Shown: positions 1 through 64,000 of the stretch, one piece after another
Position numbering within the stretch: the stretch's first letter is position 1
How the letters are laid out: each line of letters starts with the position of its first letter
Assembly: GCF_000236905.1 (NCBI RefSeq)
Contig: NC_016522.1
Location: 992,001-1,056,000, forward strand
Direction: 5' to 3'
DNA length: 64,000 nt
Origin: Tetrapisispora phaffii CBS 4417
Lineage: Eukaryota > Ascomycota > Saccharomycetes > Saccharomycetales > Saccharomycetaceae
Notes under the pieces: generated by a model
What the model was told of the DNA's origin: nothing
Database searches by the model: none
What the model saw: the letters and a program-made list of their open reading frames with translations, nothing else
Position numbers and translations under genes: made by a program

Positions 1-303
1 TCACATAATGGCTGGCATATAACATCAATCATCCTGCATTATTTCATATCGTTATCTTACGCTGTTTATTATATATACTCATCGTGATTATCATAAATTT
101 ACTTTATATAACAATACGTAAAGTTAACATAGTTAAAATTTATTATTTACAATTATCATATTAATATCAGTAAATATTCATATAAAATGCCTTTTCAATC
201 ATTTTAATGCACAACAAGTACAATATATCCTGATTGATTATACAGTAAAATGCATATGCCAGTTTTATATCTAGATGTGCCCTAGAGTGCAATAATAGGT
301 GAT
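1..303. other. AT-rich 3' flank of DNF3
   Basis: Noncoding, AT-rich sequence downstream of the DNF3 stop codon up to the window edge. I see no open frame of note, no RNA gene and no repeat. It probably holds the DNF3 polyadenylation signals. Confidence 0.5.
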
Positions 304-3300
304 TTATTCAAGACTTTGTAATCTTTGTTCAACAATTGCTTGTATGTCTTCAGGTTTTTCTCTATTAAAGTTAAGTTTCTTCAGAAGCTTTTGTCTAATG
401 ACTGATGAATTCATGACTTTATTTTCTTTCCTTGAGCCAAATGTCTCATTAACGCTAGTACGTCTTATAATTTTACCACTTGGAAGAATCTCATATTCGT
501 TTGGATCATATTGATCTGGTAAAAATGAGCGTTCAAAGTCTATCGAATTGATTGAATTGATAGAGTGGAGATCATCATCATTACCCAAAGCGGAACCAGC
601 GACTTTATCATTTGATTTATTCTTTTCACCGAAAACTTTGGCTTGGTACCTCTTGAATGAATTCGGATCCTTTTTCCAGGTCCATCCTTGCTTCATTTCA
701 TTATAAGCACCGAATTCTAAAGTTTTCCGTATATCTGATCTTTGTTCTAATATAGCAAATGTATCTGCATCAGATGGACTAATCAAAATTTTAACAGTTT
801 TATATACAATGTGTAATGTGATTGTTAACAACGATAGTACCAATACACTGCACCAGAAAGTAATATCACGACCAAAATTATGAATAAATCCGTTGGGAAC
901 ATCGTATATGACATCATTACTATTTAAAACAGGAAGAGCCACTAGCCATATTAACCAGCCTCCGCATGAAATGATCACAGATGCGAATGTTAGCCAATTG
1001 CGATTATTCATCTCTAAAAATTGAGCCTTAACATTGACTAAAATCACAATCGCGGTGAAGTTAATGCTACCTAAAGGGTAAAGCGTATTATCTTTAAGTG
1101 CTGAAAATCCGTATATATAGATACCCAAAAAGCCAACTAATAAAGCATCAATACCACCTTGAATCATCCATTGGCTAACAATAAAAAAGTTAAATTCTTT
1201 TGATAACCTTCCAGTTGCATACAACTCTGGTACAGTTAATAATGTTGCTGGTCTTAAATCTTCTTCAAACATACCAATACAAAGAACAGGCAGCGAAGTG
1301 AATAATGTGTTAAACATTGACAAGGAAAAGGACTCGTACAATGACGTCCCTGAAAAGAGAGTATATTTTTGAAAAATCACTTGAGTGAGATAGAAAGCCA
1401 ATTCTTTGTAAAATGTACATAGAATGAACTTACAGGTTCGAATATAATTGTACCTTCCATGGACAAGTAGTAATTTCAGTAAAAATCTAAACTGTCCTAT
1501 TGAAAAATCAGCTGTTCGAGCTGCCTGTAACCCTTCTTTACCAGCTATACCAACACCAATGTCAGCAGATTGAATCATAGCTATGTCATTTGCACCATCA
1601 CCGATCGCTAATGTAACTAGATCTTTCTTGGTATTTCTAATATTAGTCACTATAAGAGCTTTTTGCGAGGGTGAAGCACGACAACAGATAACTGAATCAG
1701 TCTTTGTACATAATTCAATAAAAACCGCCATTAAAGTTGGATTGCTCTCATACATTGCCAAAGTAGCACCGTCAATGACTAAAACACAATGCGCTATACT
1801 ACCAGAGTCAATTTCTTGCGAAATGGCATTTAATTTTGACAGAATATTACCGTCTTTAATAGTCAAAATAACTACAGTTGAATAATCATAAATTAATTTA
1901 CACGAATAACCAATATTAATGGCTGTTTCTCTTTTATCACCAGTTAGCATCCACATTTTTATACCTGCCCTACGAATTTTTTCTATTGCTTCTGAAACCC
2001 CTTCTTGTAGTTTATCTTCAATAGCTGTTGCACCTAACAATTCAAGTTTATCTTCTATCTCTTCACCAACAGCTGCAATTTTAAGAGCTCGATCGATTAA
2101 AGATGTTTTAGCTTCATTATAACGAATCGCCCAACTATTGTATTCATTATTAGGTATCCACTTATAACTGTAGAGTAAGGTTCTTAAACCTTCAGTGGAA
2201 AAATCATCCAATGATTGAAGCGTTTTTTCCAATACGTATTCTTCATCATCGAGCAACTCTTCTCCACCAACATAGTCCATTATGTCTTTTTCAGTAGTTA
2301 TACTTGTCGTTAATTTTTCGTATATTTCATTCTCTCCTAGTTTACTACCTTTATCGATAATACCCGAAGAATTGTAAGATGATTTATAATCTAAGGAAGC
2401 TCTATATCCGTATTTCTCAATTTGTTGCTGGTGAATAGATAATCTGCTCTTACTAACGACTGCATCAATTTCTCTAGAAGGGCTATTTACAACGTCTAAA
2501 ATTTGATCTAATGAGTCAATTTGCATTTCAGTATCAAATCTATTGCTTGATCTATTTTTCGAAGATAGACTGTGCTTTATAGCATATAATCCTAAACTAC
2601 CCCTTGCTTCGGATGCCATGGAATTCCGTAATCTGTTAGAGCTGATGTTATCTTCTCCTACAAGTCTCTCTAGAGACCTCCTTTGGTCAATAATCAATTC
2701 TGCTTCTGCATCTTTCCTATCTCTTATATTAAGATCTGATTCTTCAATTTTTTGATGAACCAACCTTCGATTTCTTAACCTCTCTAAGATTACATTATCA
2801 GCACCTTTACATATTAATAGTACCCTATCATTATCTGATGGCATACGGACCAAAACAGACATTCTTTTTCTTTGAGAATCAAAGTCAATATAATTCAAAA
2901 TCTCAAATTCCTCAAGTATTGGATCATTTTCAAACCCATTCGGATACATCTTAATTGTCAAAATAGATGAATTCTTATTTATGACAACATAACCTAATTC
3001 TCTAGCTGCTGTAATGAGCGCTAGTTCGTCAGGAGACGATGATTGGTATTCTATTGCATCAACTTCATCGTGGTCAAAAATATCATCTTTATTAATTTTT
3101 TTGGGCAAACAGCTATGGCATAGAGCTAAGGATAGAATAAAAAATTTGGCCTTTTCTGCAAACTTGTTAGTGGGATTGGTCTGAATAAATTTAATTAAAT
3201 CAAAAGAAGTTTTCATTTCTTGTGTATGTTCCATGATACTCGAAGCTTCACTGATTTTGGGGGTAATTCTTTTGAAATTCATTTCATTTTCCAAACCAGA

Positions 3301-5514
3301 CCTAATTTGTTTTTTGATATCAATACTTTTTTTTGCTTGGTAAAGGGATCGCATACTAGGTCTTCCTGTAAAAATTGCAGCTGAGTTTCCTTTATATTCA
3401 ATCGATGGTCTAGGGCCAGTCATAGCATTGGCATATGGTTCATCATCTTCATCTTCATCTCTTATATTTATAGTTCTCTCATTTTCGAAATCAAATTTCC
3501 TCAAAAGACTTTTATTTGTGACAGATACAACATCAATTTCCGCATTAGATGTAGTAGTATTAACCTCATTTACATCGTTACTTTGACCAACATTGTTATC
3601 ATTATCTGTTATGTGCAACCAAGAGGAACCATATATATTAAACTTTCTAAAAAGCATTTTATTATCCGTAAGAGTCCCTGTTTTGTCACTAAATATGTAA
3701 GATACCTGACCCAGCTCTTCTAATATAGTAGCGGCTTTTGATTCACATGGGGTATCGGTTTCCTGATGATACATATCAATGTCCCATTCCATAAACTTAC
3801 TTTGCATGACTTTGATAATTTCCATGGTAACATACAGAGACAGTGGAATCATAGTGTTATACATAATAATAAATGCCATTATAGAAGGTGCGACTCCAGC
3901 ATTTTTTTCAAACAAATACCATGCCACATTGCCTTTTATAGATTTTCTGTCTCCCAATACATGCCCATAATATGAAAAAAAGGAAACACATGCTACTACT
4001 ACGATCATAAACAAAACAATTAGATTTATCTTCCTTTGTAGCTTTGGAGCTTTAGTTCTCGGATTTTTTAATGCATTCATTCTAATTTTAGTTTCCTCTC
4101 CTGTAAACATTACCATACCAACTACAGTTTTAGTATTTCTTAAAATACTTCCTCTATAAATTACATTATTTGGTCCAATTGGGTATTTTGAGAACACTTT
4201 TTTATCTGGTTCAAATAAGTCTACTGCACCTTCAAAATTGTACAAATCTGTATTCGGATCTTCCAAAATTGCTTTGGCATTTATGTTAACTAGACCACTG
4301 ACTGACCTACAAGTTTTATTAATTTTCGAATGGGGTTGCTTAAGTTTCAAGTTTGTTTCACCATCCAACGCCATAGTTTCAACGAAACATTCATTATTCG
4401 TATTATCAGATGCTAATAATAATATATCAGCTGGAATCCAGTCATCTTGTCTCAATAGCACAAAATCTCCAACTTTTATATCTTTCCATGGAATATCATG
4501 TTCTTTCACGTCGTATTTTTCCTTTAATAGTTTTAAGTTTGTAAAACTTTCATCTTCTTCAGCATTATTTGATTTTTTGTGATCATTAATTCCTTGCGGT
4601 AAGTATCTAGTATCAAAAACTCTATTATCCACCATACTTGCACTATATTGAGTATTTTGAATATATGTGTCTTTGTCATTATTTTCCATAGTATCAGTCC
4701 TAAGAACAGTTGCTATATGATTATTTTCTTCTTTATCAAGTCTGTGTCTTTTATAGTCATCCCAACCTTCTCTGGCCATAGATATTGCCATAAATACGCA
4801 TAATGGTACAATTGTTGTATATCTACCAGTTGTAGACCAACCTGGAATCATTTGCAAAATTGCAATCACAAAGAAGTAGACGTTAGCAAGTTTCGAGAAT
4901 TGAAAATATAACTGCCTAGGTAAAAAAGAAAAGATTGAATATCTGGAAGATCTTATTATATTACTGCAATATGGCTTGTTGAATCTTTCATCAATTAACA
5001 GTTGTCTTTTTGGATCAGTATATTTTTGGTATTCAAGTATATGTTTGTAATTTAGAGAAATTGGGATGTGCCTACCGTTCTTCGAATGTACATGTCTGCT
5101 CCTATTCAGTATCAGATCCAGCATATAATTTAAATAATCAATAAAAATATTATTTTCTATGTATGCATATATTTCATCCAAATCATCATCGCTTTTATCG
5201 TTTGATTCTCCTTCGTCTATCTCAATTATTTCGATTTCATTATTCATTATAAAAACATCATCACGTTCATTATTGTGTATAGCAGCTCTATTTTCTATAA
5301 CATTTTTATCATAATTTGTATAGTCATCCATTACTTTATAATTATCTGTGGTATTTATATTGAGCTGAATCCCAGCTGGATCTTCATTTTCTTGGACAGA
5401 TGAAAGCTCTATTGAATCATTATTAGTCTCTTGAAATTTTTCAAATAGGTTCTTATTAAATAATTGAGTTCGTAGTGAATCTGCTCTCTTTCTTTTGTCT
5501 TGAGAATTTACCAT
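304..5514 (-). CDS. DNF3: P4-type ATPase, phospholipid flippase (Dnf3 orthologue)
   Basis: Predicted aminophospholipid flippase that moves lipids to the cytosolic leaflet of Golgi and plasma membranes. The 1736-residue protein is close to S. cerevisiae Dnf3 (about 1656) and shares its N-terminus: a SLRTQLFNK-like start, an acidic stretch, then HSKNGRHIPI and SSRYS..SFLPRQLYFQFSKLANVYFF. P4 hallmarks are present: DGET in the actuator domain (about 384-387), phosphorylated Asp610 in DKTGT, TGDKRETA in the P domain, and GDGANDIAMIQ around Asp1306. About ten membrane spans are expected: two before the actuator, two before DKTGT, six at the C-terminus. Long Asn/Ser/acidic inserts in the nucleotide-binding domain explain the extra length. 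The ATG at 5514 starts the conserved N-terminus. In S. cerevisiae DNF3 is not next to NSE4, so the 5.5-6.2 kb interval is a synteny breakpoint relative to that species. Confidence 0.95.
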   Translation of the reverse strand: MVNSQDKRKRADSLRTQLFNKNLFEKFQETNNDSIELSSVQENEDPAGIQLNINTTDNYKVMDDYTNYDKNVIENRAAIHNNERDDVFIMNNEIEIIEIDEGESNDKSDDDLDEIYAYIENNIFIDYLNYMLDLILNRSRHVHSKNGRHIPISLNYKHILEYQKYTDPKRQLLIDERFNKPYCSNIIRSSRYSIFSFLPRQLYFQFSKLANVYFFVIAILQMIPGWSTTGRYTTIVPLCVFMAISMAREGWDDYKRHRLDKEENNHIATVLRTDTMENNDKDTYIQNTQYSASMVDNRVFDTRYLPQGINDHKKSNNAEEDESFTNLKLLKEKYDVKEHDIPWKDIKVGDFVLLRQDDWIPADILLLASDNTNNECFVETMALDGETNLKLKQPHSKINKTCRSVSGLVNINAKAILEDPNTDLYNFEGAVDLFEPDKKVFSKYPIGPNNVIYRGSILRNTKTVVGMVMFTGEETKIRMNALKNPRTKAPKLQRKINLIVLFMIVVVACVSFFSYYGHVLGDRKSIKGNVAWYLFEKNAGVAPSIMAFIIMYNTMIPLSLYVTMEIIKVMQSKFMEWDIDMYHQETDTPCESKAATILEELGQVSYIFSDKTGTLTDNKMLFRKFNIYGSSWLHITDNDNNVGQSNDVNEVNTTTSNAEIDVVSVTNKSLLRKFDFENERTINIRDEDEDDEPYANAMTGPRPSIEYKGNSAAIFTGRPSMRSLYQAKKSIDIKKQIRSGLENEMNFKRITPKISEASSIMEHTQEMKTSFDLIKFIQTNPTNKFAEKAKFFILSLALCHSCLPKKINKDDIFDHDEVDAIEYQSSSPDELALITAARELGYVVINKNSSILTIKMYPNGFENDPILEEFEILNYIDFDSQRKRMSVLVRMPSDNDRVLLICKGADNVILERLRNRRLVHQKIEESDLNIRDRKDAEAELIIDQRRSLERLVGEDNISSNRLRNSMASEARGSLGLYAIKHSLSSKNRSSNRFDTEMQIDSLDQILDVVNSPSREIDAVVSKSRLSIHQQQIEKYGYRASLDYKSSYNSSGIIDKGSKLGENEIYEKLTTSITTEKDIMDYVGGEELLDDEEYVLEKTLQSLDDFSTEGLRTLLYSYKWIPNNEYNSWAIRYNEAKTSLIDRALKIAAVGEEIEDKLELLGATAIEDKLQEGVSEAIEKIRRAGIKMWMLTGDKRETAINIGYSCKLIYDYSTVVILTIKDGNILSKLNAISQEIDSGSIAHCVLVIDGATLAMYESNPTLMAVFIELCTKTDSVICCRASPSQKALIVTNIRNTKKDLVTLAIGDGANDIAMIQSADIGVGIAGKEGLQAARTADFSIGQFRFLLKLLLVHGRYNYIRTCKFILCTFYKELAFYLTQVIFQKYTLFSGTSLYESFSLSMFNTLFTSLPVLCIGMFEEDLRPATLLTVPELYATGRLSKEFNFFIVSQWMIQGGIDALLVGFLGIYIYGFSALKDNTLYPLGSINFTAIVILVNVKAQFLEMNNRNWLTFASVIISCGGWLIWLVALPVLNSNDVIYDVPNGFIHNFGRDITFWCSVLVLSLLTITLHIVYKTVKILISPSDADTFAILEQRSDIRKTLEFGAYNEMKQGWTWKKDPNSFKRYQAKVFGEKNKSNDKVAGSALGNDDDLHSINSINSIDFERSFLPDQYDPNEYEILPSGKIIRRTSVNETFGSRKENKVMNSSVIRQKLLKKLNFNREKPEDIQAIVEQRLQSLE

Positions 5515-6174
5515 GTTTCGTATTCTATATTCTACTTTCTAACCAATGCAAACTATTTTTGATGTTATTATGTGTGGAGAGGGGCTGAGAATTCTTACTA
5601 CCGACGTCCTGGTTAATCCAAGCCATATGACTGCAGTATGCAAAAGGATGATAATAAATCAAATACTATATCCTATAGTAACTACAGCTGCTATATTAGA
5701 CTGTATCTAATATATCTAATGCACAATTGCAAATGATAAGTTTCAATTTTATATCTAAAAATATCTTGTATATAAACTTTTTACAGGGACCTTTTTATCA
5801 ATTGCTCGTAACCGGTTAAGGTTAAAAATTTACAGCCTGGAGAAAGGCAAGGGACAAGCAACAATTATAAATAAATAATGTAATTTATGTGATATATAGC
5901 ATGGAATGGTCGATAAAGTAGTTAGGTTTAATAGTTGTGGTGTATTTATTAATTATAGTTTTTTTTTACTGGTTTGATGTCCTCAGATTGAAACTCGGGA
6001 TATAAACGAGTCTTCTGCTATGTATGCATATATATAATGTGTATGTAATTCTGGTCACCGTGAGTCTTGATTTGGGAAATAGTTATAATAATGAGATAGT
6101 ACAACAGATTGGCGGCTCTCACATATATGCAAATGTCATAAATACTTTGTCTCTTAAAATATCTTCAGCTGTAA
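5515..6174. other. DNF3 promoter and NSE4 3' region
   Basis: 660 bp between two minus-strand genes, so it must hold the DNF3 promoter and the NSE4 terminator. It contains a 10-bp palindrome TAACCGGTTA (5809-5818), a T-run near 5960, and short TA/TG repeats around 6020-6050. No supported gene. Confidence 0.5.
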
Positions 6175-7416
6175 TTATAGAAAACTTTCAGTTATCTCAA
6201 ATGTGTCAATTAGTTTTCGCCAAGTTGGCATATCAAGTTGGTAAATAATATGATGCTGTTGATGTTCTCTTTTGTTTCCTTCTTCGATTTCTTGTATTTT
6301 ACTATCCTTCTTACCTTTCGGATTATGTTCTTTGATTAGAAGGTATGGAAGACCATCATTTTTGTCTTCCTCCATTATCAACTTACCTTCTTTAATTAAA
6401 AAACTTGTATAAAATAAGTTCTCGATAGTAGCACTGAAGGAGTTTGGATTAATGACAAACTTAAACAAATTAATCCGATTCACCTCACCATCTTTGTCAC
6501 AACCTTCTGGATTCTCATTTTCGTTGTTATTGCTCTTACTCTGGAGCTTTTTCTTTAATTTCTTAAAACATTTAATAACCTGTTCTGGTGTGGTTGTATC
6601 TTGAGTTTCTGACAGTGAACTAGACGTGATTTTATCAACTGTAGTTGCTACAACACGTCCATTTAATAAACTATCGTTAATATTTCTCTCTGGAACTGCC
6701 CTAACTTTGGGTATGACCGAAAATGGACCTACAAAATGACCAGTTGTCGTAGGTTTCTTGGATATGCTATCATATAGAGCTCCCAATTTATACCAATTAA
6801 ACTGCATGAAGTCATTATAGTTCGCAAATTGTTTCAAATACTTTTGCCTGATTGCTTGTTGTCTGAATTGATCGGTTCTGTCATTACCAAGAGAATGTAT
6901 TTGGTTCGGACCTATATCCTGTGTATTATCACTATCATCTTCGTCTTCATTTTCATTTTCCAAATCAATCATAGTATTAGTAACAAAAACAGGTGCTTTT
7001 ATATCATTCTCTTTAAAATAATCTTTTAGCATGTACTTCTTGCTACTTTTCAGTATGTCATCTAAATTAACCAAACTTCTTGTATCATCAAATTTTAGAT
7101 TTCGCACACTCAATTCCGCTAATTTACTGATATTCACCATAGCTTTTGCATCATGAGCCAATAGACCATTGTTTCTTGTACCTTTCACTTTTGAAAACAA
7201 TATATCAGCAGCCTCTAGGTTTTCAAATGCAATATTAATAGCGCCAGTTCTTGCAACACGGACTAAGCCATTAGTCATCTCTTCCTCTAATTGTTTGTAT
7301 CCCTGTAGTACTGTGTAATCATCCTCTGTTGTGGCATTATTCTCCTTTTCGATATTGGTTTTAGTTCTTTTATTTTGTGAGCCAGTCAATGGCTCGTCTT
7401 GACTTCTTTTGGACAT
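6175..7416 (-). CDS. NSE4: Smc5-Smc6 complex kleisin subunit Nse4
   Basis: Kleisin that bridges the Smc5 and Smc6 heads in the DNA-repair SMC complex. The 413-residue protein matches S. cerevisiae Nse4 (402) along its length. The N-terminal Nse4 region has VLQGYKQLEEEM, the NNGLLAHDAKAMV..SKLAELSVRNLKFDD stretch, and YMLKDYFKEND. A mid segment has YLKQFANYNDFMQFNWYKLGALY. The C-terminal winged-helix region has TTPEQVIKCFKKL, INLFKFVINPNSFSATIENLFYTSFLIKEGKL and QLDMPTWRKLI. A basic linker around residues 260-310 is longer than in S. cerevisiae. It lies beside HUL5, and the expected neighbour PHO2 is missing from the 385-bp gap between them. Confidence 0.95.
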   Translation of the reverse strand: MSKRSQDEPLTGSQNKRTKTNIEKENNATTEDDYTVLQGYKQLEEEMTNGLVRVARTGAINIAFENLEAADILFSKVKGTRNNGLLAHDAKAMVNISKLAELSVRNLKFDDTRSLVNLDDILKSSKKYMLKDYFKENDIKAPVFVTNTMIDLENENEDEDDSDNTQDIGPNQIHSLGNDRTDQFRQQAIRQKYLKQFANYNDFMQFNWYKLGALYDSISKKPTTTGHFVGPFSVIPKVRAVPERNINDSLLNGRVVATTVDKITSSSLSETQDTTTPEQVIKCFKKLKKKLQSKSNNNENENPEGCDKDGEVNRINLFKFVINPNSFSATIENLFYTSFLIKEGKLIMEEDKNDGLPYLLIKEHNPKGKKDSKIQEIEEGNKREHQQHHIIYQLDMPTWRKLIDTFEITESFL

Positions 7417-7800
7417 AGATAGAATAAATCACTTGCTCTCTTTGAGGTTTTATATAATAAACAAAAACAAAGCAGAATGTATGTAGTCAAGAAGTTTAAG
7501 ATGCATTATTATAATATACAACTACCTAAAATTTTCGATTGCAAATCCTTTATTATATATTTGTAATTAAACATTTAATGTATGCATTTGAATGTCTGTT
7601 TTCATTTTGAGATGCCTTAAGCGCATATCTTAATATTTAAGCATACCTAACATGTTGTCATAATAACAAAAAGATTACAATATGATAAATTATGTGATTT
7701 TGAGTTGCAGAATATGAAATATAAGATATAAGATATACAATATTCTACGTCCCTATATATGGTATTTATTTAAATGTACTTTTTTCTTCATCTGTCGTTT
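7417..7800. other. NSE4 promoter and HUL5 3' region
   Basis: 384 bp of AT-rich spacer. In related gene orders the homeobox gene PHO2 sits between NSE4 and HUL5; nothing resembling it, not even a fragment, is visible here. A TATA-like run on the minus strand (7448-7456) lies too close to the NSE4 start to call a promoter element with confidence. Confidence 0.5.
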
Positions 7801-10557
7801 TTAAGAAAGATCGAATCTTGCTCCTGAATTGATTGCGTACAGTAATTTTTGTTTTAGTAGTGCTTTATCTTGATAATTTGGAAGTTTCAATAAATTAACA
7901 CATGTAGATGCTGTGGGAAGTCTGTCCTTATCTGTTCCAGAATTTCTAATACCAAATTTTGGGGTTAGTGATCCAAATCCTTGTAAAGGTCCCCTTGGCA
8001 CTGAGGTCACAAATTTTATGAACTTCACTCTTTCAGATGGTTCAAAATCTGACAAAGTCTGCCAAAAATCTTGGATTGTGCGATCATTTTGCTCAAACCC
8101 TCCATATATAGTGTTTTCACGTAGATCTTCCAAATCAATATCCCTATCACCACCTGATATTAACATTTGAAGTTCGACTGGATTAAATATCTCCATCCAA
8201 TGAGGTGCTATAATCATATTCATGCCTTTCATGAAATATAAACACGGAAGATATAGTTGCCTGTTTAATTTGAGATCAGCAATGGCAAAAATATACTGTA
8301 AAATATTGGACTTAGTGACTTTTTTAGTTGATCCATTTGGAACTAATTCAATAACTTTTTGTCGATTGTTTTCATCTGCAATTTCAAAAGTCAATTCTAA
8401 TGCTTCAACTTCATTTGAATCCATATTCAATAACTTAACTAAATTTTGGTACAGAACGTTATCCAAGCTTGACAAATCATCAAATGATGAAATAAGTTTG
8501 TTTGAGTAATTTAGAATTTTTTTCATGAAAAATTCTGTAAATTTCACATCTATAAGAACTCTATCATATAGACACTTACCGACAATTTTACCCAGAAATA
8601 ATATCAAATTTAATTTAGACAGTGTCACATTTGGATTTGGATAAAGTTCATAGTTATCGTTAGTTCGAAACAGTCCATATTTATCGCTATTAAACCCTTC
8701 TTCGGTAACACTAGTCAACAGTTCTTTCGAAATACCACCTCCATCTATACCAGCTTCAGGTCCAAACTCATTTACAAAATTCACTGATATCTTAGACTTT
8801 AATTGTTCACCTACGTTATTGTAAGCATTATATGCGTCTTCTAGTAAATTTTCTCTAGAAATACTAACTGTAGGCACCCCTTGTTCATTTCCAGTATCCC
8901 ATATAGAGAAATTGTTAGATATATTATAATCTGAGTCTAAGCTTAATCTGTGCTTATCAAAAGCAATAAAGGTATAAAAGATATCCACTCGATCCTCAAA
9001 GGAAATAAAAAATGGTGTCTTTATTAATATTTCAAATTTTTTAAACTGTCTGGCGTTTAGGTTGATACTTGAGTCATTCTTCATAATTTCGAAAACATTT
9101 ATACTGATATCACTTGAAATCCCAGCAACTTTATCTATCATATGTTCATCACTAGTTTGTGAGTGCGTCAGAATATATTCCCTATAGAGCTTTTCAAAAA
9201 TCTCTAGGCATTTAAATATATTGACTTGTAAAAATTCTTTATCATTTGAATTCCAAAACTTTAAATCTTTATTAGTAGCACAAAATTTTAATCTGGTATC
9301 TCTGAGATAAAGTTGTCTTAGTAAATGTAATGAAATATCAATAGTCTGTTTACTATCGGTATCAGGTTTCGGGTTCCATAAAGTAACAAAAACATAATCT
9401 CTTAGTTTAGCAGAGAACAGTTTTAATTCCTTTATGGTGATAGTTTTTCTATTATTAAGCAATTCTTGGTCTGTAGTTATTAGTAAATAAACCTCTATTA
9501 AATGTATGAATAATATGAAAATAGGCTCCTTAGTTTCAAATGTATTCTGTGAATTATCAATAAGTTGGTTAAATATTGATCTTACGAAATTCTCTTTCGC
9601 TAATATTGTAATTAAAATGGAGTTTTCAGTTTTGAAACATTTTGCTAGAGAAACATAATTAACAATTGTGTTTAATGCATCAAATTTATTCGCTCCCAGA
9701 TCCATGTAAGCCATAAGTTGAGATATGTAATTGCTCTCAAACAAGATATGAATATCCTTTAGATCGTTATAATCTGCTGCATTAAAAGTTGATAAATCTA
9801 AGTACTGTGCAATGAGCAATTGTAAAGACCTGTTACCCCTTTCATTACTATATTGAATGCAGATATTGTTCAATAAATGACGATTATCAACAATGTGTAA
9901 TGGAAATATAGCATATTGTGCTAAATGTTTATAAAATGACATCAAGTTATCAGATGTTTTTCTGATGTCACTGTGAAGACAAAATAGGTCCAAGCTGTTC
10001 GGGGATGATAATATATTCCATTTTCTAATAAATTTGCTAACAGATAAAAATATGACCTCACTTGTAGAATATGATGTTAATAACATATTAGTTACTTGCG
10101 AAACGAACATTTCAGACACTGGAAATCTTGGATTCAGATCATTGAAGGTTTCTATTATTAATTCCTCGTCACCGTCACTGAAACTACCTAATATTTCTAG
10201 TAGCTTAATATTATAAAACGAATTTTTATAGCTCAGACTATAATTATTTGATACAGTTAAAATATATTTCAGATCATCTTTACTAATATATGACAGTAGC
10301 CTTCTACCGAAAATAGGGATTAGATGAACTAATATTGTTTCATCTTTAGATTTTAAACAAGTGTCTAACACCGATCTCGTATCTCTGACTTTTCTTAATA
10401 CATTCTGGATTATTATTATAGCATTTTGTTCTTTCTTTGCAAGGGCTCTTTTCTCTCTTTCCTTTTGAGCCTGGGCCAGTAACTCTTTTTTTGACGCCCT
10501 ATTATTTGTACTCAAGTTAATATTTCTTCTCTTCGATTGCCCATTAAAATTAAACAT
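7801..10557 (-). CDS. HUL5: HECT-type ubiquitin ligase, E4-like elongation factor Hul5
   Basis: Proteasome-associated HECT ligase that extends ubiquitin chains and helps clear misfolded cytosolic proteins. Length 918 against 910 in S. cerevisiae. The N-terminus has the conserved MFNFNGQSKRRNINL start and a basic region with an IQ-like helix (NAIIIIQNVLRKVRDTR, about residues 45-62), as in the UBE3B/UBE3C group. The C-terminal HECT domain includes NEFGPEAGIDGGGISKELLTSV, the LYPNP segment, GKCLYDRVLIDVKF, and the catalytic loop LPTASTCVNLLKLP. The active-site cysteine is Cys886, 32 residues from the C-terminus, the same spacing as S. cerevisiae Cys878. Divergent from GPI10, as in S. cerevisiae. 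Confidence 0.96.
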   Translation of the reverse strand: MFNFNGQSKRRNINLSTNNRASKKELLAQAQKEREKRALAKKEQNAIIIIQNVLRKVRDTRSVLDTCLKSKDETILVHLIPIFGRRLLSYISKDDLKYILTVSNNYSLSYKNSFYNIKLLEILGSFSDGDEELIIETFNDLNPRFPVSEMFVSQVTNMLLTSYSTSEVIFLSVSKFIRKWNILSSPNSLDLFCLHSDIRKTSDNLMSFYKHLAQYAIFPLHIVDNRHLLNNICIQYSNERGNRSLQLLIAQYLDLSTFNAADYNDLKDIHILFESNYISQLMAYMDLGANKFDALNTIVNYVSLAKCFKTENSILITILAKENFVRSIFNQLIDNSQNTFETKEPIFILFIHLIEVYLLITTDQELLNNRKTITIKELKLFSAKLRDYVFVTLWNPKPDTDSKQTIDISLHLLRQLYLRDTRLKFCATNKDLKFWNSNDKEFLQVNIFKCLEIFEKLYREYILTHSQTSDEHMIDKVAGISSDISINVFEIMKNDSSINLNARQFKKFEILIKTPFFISFEDRVDIFYTFIAFDKHRLSLDSDYNISNNFSIWDTGNEQGVPTVSISRENLLEDAYNAYNNVGEQLKSKISVNFVNEFGPEAGIDGGGISKELLTSVTEEGFNSDKYGLFRTNDNYELYPNPNVTLSKLNLILFLGKIVGKCLYDRVLIDVKFTEFFMKKILNYSNKLISSFDDLSSLDNVLYQNLVKLLNMDSNEVEALELTFEIADENNRQKVIELVPNGSTKKVTKSNILQYIFAIADLKLNRQLYLPCLYFMKGMNMIIAPHWMEIFNPVELQMLISGGDRDIDLEDLRENTIYGGFEQNDRTIQDFWQTLSDFEPSERVKFIKFVTSVPRGPLQGFGSLTPKFGIRNSGTDKDRLPTASTCVNLLKLPNYQDKALLKQKLLYAINSGARFDLS

Positions 10558-10867
10558 TATGCAAGTGATCCTCAGATCTCAAAGAAAGCAATGAGTCTGT
10601 CACTATTCTCGAATAAGGCTCTGATACATTTAAGTTTGAATTAACTTCTTTATTTTACAATTGTTCCTGTTCCTAATATATTAGTAAGATATTGATTTTT
10701 GGTCTTCAATTTTTCAATTTTAAAAGAAAGGCATCCCTCATCGAAATAAGATATAGATAAAAGGAATAGCACACGGCCATACTCACTTTGAAGATAGAAT
10801 AACATAAGAGGTCGATGTATTTGTAATAGATTGTAGATTGACGGTACTACCTTAGCGTGCTTCAAGG
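10558..10867. promoter_or_regulatory. Divergent HUL5-GPI10 promoter region
   Basis: 310 bp shared by two divergently transcribed genes. AT-rich; I recognise no specific factor site. A 71-codon open frame on the minus strand here begins at a TTG and is not supported. Confidence 0.5.
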
Positions 10868-12637
10868 ATGGTTAGCTATAGACAATTTCGAAGTAACTTT
10901 AAATATTTTTTATTTATATTTATATTTCGATTATTTAATGCATGCATAACACATACATATTTCCAAGCAGATGAATTCTGGCAATCTTTAGAACCTGCTC
11001 ATTTAAGAGCTTTTGGGTATGGTCATCTCACATGGGAATGGAAATTTGGTTTAAGGAGTTACGCTTTCCCTCTTTTCTTTGAGATTGGTTATCGATTATG
11101 CTCATTATTGACTGTAGTAATAACCAAGCTGATAGACTGTCTGATTAGCATCAATTTAGGGTCATCTTTGATTGTTGGTTTAAATATATTTGATATGTCT
11201 AAGCCATTGGAGGATCAGATTGAATATTTCTTGGTTTTATATATACCCAAGTTGATCATGGTTGTCTTAGCGACTATAGGTGAATTTTACACCATAATAT
11301 TATCTAGAAAGCTATATTTGCTAACTCTAGATAAGCAAAAAGATATGAAAGGACAGGGTGCGTATAATGTAATGAATATAACACTTATCTTTACATTATC
11401 TAATTTTTTCAATTGTTTTGCCATCACAAGAACATTTATAAATTCATTTGAAATGGTACTAACATCCGTGGCGTTGTATTACTGGGATTGGACTCAAGGT
11501 AAATTAATTAATTCAAGATCTTATTCATTTTCTCTATTTGTGGCAATATTTACTTGCTTGCAGAGGCCTAGCAATGGCATTATCTGGATCGTCTTAGGTG
11601 TTTGTCTATTAATCAACCTAATCAGTCAAAAAAGATACCAGGCAATCGTTGACCTGGGATTAAAAATAGCTACCGTGTTTTTTGTTGCCTTTGCGTTGAA
11701 TACAATGATAGATTATTACTTCTATAGAGAGTTGAGATTTCCAATCTTTAGATTCATTCAGTTCAATTTCACAAGTCCTCTATCTACATTTTATGGGATA
11801 TCTCCTTGGCATTTCCATATATTCCAAAGTGTTCCAATAGTATTAGGCTATTCGATTCCATTTTTCACCTTTGGCATGGCATCTAAATTAACAATATCAT
11901 CACAATCTTATGTACAAGATCCATTCAGCGTGATTAAATTTACTTCGATAATAAATTTATTAGCATACTCATGTTTATTGCATAAAGAATTTAGGTTTAT
12001 CTACGCTCTCCAACCTATGTTTACGATTATATCAGTATTTGGATACTTAAAATTTCTGGAAACGTTCAAAATGTCACAAACTAAATTATTCCGGTTATTA
12101 AAATACGTCGTTCCTGCTGTTGTCATTTTACTGTCATTTACTATTTGTAAATATCATGAAGCTGGAAGTATTGATGTCATGAAATTCTTACACAATGAAG
12201 CAAGACTAGAGAGTGTCGGTTTCATAATGCCATGCCATTCCACACCTTGGCAGTCGTATTTACACCGAAATGATATTAAAGATTTATGGGCAATTACATG
12301 TGAGCCCCCATTGCACCTCTTAGTAGAGACAAATGCTTCTACTAAGTTAGAGAGTTATATGGATGAGAGCGATATACTCTATGATAATATACTTGCCTTT
12401 TTCAAAGAGAATTTCTCAAATAGTATTTTCAGTGAACCGATCACTAGGTCTGTCAAAGGTGAATATAACCATGAATGGCCTGATATTTTAGTAGTATTTG
12501 AGCATTTAGATGACATATTTTTGAAGAATTATTTACATGGGTCGGAATATAAAGAGTACAAACGGTTCTTCAACACACTGTCCCATTGGGACCATCGTAG
12601 AGAAGGGGATATAATAGTTTATAAAAGAAATGCATAA
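10868..12637 (+). CDS. GPI10: GPI alpha-1,2-mannosyltransferase (Gpi10/PIG-B)
   Basis: ER membrane mannosyltransferase of family GT22 that adds the third mannose to the GPI precursor. The 589-residue protein compares with 616 in S. cerevisiae. The first luminal loop carries the family signature around TYFQADEFWQSLEPAHLRAFGYGHLTWEW. The HKEFRF motif lies at about residues 372-377. Many hydrophobic segments fit a polytopic ER protein. The C-terminal part has the conserved MPCHSTPWQSYLHR segment. It converges with MSS2, with only 56 bp between the stops. Confidence 0.95.
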   Translation: MVSYRQFRSNFKYFLFIFIFRLFNACITHTYFQADEFWQSLEPAHLRAFGYGHLTWEWKFGLRSYAFPLFFEIGYRLCSLLTVVITKLIDCLISINLGSSLIVGLNIFDMSKPLEDQIEYFLVLYIPKLIMVVLATIGEFYTIILSRKLYLLTLDKQKDMKGQGAYNVMNITLIFTLSNFFNCFAITRTFINSFEMVLTSVALYYWDWTQGKLINSRSYSFSLFVAIFTCLQRPSNGIIWIVLGVCLLINLISQKRYQAIVDLGLKIATVFFVAFALNTMIDYYFYRELRFPIFRFIQFNFTSPLSTFYGISPWHFHIFQSVPIVLGYSIPFFTFGMASKLTISSQSYVQDPFSVIKFTSIINLLAYSCLLHKEFRFIYALQPMFTIISVFGYLKFLETFKMSQTKLFRLLKYVVPAVVILLSFTICKYHEAGSIDVMKFLHNEARLESVGFIMPCHSTPWQSYLHRNDIKDLWAITCEPPLHLLVETNASTKLESYMDESDILYDNILAFFKENFSNSIFSEPITRSVKGEYNHEWPDILVVFEHLDDIFLKNYLHGSEYKEYKRFFNTLSHWDHRREGDIIVYKRNA

Positions 12638-12693
12638 ATAGATTTAAGTTAAATACAAGATAATGACATATAATTAGCAAATACAATTTGAGA

Positions 12694-13833
12694 TTAAACA
12701 CTCCAACGATCAGATGTGTTGTCCTTGGCCGGAGTTTGGCTTTTGGAGTGGCCTGAGGAAATTGAATTTTTAGTCGCTAGCTTAGTGTCCAGAGTGGAAA
12801 CTATATCTTTACGTTGTGAGATGAACTTTTCTACTAATTGTTTCGTGGTGTCAGATGTTTTTGATAATTGATTTAATGCATTTAGACATTTCTTTGCCGA
12901 AGACCATTCCTTCAATTTAACATTGCAGTCAAAGAATCCAAAATAGCTCTCCAAGTCGTTTAATTCAACACCTAATCTAAACCACTCATATGCTTTATCA
13001 ATATCATCAAAATATTTCATCTCTAAGTATCCGAGAGATTTAAATGCTTCTTTGAAGCCTTGGGTAGCACTAACCTCCAGATAACTACGTGCTCTTAAGG
13101 GATTAGTATCAATATAAATTTGTGAAAGATAATAATATGAGAATACAGCATTCTCTAACCTTGAGTATTTTATGGACTTCCTGAAATACTCTTCTGCTTT
13201 ATGTATGTCTGGTTTGCGTAAGTGAATTCGTCCTAGATAGCCATATACTTCACCAGCCAACGCAGTATTGTCTTGCATTTTAATAAACTTCATATAATTC
13301 TTCTCTGCTAGTTTATCATCACCTGCTTTCATTAGAAGATCACCAGTTAGTTTTATCGTGAGTGGATGTGAATTTTCATACAGATTTTTTACAAGCTTGT
13401 TTGCATATTCAACATCTACAACATCATTATTTTCTGGGTTCTTTAAAGTATCAAAGGAAATAATAGCGATTGCATCTTCATTTCCCATGTCAACTGCTTT
13501 ATCTAATAACGCATTTTCTAATGCTAATAGGTTTTTATTAGCAGATTTTGTGTCTTTTCTTATCCTTTCAAGAACTTTCTTCATTAGCATGTAATCATTT
13601 GAAGAAATCCCTTTAGAACTTTTAGCATCGAGCTCTCGAGGAGATTCATCATCCATATGCTCATAATTCCATTTATAAACAGGTAACAGTTTCGAATACG
13701 TGTGTTTGCTATCTAATTCAAATAATATGCTCTTAATTGTCTTTGCCTTGGGAAATACATGGTCGAAGGATGGTCTTGTGGTTCTAGATACTCGCGAATA
13801 GAGTCTTATTATGCTATTTACAGTTCTGGACAT
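12694..13833 (-). CDS. MSS2: Mitochondrial Cox2 export factor Mss2 (TPR protein)
   Basis: Matrix-side, inner-membrane-associated protein needed to insert the Cox2 C-terminus during cytochrome oxidase assembly. The first ATG (13833) gives 379 residues (S. cerevisiae about 351); the frame continues four codons upstream to a GTG, which I do not use. The N-terminus is basic and Ser/Arg-rich with no acidic residue for over 20 positions, as expected for a presequence. The middle holds TPR/Sel1-like helical pairs, for example DKLAEKNYMKFIKM, VYGYLGRIHLRKPDIHKAEE and SYYYLSQIYIDTNPL. The assignment also rests on position: MSS2 (YDL107W) lies next to KIN28 (YDL108W) in S. cerevisiae. Confidence 0.85.
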   Translation of the reverse strand: MSRTVNSIIRLYSRVSRTTRPSFDHVFPKAKTIKSILFELDSKHTYSKLLPVYKWNYEHMDDESPRELDAKSSKGISSNDYMLMKKVLERIRKDTKSANKNLLALENALLDKAVDMGNEDAIAIISFDTLKNPENNDVVDVEYANKLVKNLYENSHPLTIKLTGDLLMKAGDDKLAEKNYMKFIKMQDNTALAGEVYGYLGRIHLRKPDIHKAEEYFRKSIKYSRLENAVFSYYYLSQIYIDTNPLRARSYLEVSATQGFKEAFKSLGYLEMKYFDDIDKAYEWFRLGVELNDLESYFGFFDCNVKLKEWSSAKKCLNALNQLSKTSDTTKQLVEKFISQRKDIVSTLDTKLATKNSISSGHSKSQTPAKDNTSDRWSV

Positions 13834-14189
13834 TGCATAGATCACTAGATTGATATACCTGGAAAATTACTCACAAACATACAGATTTTACACAATTGCA
13901 TGCTAACATGGTCTCCAATAACAAGTAAATGCAATAACTTATAATTAAAATGATATTAAATACTTAATTTTTGTTTTACATATTTCACTATAAGCAGATA
14001 ATGGGCATCGCCGGTCTTATGGTATCTTAAGGTATTGATACTTCTATAAAAGAATGAAGGTATTATTGAAATTAAATATAATTTAATAAAGAATCTTAAT
14101 GTTGATATTATTTGTATATATTATGATGCTGCTTAGAGTGTTTATTTAGGATTATTTGAACTTTTATTGTGCCGTATCTTTTGAGTGTT
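13834..14189. other. MSS2 promoter and KIN28 3' region
   Basis: 356 bp of AT-rich DNA between two minus-strand genes. Nothing specific is recognised. Confidence 0.4.
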
Positions 14190-15119
14190 CTAATCTTTAT
14201 TTAGTTTGATCGTTGATGGATCTGAGGGTGGAGGTAATTCTGTGAAATACTCACTTTGTAAGCATTGTATAGTGGTCCATCTCTTCTGTGGATTCATGGT
14301 TAACATTCCTGACATAAGATCTAATGCATTTTCACTTGCCGCTATGAACCTCTTTCTTAGCTCATCCCTCGATGGCGGTGGATATGTTTGTAATTGTGTG
14401 TATGTTGAGAATTTTGAAACACCAGGCCAATCTTTGTCGGTTGGGGTTCCTAGGGCTCTGAACGTGACGTCGATCTGGTCAACATCGTTTTGACCTGGTA
14501 AGTATGGGATACGTAACATCAGTTCAGCAAAAATGATCCCTAAAGACCATACATCAACAGCAGATGTGTAATGTTTTGCACCTAACAATAATTCAGGTGC
14601 CCTATACCAACGAGTGACAACATTACTTGTCAGTACATCGTAAGGAGCTGGTATTGCCCTTGCCAAACCAAAATCTGCAACTTTGATCTGACCGTCAGGC
14701 GATATCAATAAATTATTAGGTTTCAAATCTCTGTGAAGTATGAAATTTCTATGACAATGATAGACACCTCTTAACGTCATTAGCATCCAGGATTTGATAT
14801 CGGCAGGTGTAAACAGTATATTTTGATCTTTAATGACAACTTCTAAATCTGTTGGTAAATATTCTAGAACCAGATTTAAATTGTTGTAAGCCATAAAAAT
14901 ATCAACTAACTCAATAACATTGATATGGTTGATCTCTTGTAAATATTTCACTTCCCTAATAGCTGACATATCCAAACCGTCCTTGAACTCGGAGGTCTTG
15001 ATCTCTTTAATAGCAATCTTCCTCCCAGTGGACTGTTTTGTGCCTAAATATACAACAGCATATGTACCTTCACCAACCTTCTTCTCTTTGGTATATTCAC
15101 TAACAATTTTATCAGACAT
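14190..15119 (-). CDS. KIN28: Cyclin-dependent kinase of TFIIH (CDK7 homologue)
   Basis: Kinase of the TFIIK module (with cyclin Ccl1 and Tfb3) that phosphorylates Ser5/Ser7 of the RNA polymerase II CTD. The 309-residue protein matches S. cerevisiae Kin28 (306) almost throughout. Visible elements are the GEGTYAVV glycine loop (16-23), catalytic Lys38, the cyclin-binding helix DMSAIREVKYL, HRDLKPNN with catalytic Asp131, DFG at 149-151, and the T-loop LTSNVVTRWYRAPE with Thr164 equivalent to Thr162. The S. cerevisiae gene has an intron near its 5' end; here the frame runs from the ATG straight into the conserved EYTKEKKVGEG with no splice sites. Divergent from MRF1. Confidence 0.97.
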   Translation of the reverse strand: MSDKIVSEYTKEKKVGEGTYAVVYLGTKQSTGRKIAIKEIKTSEFKDGLDMSAIREVKYLQEINHINVIELVDIFMAYNNLNLVLEYLPTDLEVVIKDQNILFTPADIKSWMLMTLRGVYHCHRNFILHRDLKPNNLLISPDGQIKVADFGLARAIPAPYDVLTSNVVTRWYRAPELLLGAKHYTSAVDVWSLGIIFAELMLRIPYLPGQNDVDQIDVTFRALGTPTDKDWPGVSKFSTYTQLQTYPPPSRDELRKRFIAASENALDLMSGMLTMNPQKRWTTIQCLQSEYFTELPPPSDPSTIKLNKD

Positions 15120-15487
15120 AGTAGAACTTCTCGATCAGTTCGTTATTCTTCTTCTTCTCAAATAGTAACTGCAAAAGTACACATGCACTTGACTTAAAGC
15201 AACTAATATTAGTCACTAATCGGATGTATGTGGATAAATTGATTGTCTGTATCCAACTTACACTTATATTTCTTCCATTATTTAACTGAATTATTCACTT
15301 TCAAAGCAACTGTTTTCATTTTATTATGAGAAGGTTCATTAAAAATCTGAAATTTTAGATACGCAATCTTTGATGAAGGATAATTAAATAAGGATTTTTG
15401 TTATTTATCAAGGTATATAATACAAGATTTGGTATTACAGATGTCATTGGATCAGATTAGGTAGGTTTACTATTTTCTATCTGTTTG
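15120..15487. promoter_or_regulatory. Divergent KIN28-MRF1 promoter region
   Basis: 368 bp between two divergent starts. AT-rich with several short T-runs. No specific site is called. Confidence 0.45.
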
Positions 15488-16738
15488 ATGTTTTTTTCAA
15501 ATGGGCTGGTAATGAGAAGATTTGGCAAATTGAGTGGTACTTTAACTAGAGGAATCACATTGCAAAATGTCACTGTAGGGTCGTTTCGAAGATGGCATAG
15601 TATAGCTGCTGAAGCAAAGTTTAAAGAATTAAATCCATCCATAGTACAGAAGGCCAAGCAGCATTGTCTGGATATGAAAGCCATGGAAACAGAGATGTAT
15701 AACGGGGTTGTTTTTGACGATAACAGACAGAAACTCTTTGCTAGAATATCTTCGATCTCTGACTCCTATCAAAAGTATAACGATAATCTAGAACTTTATA
15801 AAGGTTTGCTAGATATGATGAAGACCGATTTGTCATTAAAAGAGGATGCGGAAAAGGAATTGGAGGAGCTCCTTCCTGAATTGAACGCTTCATCCAATGT
15901 TTTACTACAAAAATTACTCCCACCTCATGAATTTGCTGATAAGCCATGCATTGTTGAATTGAGACCGGGTGTGGGAGGTATTGAGGCAATGATTTTTGCA
16001 CAAGATCTCCTGAATATGTATATAGGTTTTTGCAATGCGAACAAATGGAAGCATCATATTATAACAAAGAATGAAAATGAAAGTGGCAATGGAATAGTCG
16101 ATGCAATTCTAAGTATCGACGAACCTGGTTCATATGACATAATAAGGATGGAGGTCGGTGTACATCGTGTTCAAAGAATTCCAGCAACTGAGACGAAAGG
16201 AAGAGTGCACACATCCACAGCTGCGGTTGTTGTTTTACCTAAATTATCTGATGGAAGTGAAAAAGAATCCGCTGACTATGAAAGGACGTTCAAGCCAGAT
16301 GACATTCGAATTGATGTTATGAGAGCAAGAGGTAAAGGTGGCCAGCATGTCAACACTACAGATTCTGCAGTAAGATTGACACATTTCCCTTCTGGTATTG
16401 TGGTATCCATGCAAGATGAAAGATCACAGCATAAGAACAAAGCAAAAGCATTTACAATCTTGAGAGCTAAATTGGCCGAAAGAGAAAGATTAGAGAAAGA
16501 AGCAAATGAAAGAAATATACGTAAAGACCAAGTAACAACAATAGATAGATCAGACAAGATTAGAACATATAACTACCCACAAAATAGAGTTACTGACCAT
16601 AGAAATGGGCTTACATTATATGCTTTAGACGCTGTAATAACCGGTGAAAGACTGAGCGAAGTAATAGAAGCCCAAACTAGACATGATGCTGATTTAAGAG
16701 CGAATCAACTATTGAATGAACCTATTTCCACTGAGTAG
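15488..16738 (+). CDS. MRF1: Mitochondrial peptide chain release factor 1
   Basis: Class I release factor that ends translation at UAA/UAG on mitochondrial ribosomes. The ATG at 15488 gives 416 residues (S. cerevisiae 413). The basic N-terminus (about residues 1-36, rich in Arg, Gly and Thr) fits a mitochondrial presequence. The codon-recognition tripeptide is P232-A233-T234 in VQRIPATETKGRVHTS. The peptidyl-hydrolysis GGQ lies at 284-286 in RGKGGQHVNTTDSAVRLTH, followed by the conserved SMQDERSQHKNKAKAF. All catalytic elements are intact. Confidence 0.97.
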   Translation: MFFSNGLVMRRFGKLSGTLTRGITLQNVTVGSFRRWHSIAAEAKFKELNPSIVQKAKQHCLDMKAMETEMYNGVVFDDNRQKLFARISSISDSYQKYNDNLELYKGLLDMMKTDLSLKEDAEKELEELLPELNASSNVLLQKLLPPHEFADKPCIVELRPGVGGIEAMIFAQDLLNMYIGFCNANKWKHHIITKNENESGNGIVDAILSIDEPGSYDIIRMEVGVHRVQRIPATETKGRVHTSTAAVVVLPKLSDGSEKESADYERTFKPDDIRIDVMRARGKGGQHVNTTDSAVRLTHFPSGIVVSMQDERSQHKNKAKAFTILRAKLAERERLEKEANERNIRKDQVTTIDRSDKIRTYNYPQNRVTDHRNGLTLYALDAVITGERLSEVIEAQTRHDADLRANQLLNEPISTE

Positions 16739-17186
16739 CATACATGGAGACTGTATCATTGTAATAGATAATATTTGTACATAATTCCGCATATAACTGT
16801 AAATAGATGGCCCAAGAAGCGTAATAATAAAAATATTTTACATTGAACTAACCATCACTAATTACCATTATTAAAATACGACTCCACTCTTGGAAGCAAA
16901 AGGATCCAATTTAGTAAGAAGTATTCACCATTTTAATCATCTTACTCTTTAAGGTTCGTTTCTTGCTTGCGCTAAGCTCATCGGGATGTAGCTACTAATC
17001 AACGAAAAGTCTTCCTCAAACTTACTTTGATCAACAATTGAAGTTAAAAGAGTCAATAAGTAAATGGAGAGGTTTGTTTGTATCATCGTTTTGTTATATC
17101 ACTAACTCACTAAGTTTATAAGATATATTGAATCACAGTGAAGTCTGTGATGTTAAATTTCATGGTCTGAGCAAACAATCGTTAAG
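16739..17186. other. MRF1 3' and ROG1 promoter region
   Basis: 448 bp between tandem plus-strand genes. AT-rich; no gene and no motif I can assign with confidence. Confidence 0.4.
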
Positions 17187-19304
17187 ATGCCAGAAGTTAA
17201 GAATGACAGTGATGTGTTGTATTATAATACATCTCAAGTTAAAGTTGGTGAAATAGAAAGATACATAATTACGTTTAATTTATATGAGGGAGATGTTATA
17301 CCTGAAGATATATCATTAGAATCATTATGGGTGGAAGTAAAGAATACTGAAGGGTTATCTTATAGAGCGGCATATCTGATAGGTCCTTTCACTCTGTATT
17401 GTGATGTGAAAACATCTAATTATCATCATTCTCAAAAGATTATTTCATCTCTTGATGAACCTAAGTACGAGCCAAATTTACAACCACAGCAAACTTTCAA
17501 AGCAGAATTATCACTGCATGAGATTAAACGGCAATATGTATGGATTGTTGATATCGTTAGTCAAATTATTTTTACGTCGACTACACAAACTGGGTTTGAA
17601 ATCTCAATAAAGAGACCACTGTGTCTAGTAGGTGGTGAAGTTGTTCCCTTATCGGCGGATAGTTTTAATGTTAATAGGTTGAATACATTGGATATTTGGA
17701 ACCTTCCATTACAGATATATACAAAGCAAGAAAAGAAGCATTTAGTTATTTTAACCCATGGGTTGCATTCGAACACTACTTCAGATATGTCTTACATCAT
17801 GGAACAAATCTATAAAACGCAAGTTAACTTTCCGAATGAACAAATAATAGTAAAGGGTTTTACCAAAAATGTCTGTCAAACTGAGAAAGGTGTGAAATAT
17901 TTAGGGACTAATTTAGCAAAATATATCATAGACGAATTATATGATCCTTCCGTTACTAAAATATCTTTCATTGGACATTCCCTCGGTGGTCTAATACAAT
18001 CATTTGCCATTGCATATATAGCTGTCATTTATCCATGGTTTTTCGACAAGGTACAACCAATAAATTTTATTACATTGGCATCTCCCTTACTTGGAATTGT
18101 TACAGATAACCCTAAATATATTAACCTCCTTCTATCATTTGGTGTGATAGGGAAAACAGGTCAAGATTTAAAACTTGAAAGAGATAACTCGACAACAGAA
18201 CCTAAACTAGCTAACAAATGCGATATTGATAATGACCCTCTTCTCTTTAAGTTACCAGGAGATCCATTGAACCAAGCCCTTCAACTTTTTAAAAGAAGAA
18301 CTGTCTATGCTAATGCTATTAATGATGGTTTGGTCCCACTTTACTCTTCTGCTTTACTATATCTTGATTATGAAAATGTCACAGATGAACTACGACTCGC
18401 CACAGAGTATGATGACCTTGATGATTCTGCAGAAATAGAGTCTATCCTTTCAGGCGAAGCTATGAGCAGCAACTACTACGATGAGAATCTACAGGCTTTA
18501 AAAAAAACTTTTGTGTCTCCAATTACTAAAATTCTAAATATCTGGAATCCACAGACTTATTTATCGAAAAATTCATCTAAGTTACCAAGGTTATCCATGT
18601 TTAAAAGTGCGACATCAATATTAATTCCTCCATTACCAGATAGAGAATTTATTCTTGATCCATCTACAAGATCAAAGGTGATTTTACATGATAGAATTTA
18701 CACAGAAGAGTATATTAACGAAATTGATAAAGAATTTGAGAACCCTTATTTAAACGATACTAACATGTTACTTAAAGCATTCACAATTGCAAGGGGTAAA
18801 GGTGGAGATTTTGAACAGAAATTAGAGGAAAGAATAGCAAGAATGTGGCATAAGAATCTTTCATGGAGGAAAGTTGTCGTGGCCTTAAAACCAGATGCCC
18901 ATAATAATATACTTGTTAGGCGTAGATTTGTTAATGCACATGGTTGGTTAGTAATTGACCATTTAATTGAAAATCATTTTATGGCTGAAGAGAATAATAT
19001 TGAGTTGGCTGCTTCCGATGAGACTTATAAATCCAGTATCAACAATCACATAGCATCTACTGCCAAAATATTGGATATCACTAGTAATATAGAACCCAAC
19101 AAAAAATACTCATGGTTAACAAGGAAGGAGGCTGAAAGTATTTTTGATGAGGGCCCTACTGGGATGATATCTACAGTAAGTGAGATGTTTGATTCCTTTG
19201 CTAAAACAAGTCTTTCTGGAGAAATTGACCGCAATAATAATCAAAATAAGATAGTGCCAGATAACACACTATTTGGAGATGGAAATAGTGATATGATACT
19301 GTGA
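17187..19304 (+). CDS. ROG1: Lipase/monoacylglycerol hydrolase of the Rog1 family
   Basis: Predicted serine lipase with an alpha/beta-hydrolase fold (DUF676 family); S. cerevisiae Rog1 is a monoacylglycerol lipase linked to lipid droplets. Length 705 against 685. An N-terminal beta-rich region (1-180) precedes the hydrolase domain, which opens with HLVILTHGLHSNTTSDM. The nucleophile elbow is GHSLGG at 263-268 (Ser265), followed by FITLASPLLGI. The conserved YANAINDGLVPLYSS likely supplies the catalytic Asp, and RRRFVNAHGWLVIDHLIENHF a candidate His. S. cerevisiae has a second member, YDL109C, so this gene could descend from either copy; ROG1 is chosen for its neighbour MRF1. Confidence 0.88.
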   Translation: MPEVKNDSDVLYYNTSQVKVGEIERYIITFNLYEGDVIPEDISLESLWVEVKNTEGLSYRAAYLIGPFTLYCDVKTSNYHHSQKIISSLDEPKYEPNLQPQQTFKAELSLHEIKRQYVWIVDIVSQIIFTSTTQTGFEISIKRPLCLVGGEVVPLSADSFNVNRLNTLDIWNLPLQIYTKQEKKHLVILTHGLHSNTTSDMSYIMEQIYKTQVNFPNEQIIVKGFTKNVCQTEKGVKYLGTNLAKYIIDELYDPSVTKISFIGHSLGGLIQSFAIAYIAVIYPWFFDKVQPINFITLASPLLGIVTDNPKYINLLLSFGVIGKTGQDLKLERDNSTTEPKLANKCDIDNDPLLFKLPGDPLNQALQLFKRRTVYANAINDGLVPLYSSALLYLDYENVTDELRLATEYDDLDDSAEIESILSGEAMSSNYYDENLQALKKTFVSPITKILNIWNPQTYLSKNSSKLPRLSMFKSATSILIPPLPDREFILDPSTRSKVILHDRIYTEEYINEIDKEFENPYLNDTNMLLKAFTIARGKGGDFEQKLEERIARMWHKNLSWRKVVVALKPDAHNNILVRRRFVNAHGWLVIDHLIENHFMAEENNIELAASDETYKSSINNHIASTAKILDITSNIEPNKKYSWLTRKEAESIFDEGPTGMISTVSEMFDSFAKTSLSGEIDRNNNQNKIVPDNTLFGDGNSDMIL

Positions 19305-19836
19305 AGATTCTACACTTCCATGGCAAAGAATATACAAGACACTTATGTATAAACCAAATACTTCAGCCTATTAGCAAGTAAGTTTCTCAATACTCACTTT
19401 TTTTTTGCTTGCCATACATTTTGCATAATGAAACTAATATAATATAGTTATATGTATATCAATTTGAATACTAAATAATGAATTGACTTCGATTATATAT
19501 TAGCTACTTTAAGGCATCGTAATTGTTTTCTTAACTATATGGTTGTCTATCCATAAGCATGGACTATGTTCGACTTTAGTATGTTCATTGCGAAATGTGC
19601 CCTTAAACATCTTGATTTTACGATTTATAATGCTTCTAAGGGGAACTTAAAAGTTAATTATAACTTTTATTGATAAGACAATACAGTTAAGTATATATAA
19701 GTATATATTGGAAGGGTGTATGATTACCATGGATGCGTATGCAATTAAAGACAATATAAGGTAATTCAACGAATTCATTTGGTTTTATTCATTGAGTATA
19801 TTCAAATCAATACAGCTTTCAAATTGTCAATTAAAG
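19305..19836. other. ROG1 3' and TMA17 promoter region
   Basis: 532 bp between tandem plus-strand genes. A TATA-like element (TATATATAA, 19692-19700) lies about 140 bp upstream of the TMA17 ATG. I did not find a GGTGGCAAA (Rpn4) element. TIP20, expected near ROG1 in the ancestral order, is absent. Confidence 0.45.
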
Positions 19837-20310
19837 ATGTCTGGTGCTAGTGGTATGAGAGGTGCAATAAAGATAGAAGACTTTAAAGTGGCGATAAGAA
19901 CAATGTCAGATGGTGAAATAGAACAGATAAAAAGAGAGGTTTTGAACAGTTTGAGACATTTAGAATCTTCTACGAAGAGATTGAATAAATATATCATCCA
20001 TTTGAAGGGAGAAAGTAACGATGCAAACATAGATGAGTATAATGATATTGTAGACGCTGAAGAGTTTAATAATATTGATCAAAGTGATTTAGAACTGTTT
20101 GAGGAATCTGTCAGAGAAAACGGCACAATTTTGGACAATTATAATCAAAGAATCGACATCATTAATGATGAACAGATCTATAGAAAATCAGGGAAGAAAG
20201 TTAGTGATAGTTCAATTCAGTTAGAAAATCGTAAGAAAGGTTTATCGACTGATATAGATATGGATAATTCAGATGTTGATATAGTTGCTCCCAATAGCAT
20301 GTATCTTTAA
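19837..20310 (+). CDS. TMA17: Proteasome assembly chaperone Tma17/Adc17
   Basis: Stress-inducible chaperone that helps pair Rpt3 and Rpt6 in the proteasome base. The ATG at 19837 gives 157 residues (S. cerevisiae 150). The frame is open 15 codons further upstream to a TTG, but the S. cerevisiae protein aligns from this ATG. Matching blocks are IKIEDFKVAI..MSDGEIEQIKREVLNSL, the short coiled segment with RLNKYI..LKGE, DQSDLELFEESVRENGTILDNYNQRID, and the tail DIDMDNSDVDIVAPNSMYL. The last block is close to the S. cerevisiae C-terminus VDMDNSNVDVVTPNS. Largely helical and acidic. Confidence 0.9.
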   Translation: MSGASGMRGAIKIEDFKVAIRTMSDGEIEQIKREVLNSLRHLESSTKRLNKYIIHLKGESNDANIDEYNDIVDAEEFNNIDQSDLELFEESVRENGTILDNYNQRIDIINDEQIYRKSGKKVSDSSIQLENRKKGLSTDIDMDNSDVDIVAPNSMYL

Positions 20311-20615
20311 GCATCATTAATATGACTTGGTAACAGGTTTTTCTTCAAAAAAATATTTGATTATATATATCGAAATAATTGTTGCTATATAACTATATCT
20401 AATGAATTAATGAAATAATTTTTATTATTGCCCATATATCTACATCTATTTAAGAAATATATCATAATTGCGTAGTACAAATGATTAGAAAGTAGAGGCA
20501 TGCAGTGTACTTTTACATTGTAACAGTTACACATTCAATAGAAGTATTGAATGCACATTAAAGTGAAATAAATACATTTGAAATAAAACAAATAAATATT
20601 AATTTGTAGGTTAAA
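20311..20615. other. Convergent TMA17-RRN9 intergenic region
   Basis: 305 bp between two 3' ends. It contains GTAAC-A-GTTAC (about 20520-20530) and a 9-bp inverted repeat (20532-20553), either of which could aid termination for both genes. The junction joins the YDL/YGL block to the YMR/YML block, so it is a rearrangement point relative to S. cerevisiae. Confidence 0.5.
20532..20553. repeat. 9-bp perfect inverted repeat, 4-nt loop
   Basis: CATTCAATA, loop GAAG, TATTGAATG. It lies between two converging stop codons, so the RNA of either gene could form this stem. A role in 3'-end formation is inferred only. Confidence 0.6.
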
Positions 20616-21848
20616 TCAAAGTAAAGCATCTTTAACGGTGTAGTCCAGATCTTCAAGGTCTATTAAACTAGGTCCTTGTATTTTATAAAATACCTTTTTA
20701 TTAATATTCAGTTCTGTGTTTTTACGATTTTTAAATGCAAGTTTTGCCTTCTGTTTTGATTTGATTGTTGTCTTCTTCAAAACATCTTCAATGGCAATAA
20801 AATCTTTCCTAGAGTTCTTTATAGCTTCTTCTACTTCTAAATTATGCTTTTTTGGAGCTGGAGAGAACTTCTTAAGATAGTGTTTTGGCAACTTAAAATG
20901 CTGCTTGTCAAATGTTTTTGGTATATCATTAAATAACTGTAAGCATTTCATATAAATTTCTTGCATATTTTCACCCATATCACAACTTCGCAGGATAACA
21001 TCATGAAAATCCAATTCAATATGCTTATTCTCTTTTATTTCTGCCACTTTATCAGGTTGGGATATCACAATATGTCCATCATCTATGGATTGTTTTATAT
21101 TTATAGATGTTTGTTGTGCCACTTGATTGTGTAAACCTTCAAAAAATAAATCAAGTTTACTCAGAATATGGTCGGATATTGTAGAGGGAATATTCATTGT
21201 ATCAATATCCAAATAATCATTGTTAGAAATTGCTGATTCTGAAATTATCTTCTGCCAGTATGCATCCAATTCTCTCTCCATCATATGTGAACCATGAATC
21301 AACGCATTTGTCGAGACTTCACCAGGTAACACGTCAAAATTAAGATTGATATCTTCAATTTGTTCTTTTTTCATATTTTGCGTTAAAATTTGACCCTTAT
21401 CGACTATAATATCATCGTAGATCTGTGTTTTCTTGCCTATATCGTCTTCATACAATTTATCTGTCTTGGGGTCAATTATTGTATTAGAATTTGGCCAACT
21501 TACCCAATTCTCTTTGACTTGAGTTGTATATAGAAGGTCGATTTCCGCTATATGACGTTTCTCATTGGCTTTATATAAAAGTGTTCGAAGTAAGTATGAT
21601 GAGTACAAGTGTAACGCAAGATCAGTACGTTGTGTATGCTCTAATGTCTCCAATATCTCCTTTGCAGATTCAAAAATGGCAAGGTCATTCTTATCTAAAT
21701 TCTTTTTTGAATCACCTACCTCAGTAGTTTCTTTCTCTGAACCGAAAGCTTCATTCTCAAGACTATCTAACGCTGAAAAAGAATTCTTTATGTTCTCATT
21801 ATCCTGAAACTCATCATCACTCTCATTTTCATTACTACTAGTTGACAT
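20616..21848 (-). CDS. RRN9: RNA polymerase I upstream activation factor subunit Rrn9
   Basis: Predicted subunit of the UAF complex that activates rDNA transcription. The 410-residue protein (S. cerevisiae 365) has the fungal Rrn9 signature at about residues 64-100: ILETLEHTQRTDLALHLYSSYLLR followed by LYKANEKRHIAEIDLL. It then has VSWPNSNTIIDPKTDKLYED, a segment typical of this family. The rest is acidic and poorly conserved. Synteny agrees: in S. cerevisiae RRN9 (YMR270C) belongs to the same ancestral block as SEC65, SCS7 and ZDS. URA10/URA5, expected between RRN9 and SEC65, is absent here. Confidence 0.82.
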   Translation of the reverse strand: MSTSSNENESDDEFQDNENIKNSFSALDSLENEAFGSEKETTEVGDSKKNLDKNDLAIFESAKEILETLEHTQRTDLALHLYSSYLLRTLLYKANEKRHIAEIDLLYTTQVKENWVSWPNSNTIIDPKTDKLYEDDIGKKTQIYDDIIVDKGQILTQNMKKEQIEDINLNFDVLPGEVSTNALIHGSHMMERELDAYWQKIISESAISNNDYLDIDTMNIPSTISDHILSKLDLFFEGLHNQVAQQTSINIKQSIDDGHIVISQPDKVAEIKENKHIELDFHDVILRSCDMGENMQEIYMKCLQLFNDIPKTFDKQHFKLPKHYLKKFSPAPKKHNLEVEEAIKNSRKDFIAIEDVLKKTTIKSKQKAKLAFKNRKNTELNINKKVFYKIQGPSLIDLEDLDYTVKDALL

Positions 21849-22320
21849 GCTTAGTTATGTTCGACTGTATGCTCATTAGTCCATTGGATATTATATTGTG
21901 AAAAATGAGAACCAATAACCCAATCAGTTCAATATTCTTGCAAAATTTCTGCTTTGAAAACGTAAGTTACTTCGATAACGACCAAACGGTTCACGTAAAC
22001 AAACAGAAGTTAATGTATTAGATTGAAGGCATGACTTTTCAATGTTTAATTAAACAAACGTTTATCTTTGTATTTATTTTAGCTGCCTTTAAAGTTTGAA
22101 TGTTTTTGATCTCAAGAAAGCTTTAAGATGAAAATTGGAAAATGAAAAATTGTTCATTTTAATAAAATTCGAGAATATGAAGTTAATTGAATGGAAGAGA
22201 AATGAAGCAGTTGTATAAATAGAGATTAGATTCAGATGAGAGTAGGACTGCTTTATATTTCAAGTATAGCTTCTGTCTAATTGAAAGAGAATCTGGGAGG
22301 AATTATAGTGAGGAATAAAT
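21849..22320. promoter_or_regulatory. Divergent RRN9-SEC65 promoter region
   Basis: 472 bp between divergent starts. A TGAAAAATTG stretch (22143-22152) is one base from the RRPE element used by ribosome-biogenesis genes, which would suit RRN9. I see no partner GCGATGAG, so the call is weak. Confidence 0.4.
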
Positions 22321-23133
22321 ATGCCCAAACTAGAAGAAATCGAAAATTACGATGATATAGACAACATGGAGATGGATTTGGCCGAACTGGATCCATCTCT
22401 AAACACGCCAATTGCCCCTAAAATTGTTACAACAGTGGTGAGAAGCCAGGATTTAGAGGACAATAAAGAACCACCTTTAGTTCCATTATCGGACAACTCT
22501 GAACAAATAAATTTCATTAACCCACAAACAGGTCAAGTCGAAGGTAGTGCAAGAATGAGTAAACAAGAGTTACAGGAAGTCAAGGGCTTCCAAGTGATTT
22601 ACCCCTGTTATTTCGATGTAAATAGATCCCATAAGGAAGGTAGACGTGTCTCTAAAGAGTTAGCTGTTGAAAATCCATTGGCAAAAACTGTCGCTGATGC
22701 AGTGCGTGAACTAGGTGTTCTCTGTATCTTTGAAGGTGACAAGTGTCATCCACAAGATTTTGGTAACCCAGGTAGAGTCCGTGTTTTAATCAAAGAGCAA
22801 GGAACCACTGTTGTGACTGCTAGTAGTTATTCTTCTGGGGGTAAGAGACAACTTCTTAACGATATAGCAAAATATTTACAGAAAAATCCTACTACTATTG
22901 AGAAATTGAGAGAAATACCATACGGTCCGGAATTCGACAACATTGAATTCAAAAGAGTACCAAAAGTGAAAGGTTTTAAAATGAACGATATTGTTCCACT
23001 GCATAGTTCTTACTTGATGGGTCATCCAATGGTCAAAGGATTATATGATGCTCCTCCACCTCCAGTTACCCATGCTAACACACAAGGTAAATTGAAGATG
23101 CCAAAAAACAAATATAAAGTTGTCAGAAGGTAA
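22321..23133 (+). CDS. SEC65: Signal recognition particle subunit Sec65 (SRP19)
   Basis: SRP RNA-binding subunit needed to load Srp54 and target secretory proteins to the ER. The 270-residue protein compares with 273 in S. cerevisiae. The SRP19 fold starts at about residue 92 with [19 protein letters not shown], then continues [17 protein letters not shown] and [14 protein letters not shown]. The C-terminus is basic ([14 protein letters not shown]). The N-terminal 80 residues are acidic and low in conservation, as in S. cerevisiae. Converges on SCS7. Confidence 0.95.
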
Positions 23134-23391
23134 AGCATTTTAAGAATTTTACAACAACATCTCCATCATGATTAAACCATTGTTGTGCGAATGCACATTA
23201 TTGGTATTTAGCAATTATTTAGTGAAAACATTATGAAAGTATATAATTAATCAATTAAATAACTTTTAAGGTCATTTATTTATCTTAACGGGTGTATAAA
23301 ATATAATTGAATAAAAAAAGAGTACATAAACAAATAAATAAAGGGATAAACGTAACTCTAAATAAATTGATAACGACTTTATTCGATCATT

Positions 23392-24525
23392 CTATTTAGT
23401 TCTCATGATAGAGGCTGGAGAGTCTGGACCCAAGTAAGTACCAAACACTAAATCCCAGAAGTAGTTGGAAACACCGAAACCTAGTTGGTAGTTCTTGTAA
23501 TGATGTTCTAAATGATGTTTCTTGATCTTACGGAAGACACGAGGTAATTTAACATGATGAATGAAGTAATGAGTCAAATCGTAAATGATGTAACCAGTTA
23601 AACCACCTGCAAACCCGACATAAGCGACATACAATGGCAGTAAAGCGAACACAGCTTTGTAGAATGGAGTACATAGGACAACGAATAGAGCAGGTGGGAC
23701 AACCAATCTGTACTGGTCCATTGGCAAGTAATGGTGAACACCATGCAGTAAGAAATGGATGGTGTAGAAGAAGTTGTGTTGTGGGACCCAATCATCTAGA
23801 TGGAATAAGAATCTGTGCAGACAGTATTCGATAAAAGTCCAAACGAAAATACCTAGGAAGTAGAAAAAGACAGCAGATAATGGATGCATGTGTTGTGCAC
23901 CGACGTAAAAGTGGTAGACAACGACAGGACCCCAGATGATTGGAATCAACCACCATGGAGTCAATGAAATTGGCTCTAACCAGTTACCAAACAACTTAGC
24001 GGAACCTTTGCCGTAATGTCTTGGTCTGTGGATTTGATCGATGTAAAACTCTCTCGTGAAGTTACCAGTGAGCATTTGCATCAATAAAGGTTTTTCTAAA
24101 TCCAGGAAATGATGGTCGACGAAGTCTTTCTTATAGTCGGTCGAGATCGTGAAATGTTCTTCGGATGGCAGTTCTTTGACAAAGACGGTCGAGTCATAAG
24201 TGCCGTCTTTCAAATTGACTTCTACTTTGTGATCTTTGTTGGTTAGTAGTCTGGCTTCTTCAGTAGAGTTAGCCAAATAGCCCACTAAGTATTTGTCATC
24301 GACGAACTTAAAAGACTTTGTCTCCAACAAGTCTGAGATATCTTTACCAGCACGTTTCAAGACTGCGTCCTCGACAGGGACATCTTTGTTCTCCTGGACG
24401 AACTTGGAGACGTCATAAATCAGTCTGTCCTTAACAGACACCCAACAGTCATCCTCAGTGTTGTGAGATTGAAACTTTTCACTAGAGAACAGCTCTAGTG
24501 TCTTTGATGGATTACTTTCAGCCAT
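23392..24525 (-). CDS. SCS7: Sphingolipid alpha-hydroxylase with degenerate cytochrome b5 domain
   Basis: ER membrane hydroxylase that 2-hydroxylates the very-long-chain fatty acid of ceramides. The 377-residue protein (S. cerevisiae 384) has a complete hydroxylase half: histidine clusters HRFLFH (237-242), HFLLHGVHH (257-265), HYFIHH (319-324) and HHLEHH (337-342), between predicted membrane spans. The N-terminal domain is clearly the b5 module (SHNTEDDCWVSVKDRLIYDVSKF) but is broken at the heme site. The HPGG loop is replaced by NKDV (46-49), and about 13 residues that carry the second ligand histidine (HEHS in S. cerevisiae) are missing between residues 68 and 72. Both axial heme ligands are therefore gone. 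The frame is open and the rest is conserved, so this is not a pseudogene. The 5' half lies at the edge of a GC-rich island. Confidence 0.93.
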   Translation of the reverse strand: MAESNPSKTLELFSSEKFQSHNTEDDCWVSVKDRLIYDVSKFVQENKDVPVEDAVLKRAGKDISDLLETKSFKFVDDKYLVGYLANSTEEARLLTNKDHKVEVNLKDGTYDSTVFVKELPSEEHFTISTDYKKDFVDHHFLDLEKPLLMQMLTGNFTREFYIDQIHRPRHYGKGSAKLFGNWLEPISLTPWWLIPIIWGPVVVYHFYVGAQHMHPLSAVFFYFLGIFVWTFIEYCLHRFLFHLDDWVPQHNFFYTIHFLLHGVHHYLPMDQYRLVVPPALFVVLCTPFYKAVFALLPLYVAYVGFAGGLTGYIIYDLTHYFIHHVKLPRVFRKIKKHHLEHHYKNYQLGFGVSNYFWDLVFGTYLGPDSPASIMRTK

Positions 24526-25584
24526 GTTGTTGATCAGCGTGTGTAACTACGATTGCTTGCTATGTGTAGATGTGCGTAAGAGAAATATCCGAGTGGTAAC
24601 GGAATCGAGGATTGAGTCAGAATGGAGTCGCTTTTTATACAATTCACCGATGGGTGTTCTTATGCTACAACAAGAGGTATTAAAGTGATGCATTTCATTT
24701 TGCTCGGTTTCAATGCAGTCGAGACAGAAACATGCAACGTAACCAGACAGTAGCAAAGACCAGCCGCTGCAGTTCTTGCAGACTCATCGGTAACCGTCTA
24801 GCTGAGGTCTTGACAGTTTATCGTCGACCGATGAGCAAGAACCTGGCCTTTGCTGAGTTTGTTCTGCTCGTGCCAAACAGTTCCTCTAATGGCAAAGCAA
24901 ATAGCAGCACAATGCGTTGGACGGCTCGGGGTCAGAAGTTCTTGCTTTGCCGTGCAGGTGCATTGACCGACGGAGGGTGAGAAGTTCGGCCTGCCTTGGA
25001 AGAGAGTTGCTGTTGTCCAAAACATCTCGAGATTTAACTTCGAAAGCTTTGATTGACAGGTTGCCATTGCTCTTGCTCTTGCTATTGCCATTGTTGTGTG
25101 CGGGTGGCGTTGTCCGCTGTCTTGCTTAGCGGGAGACACGCAGAATCAGCGATAAATCGCTCCGCCGAAGTGATATTCGCGCACGGTGTTTTTGTGTTGC
25201 TGTTTCCGGGCGGCTCTCGTTTATTCGTGTTTGTGTTCGTGCCGCCTTTTGTATGCGCTCTCGCGGTTTAAACGACCGAGACGCGCCGCGGGCCCGCGGC
25301 GCGTTGGCGTTGGCGTTTTGGTGCGTCTCCTGCGCCGCTACTTACTGGTGTTCCGGCTCTTGCGACGACGCGTTCGCGGGTCCGTGGACATGTACTTCCG
25401 CCGCGGTGCAGCAGTTTCGTGTGCTGTTACGCCGTCGTGAGGGGGGGTATGGGTGGTGTCACAAAATCAGTTAGCGTCACGTGCATTTGTTTTGTGTCAT
25501 TTGCTCTTACATGTGTGCGTCTACGTATCGATATGTATGCTAAATGTATCTGTCTATTTGTGTGTGCAGTGTGGTGGTCCACCG
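24526..25584. other. GC-rich island 1 (SCS7 upstream / ZDS downstream)
   Basis: 1059 bp between the SCS7 start and the ZDS stop. GC content climbs abruptly: 25261-25320 has 42 G+C in 60. The island spills into the 5' end of SCS7 and the 3' third of the ZDS gene (to about 26600). It holds a perfect 24-bp palindrome (25281-25304), a GTTTAAAC (25265-25272) and a 14-bp near-palindrome (25148-25161). Several frames on both strands stay open, as expected when AT-rich stop codons are depleted, but none resembles a protein family. The SCS7 promoter must lie here. Confidence 0.75.
25281..25304. repeat. Perfect 24-bp GC palindrome in island 1
   Basis: Half-site ACGCGCCGCGGG followed exactly by its reverse complement, with no spacer. 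22 of 24 bases are G or C. The symmetry stops at both ends (flanking G and T). It could form a very stable hairpin or cruciform. Confidence 0.95.
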
Positions 25585-28500
25585 CTAGCCAAACACGGTG
25601 CGGCTGGCATGCGTGTCCACAGTCAGGCGGATCTCGGCGTCCTTGCCAGAGGTGTCCGCGGCCAGGGAGTCTGGTGCAGCTCCACTCCCGTCCGCGCCGA
25701 GGCCGTACTGCTCCAGGTATAGTGAGTGGTTCACCAAGTGCAGGTATGCGTACATGAAGTTGCTGAGAAGTACTTGCTGGCGTAGCTCTTTCTTCGTGTC
25801 GCCTAGTTTCAAATGGCTCAGGCGGTAGATGGCCCTTTCGACGCTGATAGGCAGTCGGTTCTCGAACATGATGATGGTCGACCGCGTCAATAGCGGCAAC
25901 GGGAATCCAAATGTACTGTCCATGAACTGGACGGGACCATTGGCACGTCCCGTCGGCGGGACGTCGGCAAACGTCAGTTTGCGTAGCGGCAATGTCGATG
26001 TCACGGGTGCTGGCCCGTTGCCATTGGTTGAGGCCTGTTGGCCTCTCGACGATCTTTTGGGGGTCTTCGAGACACGCGTACTCGTACTGTACGCACCAGT
26101 CTTCCTTCTCTGTCTGCCGTTTTTGGTAGGCAAATTAGCGCTGTTCTTGCCTGAGGGAGGTGTTTCGGCTCTTGGTGCAACGGCGTGTGTATGCGGATCA
26201 GGCTGTCTCGTCGTTTTGATAGTGATCGCAGGTTGTAAGCCGTTCAAAGGCGTGTTCCTGGACTCAGTCAGAGGACCGCTGGCATCAAGCACACTGCTGT
26301 CGTCCGTTCTCTCAGAAGCAGGTGAAACAGGTAAAATCTGCGCGTGCTTTTTTGGGTTATTATGCGTTTCGAGCTCGACTTGATCTCCATGTGCTTCTAT
26401 ATGGTATGCAGACTGGTTGGGCAAAGCAGGTTCTATAGGTTCAGTCCTAGTGCTGCTCGCAGTAGTATCTTGTCTGCCGCTTTCCGAGACAGAAATCTTG
26501 CTGGAACTCTTGCGCAATTTGTTGAAACTCGAACTTGAACTCTTTCTCACCTTCTCAAATGCCGATAAATCACTGTCCTGTTCGATCGCCGTGCTTACTG
26601 CGTCGTGACTAGTGCGGTGCAGTTTACCAGATGTTTTTCTCTTAAATAAATCATTCAATTTGCCAAGTGAATTTTTAATATTAGCAGACGATGAATCAAC
26701 CGCACTAGACTCATTGTCGGTTACGTTTTTGTACGAATGAGCATCGTTGGTTTTATCATGTAACTTGAATATATTTCTATTCCGAGACTTCCCTGGAGCT
26801 TTGTTGTGCAAAGAGTGGCCGGCCTCGGTGCTGGTTTCATTGTCATTTAATTCTGTTGAACCTCTATTGCCAGATGATGTTGTGTTTTTATTTAGCGAAT
26901 GAAGTGATGAATTAAAACTCTCTTTTGTCTTGTTGTTGAACCATGCCCAACCACCTCTTCTATAATGATGTTTCTGCGTAGATCTTACCTCTCTTAAATT
27001 TGTATCGCCATTCTGAATAAAGGAGTCTCTTTGTTCTTGGCTTGAAATAAGATTCTCAGAATGCTGCAGTTCTGAACTTGATTCATGAATATCATTCTCG
27101 CTTATGGTATGTTGCTCGGAATTATTCAAATATTCCGTGGCATTCATTTGGATCCTGTCATCGGCATAATTATTATTCACTTCGTTGTTTATATCATCTG
27201 TTTCAAATGAGGTCTCTTGTGTATGATCATGGGTTACCTTATCCAGGTACTCACCTTCTTCTCCCATTACGTTACTTGTTTGATATTTACTTGAAGCTAG
27301 TTCAGGCAGAGCAACCAGGTTTCCATTTAATGATATAGAAGATTCTGGATTTTTACTGGCGTTGAAAATCTCATCTTCCCATTCAGAACTAGGCTGTCTA
27401 TAATGATCATAAATGTCTTGAAAATCACTTACTGGGGATGAGCCAGACTGCTCATCAGCATCAGCCTTTTCTTCTATCGGTTTTGTCAAATAATCTTTTT
27501 GAGAATCTTTAAAAGAGATTTTATCGTTATTCCTTTCTGGGGACACTAGTGCATTTTGGTTATTGGACAACGCCACTTGAATTTCAGTAACATCACTTTT
27601 CTCTTCTGAAATATGTTGTGATCCCATATATGGATTCTCTATCTCCTTTTTTTCGGGGATATCAGAGTCTTTCTGGTTATTTCTACTATATCTATATGTG
27701 TTAAATTTAGACCTTCTTAATGAAGATCTCATTGGAACTTTCATGCCATTTACAGCGAAAGTACCTCCTTTAGAATTTTCACTGTTGAGATTTAGGATTT
27801 TGTCTTGCTCATTAAAGGTCTCCATGTTAGACGATTCATTGATAGTAGAATCATAAATCGCTAAATTTTTGTCATCATAAAAATCATTAATATTATTTTG
27901 ATATGAACTAGTTAAACCCAGTGATTGTGCTAAGTTTATAGCATCTGAATCTACTAATCCAGCATCATTTGAAATCCTTGTAAGTTCGTCTGTAATATTT
28001 TTCAACGATAATCGATGGTTACTGTTTCCATTAGAATTGATAGTGTCTCTTGAATCAAATCTAGTTATGCTAATATCTGTTTGGTCGTTTGTCGAAAAAG
28101 AAGATTCATTTTCAAAACTAAAAGTGTCATGGTCTTTTGTAAATGAGGGATCTTCTATGTCTGAATCAAAACTTTCATCATTGGAAGAGTGTCTTAATTT
28201 TGATGGTCTTCGTACGATTGATGATTTATTTTTCTTATAGGTAATTGACAGTCTATCCTTTTTTGTGACCTGTTTATCCTCTATATGCAAATTTTCTAGA
28301 ACTTCATTTAATTGTTTTGATGGAGAGACATTGGGATGTTGGTCAGCTCGTACCCATTTTACTGCATTGGTAGAATCTACTTTTTCTTCATTATAAACTG
28401 GAACAGATTCTTTATACTTAGAAAAAGTTGGGAATTGTCTGGTTGAGCTCCGCCGTCTTTGAATGCTCATATTGACTAAATCATTTGAGTAATCTATGTT

Positions 28501-28803
28501 TGATTGCATTATGCCTATATTTGGCGCTTTTGAATGGGCCTTCGTCGGTACATCGTCGCTAGATGCAAATGTATTCAGCAGTAATACAGATCGACGTTTC
28601 GGTTTCTCCGATTCAATGTCTTTGGTGACCGTATTGGATATTCTGTATTCTAGTTCAGGATCAATTAGCATATCCATTGAACCGATCGAAAACCTTTTCA
28701 AATGGTTCACATTTTTGATCTCCCTATCCAAATATTGTACAGCCTTTAACATGGCAGGGTTTCTACTCTCAATATTAGTCTCCATGTCTGTATTTCCATT
28801 CAT
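25585..28803 (-). CDS. Zds1/Zds2 family regulator of PP2A-Cdc55
   Basis: Homologue of the paralogues Zds1/Zds2, which bind Cdc55, keep PP2A in the cytoplasm and control mitotic entry and exit. The 1072-residue protein is mostly Ser/Asn-rich and disordered. A conserved N-terminal helix (MLKAVQYLDREIKNVNHLKRFSIGS) is followed by linear motifs such as VKWVRADQHPNVSPSKQLNEVLE. The diagnostic Zds C-terminal domain is near the end: FENRLPISVERAIYRLSHLKLGDTKKELRQQVLLSNFMYAYLHLVNHSLYLEQ. From about residue 740 the codons turn GC-rich and the protein becomes rich in Ala, Gly, Pro and Arg; a 38-residue tail of this kind follows the Zds_C domain. One or both paralogues could correspond, so no symbol is given. 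Neighbours SCS7 and COQ5 match the ancestral order. Confidence 0.92.
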   Translation of the reverse strand: MNGNTDMETNIESRNPAMLKAVQYLDREIKNVNHLKRFSIGSMDMLIDPELEYRISNTVTKDIESEKPKRRSVLLLNTFASSDDVPTKAHSKAPNIGIMQSNIDYSNDLVNMSIQRRRSSTRQFPTFSKYKESVPVYNEEKVDSTNAVKWVRADQHPNVSPSKQLNEVLENLHIEDKQVTKKDRLSITYKKNKSSIVRRPSKLRHSSNDESFDSDIEDPSFTKDHDTFSFENESSFSTNDQTDISITRFDSRDTINSNGNSNHRLSLKNITDELTRISNDAGLVDSDAINLAQSLGLTSSYQNNINDFYDDKNLAIYDSTINESSNMETFNEQDKILNLNSENSKGGTFAVNGMKVPMRSSLRRSKFNTYRYSRNNQKDSDIPEKKEIENPYMGSQHISEEKSDVTEIQVALSNNQNALVSPERNNDKISFKDSQKDYLTKPIEEKADADEQSGSSPVSDFQDIYDHYRQPSSEWEDEIFNASKNPESSISLNGNLVALPELASSKYQTSNVMGEEGEYLDKVTHDHTQETSFETDDINNEVNNNYADDRIQMNATEYLNNSEQHTISENDIHESSSELQHSENLISSQEQRDSFIQNGDTNLREVRSTQKHHYRRGGWAWFNNKTKESFNSSLHSLNKNTTSSGNRGSTELNDNETSTEAGHSLHNKAPGKSRNRNIFKLHDKTNDAHSYKNVTDNESSAVDSSSANIKNSLGKLNDLFKRKTSGKLHRTSHDAVSTAIEQDSDLSAFEKVRKSSSSSFNKLRKSSSKISVSESGRQDTTASSTRTEPIEPALPNQSAYHIEAHGDQVELETHNNPKKHAQILPVSPASERTDDSSVLDASGPLTESRNTPLNGLQPAITIKTTRQPDPHTHAVAPRAETPPSGKNSANLPTKNGRQRRKTGAYSTSTRVSKTPKRSSRGQQASTNGNGPAPVTSTLPLRKLTFADVPPTGRANGPVQFMDSTFGFPLPLLTRSTIIMFENRLPISVERAIYRLSHLKLGDTKKELRQQVLLSNFMYAYLHLVNHSLYLEQYGLGADGSGAAPDSLAADTSGKDAEIRLTVDTHASRTVFG

Positions 28804-28856
28804 CTTTATTGCTATAACTTGTATAAATATGGCAATATTATCAACTTATCGAACTT

Positions 28857-28894
<38 letters not shown>

Positions 28895-29551
28895 AATGAA
28901 CGAATGACAGACTATGTATGTTTTTTAATTGTGTCTTATTAACAAGTTCCCTTTCTTTACTAGGTTTCTAATTTTAATGCAATAATAAAGTCTCAATTGA
29001 TCGTTAACTAAAGCACTATTTAGTTCAATGTTATCCTGTTATGTTTACTAAATTCACTAGGGAACTTCAGTTCGCATATCTATCTTTCGGTGTTCAATGC
29101 AAAATATAATAACTTGGTAGTTGTTCACCTTAGTTGATAACTGGACCATCAGCACATCCATAGAATAACTTATAAAACTATAAGGTTCATTTCTTATCAC
29201 TTTTAGATGCCTATTTTACCTGTGTGCTCTTGAACAATGCCTTGACGTTCACGAAAAGCCCTTGTTAGCGCAGCCGTAGAAAACGATATGTCTGGAACTA
29301 ATGTGTCATTAATTAATGTGACAGAACTATGATGCATTATCAACAAGAGCTGTGAGAAGACCCTGTTCTTTGGTCAAATGGAAGTGTATAAGAGTATGTC
29401 GGTGGCTCTAATGAGTGAATATTGGAAACCGTTTATTTGAACCGCCAAAGTTTGATTTATTTTGCCTAGAAACGTAACGATATACTTGATGCTAACATAC
29501 ATGACTACAGACATTATATAAGTAATAAACTCTTGAACAGCGCATGAGGTG
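28804..29551. other. ZDS promoter and 3' flank of the small secreted gene
   Basis: 748 bp between two minus-strand genes. Close to the ZDS start is a TC microsatellite (28856-28894). Further out is a 12-bp palindrome CATTAATTAATG (29307-29318) flanked by TGT/TGACA. No gene is supported; the small YML108W-type gene found beside ZDS2 in S. cerevisiae is not present. Confidence 0.5.
28856..28894 (+). repeat. (TC)n microsatellite
   Basis: About 39 bases of nearly pure TC dinucleotide with a few TT interruptions, about 55 bp upstream of the ZDS start. On the ZDS coding strand this is a GA tract in the promoter or leader. Confidence 0.9.
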
Positions 29552-29932
29552 TTAACCAGAAGGGTTCTGTATTTGTTCAGGATGACATAATTTCTTGTCG
29601 CCGTAGATTATATATTTAATAACGTTATTCCATGTTACATTATTGCAGTTGGAATGGTCTCTTTGCATTGAGTTTATTAAACTAGTCACCTTTTCAGACA
29701 CCGTCATATTTTCTTCATTCAGCTTCCAAGTTGAGTAGTAGTTAAGAATACCTTTAATTTGGAGCGTCTTGTCCACATTTTGACCATCTAATGGATTTCT
29801 CTTTGTTGTGACTTGAGCATTAGACTTCCCTTCGCTCTGGTCGACAAGGCTCAGTATAGGAGTACATTGACAGATCAACAGCCACTGACAAAATAAGATA
29901 ATGATGATTTTCAATTTATTAGCAAGTTTCAT
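29552..29932 (-). CDS. Small secreted protein, prepro-like, unknown function
   Basis: I do not recognise this 126-residue protein. It begins with a strong signal peptide: basic MKLANKLK, then a hydrophobic run to about residue 20, with cleavage likely after CQC (21-23). A Lys-Arg pair at 44-45 (TTKR|NP) is a textbook Kex2 site that would release a mature segment of about 81 residues. That segment has two cysteines (96, 116) that could form one disulphide, and N-glycosylation sequons at Asn75 and Asn98. No membrane span follows, and no GPI-type tail is evident. It lies between ZDS and COQ5, where S. cerevisiae has no gene, and is divergent from COQ5. The ATG is good and the frame is intact. 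It could be a lineage-specific secreted factor or a chance frame, but the coherent signal peptide plus Kex2 site argues for a real gene. Confidence 0.6.
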   Translation of the reverse strand: MKLANKLKIIIILFCQWLLICQCTPILSLVDQSEGKSNAQVTTKRNPLDGQNVDKTLQIKGILNYYSTWKLNEENMTVSEKVTSLINSMQRDHSNCNNVTWNNVIKYIIYGDKKLCHPEQIQNPSG

Positions 29933-31520
<1,588 letters not shown>

Positions 31521-31731
31521 ATCTTTCAAAACCCAAATCAAAATCTATTGTCTAACCATTTCAATTTGAGTTTGTATATAACATTATTAATTTGATAGAT
31601 GATTTTCCACTTGTTTATACTTATATATTGCTAAATAAATATCATATTTGCAATATTTGTTTATAAGAATTGCTATCTGATTAAATTGTAAAATGCTTTA
31701 AGTACGATATTAAATCTATTTATTAAAGTTA

Positions 31732-34674
31732 TTAAGTAAGCTTCTTTACATCGACGGGGATGTCAATCATTGCGACACCTGCATGATGTTCAAATTTTAC
31801 ATAGACTCTAACTAAATAAAACCTTGCACATAAACAACTTTCAAAACTCGGTATCAGTGTTTCTTTAATGTCGGGTGCATATTCGATGTTCACACTCAAT
31901 TCACGTTCGTATTGGAGTTGTTTACATTGAACCCAATCGTGGGTTAATTGGTCTTTCATTCTAGATTGGGTAGATGCTTTAGATGAAGTATGCTGGGTGC
32001 TTCCACTAAAAGTAGCACTCAATATGTTTGTGCCGCCACTTCTTGAAGGATATAAACTGCCAACAGAAGTTGAACTATTACCTGCTGAATGAATATTACT
32101 GTTTGCAGATATAGAATCGGATTGAGACTTTAGTGTATCAACTTGCTTCTTGAATATATCATTTAGTTGAATGATAGAGATATTCAAATTTGCAATACTT
32201 TCAATATCATTATGTAATTGGCCCGATATGAAATCACTAAATTTAATTTCACGAGAACTTGTAAATGTCCTTGAAGAATTATATAATTCATTTAATTCGG
32301 CCAAGTTCTCATTGAATTTTTTCTTATAAGTTTTGATTTTTTGAACATACTCTGAGAATAAGGATTGAGTAGTTTTCATTTTCTTTTCATTCATTAGTAA
32401 ATCCTGCTCTAGTTTAACAGGAATTGAGTTATCAGATTTAACAGTTATACATATCAGTTCCGTGGTAACAGAATGAATATCTGGAGGGTCGTGTGGCATA
32501 CTGTTATTTGATTGTATACATGTTAGGTGAATGTCTAATTTCGATAATAAGTCTTTTTCATCGTCTGGTATTGTACTCTGCAAATTATTCCAATTCTCTT
32601 GATTATAAGAATTTTTGTTTTCATAAACATTGGTCTTTCTTAATAATGATGGCGACCAATAAGGCAATGACTGTTTGGGTACATCGCAAGTCAGTACGAT
32701 CAACCCTGCTTTTTCAGATTTTGTAGAAGTTGGAGAGGTTTTAGAAGCAGTAGATGACGATGAAGGTTGCGAAGATCCTAAAAATGTTGAAAATAAACTT
32801 GAGCTTGATTTTGGTTTGCTTTTAATTTTATAATTCAATTCACTCTCCACAAATTTGTCTTGTGGATGGAGGTTTTTCAAATCCTTTGAGCTGTTTAGTC
32901 CAGTATCACTACATTCTCTATTACTTATGTACATGTGACGAATTTTGCGTTCTAGTAATTCCTTTGACCCTAAGTTGGCTGTTCCTTCTAATGTTCCATA
33001 AACTTCTGTTCCACGGATATCTGAATTTGAAATTGGTTCTTTTTTCTCTAATTTTTGGAATATTCTATCTAAGGCCTCCAATCTTTCTTCTACTAATTTA
33101 ATAAGTTCATTTATTTGCTCTGTAGGTTTTTTATTGCTAATTTTTGAAGAAAATCCAAACGGTATCACTCTAATGTTGTAAACTTGTTCTTTCATTATAT
33201 TAAGTTTATGAGTTTTTATATCTTTTCCTACGATTCGAGCATCAACTGTATAATTAATCGACAAATTGTCGTCTAGCATGTCATATGTCAGAATTGGAGA
33301 ACCTTTAATACCCAAATGACCACAACCTAAAACATTGTTTACTTTTATACCGGAATACCTTCCATTATTTCTATATTTATCAATACCAAAACTTGGTGGT
33401 AATAAGCAATGCTGGAATTGCTCTTGTTTACAAGTAATGTCTAATAGTTGGTTTGGTAATTTGAACATAAAGAATTTCTTATATTTTTTACCTGGTTCCA
33501 AAACTCTATTATTATTTAAACCGATAATCGAATTATCATAGTCAACATCACCTGCCACTACATTGACACCTGAACTTAGAATCATATTACTATAAGACCA
33601 ACTTGCACTCAAGTCTACCATCCTTAAAAATCTTTTAACGGTTCTTTTCCCCTTAGTTCTATCAATAACTGAAGTATACGCTTCTAAAGTGACATAAAAC
33701 ATTTCAAATTTTAATGGTTGACTAGATCTATTTTCAATTATACAATAACCGTGTATAATATCACCCGAAGTATATTCTTTTAGAATAGATTCTTCTTCAG
33801 GCTTTTCATGTGGGAAAGATGCTTGTTTTGTAATACGAATATCGATTTCTACTGGAGTAGTCAATTTTGGTAAAGTGTATAATTTATCTATGAAAATATT
33901 ATCATTATCGTTCAAATCATCTTCTGGTGTGTTGCTATCTGTTCCTGGATCCCCAGATGTCCTAGAACTAATATTAGAAGCAATGCCATGCTGCATCGTT
34001 GGATATGGTTGGATATTTAAATGCTGTGTTGAGAGTGGATGTAAACTGTTGAGATTTGATGATGATAACGAGTGTAAATTTGTTCCTGAAAAATTCAATG
34101 GAGTGATGATATCTTCTCCATTAGGAACATTTTCTATGTTACTTGACGATGACAGTGTGATGTTAGTTCTATTGTATGAACATTGCTGTTGTTCAAGATT
34201 CAATAATTCTGGATGATCCTGCCTAGGCAAAATCGATTCCCTTTGTGTTTGAACCTCCTGGTAACTAGGTGGGAAGTCGTGTCTATCTGGATCTACATTA
34301 CCTTGTGGAATATGTCTATGCAAGGTATTGTACATTTCAAAAGATGGTAAAACATCCACAAAAGTATTACTATCGTTAGTTTGAAGATATAACGCTCCTT
34401 CATTGCTCGAACTTGACTCTTTATTGGTACTTGTTCCTGTAGAGGGAGTCATTCCATCTACATTGTTTAAAGATTGATCATTATTTTTCGATTTATAACT
34501 TCTCAGTAGATTCGACGCGGATGCACTTCTAATCCATTGCTTAGCTTCTTTACTCTTTGAAAGTGATGTTCTTAAGTTTGAAGAACTCGAATTGGCGGGG
34601 AGTCTCCCACGCAGCACATTTTCCGTATGTGCAGTTCTCAAAGGTGGACGTATAACATTATTCTGGCCTGTCAT
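31732..34674 (-). CDS. Rsp5 adaptor of the Bul1/Bul2 family
   Basis: Arrestin-like adaptor that brings the Rsp5 ubiquitin ligase to nutrient permeases such as Gap1. Length 980, against 976 for Bul1. The PPSY motif that binds Rsp5 WW domains is at 135-138 (HDFPPSYQE). The Bul N-terminal arrestin half starts at about residue 270 (IFIDKLYTLPKLTTPVEIDIRITK). The C-terminal domain includes the segment ending VYVKFEHHAGVAMIDIPVDVKKL. The N-terminal region and several loops are Ser/Asn-rich and probably disordered. It could derive from either BUL1 or BUL2. Neighbours COQ5 and CTK3 match the BUL2 side in S. cerevisiae. Confidence 0.93.
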   Translation of the reverse strand: MTGQNNVIRPPLRTAHTENVLRGRLPANSSSSNLRTSLSKSKEAKQWIRSASASNLLRSYKSKNNDQSLNNVDGMTPSTGTSTNKESSSSNEGALYLQTNDSNTFVDVLPSFEMYNTLHRHIPQGNVDPDRHDFPPSYQEVQTQRESILPRQDHPELLNLEQQQCSYNRTNITLSSSSNIENVPNGEDIITPLNFSGTNLHSLSSSNLNSLHPLSTQHLNIQPYPTMQHGIASNISSRTSGDPGTDSNTPEDDLNDNDNIFIDKLYTLPKLTTPVEIDIRITKQASFPHEKPEEESILKEYTSGDIIHGYCIIENRSSQPLKFEMFYVTLEAYTSVIDRTKGKRTVKRFLRMVDLSASWSYSNMILSSGVNVVAGDVDYDNSIIGLNNNRVLEPGKKYKKFFMFKLPNQLLDITCKQEQFQHCLLPPSFGIDKYRNNGRYSGIKVNNVLGCGHLGIKGSPILTYDMLDDNLSINYTVDARIVGKDIKTHKLNIMKEQVYNIRVIPFGFSSKISNKKPTEQINELIKLVEERLEALDRIFQKLEKKEPISNSDIRGTEVYGTLEGTANLGSKELLERKIRHMYISNRECSDTGLNSSKDLKNLHPQDKFVESELNYKIKSKPKSSSSLFSTFLGSSQPSSSSTASKTSPTSTKSEKAGLIVLTCDVPKQSLPYWSPSLLRKTNVYENKNSYNQENWNNLQSTIPDDEKDLLSKLDIHLTCIQSNNSMPHDPPDIHSVTTELICITVKSDNSIPVKLEQDLLMNEKKMKTTQSLFSEYVQKIKTYKKKFNENLAELNELYNSSRTFTSSREIKFSDFISGQLHNDIESIANLNISIIQLNDIFKKQVDTLKSQSDSISANSNIHSAGNSSTSVGSLYPSRSGGTNILSATFSGSTQHTSSKASTQSRMKDQLTHDWVQCKQLQYERELSVNIEYAPDIKETLIPSFESCLCARFYLVRVYVKFEHHAGVAMIDIPVDVKKLT

Positions 34675-35734
34675 TGTTGTGCTAATATTATCGTGTATGT
34701 ATTTATGAATATGTCAGTATATCCTATTCTCATTAAATATAACTACTCTTTTCCCACTTCACTGAATGAATTTTTCTATATCGTATCCTAAAGTATCAGA
34801 GACAATAACTTTTAGAACATAAACTGTAGACGTACACTAGGCTGTCCCAGATGAGCTGGATCAGAATAGTATAGATAAGGGGGGGATTGAGCTTCTTACC
34901 AATCGATCCTGAGTTGAAATAAACAGACCAAACGAGTTAGTATATTAGTCTATATATATGTAGATTCTATTTTACGAAGTTCAAGAACACAATGTAGTCT
35001 CTATAAATAACCATACTGCCCCAGATGCTGGAGACCAGCTCTCAATCCCTGAACTATTAATAACAACATTATCAGAAAGTAAAGAAACAATACTTTCAAC
35101 AGGCATATCATCATTAAAAAAAGAATAAATTTTCTATCTTGATGCTGTTTCTTTTCCAAAGGTTTTCAAAATCGCCGTTGTGAAAGTGTCCACTTAGTAT
35201 TATTATTATATATATTGGAAAGCTGTGGTGATATCTCGTCTTTTCGGAATTGCTCATTTTGTCGGACGAATCTCGGAGCCCGAGAATGAAAAAAAGTATT
35301 GTTGCTCTCCACGGCCATATGTCAGCCAAGATCAATATTACATTATACTGGCGCGGTGTTGTGTGCACAGACAACTGGCGCAGTTAAGTGGACATGCGTG
35401 CGCGAGCTGGCTGGTCGCGTGCGGGCAATTGCGTGTACTGTTAGGACCCAGCATAACCTGTATCTCTGCGTGTTTCCTCTACTGGCATTCCGTTCCAGTG
35501 TGTATGCCGCAGGGGTAGAAAACGTTTTCTGCGCATTCTTCGCCGTTCCTGTTGCTTTTGCTACAAAAACCGGCACGGAGCAACTGTTCCTTGCCCCGCC
35601 GGTACCGGACTCCATTAGTGGACGGGTAATACTAATCAACCTCCAGCTCATCTGTTATATACTGTTAAATAAGGCTATATTGTATAATGTTCCATTGTTT
35701 GTATTGATGCTAGGCTATGCTATATTATATGCTG
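34675..35734. other. BUL promoter, CTK3 3' region and GC-rich island 2
   Basis: 1060 bp between minus-strand genes. The first half (34675-35200) is AT-rich and nearest the BUL start. From about 35230 to 35640 base composition jumps: 35381-35440 has 37 G+C in 60. Contained here are a 10-bp palindrome CCGGTACCGG (35599-35608), a TCTCGG/CCGAGA stem (35271-35285), two direct ACTGGCGC copies (about 35347 and 35374) and CGGGTAA (35623-35629), a Reb1-type site. Long open frames on both strands start at non-ATG codons and are not supported. Confidence 0.65.
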
Positions 35735-36682
35735 TTACATGGTCAGGTACGATTGCTGCGAGATATCGTGCAGTTCCTGCATATTGTTGAGGTCCTCTAT
35801 GGTCAGTTCTCCCGTGGTGTTGTCCCAAAGTTTCTCGAACTCATTGGCGCTCAACATCGACCTGTCTGTGTCCCTCTTAATGAACCACGAATGCTCTTTC
35901 AGTTTCTTGTGTCTCTCCCTGTCGTTCTCCATCCGGTGCAATGTTATCTGCGTTGCAGCTGTGCCTTGTTCCTGGCATGGGATAGGCTCGCTGTTGGCAA
36001 ATTGTTGGTAAAACAAGCGCTGTTTCCCAATTCTGTCATTTAAAAGTGTCAGCGTTGTTCTGAAGGATTTTTCGTAGTCTCCGGCGGTGTCTGCTTCGGT
36101 ATCTGGGACCGTGTACCACGCCTCGCTAATCTGGGTTGCGGAAGTGCTCGAATGTCTTTGGAAAGCTTGCCTCATCTGCTTCATCTCTTCATCACTTATA
36201 ATGTTCCCAGCCAGTTGGTTCATGTCCACAAATCTGTTTATGCATTCATTTAAGTTTACCAACGACTTTATTTCATTTCCAGGTAACATCAACATGTACA
36301 ATTTGTCAATTGATGCCAGCAGTACTTTGTTCAGAATGTGTTTTTTACTCTCCAGCCCGCCAGTACTGTTGTCAACTAGGTATTTCAGCATTTCAATCAG
36401 TTTACAATAATAGATCAGCACATTCAGTCTGTCTAGAGAATCCATCTTGCTTGTTGTATCAAAGAGACATTGTTGGAAATCTTCGTAGTGTTCATCGCAA
36501 CAAGTTACATAGAACTGAATAGGGTCGACAGCTGCAGTCTTGCTGCCAGACATGTTGATCGACCCGGATAAATTAAAACTGTCGCTGTTAGATCCTGGCG
36601 CGTAGGTAAGGATAGTGTTCAGCGTCTTTGATAAAGATTTCAAAACTTGAATAAATTTCAATCTCGCCTCAAAAGAATCCAT
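35735..36682 (-). CDS. CTK3: CTD kinase I gamma subunit Ctk3
   Basis: Subunit of CTDK-I (with kinase Ctk1 and cyclin Ctk2), which phosphorylates Ser2 of the RNA polymerase II CTD. The ATG at 36682 gives 315 residues (S. cerevisiae 296) and aligns with the S. cerevisiae start MDSLEARLQFIQVLKNL; five upstream codons to a TTG are ignored. The N-terminal CID-like helical domain has DSFEARLKFIQVLKSLSKTL, DPIQFYV, DFQQCLFDTTSKMDSLDRLNVLIYY. The C-terminal part has LLNDRIGKQRLFYQQF, LHRMENDRERHKKLKEHSWFI and ANEFEKLWD. The 3' end is slightly GC-enriched at the edge of island 2. Confidence 0.93.
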   Translation of the reverse strand: MDSFEARLKFIQVLKSLSKTLNTILTYAPGSNSDSFNLSGSINMSGSKTAAVDPIQFYVTCCDEHYEDFQQCLFDTTSKMDSLDRLNVLIYYCKLIEMLKYLVDNSTGGLESKKHILNKVLLASIDKLYMLMLPGNEIKSLVNLNECINRFVDMNQLAGNIISDEEMKQMRQAFQRHSSTSATQISEAWYTVPDTEADTAGDYEKSFRTTLTLLNDRIGKQRLFYQQFANSEPIPCQEQGTAATQITLHRMENDRERHKKLKEHSWFIKRDTDRSMLSANEFEKLWDNTTGELTIEDLNNMQELHDISQQSYLTM

Positions 36683-37506
36683 TTTTTCTGCAATCAATGC
36701 CCTGGCGAATATCGATGTTGTATGACTTTATGCTTCTTAGTTACTTCCAAGATTTACACCCTTAACTGACGTAAATACAGCTTTACATAGACTTACTTAC
36801 CGTTTAAATGTTTTATCTAAAGTTATAAATTGAAAGATTCATTGGAATCAATCCATATAGATATCGATATTTTGAAATTTCAACACGCAAATTTTGGATT
36901 CCGGGTAATTTTGACATCAATTCTTGGGTAGAAGACCGTATTACGACAGTATTTAAGTAATAGTCAACTCTAAGAGTGCAATCATTGAGTTGAATATGAC
37001 AACAGGAAGGACCTCTTGACACGGTAGTGTCTCTGACTTAAATGTACTCGTTTTCCATTACTTGAGATCAAAATATTCTAGATTTCGAGGGGGTTCCAGT
37101 GTCACTAGATGAGTAATTTGCACGATATGGCTGAACTGCAGGATAACTAACTCATAAGGGCATATATAGTAATTATGTTTACTTCAAATACTCTCTTACT
37201 CAATGATTTCTTGTGAGATAATGGGTACATTGTACTTTGTAAAGCAATTCAACTTTAAACAATGTCTGGCTTTATGATACGCCTAAAACACTCATTCCTG
37301 TAACTTGGAAGTGATAAATTTACTGGGCTCAGTTTGTATTAATAAAATAATAAAGTAACCTACATGATGAAGAAGTAAAACTAAGTGTGCCTTAATATAA
37401 TACAATTTGTTTTTGTCCATGCATTGCTCCTCATGCCATATCTGGTGTGTAACTATCAGGAGAAATATATAATACATGATATATATTTATATAAGAGATA
37501 TAAAAA
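36683..37506. other. CTK3 promoter and DAT1 3' region
   Basis: 824 bp between minus-strand genes. A Reb1-type site CCGGGTAA (36901-36908) lies about 220 bp upstream of the CTK3 start, a normal position for a nucleosome-positioning factor. A 69-codon frame at 36813-37022 begins with GTG and resembles nothing. Confidence 0.5.
36901..36908. promoter_or_regulatory. Reb1-type site (CCGGGTAA)
   Basis: Exact match to the Reb1 core CGGGTAA with the preferred preceding C, about 220 bp upstream of the CTK3 ATG. Function is inferred from the motif. Confidence 0.55.
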
Positions 37507-38451
37507 TCAACCATTATATGCATATTGATTATTTGCCATAGAGTCTGTATTCCTATTGTTCATAAAATGAGATATGTTCGCATTACCGTTTTGATCCACA
37601 TTACTGTGTAAATTCAAATTCATATTAGTATTTTGGTATGTATTCATTGGGAATGAGTTATTTGATATATTATTTTGAAACGACATTGTATCTCCAATAG
37701 CATGCAAGTGCGGTAACTCTACGTTGATGTTCGGCACATTCTGCTGATTGATGTTTAGTAAGTTTTTTGTTTGTATTGTGCTATTATTCATGAAATCGTC
37801 CTTCGGCAGATTCATCATTCTTTGTGAGAAGAATTTGTTGTTTTGTGCTTGCGATAAATTATTATTCTGATTCTGAGAGAGCATGTCCAACCTCGGTAAC
37901 GGCATCGTTGCCATATTTTGGATTGAAGCATTGTTAAAGGCAGAACTGGTTGCTCGTAATGGTATGTCATTAAATGTTGTGAACGTCGGACTTGTTGTAA
38001 GTTCCCTTAATGCATCCAGTGCCTCTAAATCTCTTGACGAGATGTTCCTGTTATTATTATAGTTGTTGTTGGTGATGACTCCATTGCCAGAGTCCATAGT
38101 AATCAGCGATCCATTTGGACCTGCCAACTCATGAACGGTCTGAAACCCACTTATAGGAGTGGTCAAGTAATCTTCTGTTTTAGGTTTCTTCTTCTTAACG
38201 TATTTCCTCTTGGGTTTTGCAGTCGCACTGGCAACCGCTGTTGCAGCCTTTGTAGAAGTCGTTTTCTTTGACCTCGCATTTTTAATATTCTTCCCACCAC
38301 CGGTTGCATTATGCACATTAACAGCCGTCCCCAAACTGCCATCCTTACGCCTCCTCCCGCTACCTGGTTTGCGTCCTTCACGTAGAGTCTTGCCCTTCCC
38401 TGGTTTCCTCCCACTCCCAGGCTTTCTTCCTTGAGCCAACGTCTTAGCCAT
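37507..38451 (-). CDS. DAT1: Datin, oligo(dA)-oligo(dT) binding protein
   Basis: AT-tract DNA-binding protein. The N-terminus is nearly identical to S. cerevisiae Dat1, with three GRKPG AT-hook-like pentads at 8-12, 14-18 and 26-30, which read the minor groove of A-tracts. Length is 314 against 248. An extra basic segment follows at about 53-93 (KKTTSTK, then KPKRKYVKKKKPK), and the conserved SSRDLEALDALRELT appears at about 140. The remainder is Asn/Gln-rich and probably disordered. Neighbours CTK3 and VAN1 fit the YML112-115 order; TAF8 (YML114C) is missing. Confidence 0.92.
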   Translation of the reverse strand: MAKTLAQGRKPGSGRKPGKGKTLREGRKPGSGRRRKDGSLGTAVNVHNATGGGKNIKNARSKKTTSTKAATAVASATAKPKRKYVKKKKPKTEDYLTTPISGFQTVHELAGPNGSLITMDSGNGVITNNNYNNNRNISSRDLEALDALRELTTSPTFTTFNDIPLRATSSAFNNASIQNMATMPLPRLDMLSQNQNNNLSQAQNNKFFSQRMMNLPKDDFMNNSTIQTKNLLNINQQNVPNINVELPHLHAIGDTMSFQNNISNNSFPMNTYQNTNMNLNLHSNVDQNGNANISHFMNNRNTDSMANNQYAYNG

Positions 38452-38840
38452 TGTACCGTATCAGTAGAGTCGTCCAATGCTTCACAGACACACAAAATTA
38501 ATTAAAGAGCAAGTAAAATAGATTCATACATACATACACATACATATATATATATATGTATATATATATTAATCAATTATACACCATCTACTTTGTCCCA
38601 CACATTAAAACCATCAATTTTATCGTGGTTTCCGTACAACAATTGCAAACGAAATGGAAACTCTTATATTAATTGAACAGAAACACAATAGATTCAATGA
38701 TTATACAACAAACGTCCAAGTTACTGGATCAAAATTAAAGTTTGGAATTCTAGACAGTACTCATATTCAGCACTTAATTACCATAATCACATACACATCA
38801 CACTATGCAAGTGATTGATTGAAACATAAAAAAGTTTCAG

Positions 38841-38868
38841 AAAATTTTTCAAAGTTTTGCGATGAGAT
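38841..38868. promoter_or_regulatory. RRPE plus PAC element pair
   Basis: AAAATTTTTCA (38841-38851; TGAAAAATTTT on the other strand) is an exact RRPE. GCGATGAGAT (38859-38868) is an exact PAC box. The close pairing is the hallmark of ribosome-biogenesis promoters bound by Stb3 and Dot6/Tod6, yet the nearest genes are DAT1 (400 bp away) and VAN1 (880 bp away), neither known for this control. Confidence 0.6.
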
Positions 38869-39369
38869 GAGATGAGACGGGAGGAATCAGTAAATGAGAC
38901 TGCAGGTGATGATAGTGAGTATATTAAATAGTGTACAAATGGAACAGTTTCGAACAGTTTAACTTTGCTGTAGAAGTTCGTTCTCTGTAACTCCGTGCTA
39001 CAAAGGGCCTTAGGAGTATGTATGTACTGAAAGTTGTTGTTGTCGCAGCTAATTTTCCAGGTTGGATGTTTGTATTCTCAACCTTGGGGACATGATTACC
39101 AAGCCACACACACGAACGCACATATACAAACAATTGCTACTCTAATTCTTGAGTCGCTGGTTTCTGTTCAATTGTAAACTGTGGATTGTGGATTGTAATG
39201 GTTGGTATATTTTGAGTGAGGTTGTGTGTGTTTTACTTTGTTCAGATTGTTGACGACCCTGAAGGTCTCGCGTTCTTGTTCCAATTGTTCGGGTCGGCCA
39301 GTTGTTAAAAGTTGAAAAATCAATATTTTGGAGGCCTATAACTTTGTGCTATCTACATCAAGAACTAAA

Positions 39370-39403
39370 CAACACCAAGATACTTTAAAATATCTTGGTG
39401 TTG
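39370..39403. repeat. 13-bp perfect inverted repeat, 8-nt loop
   Basis: CAACACCAAGATA, loop CTTTAAAA, TATCTTGGTGTTG. It lies about 350 bp upstream of the VAN1 ATG in AT-rich DNA, just before a TA tract. The stem is GC-balanced and longer than chance would easily give. Confidence 0.85.
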
Positions 39404-39444
39404 GGTTTTCCAATTGGTTATACTTTAGTTAATTCCATTGTATG

Positions 39445-39539
39445 TATATATATATATATATATATATANNNNNNNNNNNNNNNNNNNNNNNNNNNNNNNN
39501 NNNNNNNNNNNNNNNNNNNNNNNNNNNNNNNNNNNNNNN
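39445..39539. repeat. TA microsatellite running into an assembly gap
   Basis: Pure TA dinucleotides lead into N at 39469-39539. The unresolved bases are most simply an unsequenced TA tract. A second TA tract (39607-39630) lies 70 bp further on. Confidence 0.85.
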
Positions 39540-39750
39540 TAAATTAATTCTTGGTTGGTTGGTTTCGTTAACTTAGTTATTATTTAGTTACTTACTACTN
39601 TATGTATGTATATATATATATATATATATACATATCTATTGTAGGATTTCTATTGATTGTATATCGTAAGGTTTGTGGTTCCAATCTCGTTGCTCAGTTA
39701 GGTCCTTGGAAGGTTATTGGTGGCTTTGCTGGTTTTGGTCATTTGGCATC

Positions 39751-41328
39751 ATGAAATTTTCACCTTTGAAATTGTTCAGGTTTAGTAGAAACTCATATAA
39801 ACTACCTCTGTCTGAAAAGACAAAAGAGAAGAGGAAAAACAGGGACTTTAGGTTGTTACCAAAATATTCGAAGTTTAAAGTTACGAACTTTCGCGATAAG
39901 GTCTCTAATTTCAACGTGGCATTAAGCGTGATTCTACTATGCATCTTTATTGCGAAGACTATAAGCGTCAATGTCAGCATCTATAAGTACAATTCGTTTG
40001 TACATGAGGAAGAGACTGAGACAGTCACTTTCGATACTCAGGTGCTGACAGCACCCGAATACTATAACTACGATTTCCACGATTACAATCTGGACACCAT
40101 CTCAAAATACGATAAAGGTGTGAGACAGTATCTATTGGACACCTATAAGACCGATGATGTCAGTCAATTGAGTGTACAGGCGAAGGAAGCATACGATGCA
40201 GAATTGCCTAAATTGCTCAGTTCCTCTGTGGACATTTACGACATGAAAGACTTTTCCGGCACATCACACGGTGTCTCGTCAAGAGAACATGTTTTGTTAT
40301 GTATTCCTTTGAGAGATGCAGAAGATGTTCTGCCGTTGATGTTTAAGAATTTAATGAACCTTACTTATCCCCACGAATTAATTGATGTGGCTTTCTTGGT
40401 CAGTGACTGTTCTGAAAATGATCACACTTTGGAATCTCTGTTGCAATATACGCGTTTTTTACAAAATGGTACTTTACCTGATGTATTTGAAGAAATGGAC
40501 AAACTCGACGAAATGACCGACAAAGTCGTAGAAAACGCTGATGACTCGAAGTTGTACTTGAAATACATGAAGAAAGAATATCTACAGAGAGTTAAAGAAG
40601 CATTCAAATCACCATTTCATGAGAATTATGATAAACCATTCAGATCAATACAAATCTATAAGAAAGATTTTGGCCAAACTGTAGGACAGAGTTTCTCGGA
40701 CAGACACGACGTTAAAGTTCAAGGAATAAGAAGAAAATTGATGGGTAGAGCAAGAAATTGGTTGATGACAAATGCTTTAAAACCATATCATTCTTGGGTT
40801 TACTGGAGAGATGCCGACGTAGAGTTATGTCCAGGTACTGTTATTGAAGATTTGATGTCGAAAGACTTTGACGTCATTGTTCCAAATGTTTGGAGACCAC
40901 TGCCTGAGTTCATGAACAGTGAACAACCATACGATTTAAACTCTTGGATGGAATCAAGGGAAGCTATAGATTTAGCGAAAAAATTACATGAGGATGAAGT
41001 TATTGTAGAGGGTTATGCCGAATACCCAACTTGGAGAGTTCATTTGGCATACCTCAGAGAAAAGGATGGTGATCCAAACCAAGTCGTCGATGTAGATGGT
41101 GTCGGTGGTGTTTCCATTCTAGCAAGAGCAAGATTGTTTAGAGCAGGCGTACATTTCCCTGCATTCACTTTTGAAAACCATGCAGAGACTGAAGCTTTTG
41201 GTAAAATGGCCAAGAAAATGGGATTTAGAGTTGGCGGTTTACCACATTATACACTGTGGCATATATATGAACCTAGTGATGATGATCTGATGGCAATTGC
41301 AACTAAAGAAAAAGAACGCACAGCATAA
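39751..41328 (+). CDS. VAN1: Mannan polymerase I subunit Van1
   Basis: Type II cis-Golgi mannosyltransferase (GT62) that, with Mnn9, begins the long alpha-1,6 mannan backbone of N-glycans. The ATG at 39751 gives 525 residues (S. cerevisiae 535); the frame is open upstream to a TTG but the cytosolic tail aligns from this ATG. Features: a basic cytosolic tail, a signal-anchor at about 54-72 (VALSVILLCIFIAKTISV), the Anp1-family start HVLLCIPLRDAEDVLPLMF, metal-binding DxD in YWRDADVELCPG (Asp354, Asp356), and the conserved DVDGVGGVSILARARLFRAGVHFPAF. Intact. Confidence 0.96.
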   Translation: MKFSPLKLFRFSRNSYKLPLSEKTKEKRKNRDFRLLPKYSKFKVTNFRDKVSNFNVALSVILLCIFIAKTISVNVSIYKYNSFVHEEETETVTFDTQVLTAPEYYNYDFHDYNLDTISKYDKGVRQYLLDTYKTDDVSQLSVQAKEAYDAELPKLLSSSVDIYDMKDFSGTSHGVSSREHVLLCIPLRDAEDVLPLMFKNLMNLTYPHELIDVAFLVSDCSENDHTLESLLQYTRFLQNGTLPDVFEEMDKLDEMTDKVVENADDSKLYLKYMKKEYLQRVKEAFKSPFHENYDKPFRSIQIYKKDFGQTVGQSFSDRHDVKVQGIRRKLMGRARNWLMTNALKPYHSWVYWRDADVELCPGTVIEDLMSKDFDVIVPNVWRPLPEFMNSEQPYDLNSWMESREAIDLAKKLHEDEVIVEGYAEYPTWRVHLAYLREKDGDPNQVVDVDGVGGVSILARARLFRAGVHFPAFTFENHAETEAFGKMAKKMGFRVGGLPHYTLWHIYEPSDDDLMAIATKEKERTA

Positions 41329-41652
41329 GATGCATTTTTGAGATATGTATGCCCATGGTGTTTCCAATTCAAAAACTATAACATATATTAATTATCAAGA
41401 AATCTCAATATTGCGTGACGTTTTCAATATACACATTTTAATAGACTCTGATATTGATTAATTCCGTAACTTTGATATTTTTATATATTTTAAGGCATTT
41501 AATATTGAAATGATACTACATGATAACTATAAACAGGATTATTTCAATAATCAACAATTCATGTGAAAATAAATATATTACAATAAGTATTATAAATCGT
41601 GTCTATCATATATATTGTCTAGCAATTTTAAGTGGGCTCATCGTCAAATACA
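41329..41652. other. Convergent VAN1-ATR1 intergenic region
   Basis: 324 bp between two 3' ends, AT-rich, with TATATA-type runs suited to yeast polyadenylation. Nothing else is seen. Confidence 0.4.
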
Positions 41653-43323
41653 TCAACCAGTTCTCTCTATAGAACTTTCGATATCATTTGCAAGTTTGGT
41701 TTTTTCCTTATAATCTGTCCAAAAGGTTTCAAACATGTAAAGAGATGCAATGGAAATACCTAATGTACCGATACCTACTCCTGTATAAAATGCAGCTCTG
41801 TAGCCCTTTAAAAGGTCGTCTCCACTAGAATTTATTTGTTTTTCGACTGTTGTTGCAACTCCTAGACAGAATGATTGGGAGTAATTGACCATGGTATTGA
41901 CTAGTGAACCAGCCATACCTTGGTATTCAGGTGGTAACTGATCACTTAATATGATTGAAGAGGCAGGAAATGATAGATCCATACCTAATGGTAATAGTAG
42001 CATCATACCAAATGTATTTCTCCAGTATGTTTGATCAGCTGGAGTGACAGCGAATATTAGATTACCCATTGTGAAACCAGTAATTGATATGACTAAAATG
42101 ATTGATGGGCGTATTATCTTGATCAAAAATCCTACACATGAGGCAATTGTAAACCCAGAAAGGATAAATGCAAAATAAGCACCACCAGTCCAAACTGGAG
42201 AAAAGTGTCTCAAATTCAATGAGAATGAGAAGTAATAGAATGACCAAATGCCGAATGTCCCCCAGCCCATGAAAATTGCAAGTAAGATCATTATAATGTG
42301 TCTATTACCTGTGATTGCTTTTGGAAGTAATGGAACTTCTGCATAATTAATTTCGTAAATGAAGAAAGCAATGATTAAGATGACGGAGATGACTAATAAT
42401 ACGATAATATATGCCTTGTCCCAACCGTCCATTGGAGCTTGATTCCAAACGAAACTAAACAGCAGTAGACCAACAACACCCACTGCTGAACCTATCCAAT
42501 CCATTTTTAGATTATTAGTGTTTGTTGGGACGTTATCTGGGACGAAGAAATAACATGTCACACCAACTAAGAAGGAAACGATTGCGAATGCATAGAAAGT
42601 CCAAGGCCAATTTTTATCATCTTTTACTACAACAATACCTGAAAATAAACCACCGAATGTGGCCCCTAATGGAGCCATTGCACCAATAAAACTGATTGTT
42701 ATATTTTTTTTCATAGATCCAGGTTCATAAATTGTGCCCACTAGACCTATAATGTTTGGAAGAATGAATGATACCCCTAGCCCTTGAAAAGCCTTCGCCA
42801 CGATAAAGAAATCATCGCTGTGAGTGTAATGAGTTAAACCACAGATTATACTCCAGATTGTAAGTATCGCATAACCCAATAGCAACATTTTTTTCAAACC
42901 GTATATGTCACCAAATCTCCCGCCCACGAGGATGAAGGAACCCGAAACCAGCGGGAAAGATGCAAATAACCATGCTTGTTTCGACGTTTCGGAGCCAAAA
43001 TCCTCTGCGATAATGTTCATAATTGACATTGATTGAGTAGTACCGGCTTGGTTTAACAATTGACCCATAAGACAAGTGAAAATAAAGGCCCATTCATGTA
43101 ATTTTGAAGAGAAATACTGTGGTTTCTGTGACGACACTGAGAGTGATTCCGATGATCTTACTGTTGCAAAGTATTTCTCACTGTCTGTAGGAACTACTTG
43201 TTCAGACGAATCGATCTTTTGAGATGAGTTAACTGTTGAATTGTCGCTATCACTGTCACTGCGACCAATTTCATATGTGCTTGCTGCGATAGCAGCTTTA
43301 TTATTATTGTTTTTACTATCCAT
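41653..43323 (-). CDS. ATR1: MFS drug/boron efflux pump of the Atr1 family
   Basis: Plasma-membrane drug:proton antiporter (DHA2 group, 14 spans expected). S. cerevisiae Atr1 exports boric acid and gives aminotriazole resistance. The ATG at 43323 gives 556 residues (S. cerevisiae 542). The N-terminal 80 residues are Ser/Asn-rich and cytosolic. The first spans carry EWAFIFTCLMGQLLNQAGTTQ and the MFS signature GGRFGDIYGLKKMLLLGY, followed by FQGLGVSFILPNIIGLVG (motif C-like). It could correspond to the paralogue YMR279C, but ATR1 fits the YML order beside VAN1 and NDI1. The promoter holds a Yap1-type site and a TATA box. Confidence 0.88.
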   Translation of the reverse strand: MDSKNNNNKAAIAASTYEIGRSDSDSDNSTVNSSQKIDSSEQVVPTDSEKYFATVRSSESLSVSSQKPQYFSSKLHEWAFIFTCLMGQLLNQAGTTQSMSIMNIIAEDFGSETSKQAWLFASFPLVSGSFILVGGRFGDIYGLKKMLLLGYAILTIWSIICGLTHYTHSDDFFIVAKAFQGLGVSFILPNIIGLVGTIYEPGSMKKNITISFIGAMAPLGATFGGLFSGIVVVKDDKNWPWTFYAFAIVSFLVGVTCYFFVPDNVPTNTNNLKMDWIGSAVGVVGLLLFSFVWNQAPMDGWDKAYIIVLLVISVILIIAFFIYEINYAEVPLLPKAITGNRHIIMILLAIFMGWGTFGIWSFYYFSFSLNLRHFSPVWTGGAYFAFILSGFTIASCVGFLIKIIRPSIILVISITGFTMGNLIFAVTPADQTYWRNTFGMMLLLPLGMDLSFPASSIILSDQLPPEYQGMAGSLVNTMVNYSQSFCLGVATTVEKQINSSGDDLLKGYRAAFYTGVGIGTLGISIASLYMFETFWTDYKEKTKLANDIESSIERTG

Positions 43324-43447
43324 TGAAGTCACTTTATGGAAATACAGTTTAGAGATTCAATTTTTTCATTCCAATGAGATGAGCTGGAATGTTTATGCAT
43401 AAGACTAGAAGACAAATGTTGTGTTGCCATTACCAAAACAACACAGC

Positions 43448-43455
43448 TTTATATA
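43448..43455 (-). promoter_or_regulatory. TATA box of ATR1
   Basis: TATATAAA on the minus strand, 125 bp upstream of the ATR1 ATG, within the usual yeast TATA window. A TATA-class promoter fits an inducible efflux pump. Confidence 0.55.
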
Positions 43456-43636
43456 CAAATTACAAACAAGACCCAATTTGATAAAACTGCACCTTAGTTG
43501 CAGCACCTAGCAGCGATGGACAACAATCAAAGGTTTATGTCTCTATATTATAATATCTTGTTGAAACAGAAGTCTTTATACGCACCCACCATGTTTCTCC
43601 TTTGCGATGAGCTTCACGCCTCGGGACGTATTGCTG

Positions 43637-43643
43637 TTACTAA
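43637..43643 (+). promoter_or_regulatory. Yap1-type site (TTACTAA) in the ATR1 promoter
   Basis: Exact TTACTAA about 315 bp upstream of the ATR1 start. S. cerevisiae ATR1 is a known Yap1 and Gcn4 target, so the motif is plausible regulation, but a 7-mer can occur by chance. Confidence 0.45.
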
Positions 43644-44847
43644 TTGCAATTCGGTCGGTATAGTTTTTCATTTTTATGAACCGCACCGTGTTGTTCTTTT
43701 AGTTACAAGCCGCTCGATGTCAGGTGTGCGCCATGAACGAGAGAACGTTAGGCCACCGGTTGTGCATAACAAGACCCTGTCACGCGACGTGCATAGGGAA
43801 AAGGCAGGATACGCGAAACGTGTTTAGGGTGTGTTTACGCGTTCTGCTATTTGATGGATGTTTCTCGACATTTCTTGTTGAACATTCGGACAATGCAAAT
43901 TATACGAGCCGCCGCTGTGCCTGAAACTATGAGCCGTCGCCGCTGCAGACGAGGCCACATCGCCGTGGTGGAACCAAACGTGACTAACTAGCAATTGGAA
44001 ACGGCTACTACACGGTTAAGCATTGGAGCTGGAGGACTGGGCGGCACACAGCTGAGCAATACGTACACATATGGTTTATATAAGGTGGGTTAACATGGCA
44101 TGTACGAGTGAGCCGAGACACGACAACCAGCACCGGCCTCTGGTATACGCATACCTGTAATATACAAATGGGTGCCATACGCTGTCTCCCTCTTTCTCAC
44201 CGTCTCTGTGCCTGCCACTGTCTGTCGTGTGCACAAAACCAACTTACCCGCCCACCCCCACCTTGTCATCAACCCTCTCGTTCACCCGGCCATAACCCGC
44301 CCCACCCCGCACCAGCCTCCTGCGAACGTTTCCCCTGCACCCCTCTCTGTGCACCGCGAGGTCACCCTCCACGAGCACAAGTCCCTCTCCGCGGTCCGTT
44401 GTTCACGGTCACCCCGCCACAAGAAAGTGTAGTACCTCGCAACCAACGAATCATCGCAGCGTAAACACTTACAAAGACCATCGCGCGACCAAACACAGTA
44501 CCAGTAGCCAAGATTACCACTGCAAGCACTCAATGTACTACGATCACTCAAACCATAACCACGCACACACACAGTTAACAAGTACCTCTCGATAGTCTCT
44601 AATATCGCTTTATTCAAATTTATTGATATCCGTAGTTGACAGAATTGAAACTGTTTAGAGCAACCTTAGAAACCTTATTCTCACTAGTCTCTCAATAATC
44701 CCGTTCTTATTATCCATTGGCCGATCCTGAGCATCGAATAATATGCTCTTATAGAAACTTCTCTATCACTGTCTTGAAATTTCGTTCTTCCCATTGGCAG
44801 TCTTATTAGAACTTTCCTTGTATTATATCTTCCTCCTATTTACTATT

Positions 44848-44855
44848 TATATAAA
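44848..44855 (+). promoter_or_regulatory. TATA box of NDI1
   Basis: TATATAAA, 107-114 bp upstream of the NDI1 ATG. Assigned by position and exact consensus. Confidence 0.5.
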
Positions 44856-44961
44856 TACGTCTTTCCGAATTGAAAACTTCATATATAGAACCCTTCTCTA
44901 TAATTTTTCAATATTTTGAGAACAATATAAAGACTATACCTATCCAAGCGCAAGTAAAAAA

Positions 44962-46554
44962 ATGCTATCAAGGGTAAACAAGACACACGACGTTACCTTG
45001 TGGAAGAAGTTACATTCTCTCACAAGGAAGTCACTCTCTACAACGACGCTATTAAGACAAGAAGCTCCTCCCTCGAGTCAGGAACATCTCTCAGGAACGT
45101 CATCATTTAAAACAGTCTCTTTCTTATCTACTGATGAAAAACATCATAAGACTAAGAAGTCGGTTGTCATTTTAGGTTCAGGTTGGGGCGCTATCTCGTT
45201 CCTGAAGAATATCGACGCTACAAAATATGATGTTTCGATTATCTCTCCAAGAAATTATTTCTTATTCACTCCATTATTGCCTTCAACTCCAGCCGGTACA
45301 GTTGATGAAAAATCAATTATTGAGCCAGTGATTAATTTTGCTTCAAAGAAAAAGGGTTCCATCACATACATAGAGGCAGAAGCTAAAGCAATCAATCCAG
45401 ACAGAAATACTGTCACTGTGGATTCGATGACAACGGTGGCTACATTGAAGGCTAAGGATTCAAGCTCCCATGACTCAGTGGCAGGTTTGAAAAGAGCAGA
45501 ACCATTTGAAGTTAAATACGACTATTTGATCACGGCAGTGGGTGCTGAACCAAACACTTTCGGTGTTAAAGGTGTAGAAGAATATGGACATTTCTTAAAA
45601 GAAATACCAAATTCATTAGAAATTAGAAGGAAATTCGCTGAAAATATAGAAAAGGCCAACTTATTGCCAAAGGGTGATCCAGAGAGAAAAAGATTATTAT
45701 CCATTGTAGTTGTGGGTGGTGGTCCAACCGGTGTGGAAACTGCAGGTGAATTGCAAGATTACGTCTCACAAGATTTGAAAAAATTCTTACCTTCCCTAGC
45801 TGAAGAAGTACAAATTCATTTGGTCGAAGCATTACCTGTCGTTTTGAATATGTTTGAGAAGAAATTGTCTTCTTATGCACAATCAGTTTTGGAAAAGACT
45901 ACAATCAAATTACATTTGAAAACTGCAGTAGGTAAAGTAGAAAAGGATCATTTGATCGCAAAGACAAAAAAACCTGATGGCACTGTAGAAGAACAAAAAA
46001 TAGGTTATGGTACTTTGATTTGGGCTACAGGTAATAAAGCTAGACCAGTGGTTACTGATCTATTTACAAAAATTCCTGAACAAAATCAATCTACAAGAGC
46101 TTTGAACGTTAACCAATTCTTACAAGTAAAAGGTTCCAAAAATATTTTCGCCATTGGTGACAACGCTTTCTGTGGTCTACCACCAACTGCTCAAGTTGCT
46201 CATCAACAAGCTGAATATTTATGTAAGAATTTCGATAAGATGGAGAAAATTGATGGATTCCATAACACGTTGTTAAAAAAGACAGAGAAATTTGATTTGC
46301 CATTCGAAGAAAATGGATTTAAACCATTTAACTATATTCATTTAGGTGCTTTGGCTTACTTAGGTTCTGAAAGAGCTATTGCAAATATAACCTACGGTAA
46401 ACGTTCTTTCTACACTGGCGGTGGTTTAATCACCTTCTATGTTTGGAGAATTTTATACTTATCAATGATTCTATCTGCTAGATCAAGATTTAAGGTTATT
46501 TCCGACTGGTTGAAATTAACTTTCTTTAAGAGAGATTTCTTCAAAGGTCTATAG
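44962..46554 (+). CDS. NDI1: Internal rotenone-insensitive NADH:ubiquinone oxidoreductase
   Basis: Single-subunit type II NADH dehydrogenase on the matrix face of the inner membrane; it replaces complex I in these yeasts. The 530-residue protein (S. cerevisiae 513) has a long Ser/Thr/Lys-rich presequence, the FAD-binding GSGWG at 72-76, [25 protein letters not shown], and the NADH-binding GGGPTG at 252-257. The C-terminus [47 protein letters not shown] matches Ndi1 rather than the external Nde1/Nde2. Synteny with GTR1 (YML121W) agrees with YML120C. Confidence 0.97.
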
Positions 46555-46868
46555 ACCCATTAAACAATTAATATTATGGATTCCAAGTTAAAATTCATTC
46601 TTATATTTATATTCATTCATTGTTGTATCGTTATCTTAACACTGCAAATAAATACATTTCTGTAAAATACATAGAATTATTCATATTTACAACACCTTTT
46701 TATCAAAAGAAATGTGTGAGTTATGTAAATGTATTTAGGTTGAGATGAGAAAGTATATATAATCTATGGTTACAATAAACTTTGATTTATTTCATTTGTG
46801 TTATTGAATTGTGTATGTACTTCTGTGAGAATATATTCTGTTCATGGCATATGGGTGGGAAAAAGCGA
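46555..46868. other. Convergent NDI1-GTR1 intergenic region
   Basis: 314 bp between two 3' ends, AT-rich, with plausible polyadenylation runs. Nothing else is seen. Confidence 0.4.
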
Positions 46869-47846
46869 TTAAAAATATTGCTTTGCTTTCCTTATATTCT
46901 CTAATATTAATTCATGAGGAACGTTGGAATCTTTTAAAACCATAAAGCAGATCATATTAGATGATAACTCGGAGACATAAATATTATCATTTAAGACTAA
47001 AATTTTGAATCCACATTTTAATTTACTGCAACTTTGTTTGAAATTCTTCATAATATTGGAGATTTTTTCGAACCGCTTAGGATCCAGTATTAGTTGTTGG
47101 CCATTGTTATTCTTTTCTATAGTGTCGTTCTTTGAGTTATTTATGTTTTTTAATGCTGAATTATCACTTGTGTATACATTTGTAGAATTACTTGAACATA
47201 TTACCAGGAACGTTGATCTCTCGAAAAGAATGATTTCCACAGCATTTAATGTATTTTGTAATTTTTTTAGAGTAGCTTGATGAACGCCGATGTTTGGAAT
47301 TAGGGAACACACTATTTGAGACCAAGCTTTGTATAAACTTTCATCCCATATAGAGGTTGGGTACCCTACTAGATGAGGAAATCCATATTCAGCAGATGCT
47401 TGCTGCAGTTTTTTCATCATAATCTCAAAAAGTTCATACCTCTTATCCAATTGAACTAAATCCATTTTGTGCAATAAAACAAATATCTTAGCATCAGGTG
47501 AATATTTCTTCAGTTCTTTTAAGGCTCTAGTAAAAATCTCGATATCCTTTATAACTTCTTGAGACTCCACATCGAATACATGAATCAAAACTTGGACCAT
47601 TTGGAAAATATGATCTTTTTGCTTAGTAAAATAATTTTCCATAAAAACGTCTTGCCCACCACAATCCCATAAATTCAAAGTCATATTCCCCAAAAATCTC
47701 AAATGTGAATGTTCTACATCAATAGTGGCCCCTAACCTTCTAGTATCAAATGCTGAATAATTGCTAAAAACAATTGATCTCATCGAAGACTTCCCAGACC
47801 CAGAACGGCCCATAAGTAGCAGTTTCTTTCTATTATTGGAAGACAT
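46869..47846 (-). CDS. GTR1: Rag GTPase Gtr1 of the EGO complex
   Basis: RagA/B-type GTPase that pairs with Gtr2 on the vacuole and passes amino-acid signals to TORC1. The 325-residue protein compares with 310 in S. cerevisiae. G1 is GRSGSGKSS (13-21), with Ser20 equivalent to the residue used in nucleotide-locked alleles. G3 is DCGGQD (61-66), and the G4-like HKMD lies at 126-129. The C-terminal roadblock domain ends ELSSNMICFMVLKDSNVPHELILENIRKAKQYF. A Ser/Asn-rich insert at about 220-250 accounts for the extra length. Confidence 0.97.
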   Translation of the reverse strand: MSSNNRKKLLLMGRSGSGKSSMRSIVFSNYSAFDTRRLGATIDVEHSHLRFLGNMTLNLWDCGGQDVFMENYFTKQKDHIFQMVQVLIHVFDVESQEVIKDIEIFTRALKELKKYSPDAKIFVLLHKMDLVQLDKRYELFEIMMKKLQQASAEYGFPHLVGYPTSIWDESLYKAWSQIVCSLIPNIGVHQATLKKLQNTLNAVEIILFERSTFLVICSSNSTNVYTSDNSALKNINNSKNDTIEKNNNGQQLILDPKRFEKISNIMKNFKQSCSKLKCGFKILVLNDNIYVSELSSNMICFMVLKDSNVPHELILENIRKAKQYF

Positions 47847-48240
47847 TGTTAGTAGCTATCCCGGATGACTATTTTTTAGCAATATGCTCCATTTCAGAAA
47901 CTAAATACTTATATGTCATTGTATATATTAAGACCATTCCAAAGAGTACCTTACTTTATGCCTATATATTTATCCTTAACTAGTAACTTCACATTAAAGG
48001 TTTTGATATCGTATTATAGTGGTAAATAATCCATCCGGGTAAATTAATTGTGAAATTCTGAGATATTTTAAAGATCAAATAAGGTCAACTGTCGAGACTA
48101 ATTCATATATATTAGAAGAGTACCTTTGTTCCTTTAAGAATAATAGTGTTTACGGTTTATGACCTGATTGCATGGATACTAATTGCTCTCTCAGTTGAAG
48201 GAAAGTGAAATTGGTTTGATAATAGCATAATATTTCAAGA
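47847..48240. promoter_or_regulatory. Divergent promoter region of GTR1 and the ERG9-like gene
   Basis: 394 bp. A Reb1-type CCGGGTAA lies at 48035-48042, central between the starts, as is common in divergent yeast promoters. A TCGTATT (about 48009) is one base from the Upc2/Ecm22 sterol element TCGTATA and is not claimed. Confidence 0.5.
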
Positions 48241-49701
48241 ATGGTGAAAATAACTGAAGTGATTTGTCATCCAATTGAGACTAGAAGTTCATTGCTTCTT
48301 AAGTTATTTAGATGTGAAAGAATATATGAAGACGTTACCATCAATGTTGAGGAGGATATTAATGGTAAACCAACAAAAAATTTAGTTGCATGTTACGAGC
48401 TGTTGAGAAAAACTTCTAAATCTTTTTACTTGATGATCTTACAACTACATCCAAATATTAGAAATATTGTTATGATTTATTACTTGGTTTTAAGAGCATT
48501 GGATACTATCGAGGACCGTCCAAATTTGGAAGCAACAGAGAAAACTTCGTTACTGGAACAATTTCATCTGCAATTGGGCGACGTTAAAGCTGAATCTAAT
48601 GAGAAAAACTCCATACTTGATGGTGAGTATTCGATCATTAATCAATTTCAGATAGTTTTAAATGAATATAACAAATTAGAAAAATTCTATAAAGTTATTA
48701 TCAGAGATTCCGCTCAAAAGATGGGGACCGGTATGAGTAAATATCTTTTCATAGAAAGCGACGCCAAAGATTCCCTAAACACTGTAAAGGAATATAATGA
48801 ATATTGTCACTATGTTGCTGGAGTTGTTGGGGAAGGCCTAAGCAAAATATTTGTGAAACTGCAATTTAATTTCGATAATAGTAATCACCTCATTATTAAT
48901 GAAAGATTAAAACTGTACGAACATCTTGGTCTATTCTTACAGAAGACAAACATTATTAGAAGCTTTCATAAGGACTACGAGAAGTATAATAAGAGCTATT
49001 GGCCACGTGAAATATGGATAAAATATATCGATAACTCAAAAGATGCTAAATTGGCAACTATTGAGGACTTAATCAATAGCAATAAGAGAATTGATTGTTT
49101 AAATGAGATGATCATCAACGCAGTTTCAGACCACATGAAAGAAATATTACTTTATATCAGTCTAATTGAAGAACAAAGTATCTTTGAATTTTGTGCTGTC
49201 CCGCAAGTCATGGCAATAGCGACGTTAGCAATGCTATACAACAACGATAAGGTTTTTACAAGCGACAATGAGCAATTAAAAATCAGGAAAACTGAGACAG
49301 GCTATATTTTATACAACTGCAGAACATTACTCAATGTCACGACAGCTATAAAATTCTACTTATCACAGATGTTGAAGAAATCAAAAGGTAGCAACAGGAA
49401 CGATAAACTAGCCACAATGGTAATGGAACTAGATGGGATCATTGATTATAAGATGTTCCCAGAAGAGGCCAAAAATCCGGTTACCGATGGTGTAAGAGAG
49501 GACGATTACAACATCTTCTCCAAACAAAGGAACGATAAAATAGATAAAAAGACAAATGAAATAGATTTCAAAATTGAAGAGAACAACTTCCTAATGATAC
49601 TATGGTTAGCAGCTATCATAATTGCAGTTGCAGTGTATTTTGTATTTTTCTTCGAGCCACCAACCCTTCGTGTGCATCCTATTGACACAGATCAAGCTTA
49701 A
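48241..49701 (+). CDS. Squalene synthase-like protein with altered second Asp motif
   Basis: Clear member of the squalene synthase family (Erg9 joins two farnesyl-PP on the ER membrane), but divergent. Length 486 against 444. Conserved: S59-K-S-F62 (SRSF in Erg9 and human), the first aspartate motif DTIED (88-92) in YYLVLRALDTIED, YCHYVAGVVGEGL, LGLFLQKTNIIR, QSIFEFCAVPQVMAIATLA, and a C-terminal anchor at about 450-471 with a 15-residue luminal tail. Altered: after NIIR the canonical DYxED (DYNED in S. cerevisiae, DYLED in human) is S241-F-H-K-D245, which keeps only the last Asp. Lys also replaces Arg at the SRSF position and in the ..R-S/E-FWP segment (NKSYWP). The gene sits between GTR1 and PHO84, where S. 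cerevisiae has no ERG9. It may be a second, neofunctionalised or inactive copy, so I do not name it ERG9. Confidence 0.85.
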   Translation: MVKITEVICHPIETRSSLLLKLFRCERIYEDVTINVEEDINGKPTKNLVACYELLRKTSKSFYLMILQLHPNIRNIVMIYYLVLRALDTIEDRPNLEATEKTSLLEQFHLQLGDVKAESNEKNSILDGEYSIINQFQIVLNEYNKLEKFYKVIIRDSAQKMGTGMSKYLFIESDAKDSLNTVKEYNEYCHYVAGVVGEGLSKIFVKLQFNFDNSNHLIINERLKLYEHLGLFLQKTNIIRSFHKDYEKYNKSYWPREIWIKYIDNSKDAKLATIEDLINSNKRIDCLNEMIINAVSDHMKEILLYISLIEEQSIFEFCAVPQVMAIATLAMLYNNDKVFTSDNEQLKIRKTETGYILYNCRTLLNVTTAIKFYLSQMLKKSKGSNRNDKLATMVMELDGIIDYKMFPEEAKNPVTDGVREDDYNIFSKQRNDKIDKKTNEIDFKIEENNFLMILWLAAIIIAVAVYFVFFFEPPTLRVHPIDTDQA

Positions 49702-50056
49702 AAAATCAGAACTCAGATCAATCAGAAGCTACATGAAGAATAATTCATATATACCTATATATCTACATTATATCCATATCAAATAAAGGTATTTTTCAGG
49801 TTCTAATTATGAATGTACATGTTTTCAAAATCCACAATGACCAAGAGTCAGAATTATTAGACGCTTGAAGTCTAGAAATTACTATCACTTCAGGTCCAAC
49901 CAGGTTGACCTCGATTTGCTTGTTATCAGTATTAGTTCACGTTGTCGTAGTAACTCATGTTAAAACATCTTCTCTTAAGTTAAAAAAAAAAAAAAAAAAT
50001 TTAAGAAAAGGTTTGTTTTTAAATATAAAATCACTCATCAAGATGCAACATCGATA

Positions 50057-50062
50057 CACGTG
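50057..50062. promoter_or_regulatory. CACGTG E-box, possible Pho4/Cbf1 site
   Basis: Exact palindromic CACGTG followed by C (CACGTGC). It lies 1.33 kb upstream of PHO84, further than the sites in S. cerevisiae, so its link to PHO84 is uncertain. Confidence 0.35.
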
Positions 50063-50288
50063 CATGGACTCTTATTAATCTAAATAGCGTGTCTTGATCT
50101 GTCTATCTCGTTACTTGGCATTCAAAATTCCTCTTCCTGAACCAACCATGTCAACACTGCCTTTCCACATGAATATTGTTGAAACATGCGATGTTTTTGC
50201 TCATCGCTTCCTCGAGATTGGAGCAAACCTCTCTCATCTCAAAATTGAAAAATATTGAAAAATATTAAAATTTTCAAAAGATGCCGAG

Positions 50289-50306
50289 AGATCTGACGTC
50301 AGATCT
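50289..50306. repeat. 18-bp perfect palindrome centred on TGACGTCA
   Basis: AGATCTGACGTCAGATCT reads the same on both strands. Its core TGACGTCA is the consensus CRE bound by bZIP factors (Sko1, Aca1/Cst6 type). Confidence 0.9.
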
Positions 50307-50853
50307 GTTCAACTTAATGGTAGAAAGAGTAAGAAACTGTTGATTCAAGAGGTAAAGGTTTCTCTTCCACAATGAACGAAAAATCAACAACGTTTTACTA
50401 TTGGTAAAATCTAGCACTGTGGTATCTCTTATGGTAGATAAGCAATAAGGTTGTTTCCGTTGGAAGAGTTCTTTTACAATAATGTCACATGAAACTATCA
50501 CTATAGCAGTTATAAAAAGTATATCATCAACATCTTGGAGGGATAGATGCTTCGTTGTAGCTGTGTGCAAAAAAGTATGTTTCTTGATAGCTTTGGGATC
50601 TCAACATTTCTTTTTTATTGTTTTTTTTAGTATTGAGCTTCCTTTCATCAGCTTTGCCAAGGACATGCAAAGTGTGCGTATACAAGTTATGCGTTCAATT
50701 AGTCTTAGGAGTGTATGTATGTACATGTAGTCCAAGGCACTCTTGACGGCTGTGATCAATTATGTATAATGATTGGATGTTAAATTCTTATAGTAGATTT
50801 GCTTGTGTATATGTATTTGCTTCTGGTCTTGAAACAATTAGTTTACAATTAAA

Positions 50854-50859
50854 AACGTG
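50854..50859. promoter_or_regulatory. Possible Pho4 site (CACGTT on the minus strand)
   Basis: AAACGTGGG carries CCCACGTT on the other strand, the lower-affinity Pho4 core found in the PHO84 and PHO5 promoters. It lies about 530 bp upstream of the ATG, a plausible UASp position. Confidence 0.45.
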
Positions 50860-51222
50860 GGTTGGATATTGATTGGAATTGGAACTTTAATATTAGTAAA
50901 TTGCCATGTTCTCTTTAAGAGGTGTTGGTTTGCTAGTTGACTATTTGCTAGGCAAAATACTTAGTTTTTTGGCTTATTAGCATATCTATTGTTGCCGACA
51001 CTTCGAATTGATACCCATTTATGAAAACTTGTATTAGCAAGAAAGTAGAGTAATTACATCCGTCTTCCCACGAGTCCATTAAAACTCTTTTTATTACAAC
51101 TTCAGAAAAATGGTGTTCATTTCACTTGACTAAAACACATCGTGAATTCGCTAGTCATTCTTCAACTACTCCAAAAGATCTCAGAGTCCTAATTATCTAT
51201 CAAGTTAGTAAATTTCAAATAT

Positions 51223-51230
51223 TATATAAA
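51223..51230 (+). promoter_or_regulatory. TATA box of PHO84
   Basis: TATATAAA 160 bp upstream of the PHO84 ATG, typical spacing for an inducible TATA-class gene. Confidence 0.55.
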
Positions 51231-51389
51231 CCCATCATTTTCACTAGCATCAGTAACGTTTCCTTTCTAATGACTTAAGTAAATTTATTTTTTAACTCTT
51301 ATCTTGAACTAATAATATATCAGTAATCAAACATAGATCAAAACTCACCATCCCTTCAGATTCCTAAAAACAATTTCAATACTTCTATA

Positions 51390-53186
51390 ATGAATTATAG
51401 TGAAAGTGAAAAACATGACTTACAAAACAACCCCAAGGTTCCAAAGGAAGCCTTAACAGAAGGTGGTAATGCTGCTTTTCACAATTTCATTAACGATTTT
51501 GCTCATGTTGACGATCCCTTAGAAAGAAGAAGGCTTGCATTAGAAAAAATCGATAATGCTTCTTTTGGTTGGTATCACGTTAAGGCCATTTTAGTTGCTG
51601 GTGTAGGTTTTTTGACAGATGCATATGATATTTTTGCAATTAATTTAGGTGTCTCAATGTTATCATATGTATATTGGAAGGGTAGCATACCCTCTTCATC
51701 GCAGACATTGTTGAAAGTATCCACCTCAGTCGGTACTGTCATCGGTCAAGTTTCATTTGGTGCTGCGGCTGATATCATTGGTCGTAAAAAGGTTTATGGT
51801 TCAGAATTAATTATTGTAATTTGTGCCACTATTTTACAATGTACATCAGCACATTCACCAGCAATAAATTTTGTTGCTATTTTAACGACCTATAGAATTA
51901 TTATGGGGATTGGTATCGGTGGTGATTATCCATTATCCTCAATTATTTCTGCTGAGTTTGCAACAACAAAATGGAGAGGTGCCATCATGGGTGCTGTCTT
52001 CGCAAACCAAGCTTGGGGTCAAATCGCTGGTGGCATCATCGCATTGATCTGCATAGCTGCTTATAAAGATGACCTAATACATGCTAATTCCGGTGCTGAA
52101 TGTGATTTAGTCTGTCAAAAAGCTTGTGATCAAATGTGGAGAATTTTAATAGGTTTCGGCGCTCTGCCGGGTATGATAGCTTTATATTTCAGATTGACTA
52201 TTCCTGAATCTCCTAGATACCAATTAGATGTAAATCTAAGGGATAGTGTAGTTGAATATCATAATTTGGATGCCCCTGTTCATAGTGGAAGTGACATCTC
52301 TGAAAACGAAAAAACAGCTGCAAAAATTGAAGAAAGATCTCATGATGGAATCGATATCGAGAACAGCACTGATGAAGAGCTATACGCCCCACCAAAGGCT
52401 TCATTTAAAGACTTCTGTGATCACTTTAAGCAGTGGAAACATTTTAAGATTTTATTAGGTACTGCTGGATGTTGGTTTATGTTAGATGTCGCTTTCTATG
52501 GTTTATCACTAAACAATGCAGTCATCGTGGAAGCTATTGGTTATGCATCATCAAAAAACGTCTATTATAAACTGTACAATTCTGCTGTTGGTAACTTAAT
52601 TTTAATCTGTGCTGGGTCACTGCCCGGTTATTGGGCGTCTGTCTTTACTATCGATATTATAGGTAGAAAACCAATTCAAACTTTTGGTTTCTTCATTTTA
52701 ACAGTACTTTTCTGTGTCATTGGTTTTGCTTATCATAGATTAACTCCTAATTCTTTGTTAGGTCTGTACATTGTTTGTCAATTTTTTCAAAACTTTGGTC
52801 CAAATACCACTACATTCATCATTCCAGGTGAAATTTTTCCTACAAGATACAGATCCACAGCACATGGTATTTCAGCTGCCTCTGGTAAGGTCGGTGCCAT
52901 TATTGCTCAAACTGTTTTAGGTACTTTGATTAATCATAACTGTGCGAGAGATGGCAAACCAACAAACTGTTGGTTACCTCACGTTATGGAAATTTTTGCA
53001 TTATTCATGTTATGTGGTTTAGGATTAAGTTTCTTAATTCCAGAAACTAAGAGAATGACTCTTGAAGAGATCTCGGAGAAATACCACGGTGAAGTTGACC
53101 TTACAAAATTAGCAGAAAGGAATCTTAACTATAACAAGAACTCCGTTATTATGTCAAAAGATAACGGTTCTCAAATTGATGTCTAA
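51390..53186 (+). CDS. PHO84: High-affinity inorganic phosphate/H+ symporter
   Basis: Plasma-membrane MFS phosphate transporter of the PHS family, 598 residues (S. cerevisiae 587). Nearly every block matches: LTEGGNAAFHNFINDFAHVDDPLERRRLALE, GVGFLTDAYDIFAINLG (span 1), GIGIGGDYPLSSIISAEFATTKWRGAIMG (the phosphate signature), the cysteine-bearing loop GAECDLVCQKACDQMWRIL, and the late signature FFQNFGPNTTTFIIPGEIFPTRYRSTAHGISAASGKVGAI. Twelve spans with a long central loop between 6 and 7 (about 275-340) are expected. The C-terminal tail has ETKRMTLEEISEKYH. Neighbour of alpha-tubulin, as in S. cerevisiae YML123-124. Confidence 0.97.
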   Translation: MNYSESEKHDLQNNPKVPKEALTEGGNAAFHNFINDFAHVDDPLERRRLALEKIDNASFGWYHVKAILVAGVGFLTDAYDIFAINLGVSMLSYVYWKGSIPSSSQTLLKVSTSVGTVIGQVSFGAAADIIGRKKVYGSELIIVICATILQCTSAHSPAINFVAILTTYRIIMGIGIGGDYPLSSIISAEFATTKWRGAIMGAVFANQAWGQIAGGIIALICIAAYKDDLIHANSGAECDLVCQKACDQMWRILIGFGALPGMIALYFRLTIPESPRYQLDVNLRDSVVEYHNLDAPVHSGSDISENEKTAAKIEERSHDGIDIENSTDEELYAPPKASFKDFCDHFKQWKHFKILLGTAGCWFMLDVAFYGLSLNNAVIVEAIGYASSKNVYYKLYNSAVGNLILICAGSLPGYWASVFTIDIIGRKPIQTFGFFILTVLFCVIGFAYHRLTPNSLLGLYIVCQFFQNFGPNTTTFIIPGEIFPTRYRSTAHGISAASGKVGAIIAQTVLGTLINHNCARDGKPTNCWLPHVMEIFALFMLCGLGLSFLIPETKRMTLEEISEKYHGEVDLTKLAERNLNYNKNSVIMSKDNGSQIDV

Positions 53187-54085
53187 AAATGCGATTTCAT
53201 AATCAGTTGCCGAATATTACAGTTCACAAAGTCAGTTAACTATTTCTTCACTGTTATCTTCCTTCTACATTCAAGGAAACAAACAGTTCTAATTTTTAAT
53301 CACAGATTTCTTATTACAATAAACTATCTTTAATGAAATGAAAAGTTCGTAACATCAACTGAAAATAATTCATGTACGTAATCTCATATAATATGATGTA
53401 AATAAGTTTAATTTAATTTCACTTAACTATTTCAATTATCCAGTATATATCTCTATGACTTCTTCATTTTTGAAAAGTAAATTCATTTCTTGAGTTTATC
53501 TCCAATTCATTAGAAAATTTATGATCGACAAAAGTTTCGAAAATAGGGAACCATAAATTGAATACAAAGATCTTGACATTAATGGTTCTTAAACAGATTC
53601 AATTCCTTCTCCACTAAACTCATCTCATCTTATGAGTGTGAATACTCTAAAGAGTTGGCCATCTTTTCAAATATAAAGTGGTCTTTTAATATTAATGTTA
53701 CCCGGCGAGCCGTCTTTAGTGTGCGACAACTTCATAGATCACACGAGATTTTAATAATAACAATAACAATAATAATAATAATAAGAATCATAACAATATA
53801 AGTTACACATGTTAGAGATCTACAACTCATCTCTAAATAGTTGTTTGATGTATTTTGAAATAGTTTCTTCTATAACATTACATTCTCTATTTGTTATTGT
53901 TCTTTATAAGTGTGTGTATCCAAGAGAAGCAGTGTTAGAAGCAATCAGTAATATTATTTATTTCAGGTTCATTTAATTTCAGATCATTTAATAATAACGT
54001 TTAGTGTATTTGATTACTAATTCCATTGTTGGTGAAATATCAACTTAGAAAAGATAAAAGAAAATAATAATATATCTTAGAAGTA
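53187..54085. other. PHO84 3' and alpha-tubulin promoter region
   Basis: 899 bp between tandem plus-strand genes. A Reb1-type TTACCCGG (53698-53705) lies 380 bp upstream of the tubulin ATG, followed by an AAT/AAC microsatellite (about 53755-53785). No gene is seen. Confidence 0.5.
53698..53705. promoter_or_regulatory. Reb1-type site (TTACCCGG)
   Basis: Exact Reb1 consensus about 380 bp upstream of the tubulin start; probably sets the nucleosome-free region of this promoter. Confidence 0.55.
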
Positions 54086-55429
54086 ATGAGAGAAGTTGTC
54101 AGTATCAATGTGGGTCAAGCAGGTTGTCAAATAGGTAATGCTTGTTGGGAATTATATTCTTTGGAACATGGTATCATGCCAGATGGTTATTTACAAGAGG
54201 GTTTGACTAAGCCAAAGGGAGGCGAAGAAGGGTTTTCTACTTTCTTTTACGAGACAGGTGCTGGTAAATTCGTTCCTCGTGCTGTGTACGTCGATTTGGA
54301 ACCAAATGTTATTGATGAAGTGCGTACTGGTGCTTACAAAGATTTTTTCCATCCTGAACAATTGATTAATGGTAAAGAAGATGCAGCTAATAACTATGCA
54401 AGAGGTCATTACACTGTCGGTAGGGAATTATTGGATGAAATTTTAGATAGGGTTAGAAAGATCTCTGATCAATGTGATGGTTTACAAGGTTTTCTTTTTA
54501 CACATTCTTTAGGTGGTGGTACAGGTTCCGGTTTAGGTTCTTTGATTTTGGAACATTTATCAATGGATTATGGTAAAAAATCTAAATTAGAATTCGCTGT
54601 TTATCCTTCTCCACAAACTTCAACATCTGTTGTTGAACCATATAACACAGTGTTGACAACGCATACTACTTTGGAACACGCTGACTGTACCTTCATGGTT
54701 GATAATGATGCCATTTACGATATGTGTAAGAAACATTTAGATATCCCAAGACCAACTTTTTCAAACTTAAACAATCTAATAGCACAAGTTGTCTCATCTG
54801 TTACAGCTTCATTGAGATTCGATGGTTCATTGAATGTTGATTTAAATGAATTCCAAACAAATTTAGTTCCATACCCAAGAATTCATTTCCCATTAGTATC
54901 ATACGCCCCAATTTCATCTAAGAGCAAAGCAACCCACGAATCAAATACAGTCGCTGAAATTACAAATGCTTGTTTCGAATCTAGTAATCAAATGGTTAAA
55001 TGTGAACCAAAGAATGGCAAGTACATGGCTAATTGTCTGTTGTACAGAGGTGATGTCGTTACAAAAGATGTTCAAAGTGCAGTCGCCACCATTAAGAATA
55101 AGAAGACAGTACAAATGGTTGATTGGTGTCCAACAGGTTTCAAAATTGGTATTTGTTATGAACCACCAACCTCTACCCCATCATCACAACTAGCATCTAT
55201 TGACAGAGCAGTATGCATGTTGTCCAACACTACTGCTATTGCTGAAGCATGGAAAAGAATTGATCATAAATTCGATCTTATGTACTCTAAACGTGCTTTT
55301 GTACATTGGTACGTTGGTGAAGGTATGGAGGAAGGTGAATTTACTGAAGCTAGAGAAGACCTGGCTGCTTTGGAGAGAGATTACATCGAAGTAGGTGCTG
55401 ACTCCTTTGAAGAAGATGAAGAATTCTAA
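54086..55429 (+). CDS. Alpha-tubulin (Tub1/Tub3)
   Basis: Alpha subunit of the tubulin dimer. The 447-residue protein has the same length as S. cerevisiae Tub1. GTP-contact elements are present: [13 protein letters not shown] at the start, the tubulin signature GGGTGSG (143-149), and the [21 protein letters not shown] loop with the catalytic Glu. The tail EEDEEF ends in an aromatic residue, the substrate for CLIP-type plus-end factors. Both S. cerevisiae genes carry an intron after about codon 8; here the sequence runs uninterrupted through SINVGQAGC. It could be TUB1 or TUB3: PHO84 on the left fits TUB3, RPM2 on the right fits TUB1, so the symbol is left open. Confidence 0.97.
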
Positions 55430-57002
55430 GAAATATCTATATTATTGCGTATCTATGTATGTATTCTTTCTTGCAGTTTTACATTTACTTTTTCAAAGGT
55501 TTGGAAATAAAATAAAGGGCATGTACATTAAATAAATAAATAACAATCGTAAAAAAATAAAATAAAATAAAAAAGACCAAATAATATAAAATTTACTTTT
55601 AGTTGAAATATTTTGCAGATTGAGTAAAGAATCGATTGGATCACCCGTTGCACGTAACAAAAAGTAAATTCAACAAGTGAATATAAAGAGAATAAACAAG
55701 AGATCCAATAAGTGCACAAATAAACGGGTTCATATACTTTCATTACTCACTAAAGTGAAGTTGTTCCCTTAACCAAGATCAATGACCATCATCATGTATA
55801 TAACTTTAAGAATGTATTTGATATCACGTGATGGAACAGTTAACGCCCATAAGAACCATACATACATAACGAAACTAATATCAGTAATATACCATACACT
55901 GGGCTTGAGACCCACAATACCTGCATGCCCTACAATTAAGTTCCAATAATAGTAATAACTGTATTTGATGGTCTTTGGCTTCATTTACAAAATATGCATA
56001 ATTTCAATATAACGGTCTAATTGTCACTCTTAATTAGGAAACGATGGAATTCTATCGCTTTAAAGTTGGAAATGTTTTCGAAATGCCCGCATGAAAATAA
56101 ATTAAATAGGAAACGAAGAAGATACCAAGAGCCTGTGAGACAGAGAAATCAATTTCGAAGTGAAAAATAACCTATTCGTTTGGATTCTTCCTCCAGTGGG
56201 TTCGATACTAACTGTGTTTTCGTTAAGCAAAACGTATAGGGAATAACACACAACACATAATATACACAAAAGCCAAGAGAACAACAGACGTCGTTGCTTG
56301 TAATTGCGATGGAGTAAGCTTTGAAGTGACAACTCTTAAATCAACACATATGATATGTTTAAATTTGATTCATTTTTGAAATAAACCTTACGGACAGCCT
56401 TGTTTAATCCGAAAAAACTGCTTGTTGAAGACGATATATAATTATAGAGATATTCTTACTTCTGCTTTCATAAAAATTAGAGTTCAATTGAAAGTTCAAT
56501 TGAAATTTCGATGCCCAATCTTTCAATTTATCGCATTTTAAAAACTTTTTTTTCTTGTATCAAGGATTCTCACCGTATTTTAGTAGTAAACATTGTGTAT
56601 TGTTAGAAATGAATATTGATGGTTTCTTACTATTTTGAAAATTTTCAAAGGTATTTTGTCTTTCAATATTCAAATTATAAAGAATAGTATAGTTGAAACT
56701 TTTCTTCCCACTAAGATTATCTTGCAATATTATTCAAACACACATACAAGGTAATTAATTACATTTGAGAATCTTGTTCATTTTTCTTTCTTAATTTTCT
56801 TTTTTTAATTTCTTCATATATATATATATATGTATACTTTTTCTTTATTTATTGATCAATTCTATTCTATCCTGTAACACTTTTAAATTGTTAAATTTCA
56901 GAGCTACACTTTACTTTTCCCATATTTAAAAAGTAATCAAGAATCGAATTGAAGTTTAACTTGCTTTAACGAAATACTACAAACACATAACAGATTATAA
57001 TA
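55430..57002. other. Tubulin 3' and ERG13 promoter region
   Basis: 1573 bp between tandem plus-strand genes. It holds ATCACGTGAT (55823-55832), a perfect Cbf1/E-box palindrome, and a TA tract (about 56815-56832). PGA3 (YML125C), which lies here in S. cerevisiae, is missing without visible remains. Minus-strand frames at 55528-55984 and 56102-56332 resemble nothing. Confidence 0.5.
55823..55832. promoter_or_regulatory. ATCACGTGAT, Cbf1-type site
   Basis: 10-bp palindrome that includes the RTCACRTG form bound by Cbf1. It is 1.17 kb from the ERG13 start and has no clear target gene. It is not part of a centromere, because no adjacent very AT-rich CDEII or CDEIII follows. Confidence 0.4.
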
Positions 57003-58403
57003 ATGACTGATACTAAGAGACAAAAGACTGCTGATCAACCAACTAGACCACAAAATATCGGTATTAAAGGTATTGAAATTTACATTCCAAACCAATACGT
57101 TAGTCAAACTGAATTAGAAGAATATGACGGTGTTTCTGCTGGTAAGTACACCATCGGTTTAGGTCAAACTAATATGGCTTTCGTCAACGATAGAGAAGAT
57201 ATTTATTCTATGTGTTTGACTGTTTGTTCCAACTTGATCAAGAATTATAACATCGATACCAACAAGATTGGTAGATTGGAAGTCGGTACCGAAACTCTTA
57301 TTGACAAGTCCAAATCCGTCAAGTCTGTTTTAACACAATTATTCCCAGGCAATGGTGATTTAGAAGGTATCGATACAGTTAACGCTTGTTACGGTGGTAC
57401 TAATGCATTATTCAGTTCATTGAATTGGATTGACTCTCAATATTGGGATGGTAGGGATGCCATCGTAGTCTGTGGTGACATTGCTATTTACGACAAAGGT
57501 GCCGCTAGACCAACTGGTGGCGCTGGTACCGTTGCTTTATGGATCGGTTCAGACGCCCCATTAGCCTTCGACAGCGTCAGAAGTTCGTACATGGAACACG
57601 CATACGATTTCTATAAGCCTGACTTCACCAGCGAATACCCGGTCGTTGATGGTCACTTCTCTCTAAGATGTTACGTCAAGGCCTTAGATCAAGTTTACGA
57701 AACTTATTTGAAGAAAGCTATCACCAAAGGGTTAATCTCCGAGACTGAGAACAAACCATTGACCGAATATTTTGATTACAACGTGTTCCACGTCCCAACT
57801 TGTAAACTAGTCGCAAAGTCTTACGGTAGAATGATGTTCAACGACTGTAAGAGAAACCACGCATACTACCCAACCGACGGATCCGTTTCTCAAGAAGAAA
57901 TCTCTGCCTGGGATACAATCGACTATGAAGAATCATTATTCGACAAAGCATTAGAAAAGAAATTTGTTACATTATCCAAAAGGTTGTACAATGAAAAAGT
58001 TGCCAAGTCATTAACTGTGCCAACCAATGTTGGTAATCTATACACTGCTTCTGTGTTTTCATCTCTCGCCAGTTTGATCTATTACGTCGGTAGTGATGCC
58101 TTACAAAATAAGAGAATAGGTCTATTTTCATACGGCTCCGGGTTAGCCGCTTCCTTATATTCTTGCAAAGTCGTTGGCGACGTCTCCAAGATTGCCCAGG
58201 TTTTGAACTTAGACGCCAAATTGAATACGTTAAGATCGCAACTAACCCCAAAGCAATACGAAGATGCAATTGCATTAAGAGAAGCTGCCCACTTACAAAA
58301 GGATTTCAAACCAAACGGATCCACTGATCTGTTGCAAGCCGGAACCTACTACTTAAGTGCCGTTGACGACAAGTTCAGAAGAACATATGAAGTCAAACAA
58401 TAA
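57003..58403 (+). CDS. ERG13: HMG-CoA synthase
   Basis: Condenses acetyl-CoA with acetoacetyl-CoA to HMG-CoA, an early step of the mevalonate/sterol pathway. The 466-residue protein (S. cerevisiae 491) begins with a short basic leader and then [21 protein letters not shown]. The acyl-accepting cysteine is Cys129 in [11 protein letters not shown], and the acetoacetyl-CoA-binding histidine is His263 in NVFHVPTCK. Also seen are [17 protein letters not shown] and the C-terminal [17 protein letters not shown]. Codon use is biased to preferred yeast codons, consistent with high expression. Catalytically complete. Confidence 0.97.
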
Positions 58404-59262
58404 AAAAGCGCTGAGTGAGCGACCTCCTCGCCGCCATACACATATCCCCATTGCACAAAGAAGAGTATTTGCATTAATTTAAATCAACACATAACAAGTA
58501 GTGTAACCTATATACACAAATATTTAGTAGCTTTAAGAAAAATTGCAATGTAACACTGAGAGTTATGACGTTCTTATGTGTCTTATATACATGTACATAC
58601 ACACACACATATATATATATGTATAACAGGCAAACCTCCATTGCATTATTAAAGTATACATAATTAGGCTTCTTAATGAATATGCTAGTGGAGCATTGTC
58701 TGACAATAGACATACTGAAAGTCTACCATCGTGCTGCAACCACAATAACTCCATTGGCGCCATGGCGGCTCTATGTGGCTTTTACAGTTTTCGTAGACAA
58801 TGATGCCGTCTGGTTGCTTGAAATGGCTGTGTGCAACGGCAGTGCGCACAGGTAGCAACCGACTCGTCGTGTGTCGGTTGCAAAACAGAAGTTCCAGCGC
58901 CAAGTTCCACCTCTGTTTTCATGCAGCGTCGACAATGATCCTGGAGACAGAACACAAGAAGACAAGAACCGGCACGAAAGAGCGAGTGTGTGCGTTGTTG
59001 TCGTGGGTTGTCTCCCAATTAGGCAGTGCAGTGTCACCATCACCTCGCCAAAGACAGACAGACACACACACACGCGCAGAAAACCACAAGCACACTTTTT
59101 TTCCGACATCAACCGACCAATCAGCGATCAGGTGATGGGCATTGCGGGTGGTTTCCACTCACCGACCCAGTTTCTCGCTCCCCATGCATGCACGTCGCGT
59201 TGGTTACCGCTCGTTATTTAAGCGCGTTGGTGCTTCGTTCTTGTTTGCGTCCGCGTGTGTCT

Positions 59263-59286
59263 GGGGACCCGGCCGGCCGGGTCCCC
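59263..59286. repeat. Perfect 24-bp GC palindrome in island 4
   Basis: Half-site GGGGACCCGGCC followed directly by its reverse complement, centred on GGCC|GGCC. 22 of 24 bases are G or C. It is unrelated in sequence to the palindrome of island 1, but identical in length and symmetry. Confidence 0.95.
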
Positions 59287-59926
59287 GGCCCTCGGACTGC
59301 GGTGGTGGATGTCCGCGCGGGGACGCAGACGCAGACGCTCGGCCCACAAAAGGGCAAGAGCTTCCCTTTGCGGCCAAGGGATTTTCCGGTCCGTGGGTCT
59401 CGCAGGCCCTCTGTTTGTCGGTCCCGTCTTTTCTGGGTCCGGGTACTTGCGTGAATTTGCGCGTGCGCGAACACAGCGGTGCAGCCATATGCCGTTGTGG
59501 TCTGGTTCCACGTCCACTGAGCCCCCCGCACCGAACGCCGCTGGAAGAGTCGTCGTCGCCCATCAGTTGATATCATTGGTCAATCCTCCCTGCCTTTGCC
59601 GCCCGGCTGCCCACAGCGATCGTCGGACCGCAGCGGTGTGTCGTCCTGAGTCGGCGCTCTCCACGCTGCTCGTTACGCCAGACCCTCTACGCTCCCTCTC
59701 TTGTGCGCCCTATTCGCACATTCGAAACAGCATGTACCCAGATATTACATGATGTTGTCCATACAGACAGACATTTCAAACACCCAAGGACTGTTTTTGT
59801 GTCCTCTTTGTTTTAAGAATGAATGCTAGGAAAATTATAGTTAAACCATTCGATTGCTAAAAAATAAAAAAATAAATTTAACAAATCTTCTTTTTAACCC
59901 ATTCATAACTAAACATATATACAATT

Positions 59927-60126
59927 ATATATATATATATNNNNNNNNNNNNNNNNNNNNNNNNNNNNNNNNNNNNNNNNNNNNNNNNNNNNNNNNNNNN
60001 NNNNNNNNNNNNNNNNNNNNNNNNNNNNNNNNNNNNNNNNNNNNNNNNNNNNNNNNNNNNNNNNNNNNNNNNNNNNNNNNNNNNNNNNNNNNNNNNNNNN
60101 NNNNNNNNNNNNNNNNNNNATATATA
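59927..60126. repeat. TA microsatellite with 179-base assembly gap
   Basis: TA dinucleotides lead into N at 59941-60119 and resume after it, so the gap is most simply an unresolved TA tract. Confidence 0.85.
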
Positions 60127-60609
60127 TGCCTGTGTAGTTCCACATCTCTCGCTAGACAACCGCTCATCGCTCTCTGTTTCGTGCTTCATTTATCAACCCA
60201 CAGATACCCACAATAATATAAAAAACATACAAAAGCATAAAAGCATTTATACACACACTGTCTGATAAGATCTGGTTACTCTTTTGACGTCTTTTCTTTG
60301 TTATATTACTGAAACCGATTGCATCTTCCTTTCCATTCGCATATTGCAAACTCATTCATTTTATTTATACAGACCCACATATTTAAGGCAAATTCTTTTT
60401 CTAAAGAAACATAAAACCCATCTTATATTGTGCGAAGAAATTATAAGTGTTAATTATACAACCTGATATAGAGATAAACATAATTAATTATCCTTTAAAG
60501 TGCATTTTCTTCATCAATATACCTTTTTTTTTTATATATATGCTAAATTAAAGGAGAAAACAGAGCAAGAGAACAGCTGTTAAAAAAACACAATTATAAC
60601 AATAATATA

Positions 60610-63600
60610 ATGGTATTTAAATCATTTAAAAGCAAAGTCAATATAAGAAGGCTCAGTCAAAGTTATACATCGACTCCAAATGCTGCGCCTTTTTTAAATC
60701 ATCATGGTGCTGCAACCGATGTGTTTTTCTTCAATTCAAATCAACATTTGAATGATAATAATCACGACAATAATGATAGTCAATCGAATAATAAAAATGA
60801 TAGCAATACGTATAATGGCAACGATAATTTGAAATATTCGAACAGAAATTCAAAAAATTCAGGTAAAAATTATAACATAAATAATTCATCAAAGTTTATT
60901 GTACCATTATTACTTACTTCAACAGCAACAACAACAAATAATAACTCTGCCACGACAACTGCTGCAACCGCTACTCCAAGAAGAAACTCTCATTTAACTT
61001 CTCAAAATACAACTGTTGCAGTTGCATCTCCTTCTTCAATAAAATCAACTGATTTCCCACAAAATAAGCATATGAAGTATTTGAGACAAACTAATTTAGT
61101 TGTCAAGAGAAGGCAAAAATATTTATTATCTTCAAATCTGAAAAATAACATTTTAAGATTTCATAATAATAATTATACAACAATACCAACAACAAACACT
61201 TTGATCGGGAATAGCATAATAAATTATAACAATTTAAATGGTCAATTCTCTTTAAAAGATTATAAAAAAAATCAACATTATAAGAAAAAAGCTTTCTACT
61301 CAACGAAGACAAACTATTCAAATGATAATATATCAAATGATGAATTATTCAAAAACAATAACAACAATAACATAACCAATGATGTCGATAACAATGGGAA
61401 ACATCCTTTACAAGAAAATCATGATAATGAACAAAATATTGAAGATAATTGGCCTTGGGAGGAAAACGAATCTTACTTAAATAAAGAAACTTTCTTAGAT
61501 TCACATTCACAAAAAATTAAAGAAAACTTCAATAATGAAAATTATGAAATTATTTTACCTTTATACCAATCAATTAAAAGGAACGACTGCATCCCTTCTC
61601 TGGAGACATATTATCAAATTATATTTTCAATCATTAATAGAAAATTCGATTCAAATGATATAAATTATAAAATGTACCAAATTTTATCCATTTATGAAGA
61701 TATTATTATTAAACATAAAATGAAACCAACCGAAGATATTTATAATTTAATTTTACAAAGTTTATTCACATCTTCAATAAAATTGAAAAACACCAAAAAT
61801 GGTCTAGATTTTTATAGAATTGCCATCGAAATTTTTTTACAGATTCATTCAAAATATAATTTATCAAATGATTTAGTAATTAAAAATTTATTAATTGCAA
61901 CTAATTGTTATCCAAATGTTGATTCAAAATTAATGAATACAGAAAAATTAATTAATACCATTAATTCAATTCCAACTTTTTCAATCGAACAAAATTATAA
62001 ATTTTATTATAATTCCCTAATAAACTATTCAATCCTGAAAAATGATTTATATTCATTTAATAAATTATCAACTGATTATGAATTATTGATTGAAGATTTT
62101 ACAACAAAAAGAAATAATAATTTAATAACCGATGATTATCAAATTTGGTCTTTAATCATCTTAGGTAATATATTAATAAAAGGCGATATAAATTATGCCA
62201 CGCAAATTTTTGAAACAAAATTAAATGAAATTTCATCTTTAACAAGCAATAAAAATGAAATCTTTCAATTAGTTAAAAATTTTATTTTATCTGTTTCAAT
62301 TGTTAATCCAAATCATGGTTATGAATTATTATCAACTTTTAAATCAAATATAAGTTGGTTTCCTGATTTTGATTACTACTTTTACTTACGTTTATTGAAT
62401 TATTCTCTAAAAGATTGGGATCTAACTAAAAAATATTATAATTCCCTATATGCATTACCACTTCCAGAAAAGGTGGAAAAGAGTGATATCTTCAACGATA
62501 ACTACATCTTTGATAATAAAACTTTATTATCAGACGATATGGATATTAATGAAAACTGTATTCATGACTTCTTAATTGCACAAGCCTTTCAATGTAGTGA
62601 TTCTGAAATGATTCAAAATTTAATTCATGAATCAATTGTTAAGAAATTCAAATTTAATGATTTGAAAACTTATGAAGTTGTCTTTGAAATTTTCAAAGGC
62701 AATAAAAATATTTATTCAGATGATTTCATCAAAAGTTTTATTGAACTTCATGGTGACTTAATTAAAGAGGAATACTTTAAAGAAAGAAATCTTATTTCAA
62801 ATGATATGGAACATGAAGAAATGTTCCATACTCACAATTTAACAATATTAGATTCATTCGTTAATTTAATTTTACAGAAAAAAATTTATGGCGAAACAAA
62901 TGAGACTTCAATCTTTACTTCAAAGTTTTTCAAAAGTTATTGCAACTTGTCAAATATCTTTAATGTTTACACATTAACTAACTTGAAAATTTGCATAAAC
63001 CATATAAATAAAGATCTTCTAACAAACTCATATGACTATAGTTCAATCTTGGATTTTTATTCAAAGATGATCTTAAAGATAAACAGGGTCGATTTATTGT
63101 TAAACATTCATGGTAATTTAAATGAAGGCAATGGCATTGAAAATAATAAAAATTCAAATGATATTTTAAAAATAAACTTTGATCCACTTTTATTAAATAG
63201 CTTCAATGAATTCAAAGTACAAGTTCATGATGAATTTAAAGAATTTATGAATAAATATAAGGATTTGCATTTTGAACCATCACTTTTGTCAAGCTCTGTT
63301 TCACAAGCTATTAAATTATTTGATTTCTCAACTGATATTGATCATTATTTTACTGGAAATTTAGGTGACTGGGATAAAAGTTATCCTATATCATTGGGTC
63401 CTGTGATTAGAAAATCCGAACACACAGGTATTAGAGAATTCAACCAGTTATACAAAAATGGCTATAAATTCGATTTTGAAACTTATAGAGCATTGTTTTC
63501 TTCAAAAAATTTATCAACTTTCCTAACTAAGGATATGGTCATCAATGCTGTCAAAACTTGTATGGCTGAACATCAAGTTTTAGAATTAAAAAATCTAATC

Positions 63601-64000
63601 AAATTAATGGTTCATAATTTAAATTTAGACTCAATTCGTAGTTTAATTTTAAAAGATAAAGATATTTTAAGTGATAATCTTATTAACAATTTAAATAACA
63701 CATCATTAATGAAGCTAATAAAAAGTCACACGGAGCAGCAAGATTACCTCAACAACAATAATACCTCCATGGAAGAGTTCAATAATTTTTTAACTGATAT
63801 TAAATTTCCTCATAATTTTGCTACAATTAAAGCTCAAACAACTTTTTTCGAGTCCATATCGATGATTTACATGACACTCTATAAACAACATCAATTTGAT
63901 AAGATAATAGAATTTAATAAAGTTTCACCCGTTCAAAATCTTTATTTGCTGTTATTTTCTTATTTAAAAACAAATGATTTATCATCTTTCAAAGAAAATT
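60610..64000 (+). CDS. RPM2: Mitochondrial RNase P protein subunit Rpm2 (3' end outside window)
   Basis: Protein subunit of mitochondrial RNase P, with added roles in mitochondrial translation and P-body function. The ATG at 60610 starts a frame that is open to the window edge (1130 codons); S. cerevisiae Rpm2 has 1202 residues, so the end is probably close. The N-terminus MVFKSFKSK resembles MAFKSF. It leads into a long Asn/Ser/Thr low-complexity region (to about 250), longer than in S. cerevisiae. Matching blocks are PLYQSIKRNDCIPSLETY, NYKMYQILSIYEDII, IYNLILQSLF, DWDLTKKYY and the strong LGDWDKSYPISLGPVIRKSEHTGIREFNQLYKNGYKFDFETY. Helical-repeat (PPR-like) character throughout. Very AT-rich: 60841-60900 has only 10 G+C in 60. 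Confidence 0.9.
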   Translation, partial: MVFKSFKSKVNIRRLSQSYTSTPNAAPFLNHHGAATDVFFFNSNQHLNDNNHDNNDSQSNNKNDSNTYNGNDNLKYSNRNSKNSGKNYNINNSSKFIVPLLLTSTATTTNNNSATTTAATATPRRNSHLTSQNTTVAVASPSSIKSTDFPQNKHMKYLRQTNLVVKRRQKYLLSSNLKNNILRFHNNNYTTIPTTNTLIGNSIINYNNLNGQFSLKDYKKNQHYKKKAFYSTKTNYSNDNISNDELFKNNNNNNITNDVDNNGKHPLQENHDNEQNIEDNWPWEENESYLNKETFLDSHSQKIKENFNNENYEIILPLYQSIKRNDCIPSLETYYQIIFSIINRKFDSNDINYKMYQILSIYEDIIIKHKMKPTEDIYNLILQSLFTSSIKLKNTKNGLDFYRIAIEIFLQIHSKYNLSNDLVIKNLLIATNCYPNVDSKLMNTEKLINTINSIPTFSIEQNYKFYYNSLINYSILKNDLYSFNKLSTDYELLIEDFTTKRNNNLITDDYQIWSLIILGNILIKGDINYATQIFETKLNEISSLTSNKNEIFQLVKNFILSVSIVNPNHGYELLSTFKSNISWFPDFDYYFYLRLLNYSLKDWDLTKKYYNSLYALPLPEKVEKSDIFNDNYIFDNKTLLSDDMDINENCIHDFLIAQAFQCSDSEMIQNLIHESIVKKFKFNDLKTYEVVFEIFKGNKNIYSDDFIKSFIELHGDLIKEEYFKERNLISNDMEHEEMFHTHNLTILDSFVNLILQKKIYGETNETSIFTSKFFKSYCNLSNIFNVYTLTNLKICINHINKDLLTNSYDYSSILDFYSKMILKINRVDLLLNIHGNLNEGNGIENNKNSNDILKINFDPLLLNSFNEFKVQVHDEFKEFMNKYKDLHFEPSLLSSSVSQAIKLFDFSTDIDHYFTGNLGDWDKSYPISLGPVIRKSEHTGIREFNQLYKNGYKFDFETYRALFSSKNLSTFLTKDMVINAVKTCMAEHQVLELKNLIKLMVHNLNLDSIRSLILKDKDILSDNLINNLNNTSLMKLIKSHTEQQDYLNNNNTSMEEFNNFLTDIKFPHNFATIKAQTTFFESISMIYMTLYKQHQFDKIIEFNKVSPVQNLYLLLFSYLKTNDLSSFKEN

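What the first reader, a model, noticed from the sequence alone, without database searches (positions are those of the whole stretch)
48241..49701. Squalene synthase-like gene with one catalytic aspartate motif rewritten, at a new locus
Seen: DTIED (88-92) is intact, but the second motif reads S-F-H-K-D (241-245) where Erg9 has DYNED and human SQS has DYLED. Family knowledge: the two Asp-rich motifs bind Mg2+ and the diphosphates, and the second is near-invariant in active squalene synthases. Several conserved arginines are also lysine here. Despite this the frame is long and open, the membrane anchor is kept, and the gene lies between GTR1 and PHO84, away from the usual ERG9 locus. Inference: a duplicated and relocated ERG9 copy that has lost or changed catalysis. 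It could be a regulator of the true enzyme, a synthase stopping at presqualene-PP, or a new terpenoid enzyme.
Basis: partly seen in the sequence, partly recalled or inferred. Interest (0 to 1): 0.82.

Follow-up and report, generated by a model that had tools for sequence, protein, structure and literature searches.

The report
Diverged second squalene synthase in yeast
A wild yeast kept both copies of an essential sterol gene after its ancestor's genome doubled; one copy still looks like the normal enzyme, while the other, still at the gene's ancestral site, has lost part of its metal-binding active site and probably does something else.

Summary
The ORF (48241-49701, 486 aa) is a squalene synthase homologue with DTIED intact and SFHKD instead of the second DxxED. 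That first position is Asp in 149 of 149 other aligned sequences. The genome is Tetrapisispora phaffii CBS 4417; one other squalene synthase was found, canonical, on contig C9.

Both copies lie just upstream of a PHO84 gene, on segments sharing four gene pairs. Locus tags put ERG9 near PHO84 in 9 of 18 other yeasts with both tags listed, mostly unduplicated lineages. So they are whole-genome-duplication ohnologs in place. A PHO84 tree makes the window gene the positional orthologue of Vanderwaltozyma polyspora's canonical ERG9.

This copy evolved about 3.8 times faster than its sister, yet kept 69 of 92 near-invariant columns against 109 of 349 others, an open frame, the fold, the FPP pocket and the anchor. 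Asp219 mutants are reported inactive (PMC10378455, passages). Best reading: an ER-anchored FPP-binding protein that no longer makes squalene; an FPP phosphatase or cyclase-like enzyme is not excluded.

The parts
48241..49701 (+). Diverged ERG9 ohnolog (squalene synthase homologue), 486 aa
48502..48516 (+). First Asp motif DTIED (residues 88-92), intact; the next residue, 98-100% Asp in relatives, is Arg93
48949..48975 (+). N237-I-I-R-S-F-H-K-D245: altered second Asp motif; N237, R240 and D245 kept, D241 now S, E244 now K
48976..49005 (+). Loop after motif 2 (residues 246-255) with one extra residue and R251K, F253Y at near-invariant columns
49591..49656 (+). C-terminal membrane anchor (about residues 451-472; bounds set by eye inside model helix 432-470)
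46869..47846 (-). GTR1-type GTPase, upstream neighbour
51390..53186 (+). PHO84, downstream neighbour; linkage partner of ERG9 and tree marker for the duplicated segments
54086..55429 (+). Tubulin gene with a paralogue on C9 (92.6%), supports the duplicated segment
25585..28803 (-). ZDS-type gene with a paralogue on C9 (49% over 202 aligned positions), supports the duplicated segment

Best explanation
The gene is one of two ERG9 ohnologs left by the yeast whole-genome duplication in T. phaffii, still at the ancestral ERG9-PHO84 site. The other copy (C9) keeps the squalene synthase job. This copy keeps the fold, nearly all of the FPP (S2) pocket, the catalytic Tyr, the KIRK segment assigned to NADPH and the ER anchor. 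At the S1 metal site (human numbering) Asp219 became Ser, Glu222 Lys and Asp85 Arg. Inferred mechanism: it binds FPP or presqualene-PP at the ER without making squalene, the new basic side chains partly standing in for Mg2+ at the diphosphate, and so buffers or senses FPP or competes with the C9 enzyme. Shown: homology, synteny, one canonical sister, fast but patterned evolution, the motif change, the predicted fold. Inferred: loss of activity (from published mutants of other squalene synthases), ligand binding, and the role.
Against: No expression, binding or activity data. Charge changes at conserved sites are not significantly concentrated in the Asp motifs (3 of 4 in 7 of 20 sites, p 0.10). 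The ERG9 tree cannot place the gene: none of five other placements tested was rejected, one with outgroup yeasts included (p-AU 0.163 to 0.455), so the ohnolog claim rests on synteny and PHO84, which gene conversion could mislead. The N-S-D residues could still bind Mg2+. 23 of 92 near-invariant columns are changed, which also fits loosened constraint. No orthologue of this diverged form was seen in another species (120 of 3,807 matches listed).
Confidence: 0.5

Rival explanations
1. It is an FPP phosphatase: the squalene synthase fold binds one FPP and hydrolyses it to farnesol, as the squalene-synthase-like bacterial protein YisP does.
Against: YisP is only 12% identical in the structural alignment; the YisP paper was not held, so its active site was not compared. 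Ionisation at S1 normally uses the altered Asp.
Confidence: 0.12
2. It still makes squalene, or presqualene-PP, with an unusual metal site: Ser241 with Asn237 and Asp245 holds Mg2+ well enough.
For: Tyr171, Gln212, Phe288, KIRK, the first motif and Asp223 equivalents are kept; fold intact.
Against: Asp is present in 149 of 149 other sequences; Asp219 and Asp223 mutants are reported inactive; a canonical copy is present and could relieve the selection.
Confidence: 0.12
3. It is a terpene-cyclase-like enzyme: the second motif has moved towards the NSE metal triad of class I cyclases and FPP is ionised to a sesquiterpene.
For: N237-I-I-R-S241-F-H-K244-D245 against [N/D]DXX[S/T]XX[K/R]E (motif from PMC7839719, passages): N, S and K match at the right spacing, the last E is D. 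Both radical changes, Asp to Ser and Glu to Lys, go towards that motif.
Confidence: 0.06
4. It is a decaying relic with an open frame by luck or recent loss of function.
For: Fast evolution; 23 of 92 near-invariant columns changed; codon adaptation middling, rank 69 of 121 genes.
Against: The frame is open although 266 of 437 aligned residues differ from the C9 copy, while neutral runs on the C9 gene hit a stop after a median of 17 substitutions, 223 at most in 500 runs. Retention follows the family's conservation and the fold is predicted.
Confidence: 0.12

Closest known systems
Erg9 / eukaryotic squalene synthase
   Same: Family profiles, fold, first Asp motif, S2 pocket, catalytic Tyr, KIRK, C-terminal anchor
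   Different: Second Asp motif SFHKD, Asp85 to Arg, 35-41% identical to the relatives compared and A1 (33-39% in A1), rate about 3.8 times that of its sister
YisP of Bacillus subtilis (squalene-synthase-like FPP phosphatase)
   Different: Bacterial, 12% identical over 238 aligned residues, no anchor in the solved chain; activity of the yeast protein unknown
Peplusol synthase of Euphorbia; LOS and SSL-1/2/3 of Botryococcus braunii
   Same: Neofunctionalised duplicates of squalene synthase (PMC12219392; PMC4823828; passages)
   Different: Peplusol synthases and LOS are described as keeping both DXXED motifs; the motifs of SSL-1/2/3 were not checked. Here the second motif is lost and no product is known
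Class I terpene cyclases (NSE/DTE motif)
   Same: Partial motif likeness N-xxx-S-xx-K-D (for the motif)
   Different: Sequence and best fold match are squalene synthase

Membership tests
Squalene synthase homologue (SQS_PSY / TIGR01559) | Profile score above the curated cut-off | tested here: met
   140.5 bits against 26; 330.6 against 286.75
Squalene synthase homologue (SQS_PSY / TIGR01559) | Squalene synthase fold | tested here: met
Squalene synthase as an enzyme | First Asp motif DxxED | tested here: met
   DTIED 88-92
Squalene synthase as an enzyme | Second Asp motif DxxED | tested here: not met
   SFHKD; first position Asp in 149 of 149 others
Squalene synthase as an enzyme | Catalytic Tyr171, Gln212, Phe288 and KIRK equivalents | tested here: met
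   Y188, Q234, F317, K347-R349
Squalene synthase as an enzyme | Squalene formation from FPP | not testable with these tools
   Needs an assay
Whole-genome-duplication ohnolog | Two copies on paralogous segments with shared neighbours | tested here: met
   ZDS, ERG9, PHO84, tubulin pairs
Whole-genome-duplication ohnolog | Same linkage in unduplicated relatives | tested here: met
   ERG9-PHO84 tags close in Z. mrakii, three Eremothecium and three Lachancea species; that these lineages are unduplicated is recalled
Whole-genome-duplication ohnolog | Gene tree places the copies as sisters at the duplication | tested here: inconclusive
   Long branch, no tested placement rejected
YisP-type FPP phosphatase | FPP phosphatase activity | not testable with these tools
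   Needs an assay
Class I terpene cyclase | [N/D]DXX[S/T]XX[K/R]E motif | tested here: not met
   NIIRSFHKD: N, S, K fit; second position I and last D do not

The most novel reading that the evidence does not exclude
In T. phaffii the positional orthologue of its sister genus's canonical ERG9 was freed when the other ohnolog kept sterol synthesis, and its second Asp motif turned into a terpene-cyclase-like N-S-(K)-D metal site, giving a budding yeast an FPP-consuming enzyme (sesquiterpene or farnesol maker) evolved from squalene synthase.
Probability: 0.1. Interest if true: 0.85.

Novelty: new variant of a known kind. Interest (0 to 1): 0.5.

Why it matters
Squalene synthase is essential and its two Asp motifs are treated as fixed. 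Here a duplicate appears to have been kept since the yeast genome duplication (about 100 million years ago by the abstract of PMC2675101, seen) without the second motif but with most of the rest of the pocket. Two sister genera seem to have kept opposite ohnologs as the canonical enzyme. One complementation test and one product assay would tell whether an essential enzyme became an FPP sensor or inhibitor, a phosphatase or a new terpenoid enzyme.

Tried and rejected
Rejected: relocation of the gene (both copies sit next to PHO84). Rejected: a single sequencing error (at least two base changes in the key codon, 23 changed near-invariant columns). Held unlikely: a pseudogene (frame open). Rejected: recent segmental duplication (PHO84 pair 73.7% identical over 570 residues; the window PHO84 groups with a V. 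polyspora gene).

Led nowhere: sterol elements in the promoter (no exact TCGTATA, a recalled motif, within 700 bp upstream of either copy); placing the gene on an ERG9 tree (end branch 5.55 and 10; five placements tested, none rejected); concentration of charge changes in the Asp motifs (p 0.10); codon adaptation (reference set of only four genes; this copy rank 69, the GC-rich C9 copy rank 111 of 121). Not run: dN/dS on the branch (no DNA of a close orthologue; synonymous sites between the two copies assumed saturated). Literature: no held paper has both 'Tetrapisispora' and 'squalene synthase'; listings for at least two of ERG9, ohnolog, squalene (12 of 307 listed) and for T. phaffii with sterol terms (12 of 18,496 listed) showed nothing on this gene by title or abstract start; the library holds open-licence papers only. 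PMC2675101 has neither ERG9 nor PHO84 in its main text. PMC6508512 passages did not bear on inactive copies.

Full report
What is there. The ORF at 48241-49701 (+) encodes 486 aa and belongs to the squalene synthase family: SQS_PSY 140.5 bits, squal_synth 330.6 bits against a cut-off of 286.75, best solved chain E 2e-62.

How unusual. Protein searches with this copy and with the C9 copy returned 3,807 and 5,742 proteins at E 1e-10 or better; 120 of each were listed, 154 distinct. After dropping five over-long Brassica proteins and adding the C9 copy, 150 rows were aligned. The column of S241 is Asp in all 149 others. N237, R240 and D245 stand in columns that are the same in all 149 others and here. 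Of 92 columns at least 98% conserved this protein keeps 69; the C9 copy keeps 92 of 93. At the 349 less conserved columns it has the commonest residue in 109. Conservation thus follows the family's own pattern, as expected under selection.

Which genome. A PHO84 search returned TPHA_0I00380 of Tetrapisispora phaffii CBS 4417 on a contig of 740,259 bases, the length of contig C9 here. Two squalene synthase loci were found, by family profile and by protein, and three polyprenyl synthase frames in four matches. The C9 protein itself was not among the 120 hits listed; I do not know why.

Where the copies sit. On C9 the order is a peptidyl-tRNA hydrolase (PTH1-type), ERG9, PHO84 (TPHA_0I00380), a phosphoribosyltransferase (URA5-like by recall) and a PXA/PX protein (MDM1-like by recall). 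In the window it is GTR1-type, the ERG9 copy, PHO84, tubulin, HMG-CoA synthase. Comparing 77 ORFs of C3:932001-1096000 with 78 ORFs of C9:1-172800 gave five pairs at E 1e-8; four (ZDS, ERG9, PHO84, tubulin) lie within 30 kb and 43 kb. ZDS1/ZDS2 and TUB1/TUB3 are S. cerevisiae ohnologs (recalled).

Ancestral order. In 18 other species both an ERG9 and a PHO84 hit bear a systematic tag (A. aceris, whose names copy E. gossypii, left out). Next to each other or one number apart: V. polyspora Kpol_541p19/p20, N. dairenensis NDAI_0K00290/00280, Z. mrakii HG535_0C05760/05770, E. cymbalariae 1390/1388, E. gossypii AFR444C/AFR442C (the PHO84 name also in PMC4320514, passage), E. sinecaudum HDL445W/HDL443W. 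Close by number on one contig: Lachancea LAFA_0G (44 apart), LAMI_0G and LANO_0G (88 apart). Not linked: K. naganishii, K. africana and T. blattae (different contigs), and, outside the family, W. mucosus, C. fabianii, B. naardenensis, P. carsonii, C. boidinii and C. arabinofermentans. So 9 of 18 are linked, or 9 of 12 within Saccharomycetaceae (family membership recalled); seven of the nine are unduplicated lineages (recalled). ERG9 beside PHO84 is therefore an old arrangement of this family and both T. phaffii copies are in place.

Opposite ohnologs. In a 43-row PHO84 tree the window copy groups with Kpol_541p20 (99/97) and the C9 copy with an unnamed sequence (100/96) and Kpol_309p1 (97/87). 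Kpol_541p20 is numbered next to the only V. polyspora ERG9 listed, Kpol_541p19, which has canonical motifs (sequence). By position the diverged T. phaffii gene is thus the orthologue of the canonical V. polyspora enzyme, while T. phaffii's canonical copy is the other one. The ERG9 tree agrees (this gene with Kpol_541p19 and an unnamed sequence, 79/98, not starred) but rejects none of five other placements, p-AU 0.163 to 0.455. Gene conversion in PHO84 could mislead, and Kpol_309p1 is numbered first on a 20.7-kb contig, so an ERG9 lost or unassembled beside it cannot be told apart.

Rate. With three outgroups this copy has 150-154 unique changes against 26-27 in the C9 copy, branch ratio about 3.8 (3.55 with V. 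polyspora as reference); the PHO84 pair shows 38 against 33 and 40 against 42. Random substitution of the C9 gene hit a stop after a median of 17 changes, 223 at most in 500 runs, while 266 of 437 aligned residues differ between the copies.

Active site. Roles are from Shang et al. 2014 (PMC4006925, passages) and PMC4823828 and PMC10378455 (passages); human numbers were assigned by hand from the alignment. Five of six S2 diphosphate residues are kept, Arg52 is Lys. Of 14 S2 hydrocarbon positions 11 equal S. cerevisiae; of the other three, Ser201 and Phe204 equal the human residue and Met207 is Leu. In S1, Arg77, Asp80, Glu83, Asp84 and Asp223 are kept; Asp85 is Arg, Asp219 Ser, Tyr220 Phe, Glu222 Lys. 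Tyr171, Gln212, Phe288 and KIRK are kept; Arg228 is Lys after a one-residue insertion. Three of four charge changes at 20 conserved charged sites fall in the seven motif sites, p 0.10, not significant. PMC10378455 reports complete loss of function on mutating Asp219 and Asp223 and no activity with Asn or Glu in place of the Asp residues.

Reading. Squalene synthesis has very probably been lost (about 0.8, my estimate) and FPP binding probably kept. I hold an ER-anchored FPP-binding pseudo-synthase most likely (0.5 for the whole statement). The farnesol idea rests on YisP; the cyclase idea on the partial fit of NIIRSFHKD to [N/D]DXX[S/T]XX[K/R]E, noticed after the fact. The neofunctionalised duplicates whose motifs I could read about (peplusol synthase, LOS) keep both DXXED motifs, so this is a new variant of a known kind.

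Noticed in passing
L001:1621-3720 (C9:70601-72700): The canonical ERG9 sits in a GC island (up to 63% GC in 500-base windows against 34% for the C9 stretch); its third-position GC is 0.63 against a median of 0.29 for 121 genes.
   Followed up: partly
24701-26600, 35301-35900, 43601-44700, 58701-59900: Further short GC islands in the window (up to 0.59, 0.48, 0.57 and 0.64 in 500-base windows, background 0.34), cause unknown.
   Followed up: no
L001:1366-2691 protein: The canonical T. phaffii ERG9 protein is missing from the 120 listed hits although its neighbour TPHA_0I00380 is in the database.
   Followed up: no
51390-53186 and C9:72339-74168: Two PHO84 copies are also listed for V. polyspora, N. 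dairenensis and N. castellii, so PHO84 duplicates were kept more often than ERG9 duplicates.
   Followed up: partly
57003-58403: The HMG-CoA synthase gene, another isoprenoid-pathway gene, lies about 7.3 kb downstream of the diverged ERG9 copy.
   Followed up: no
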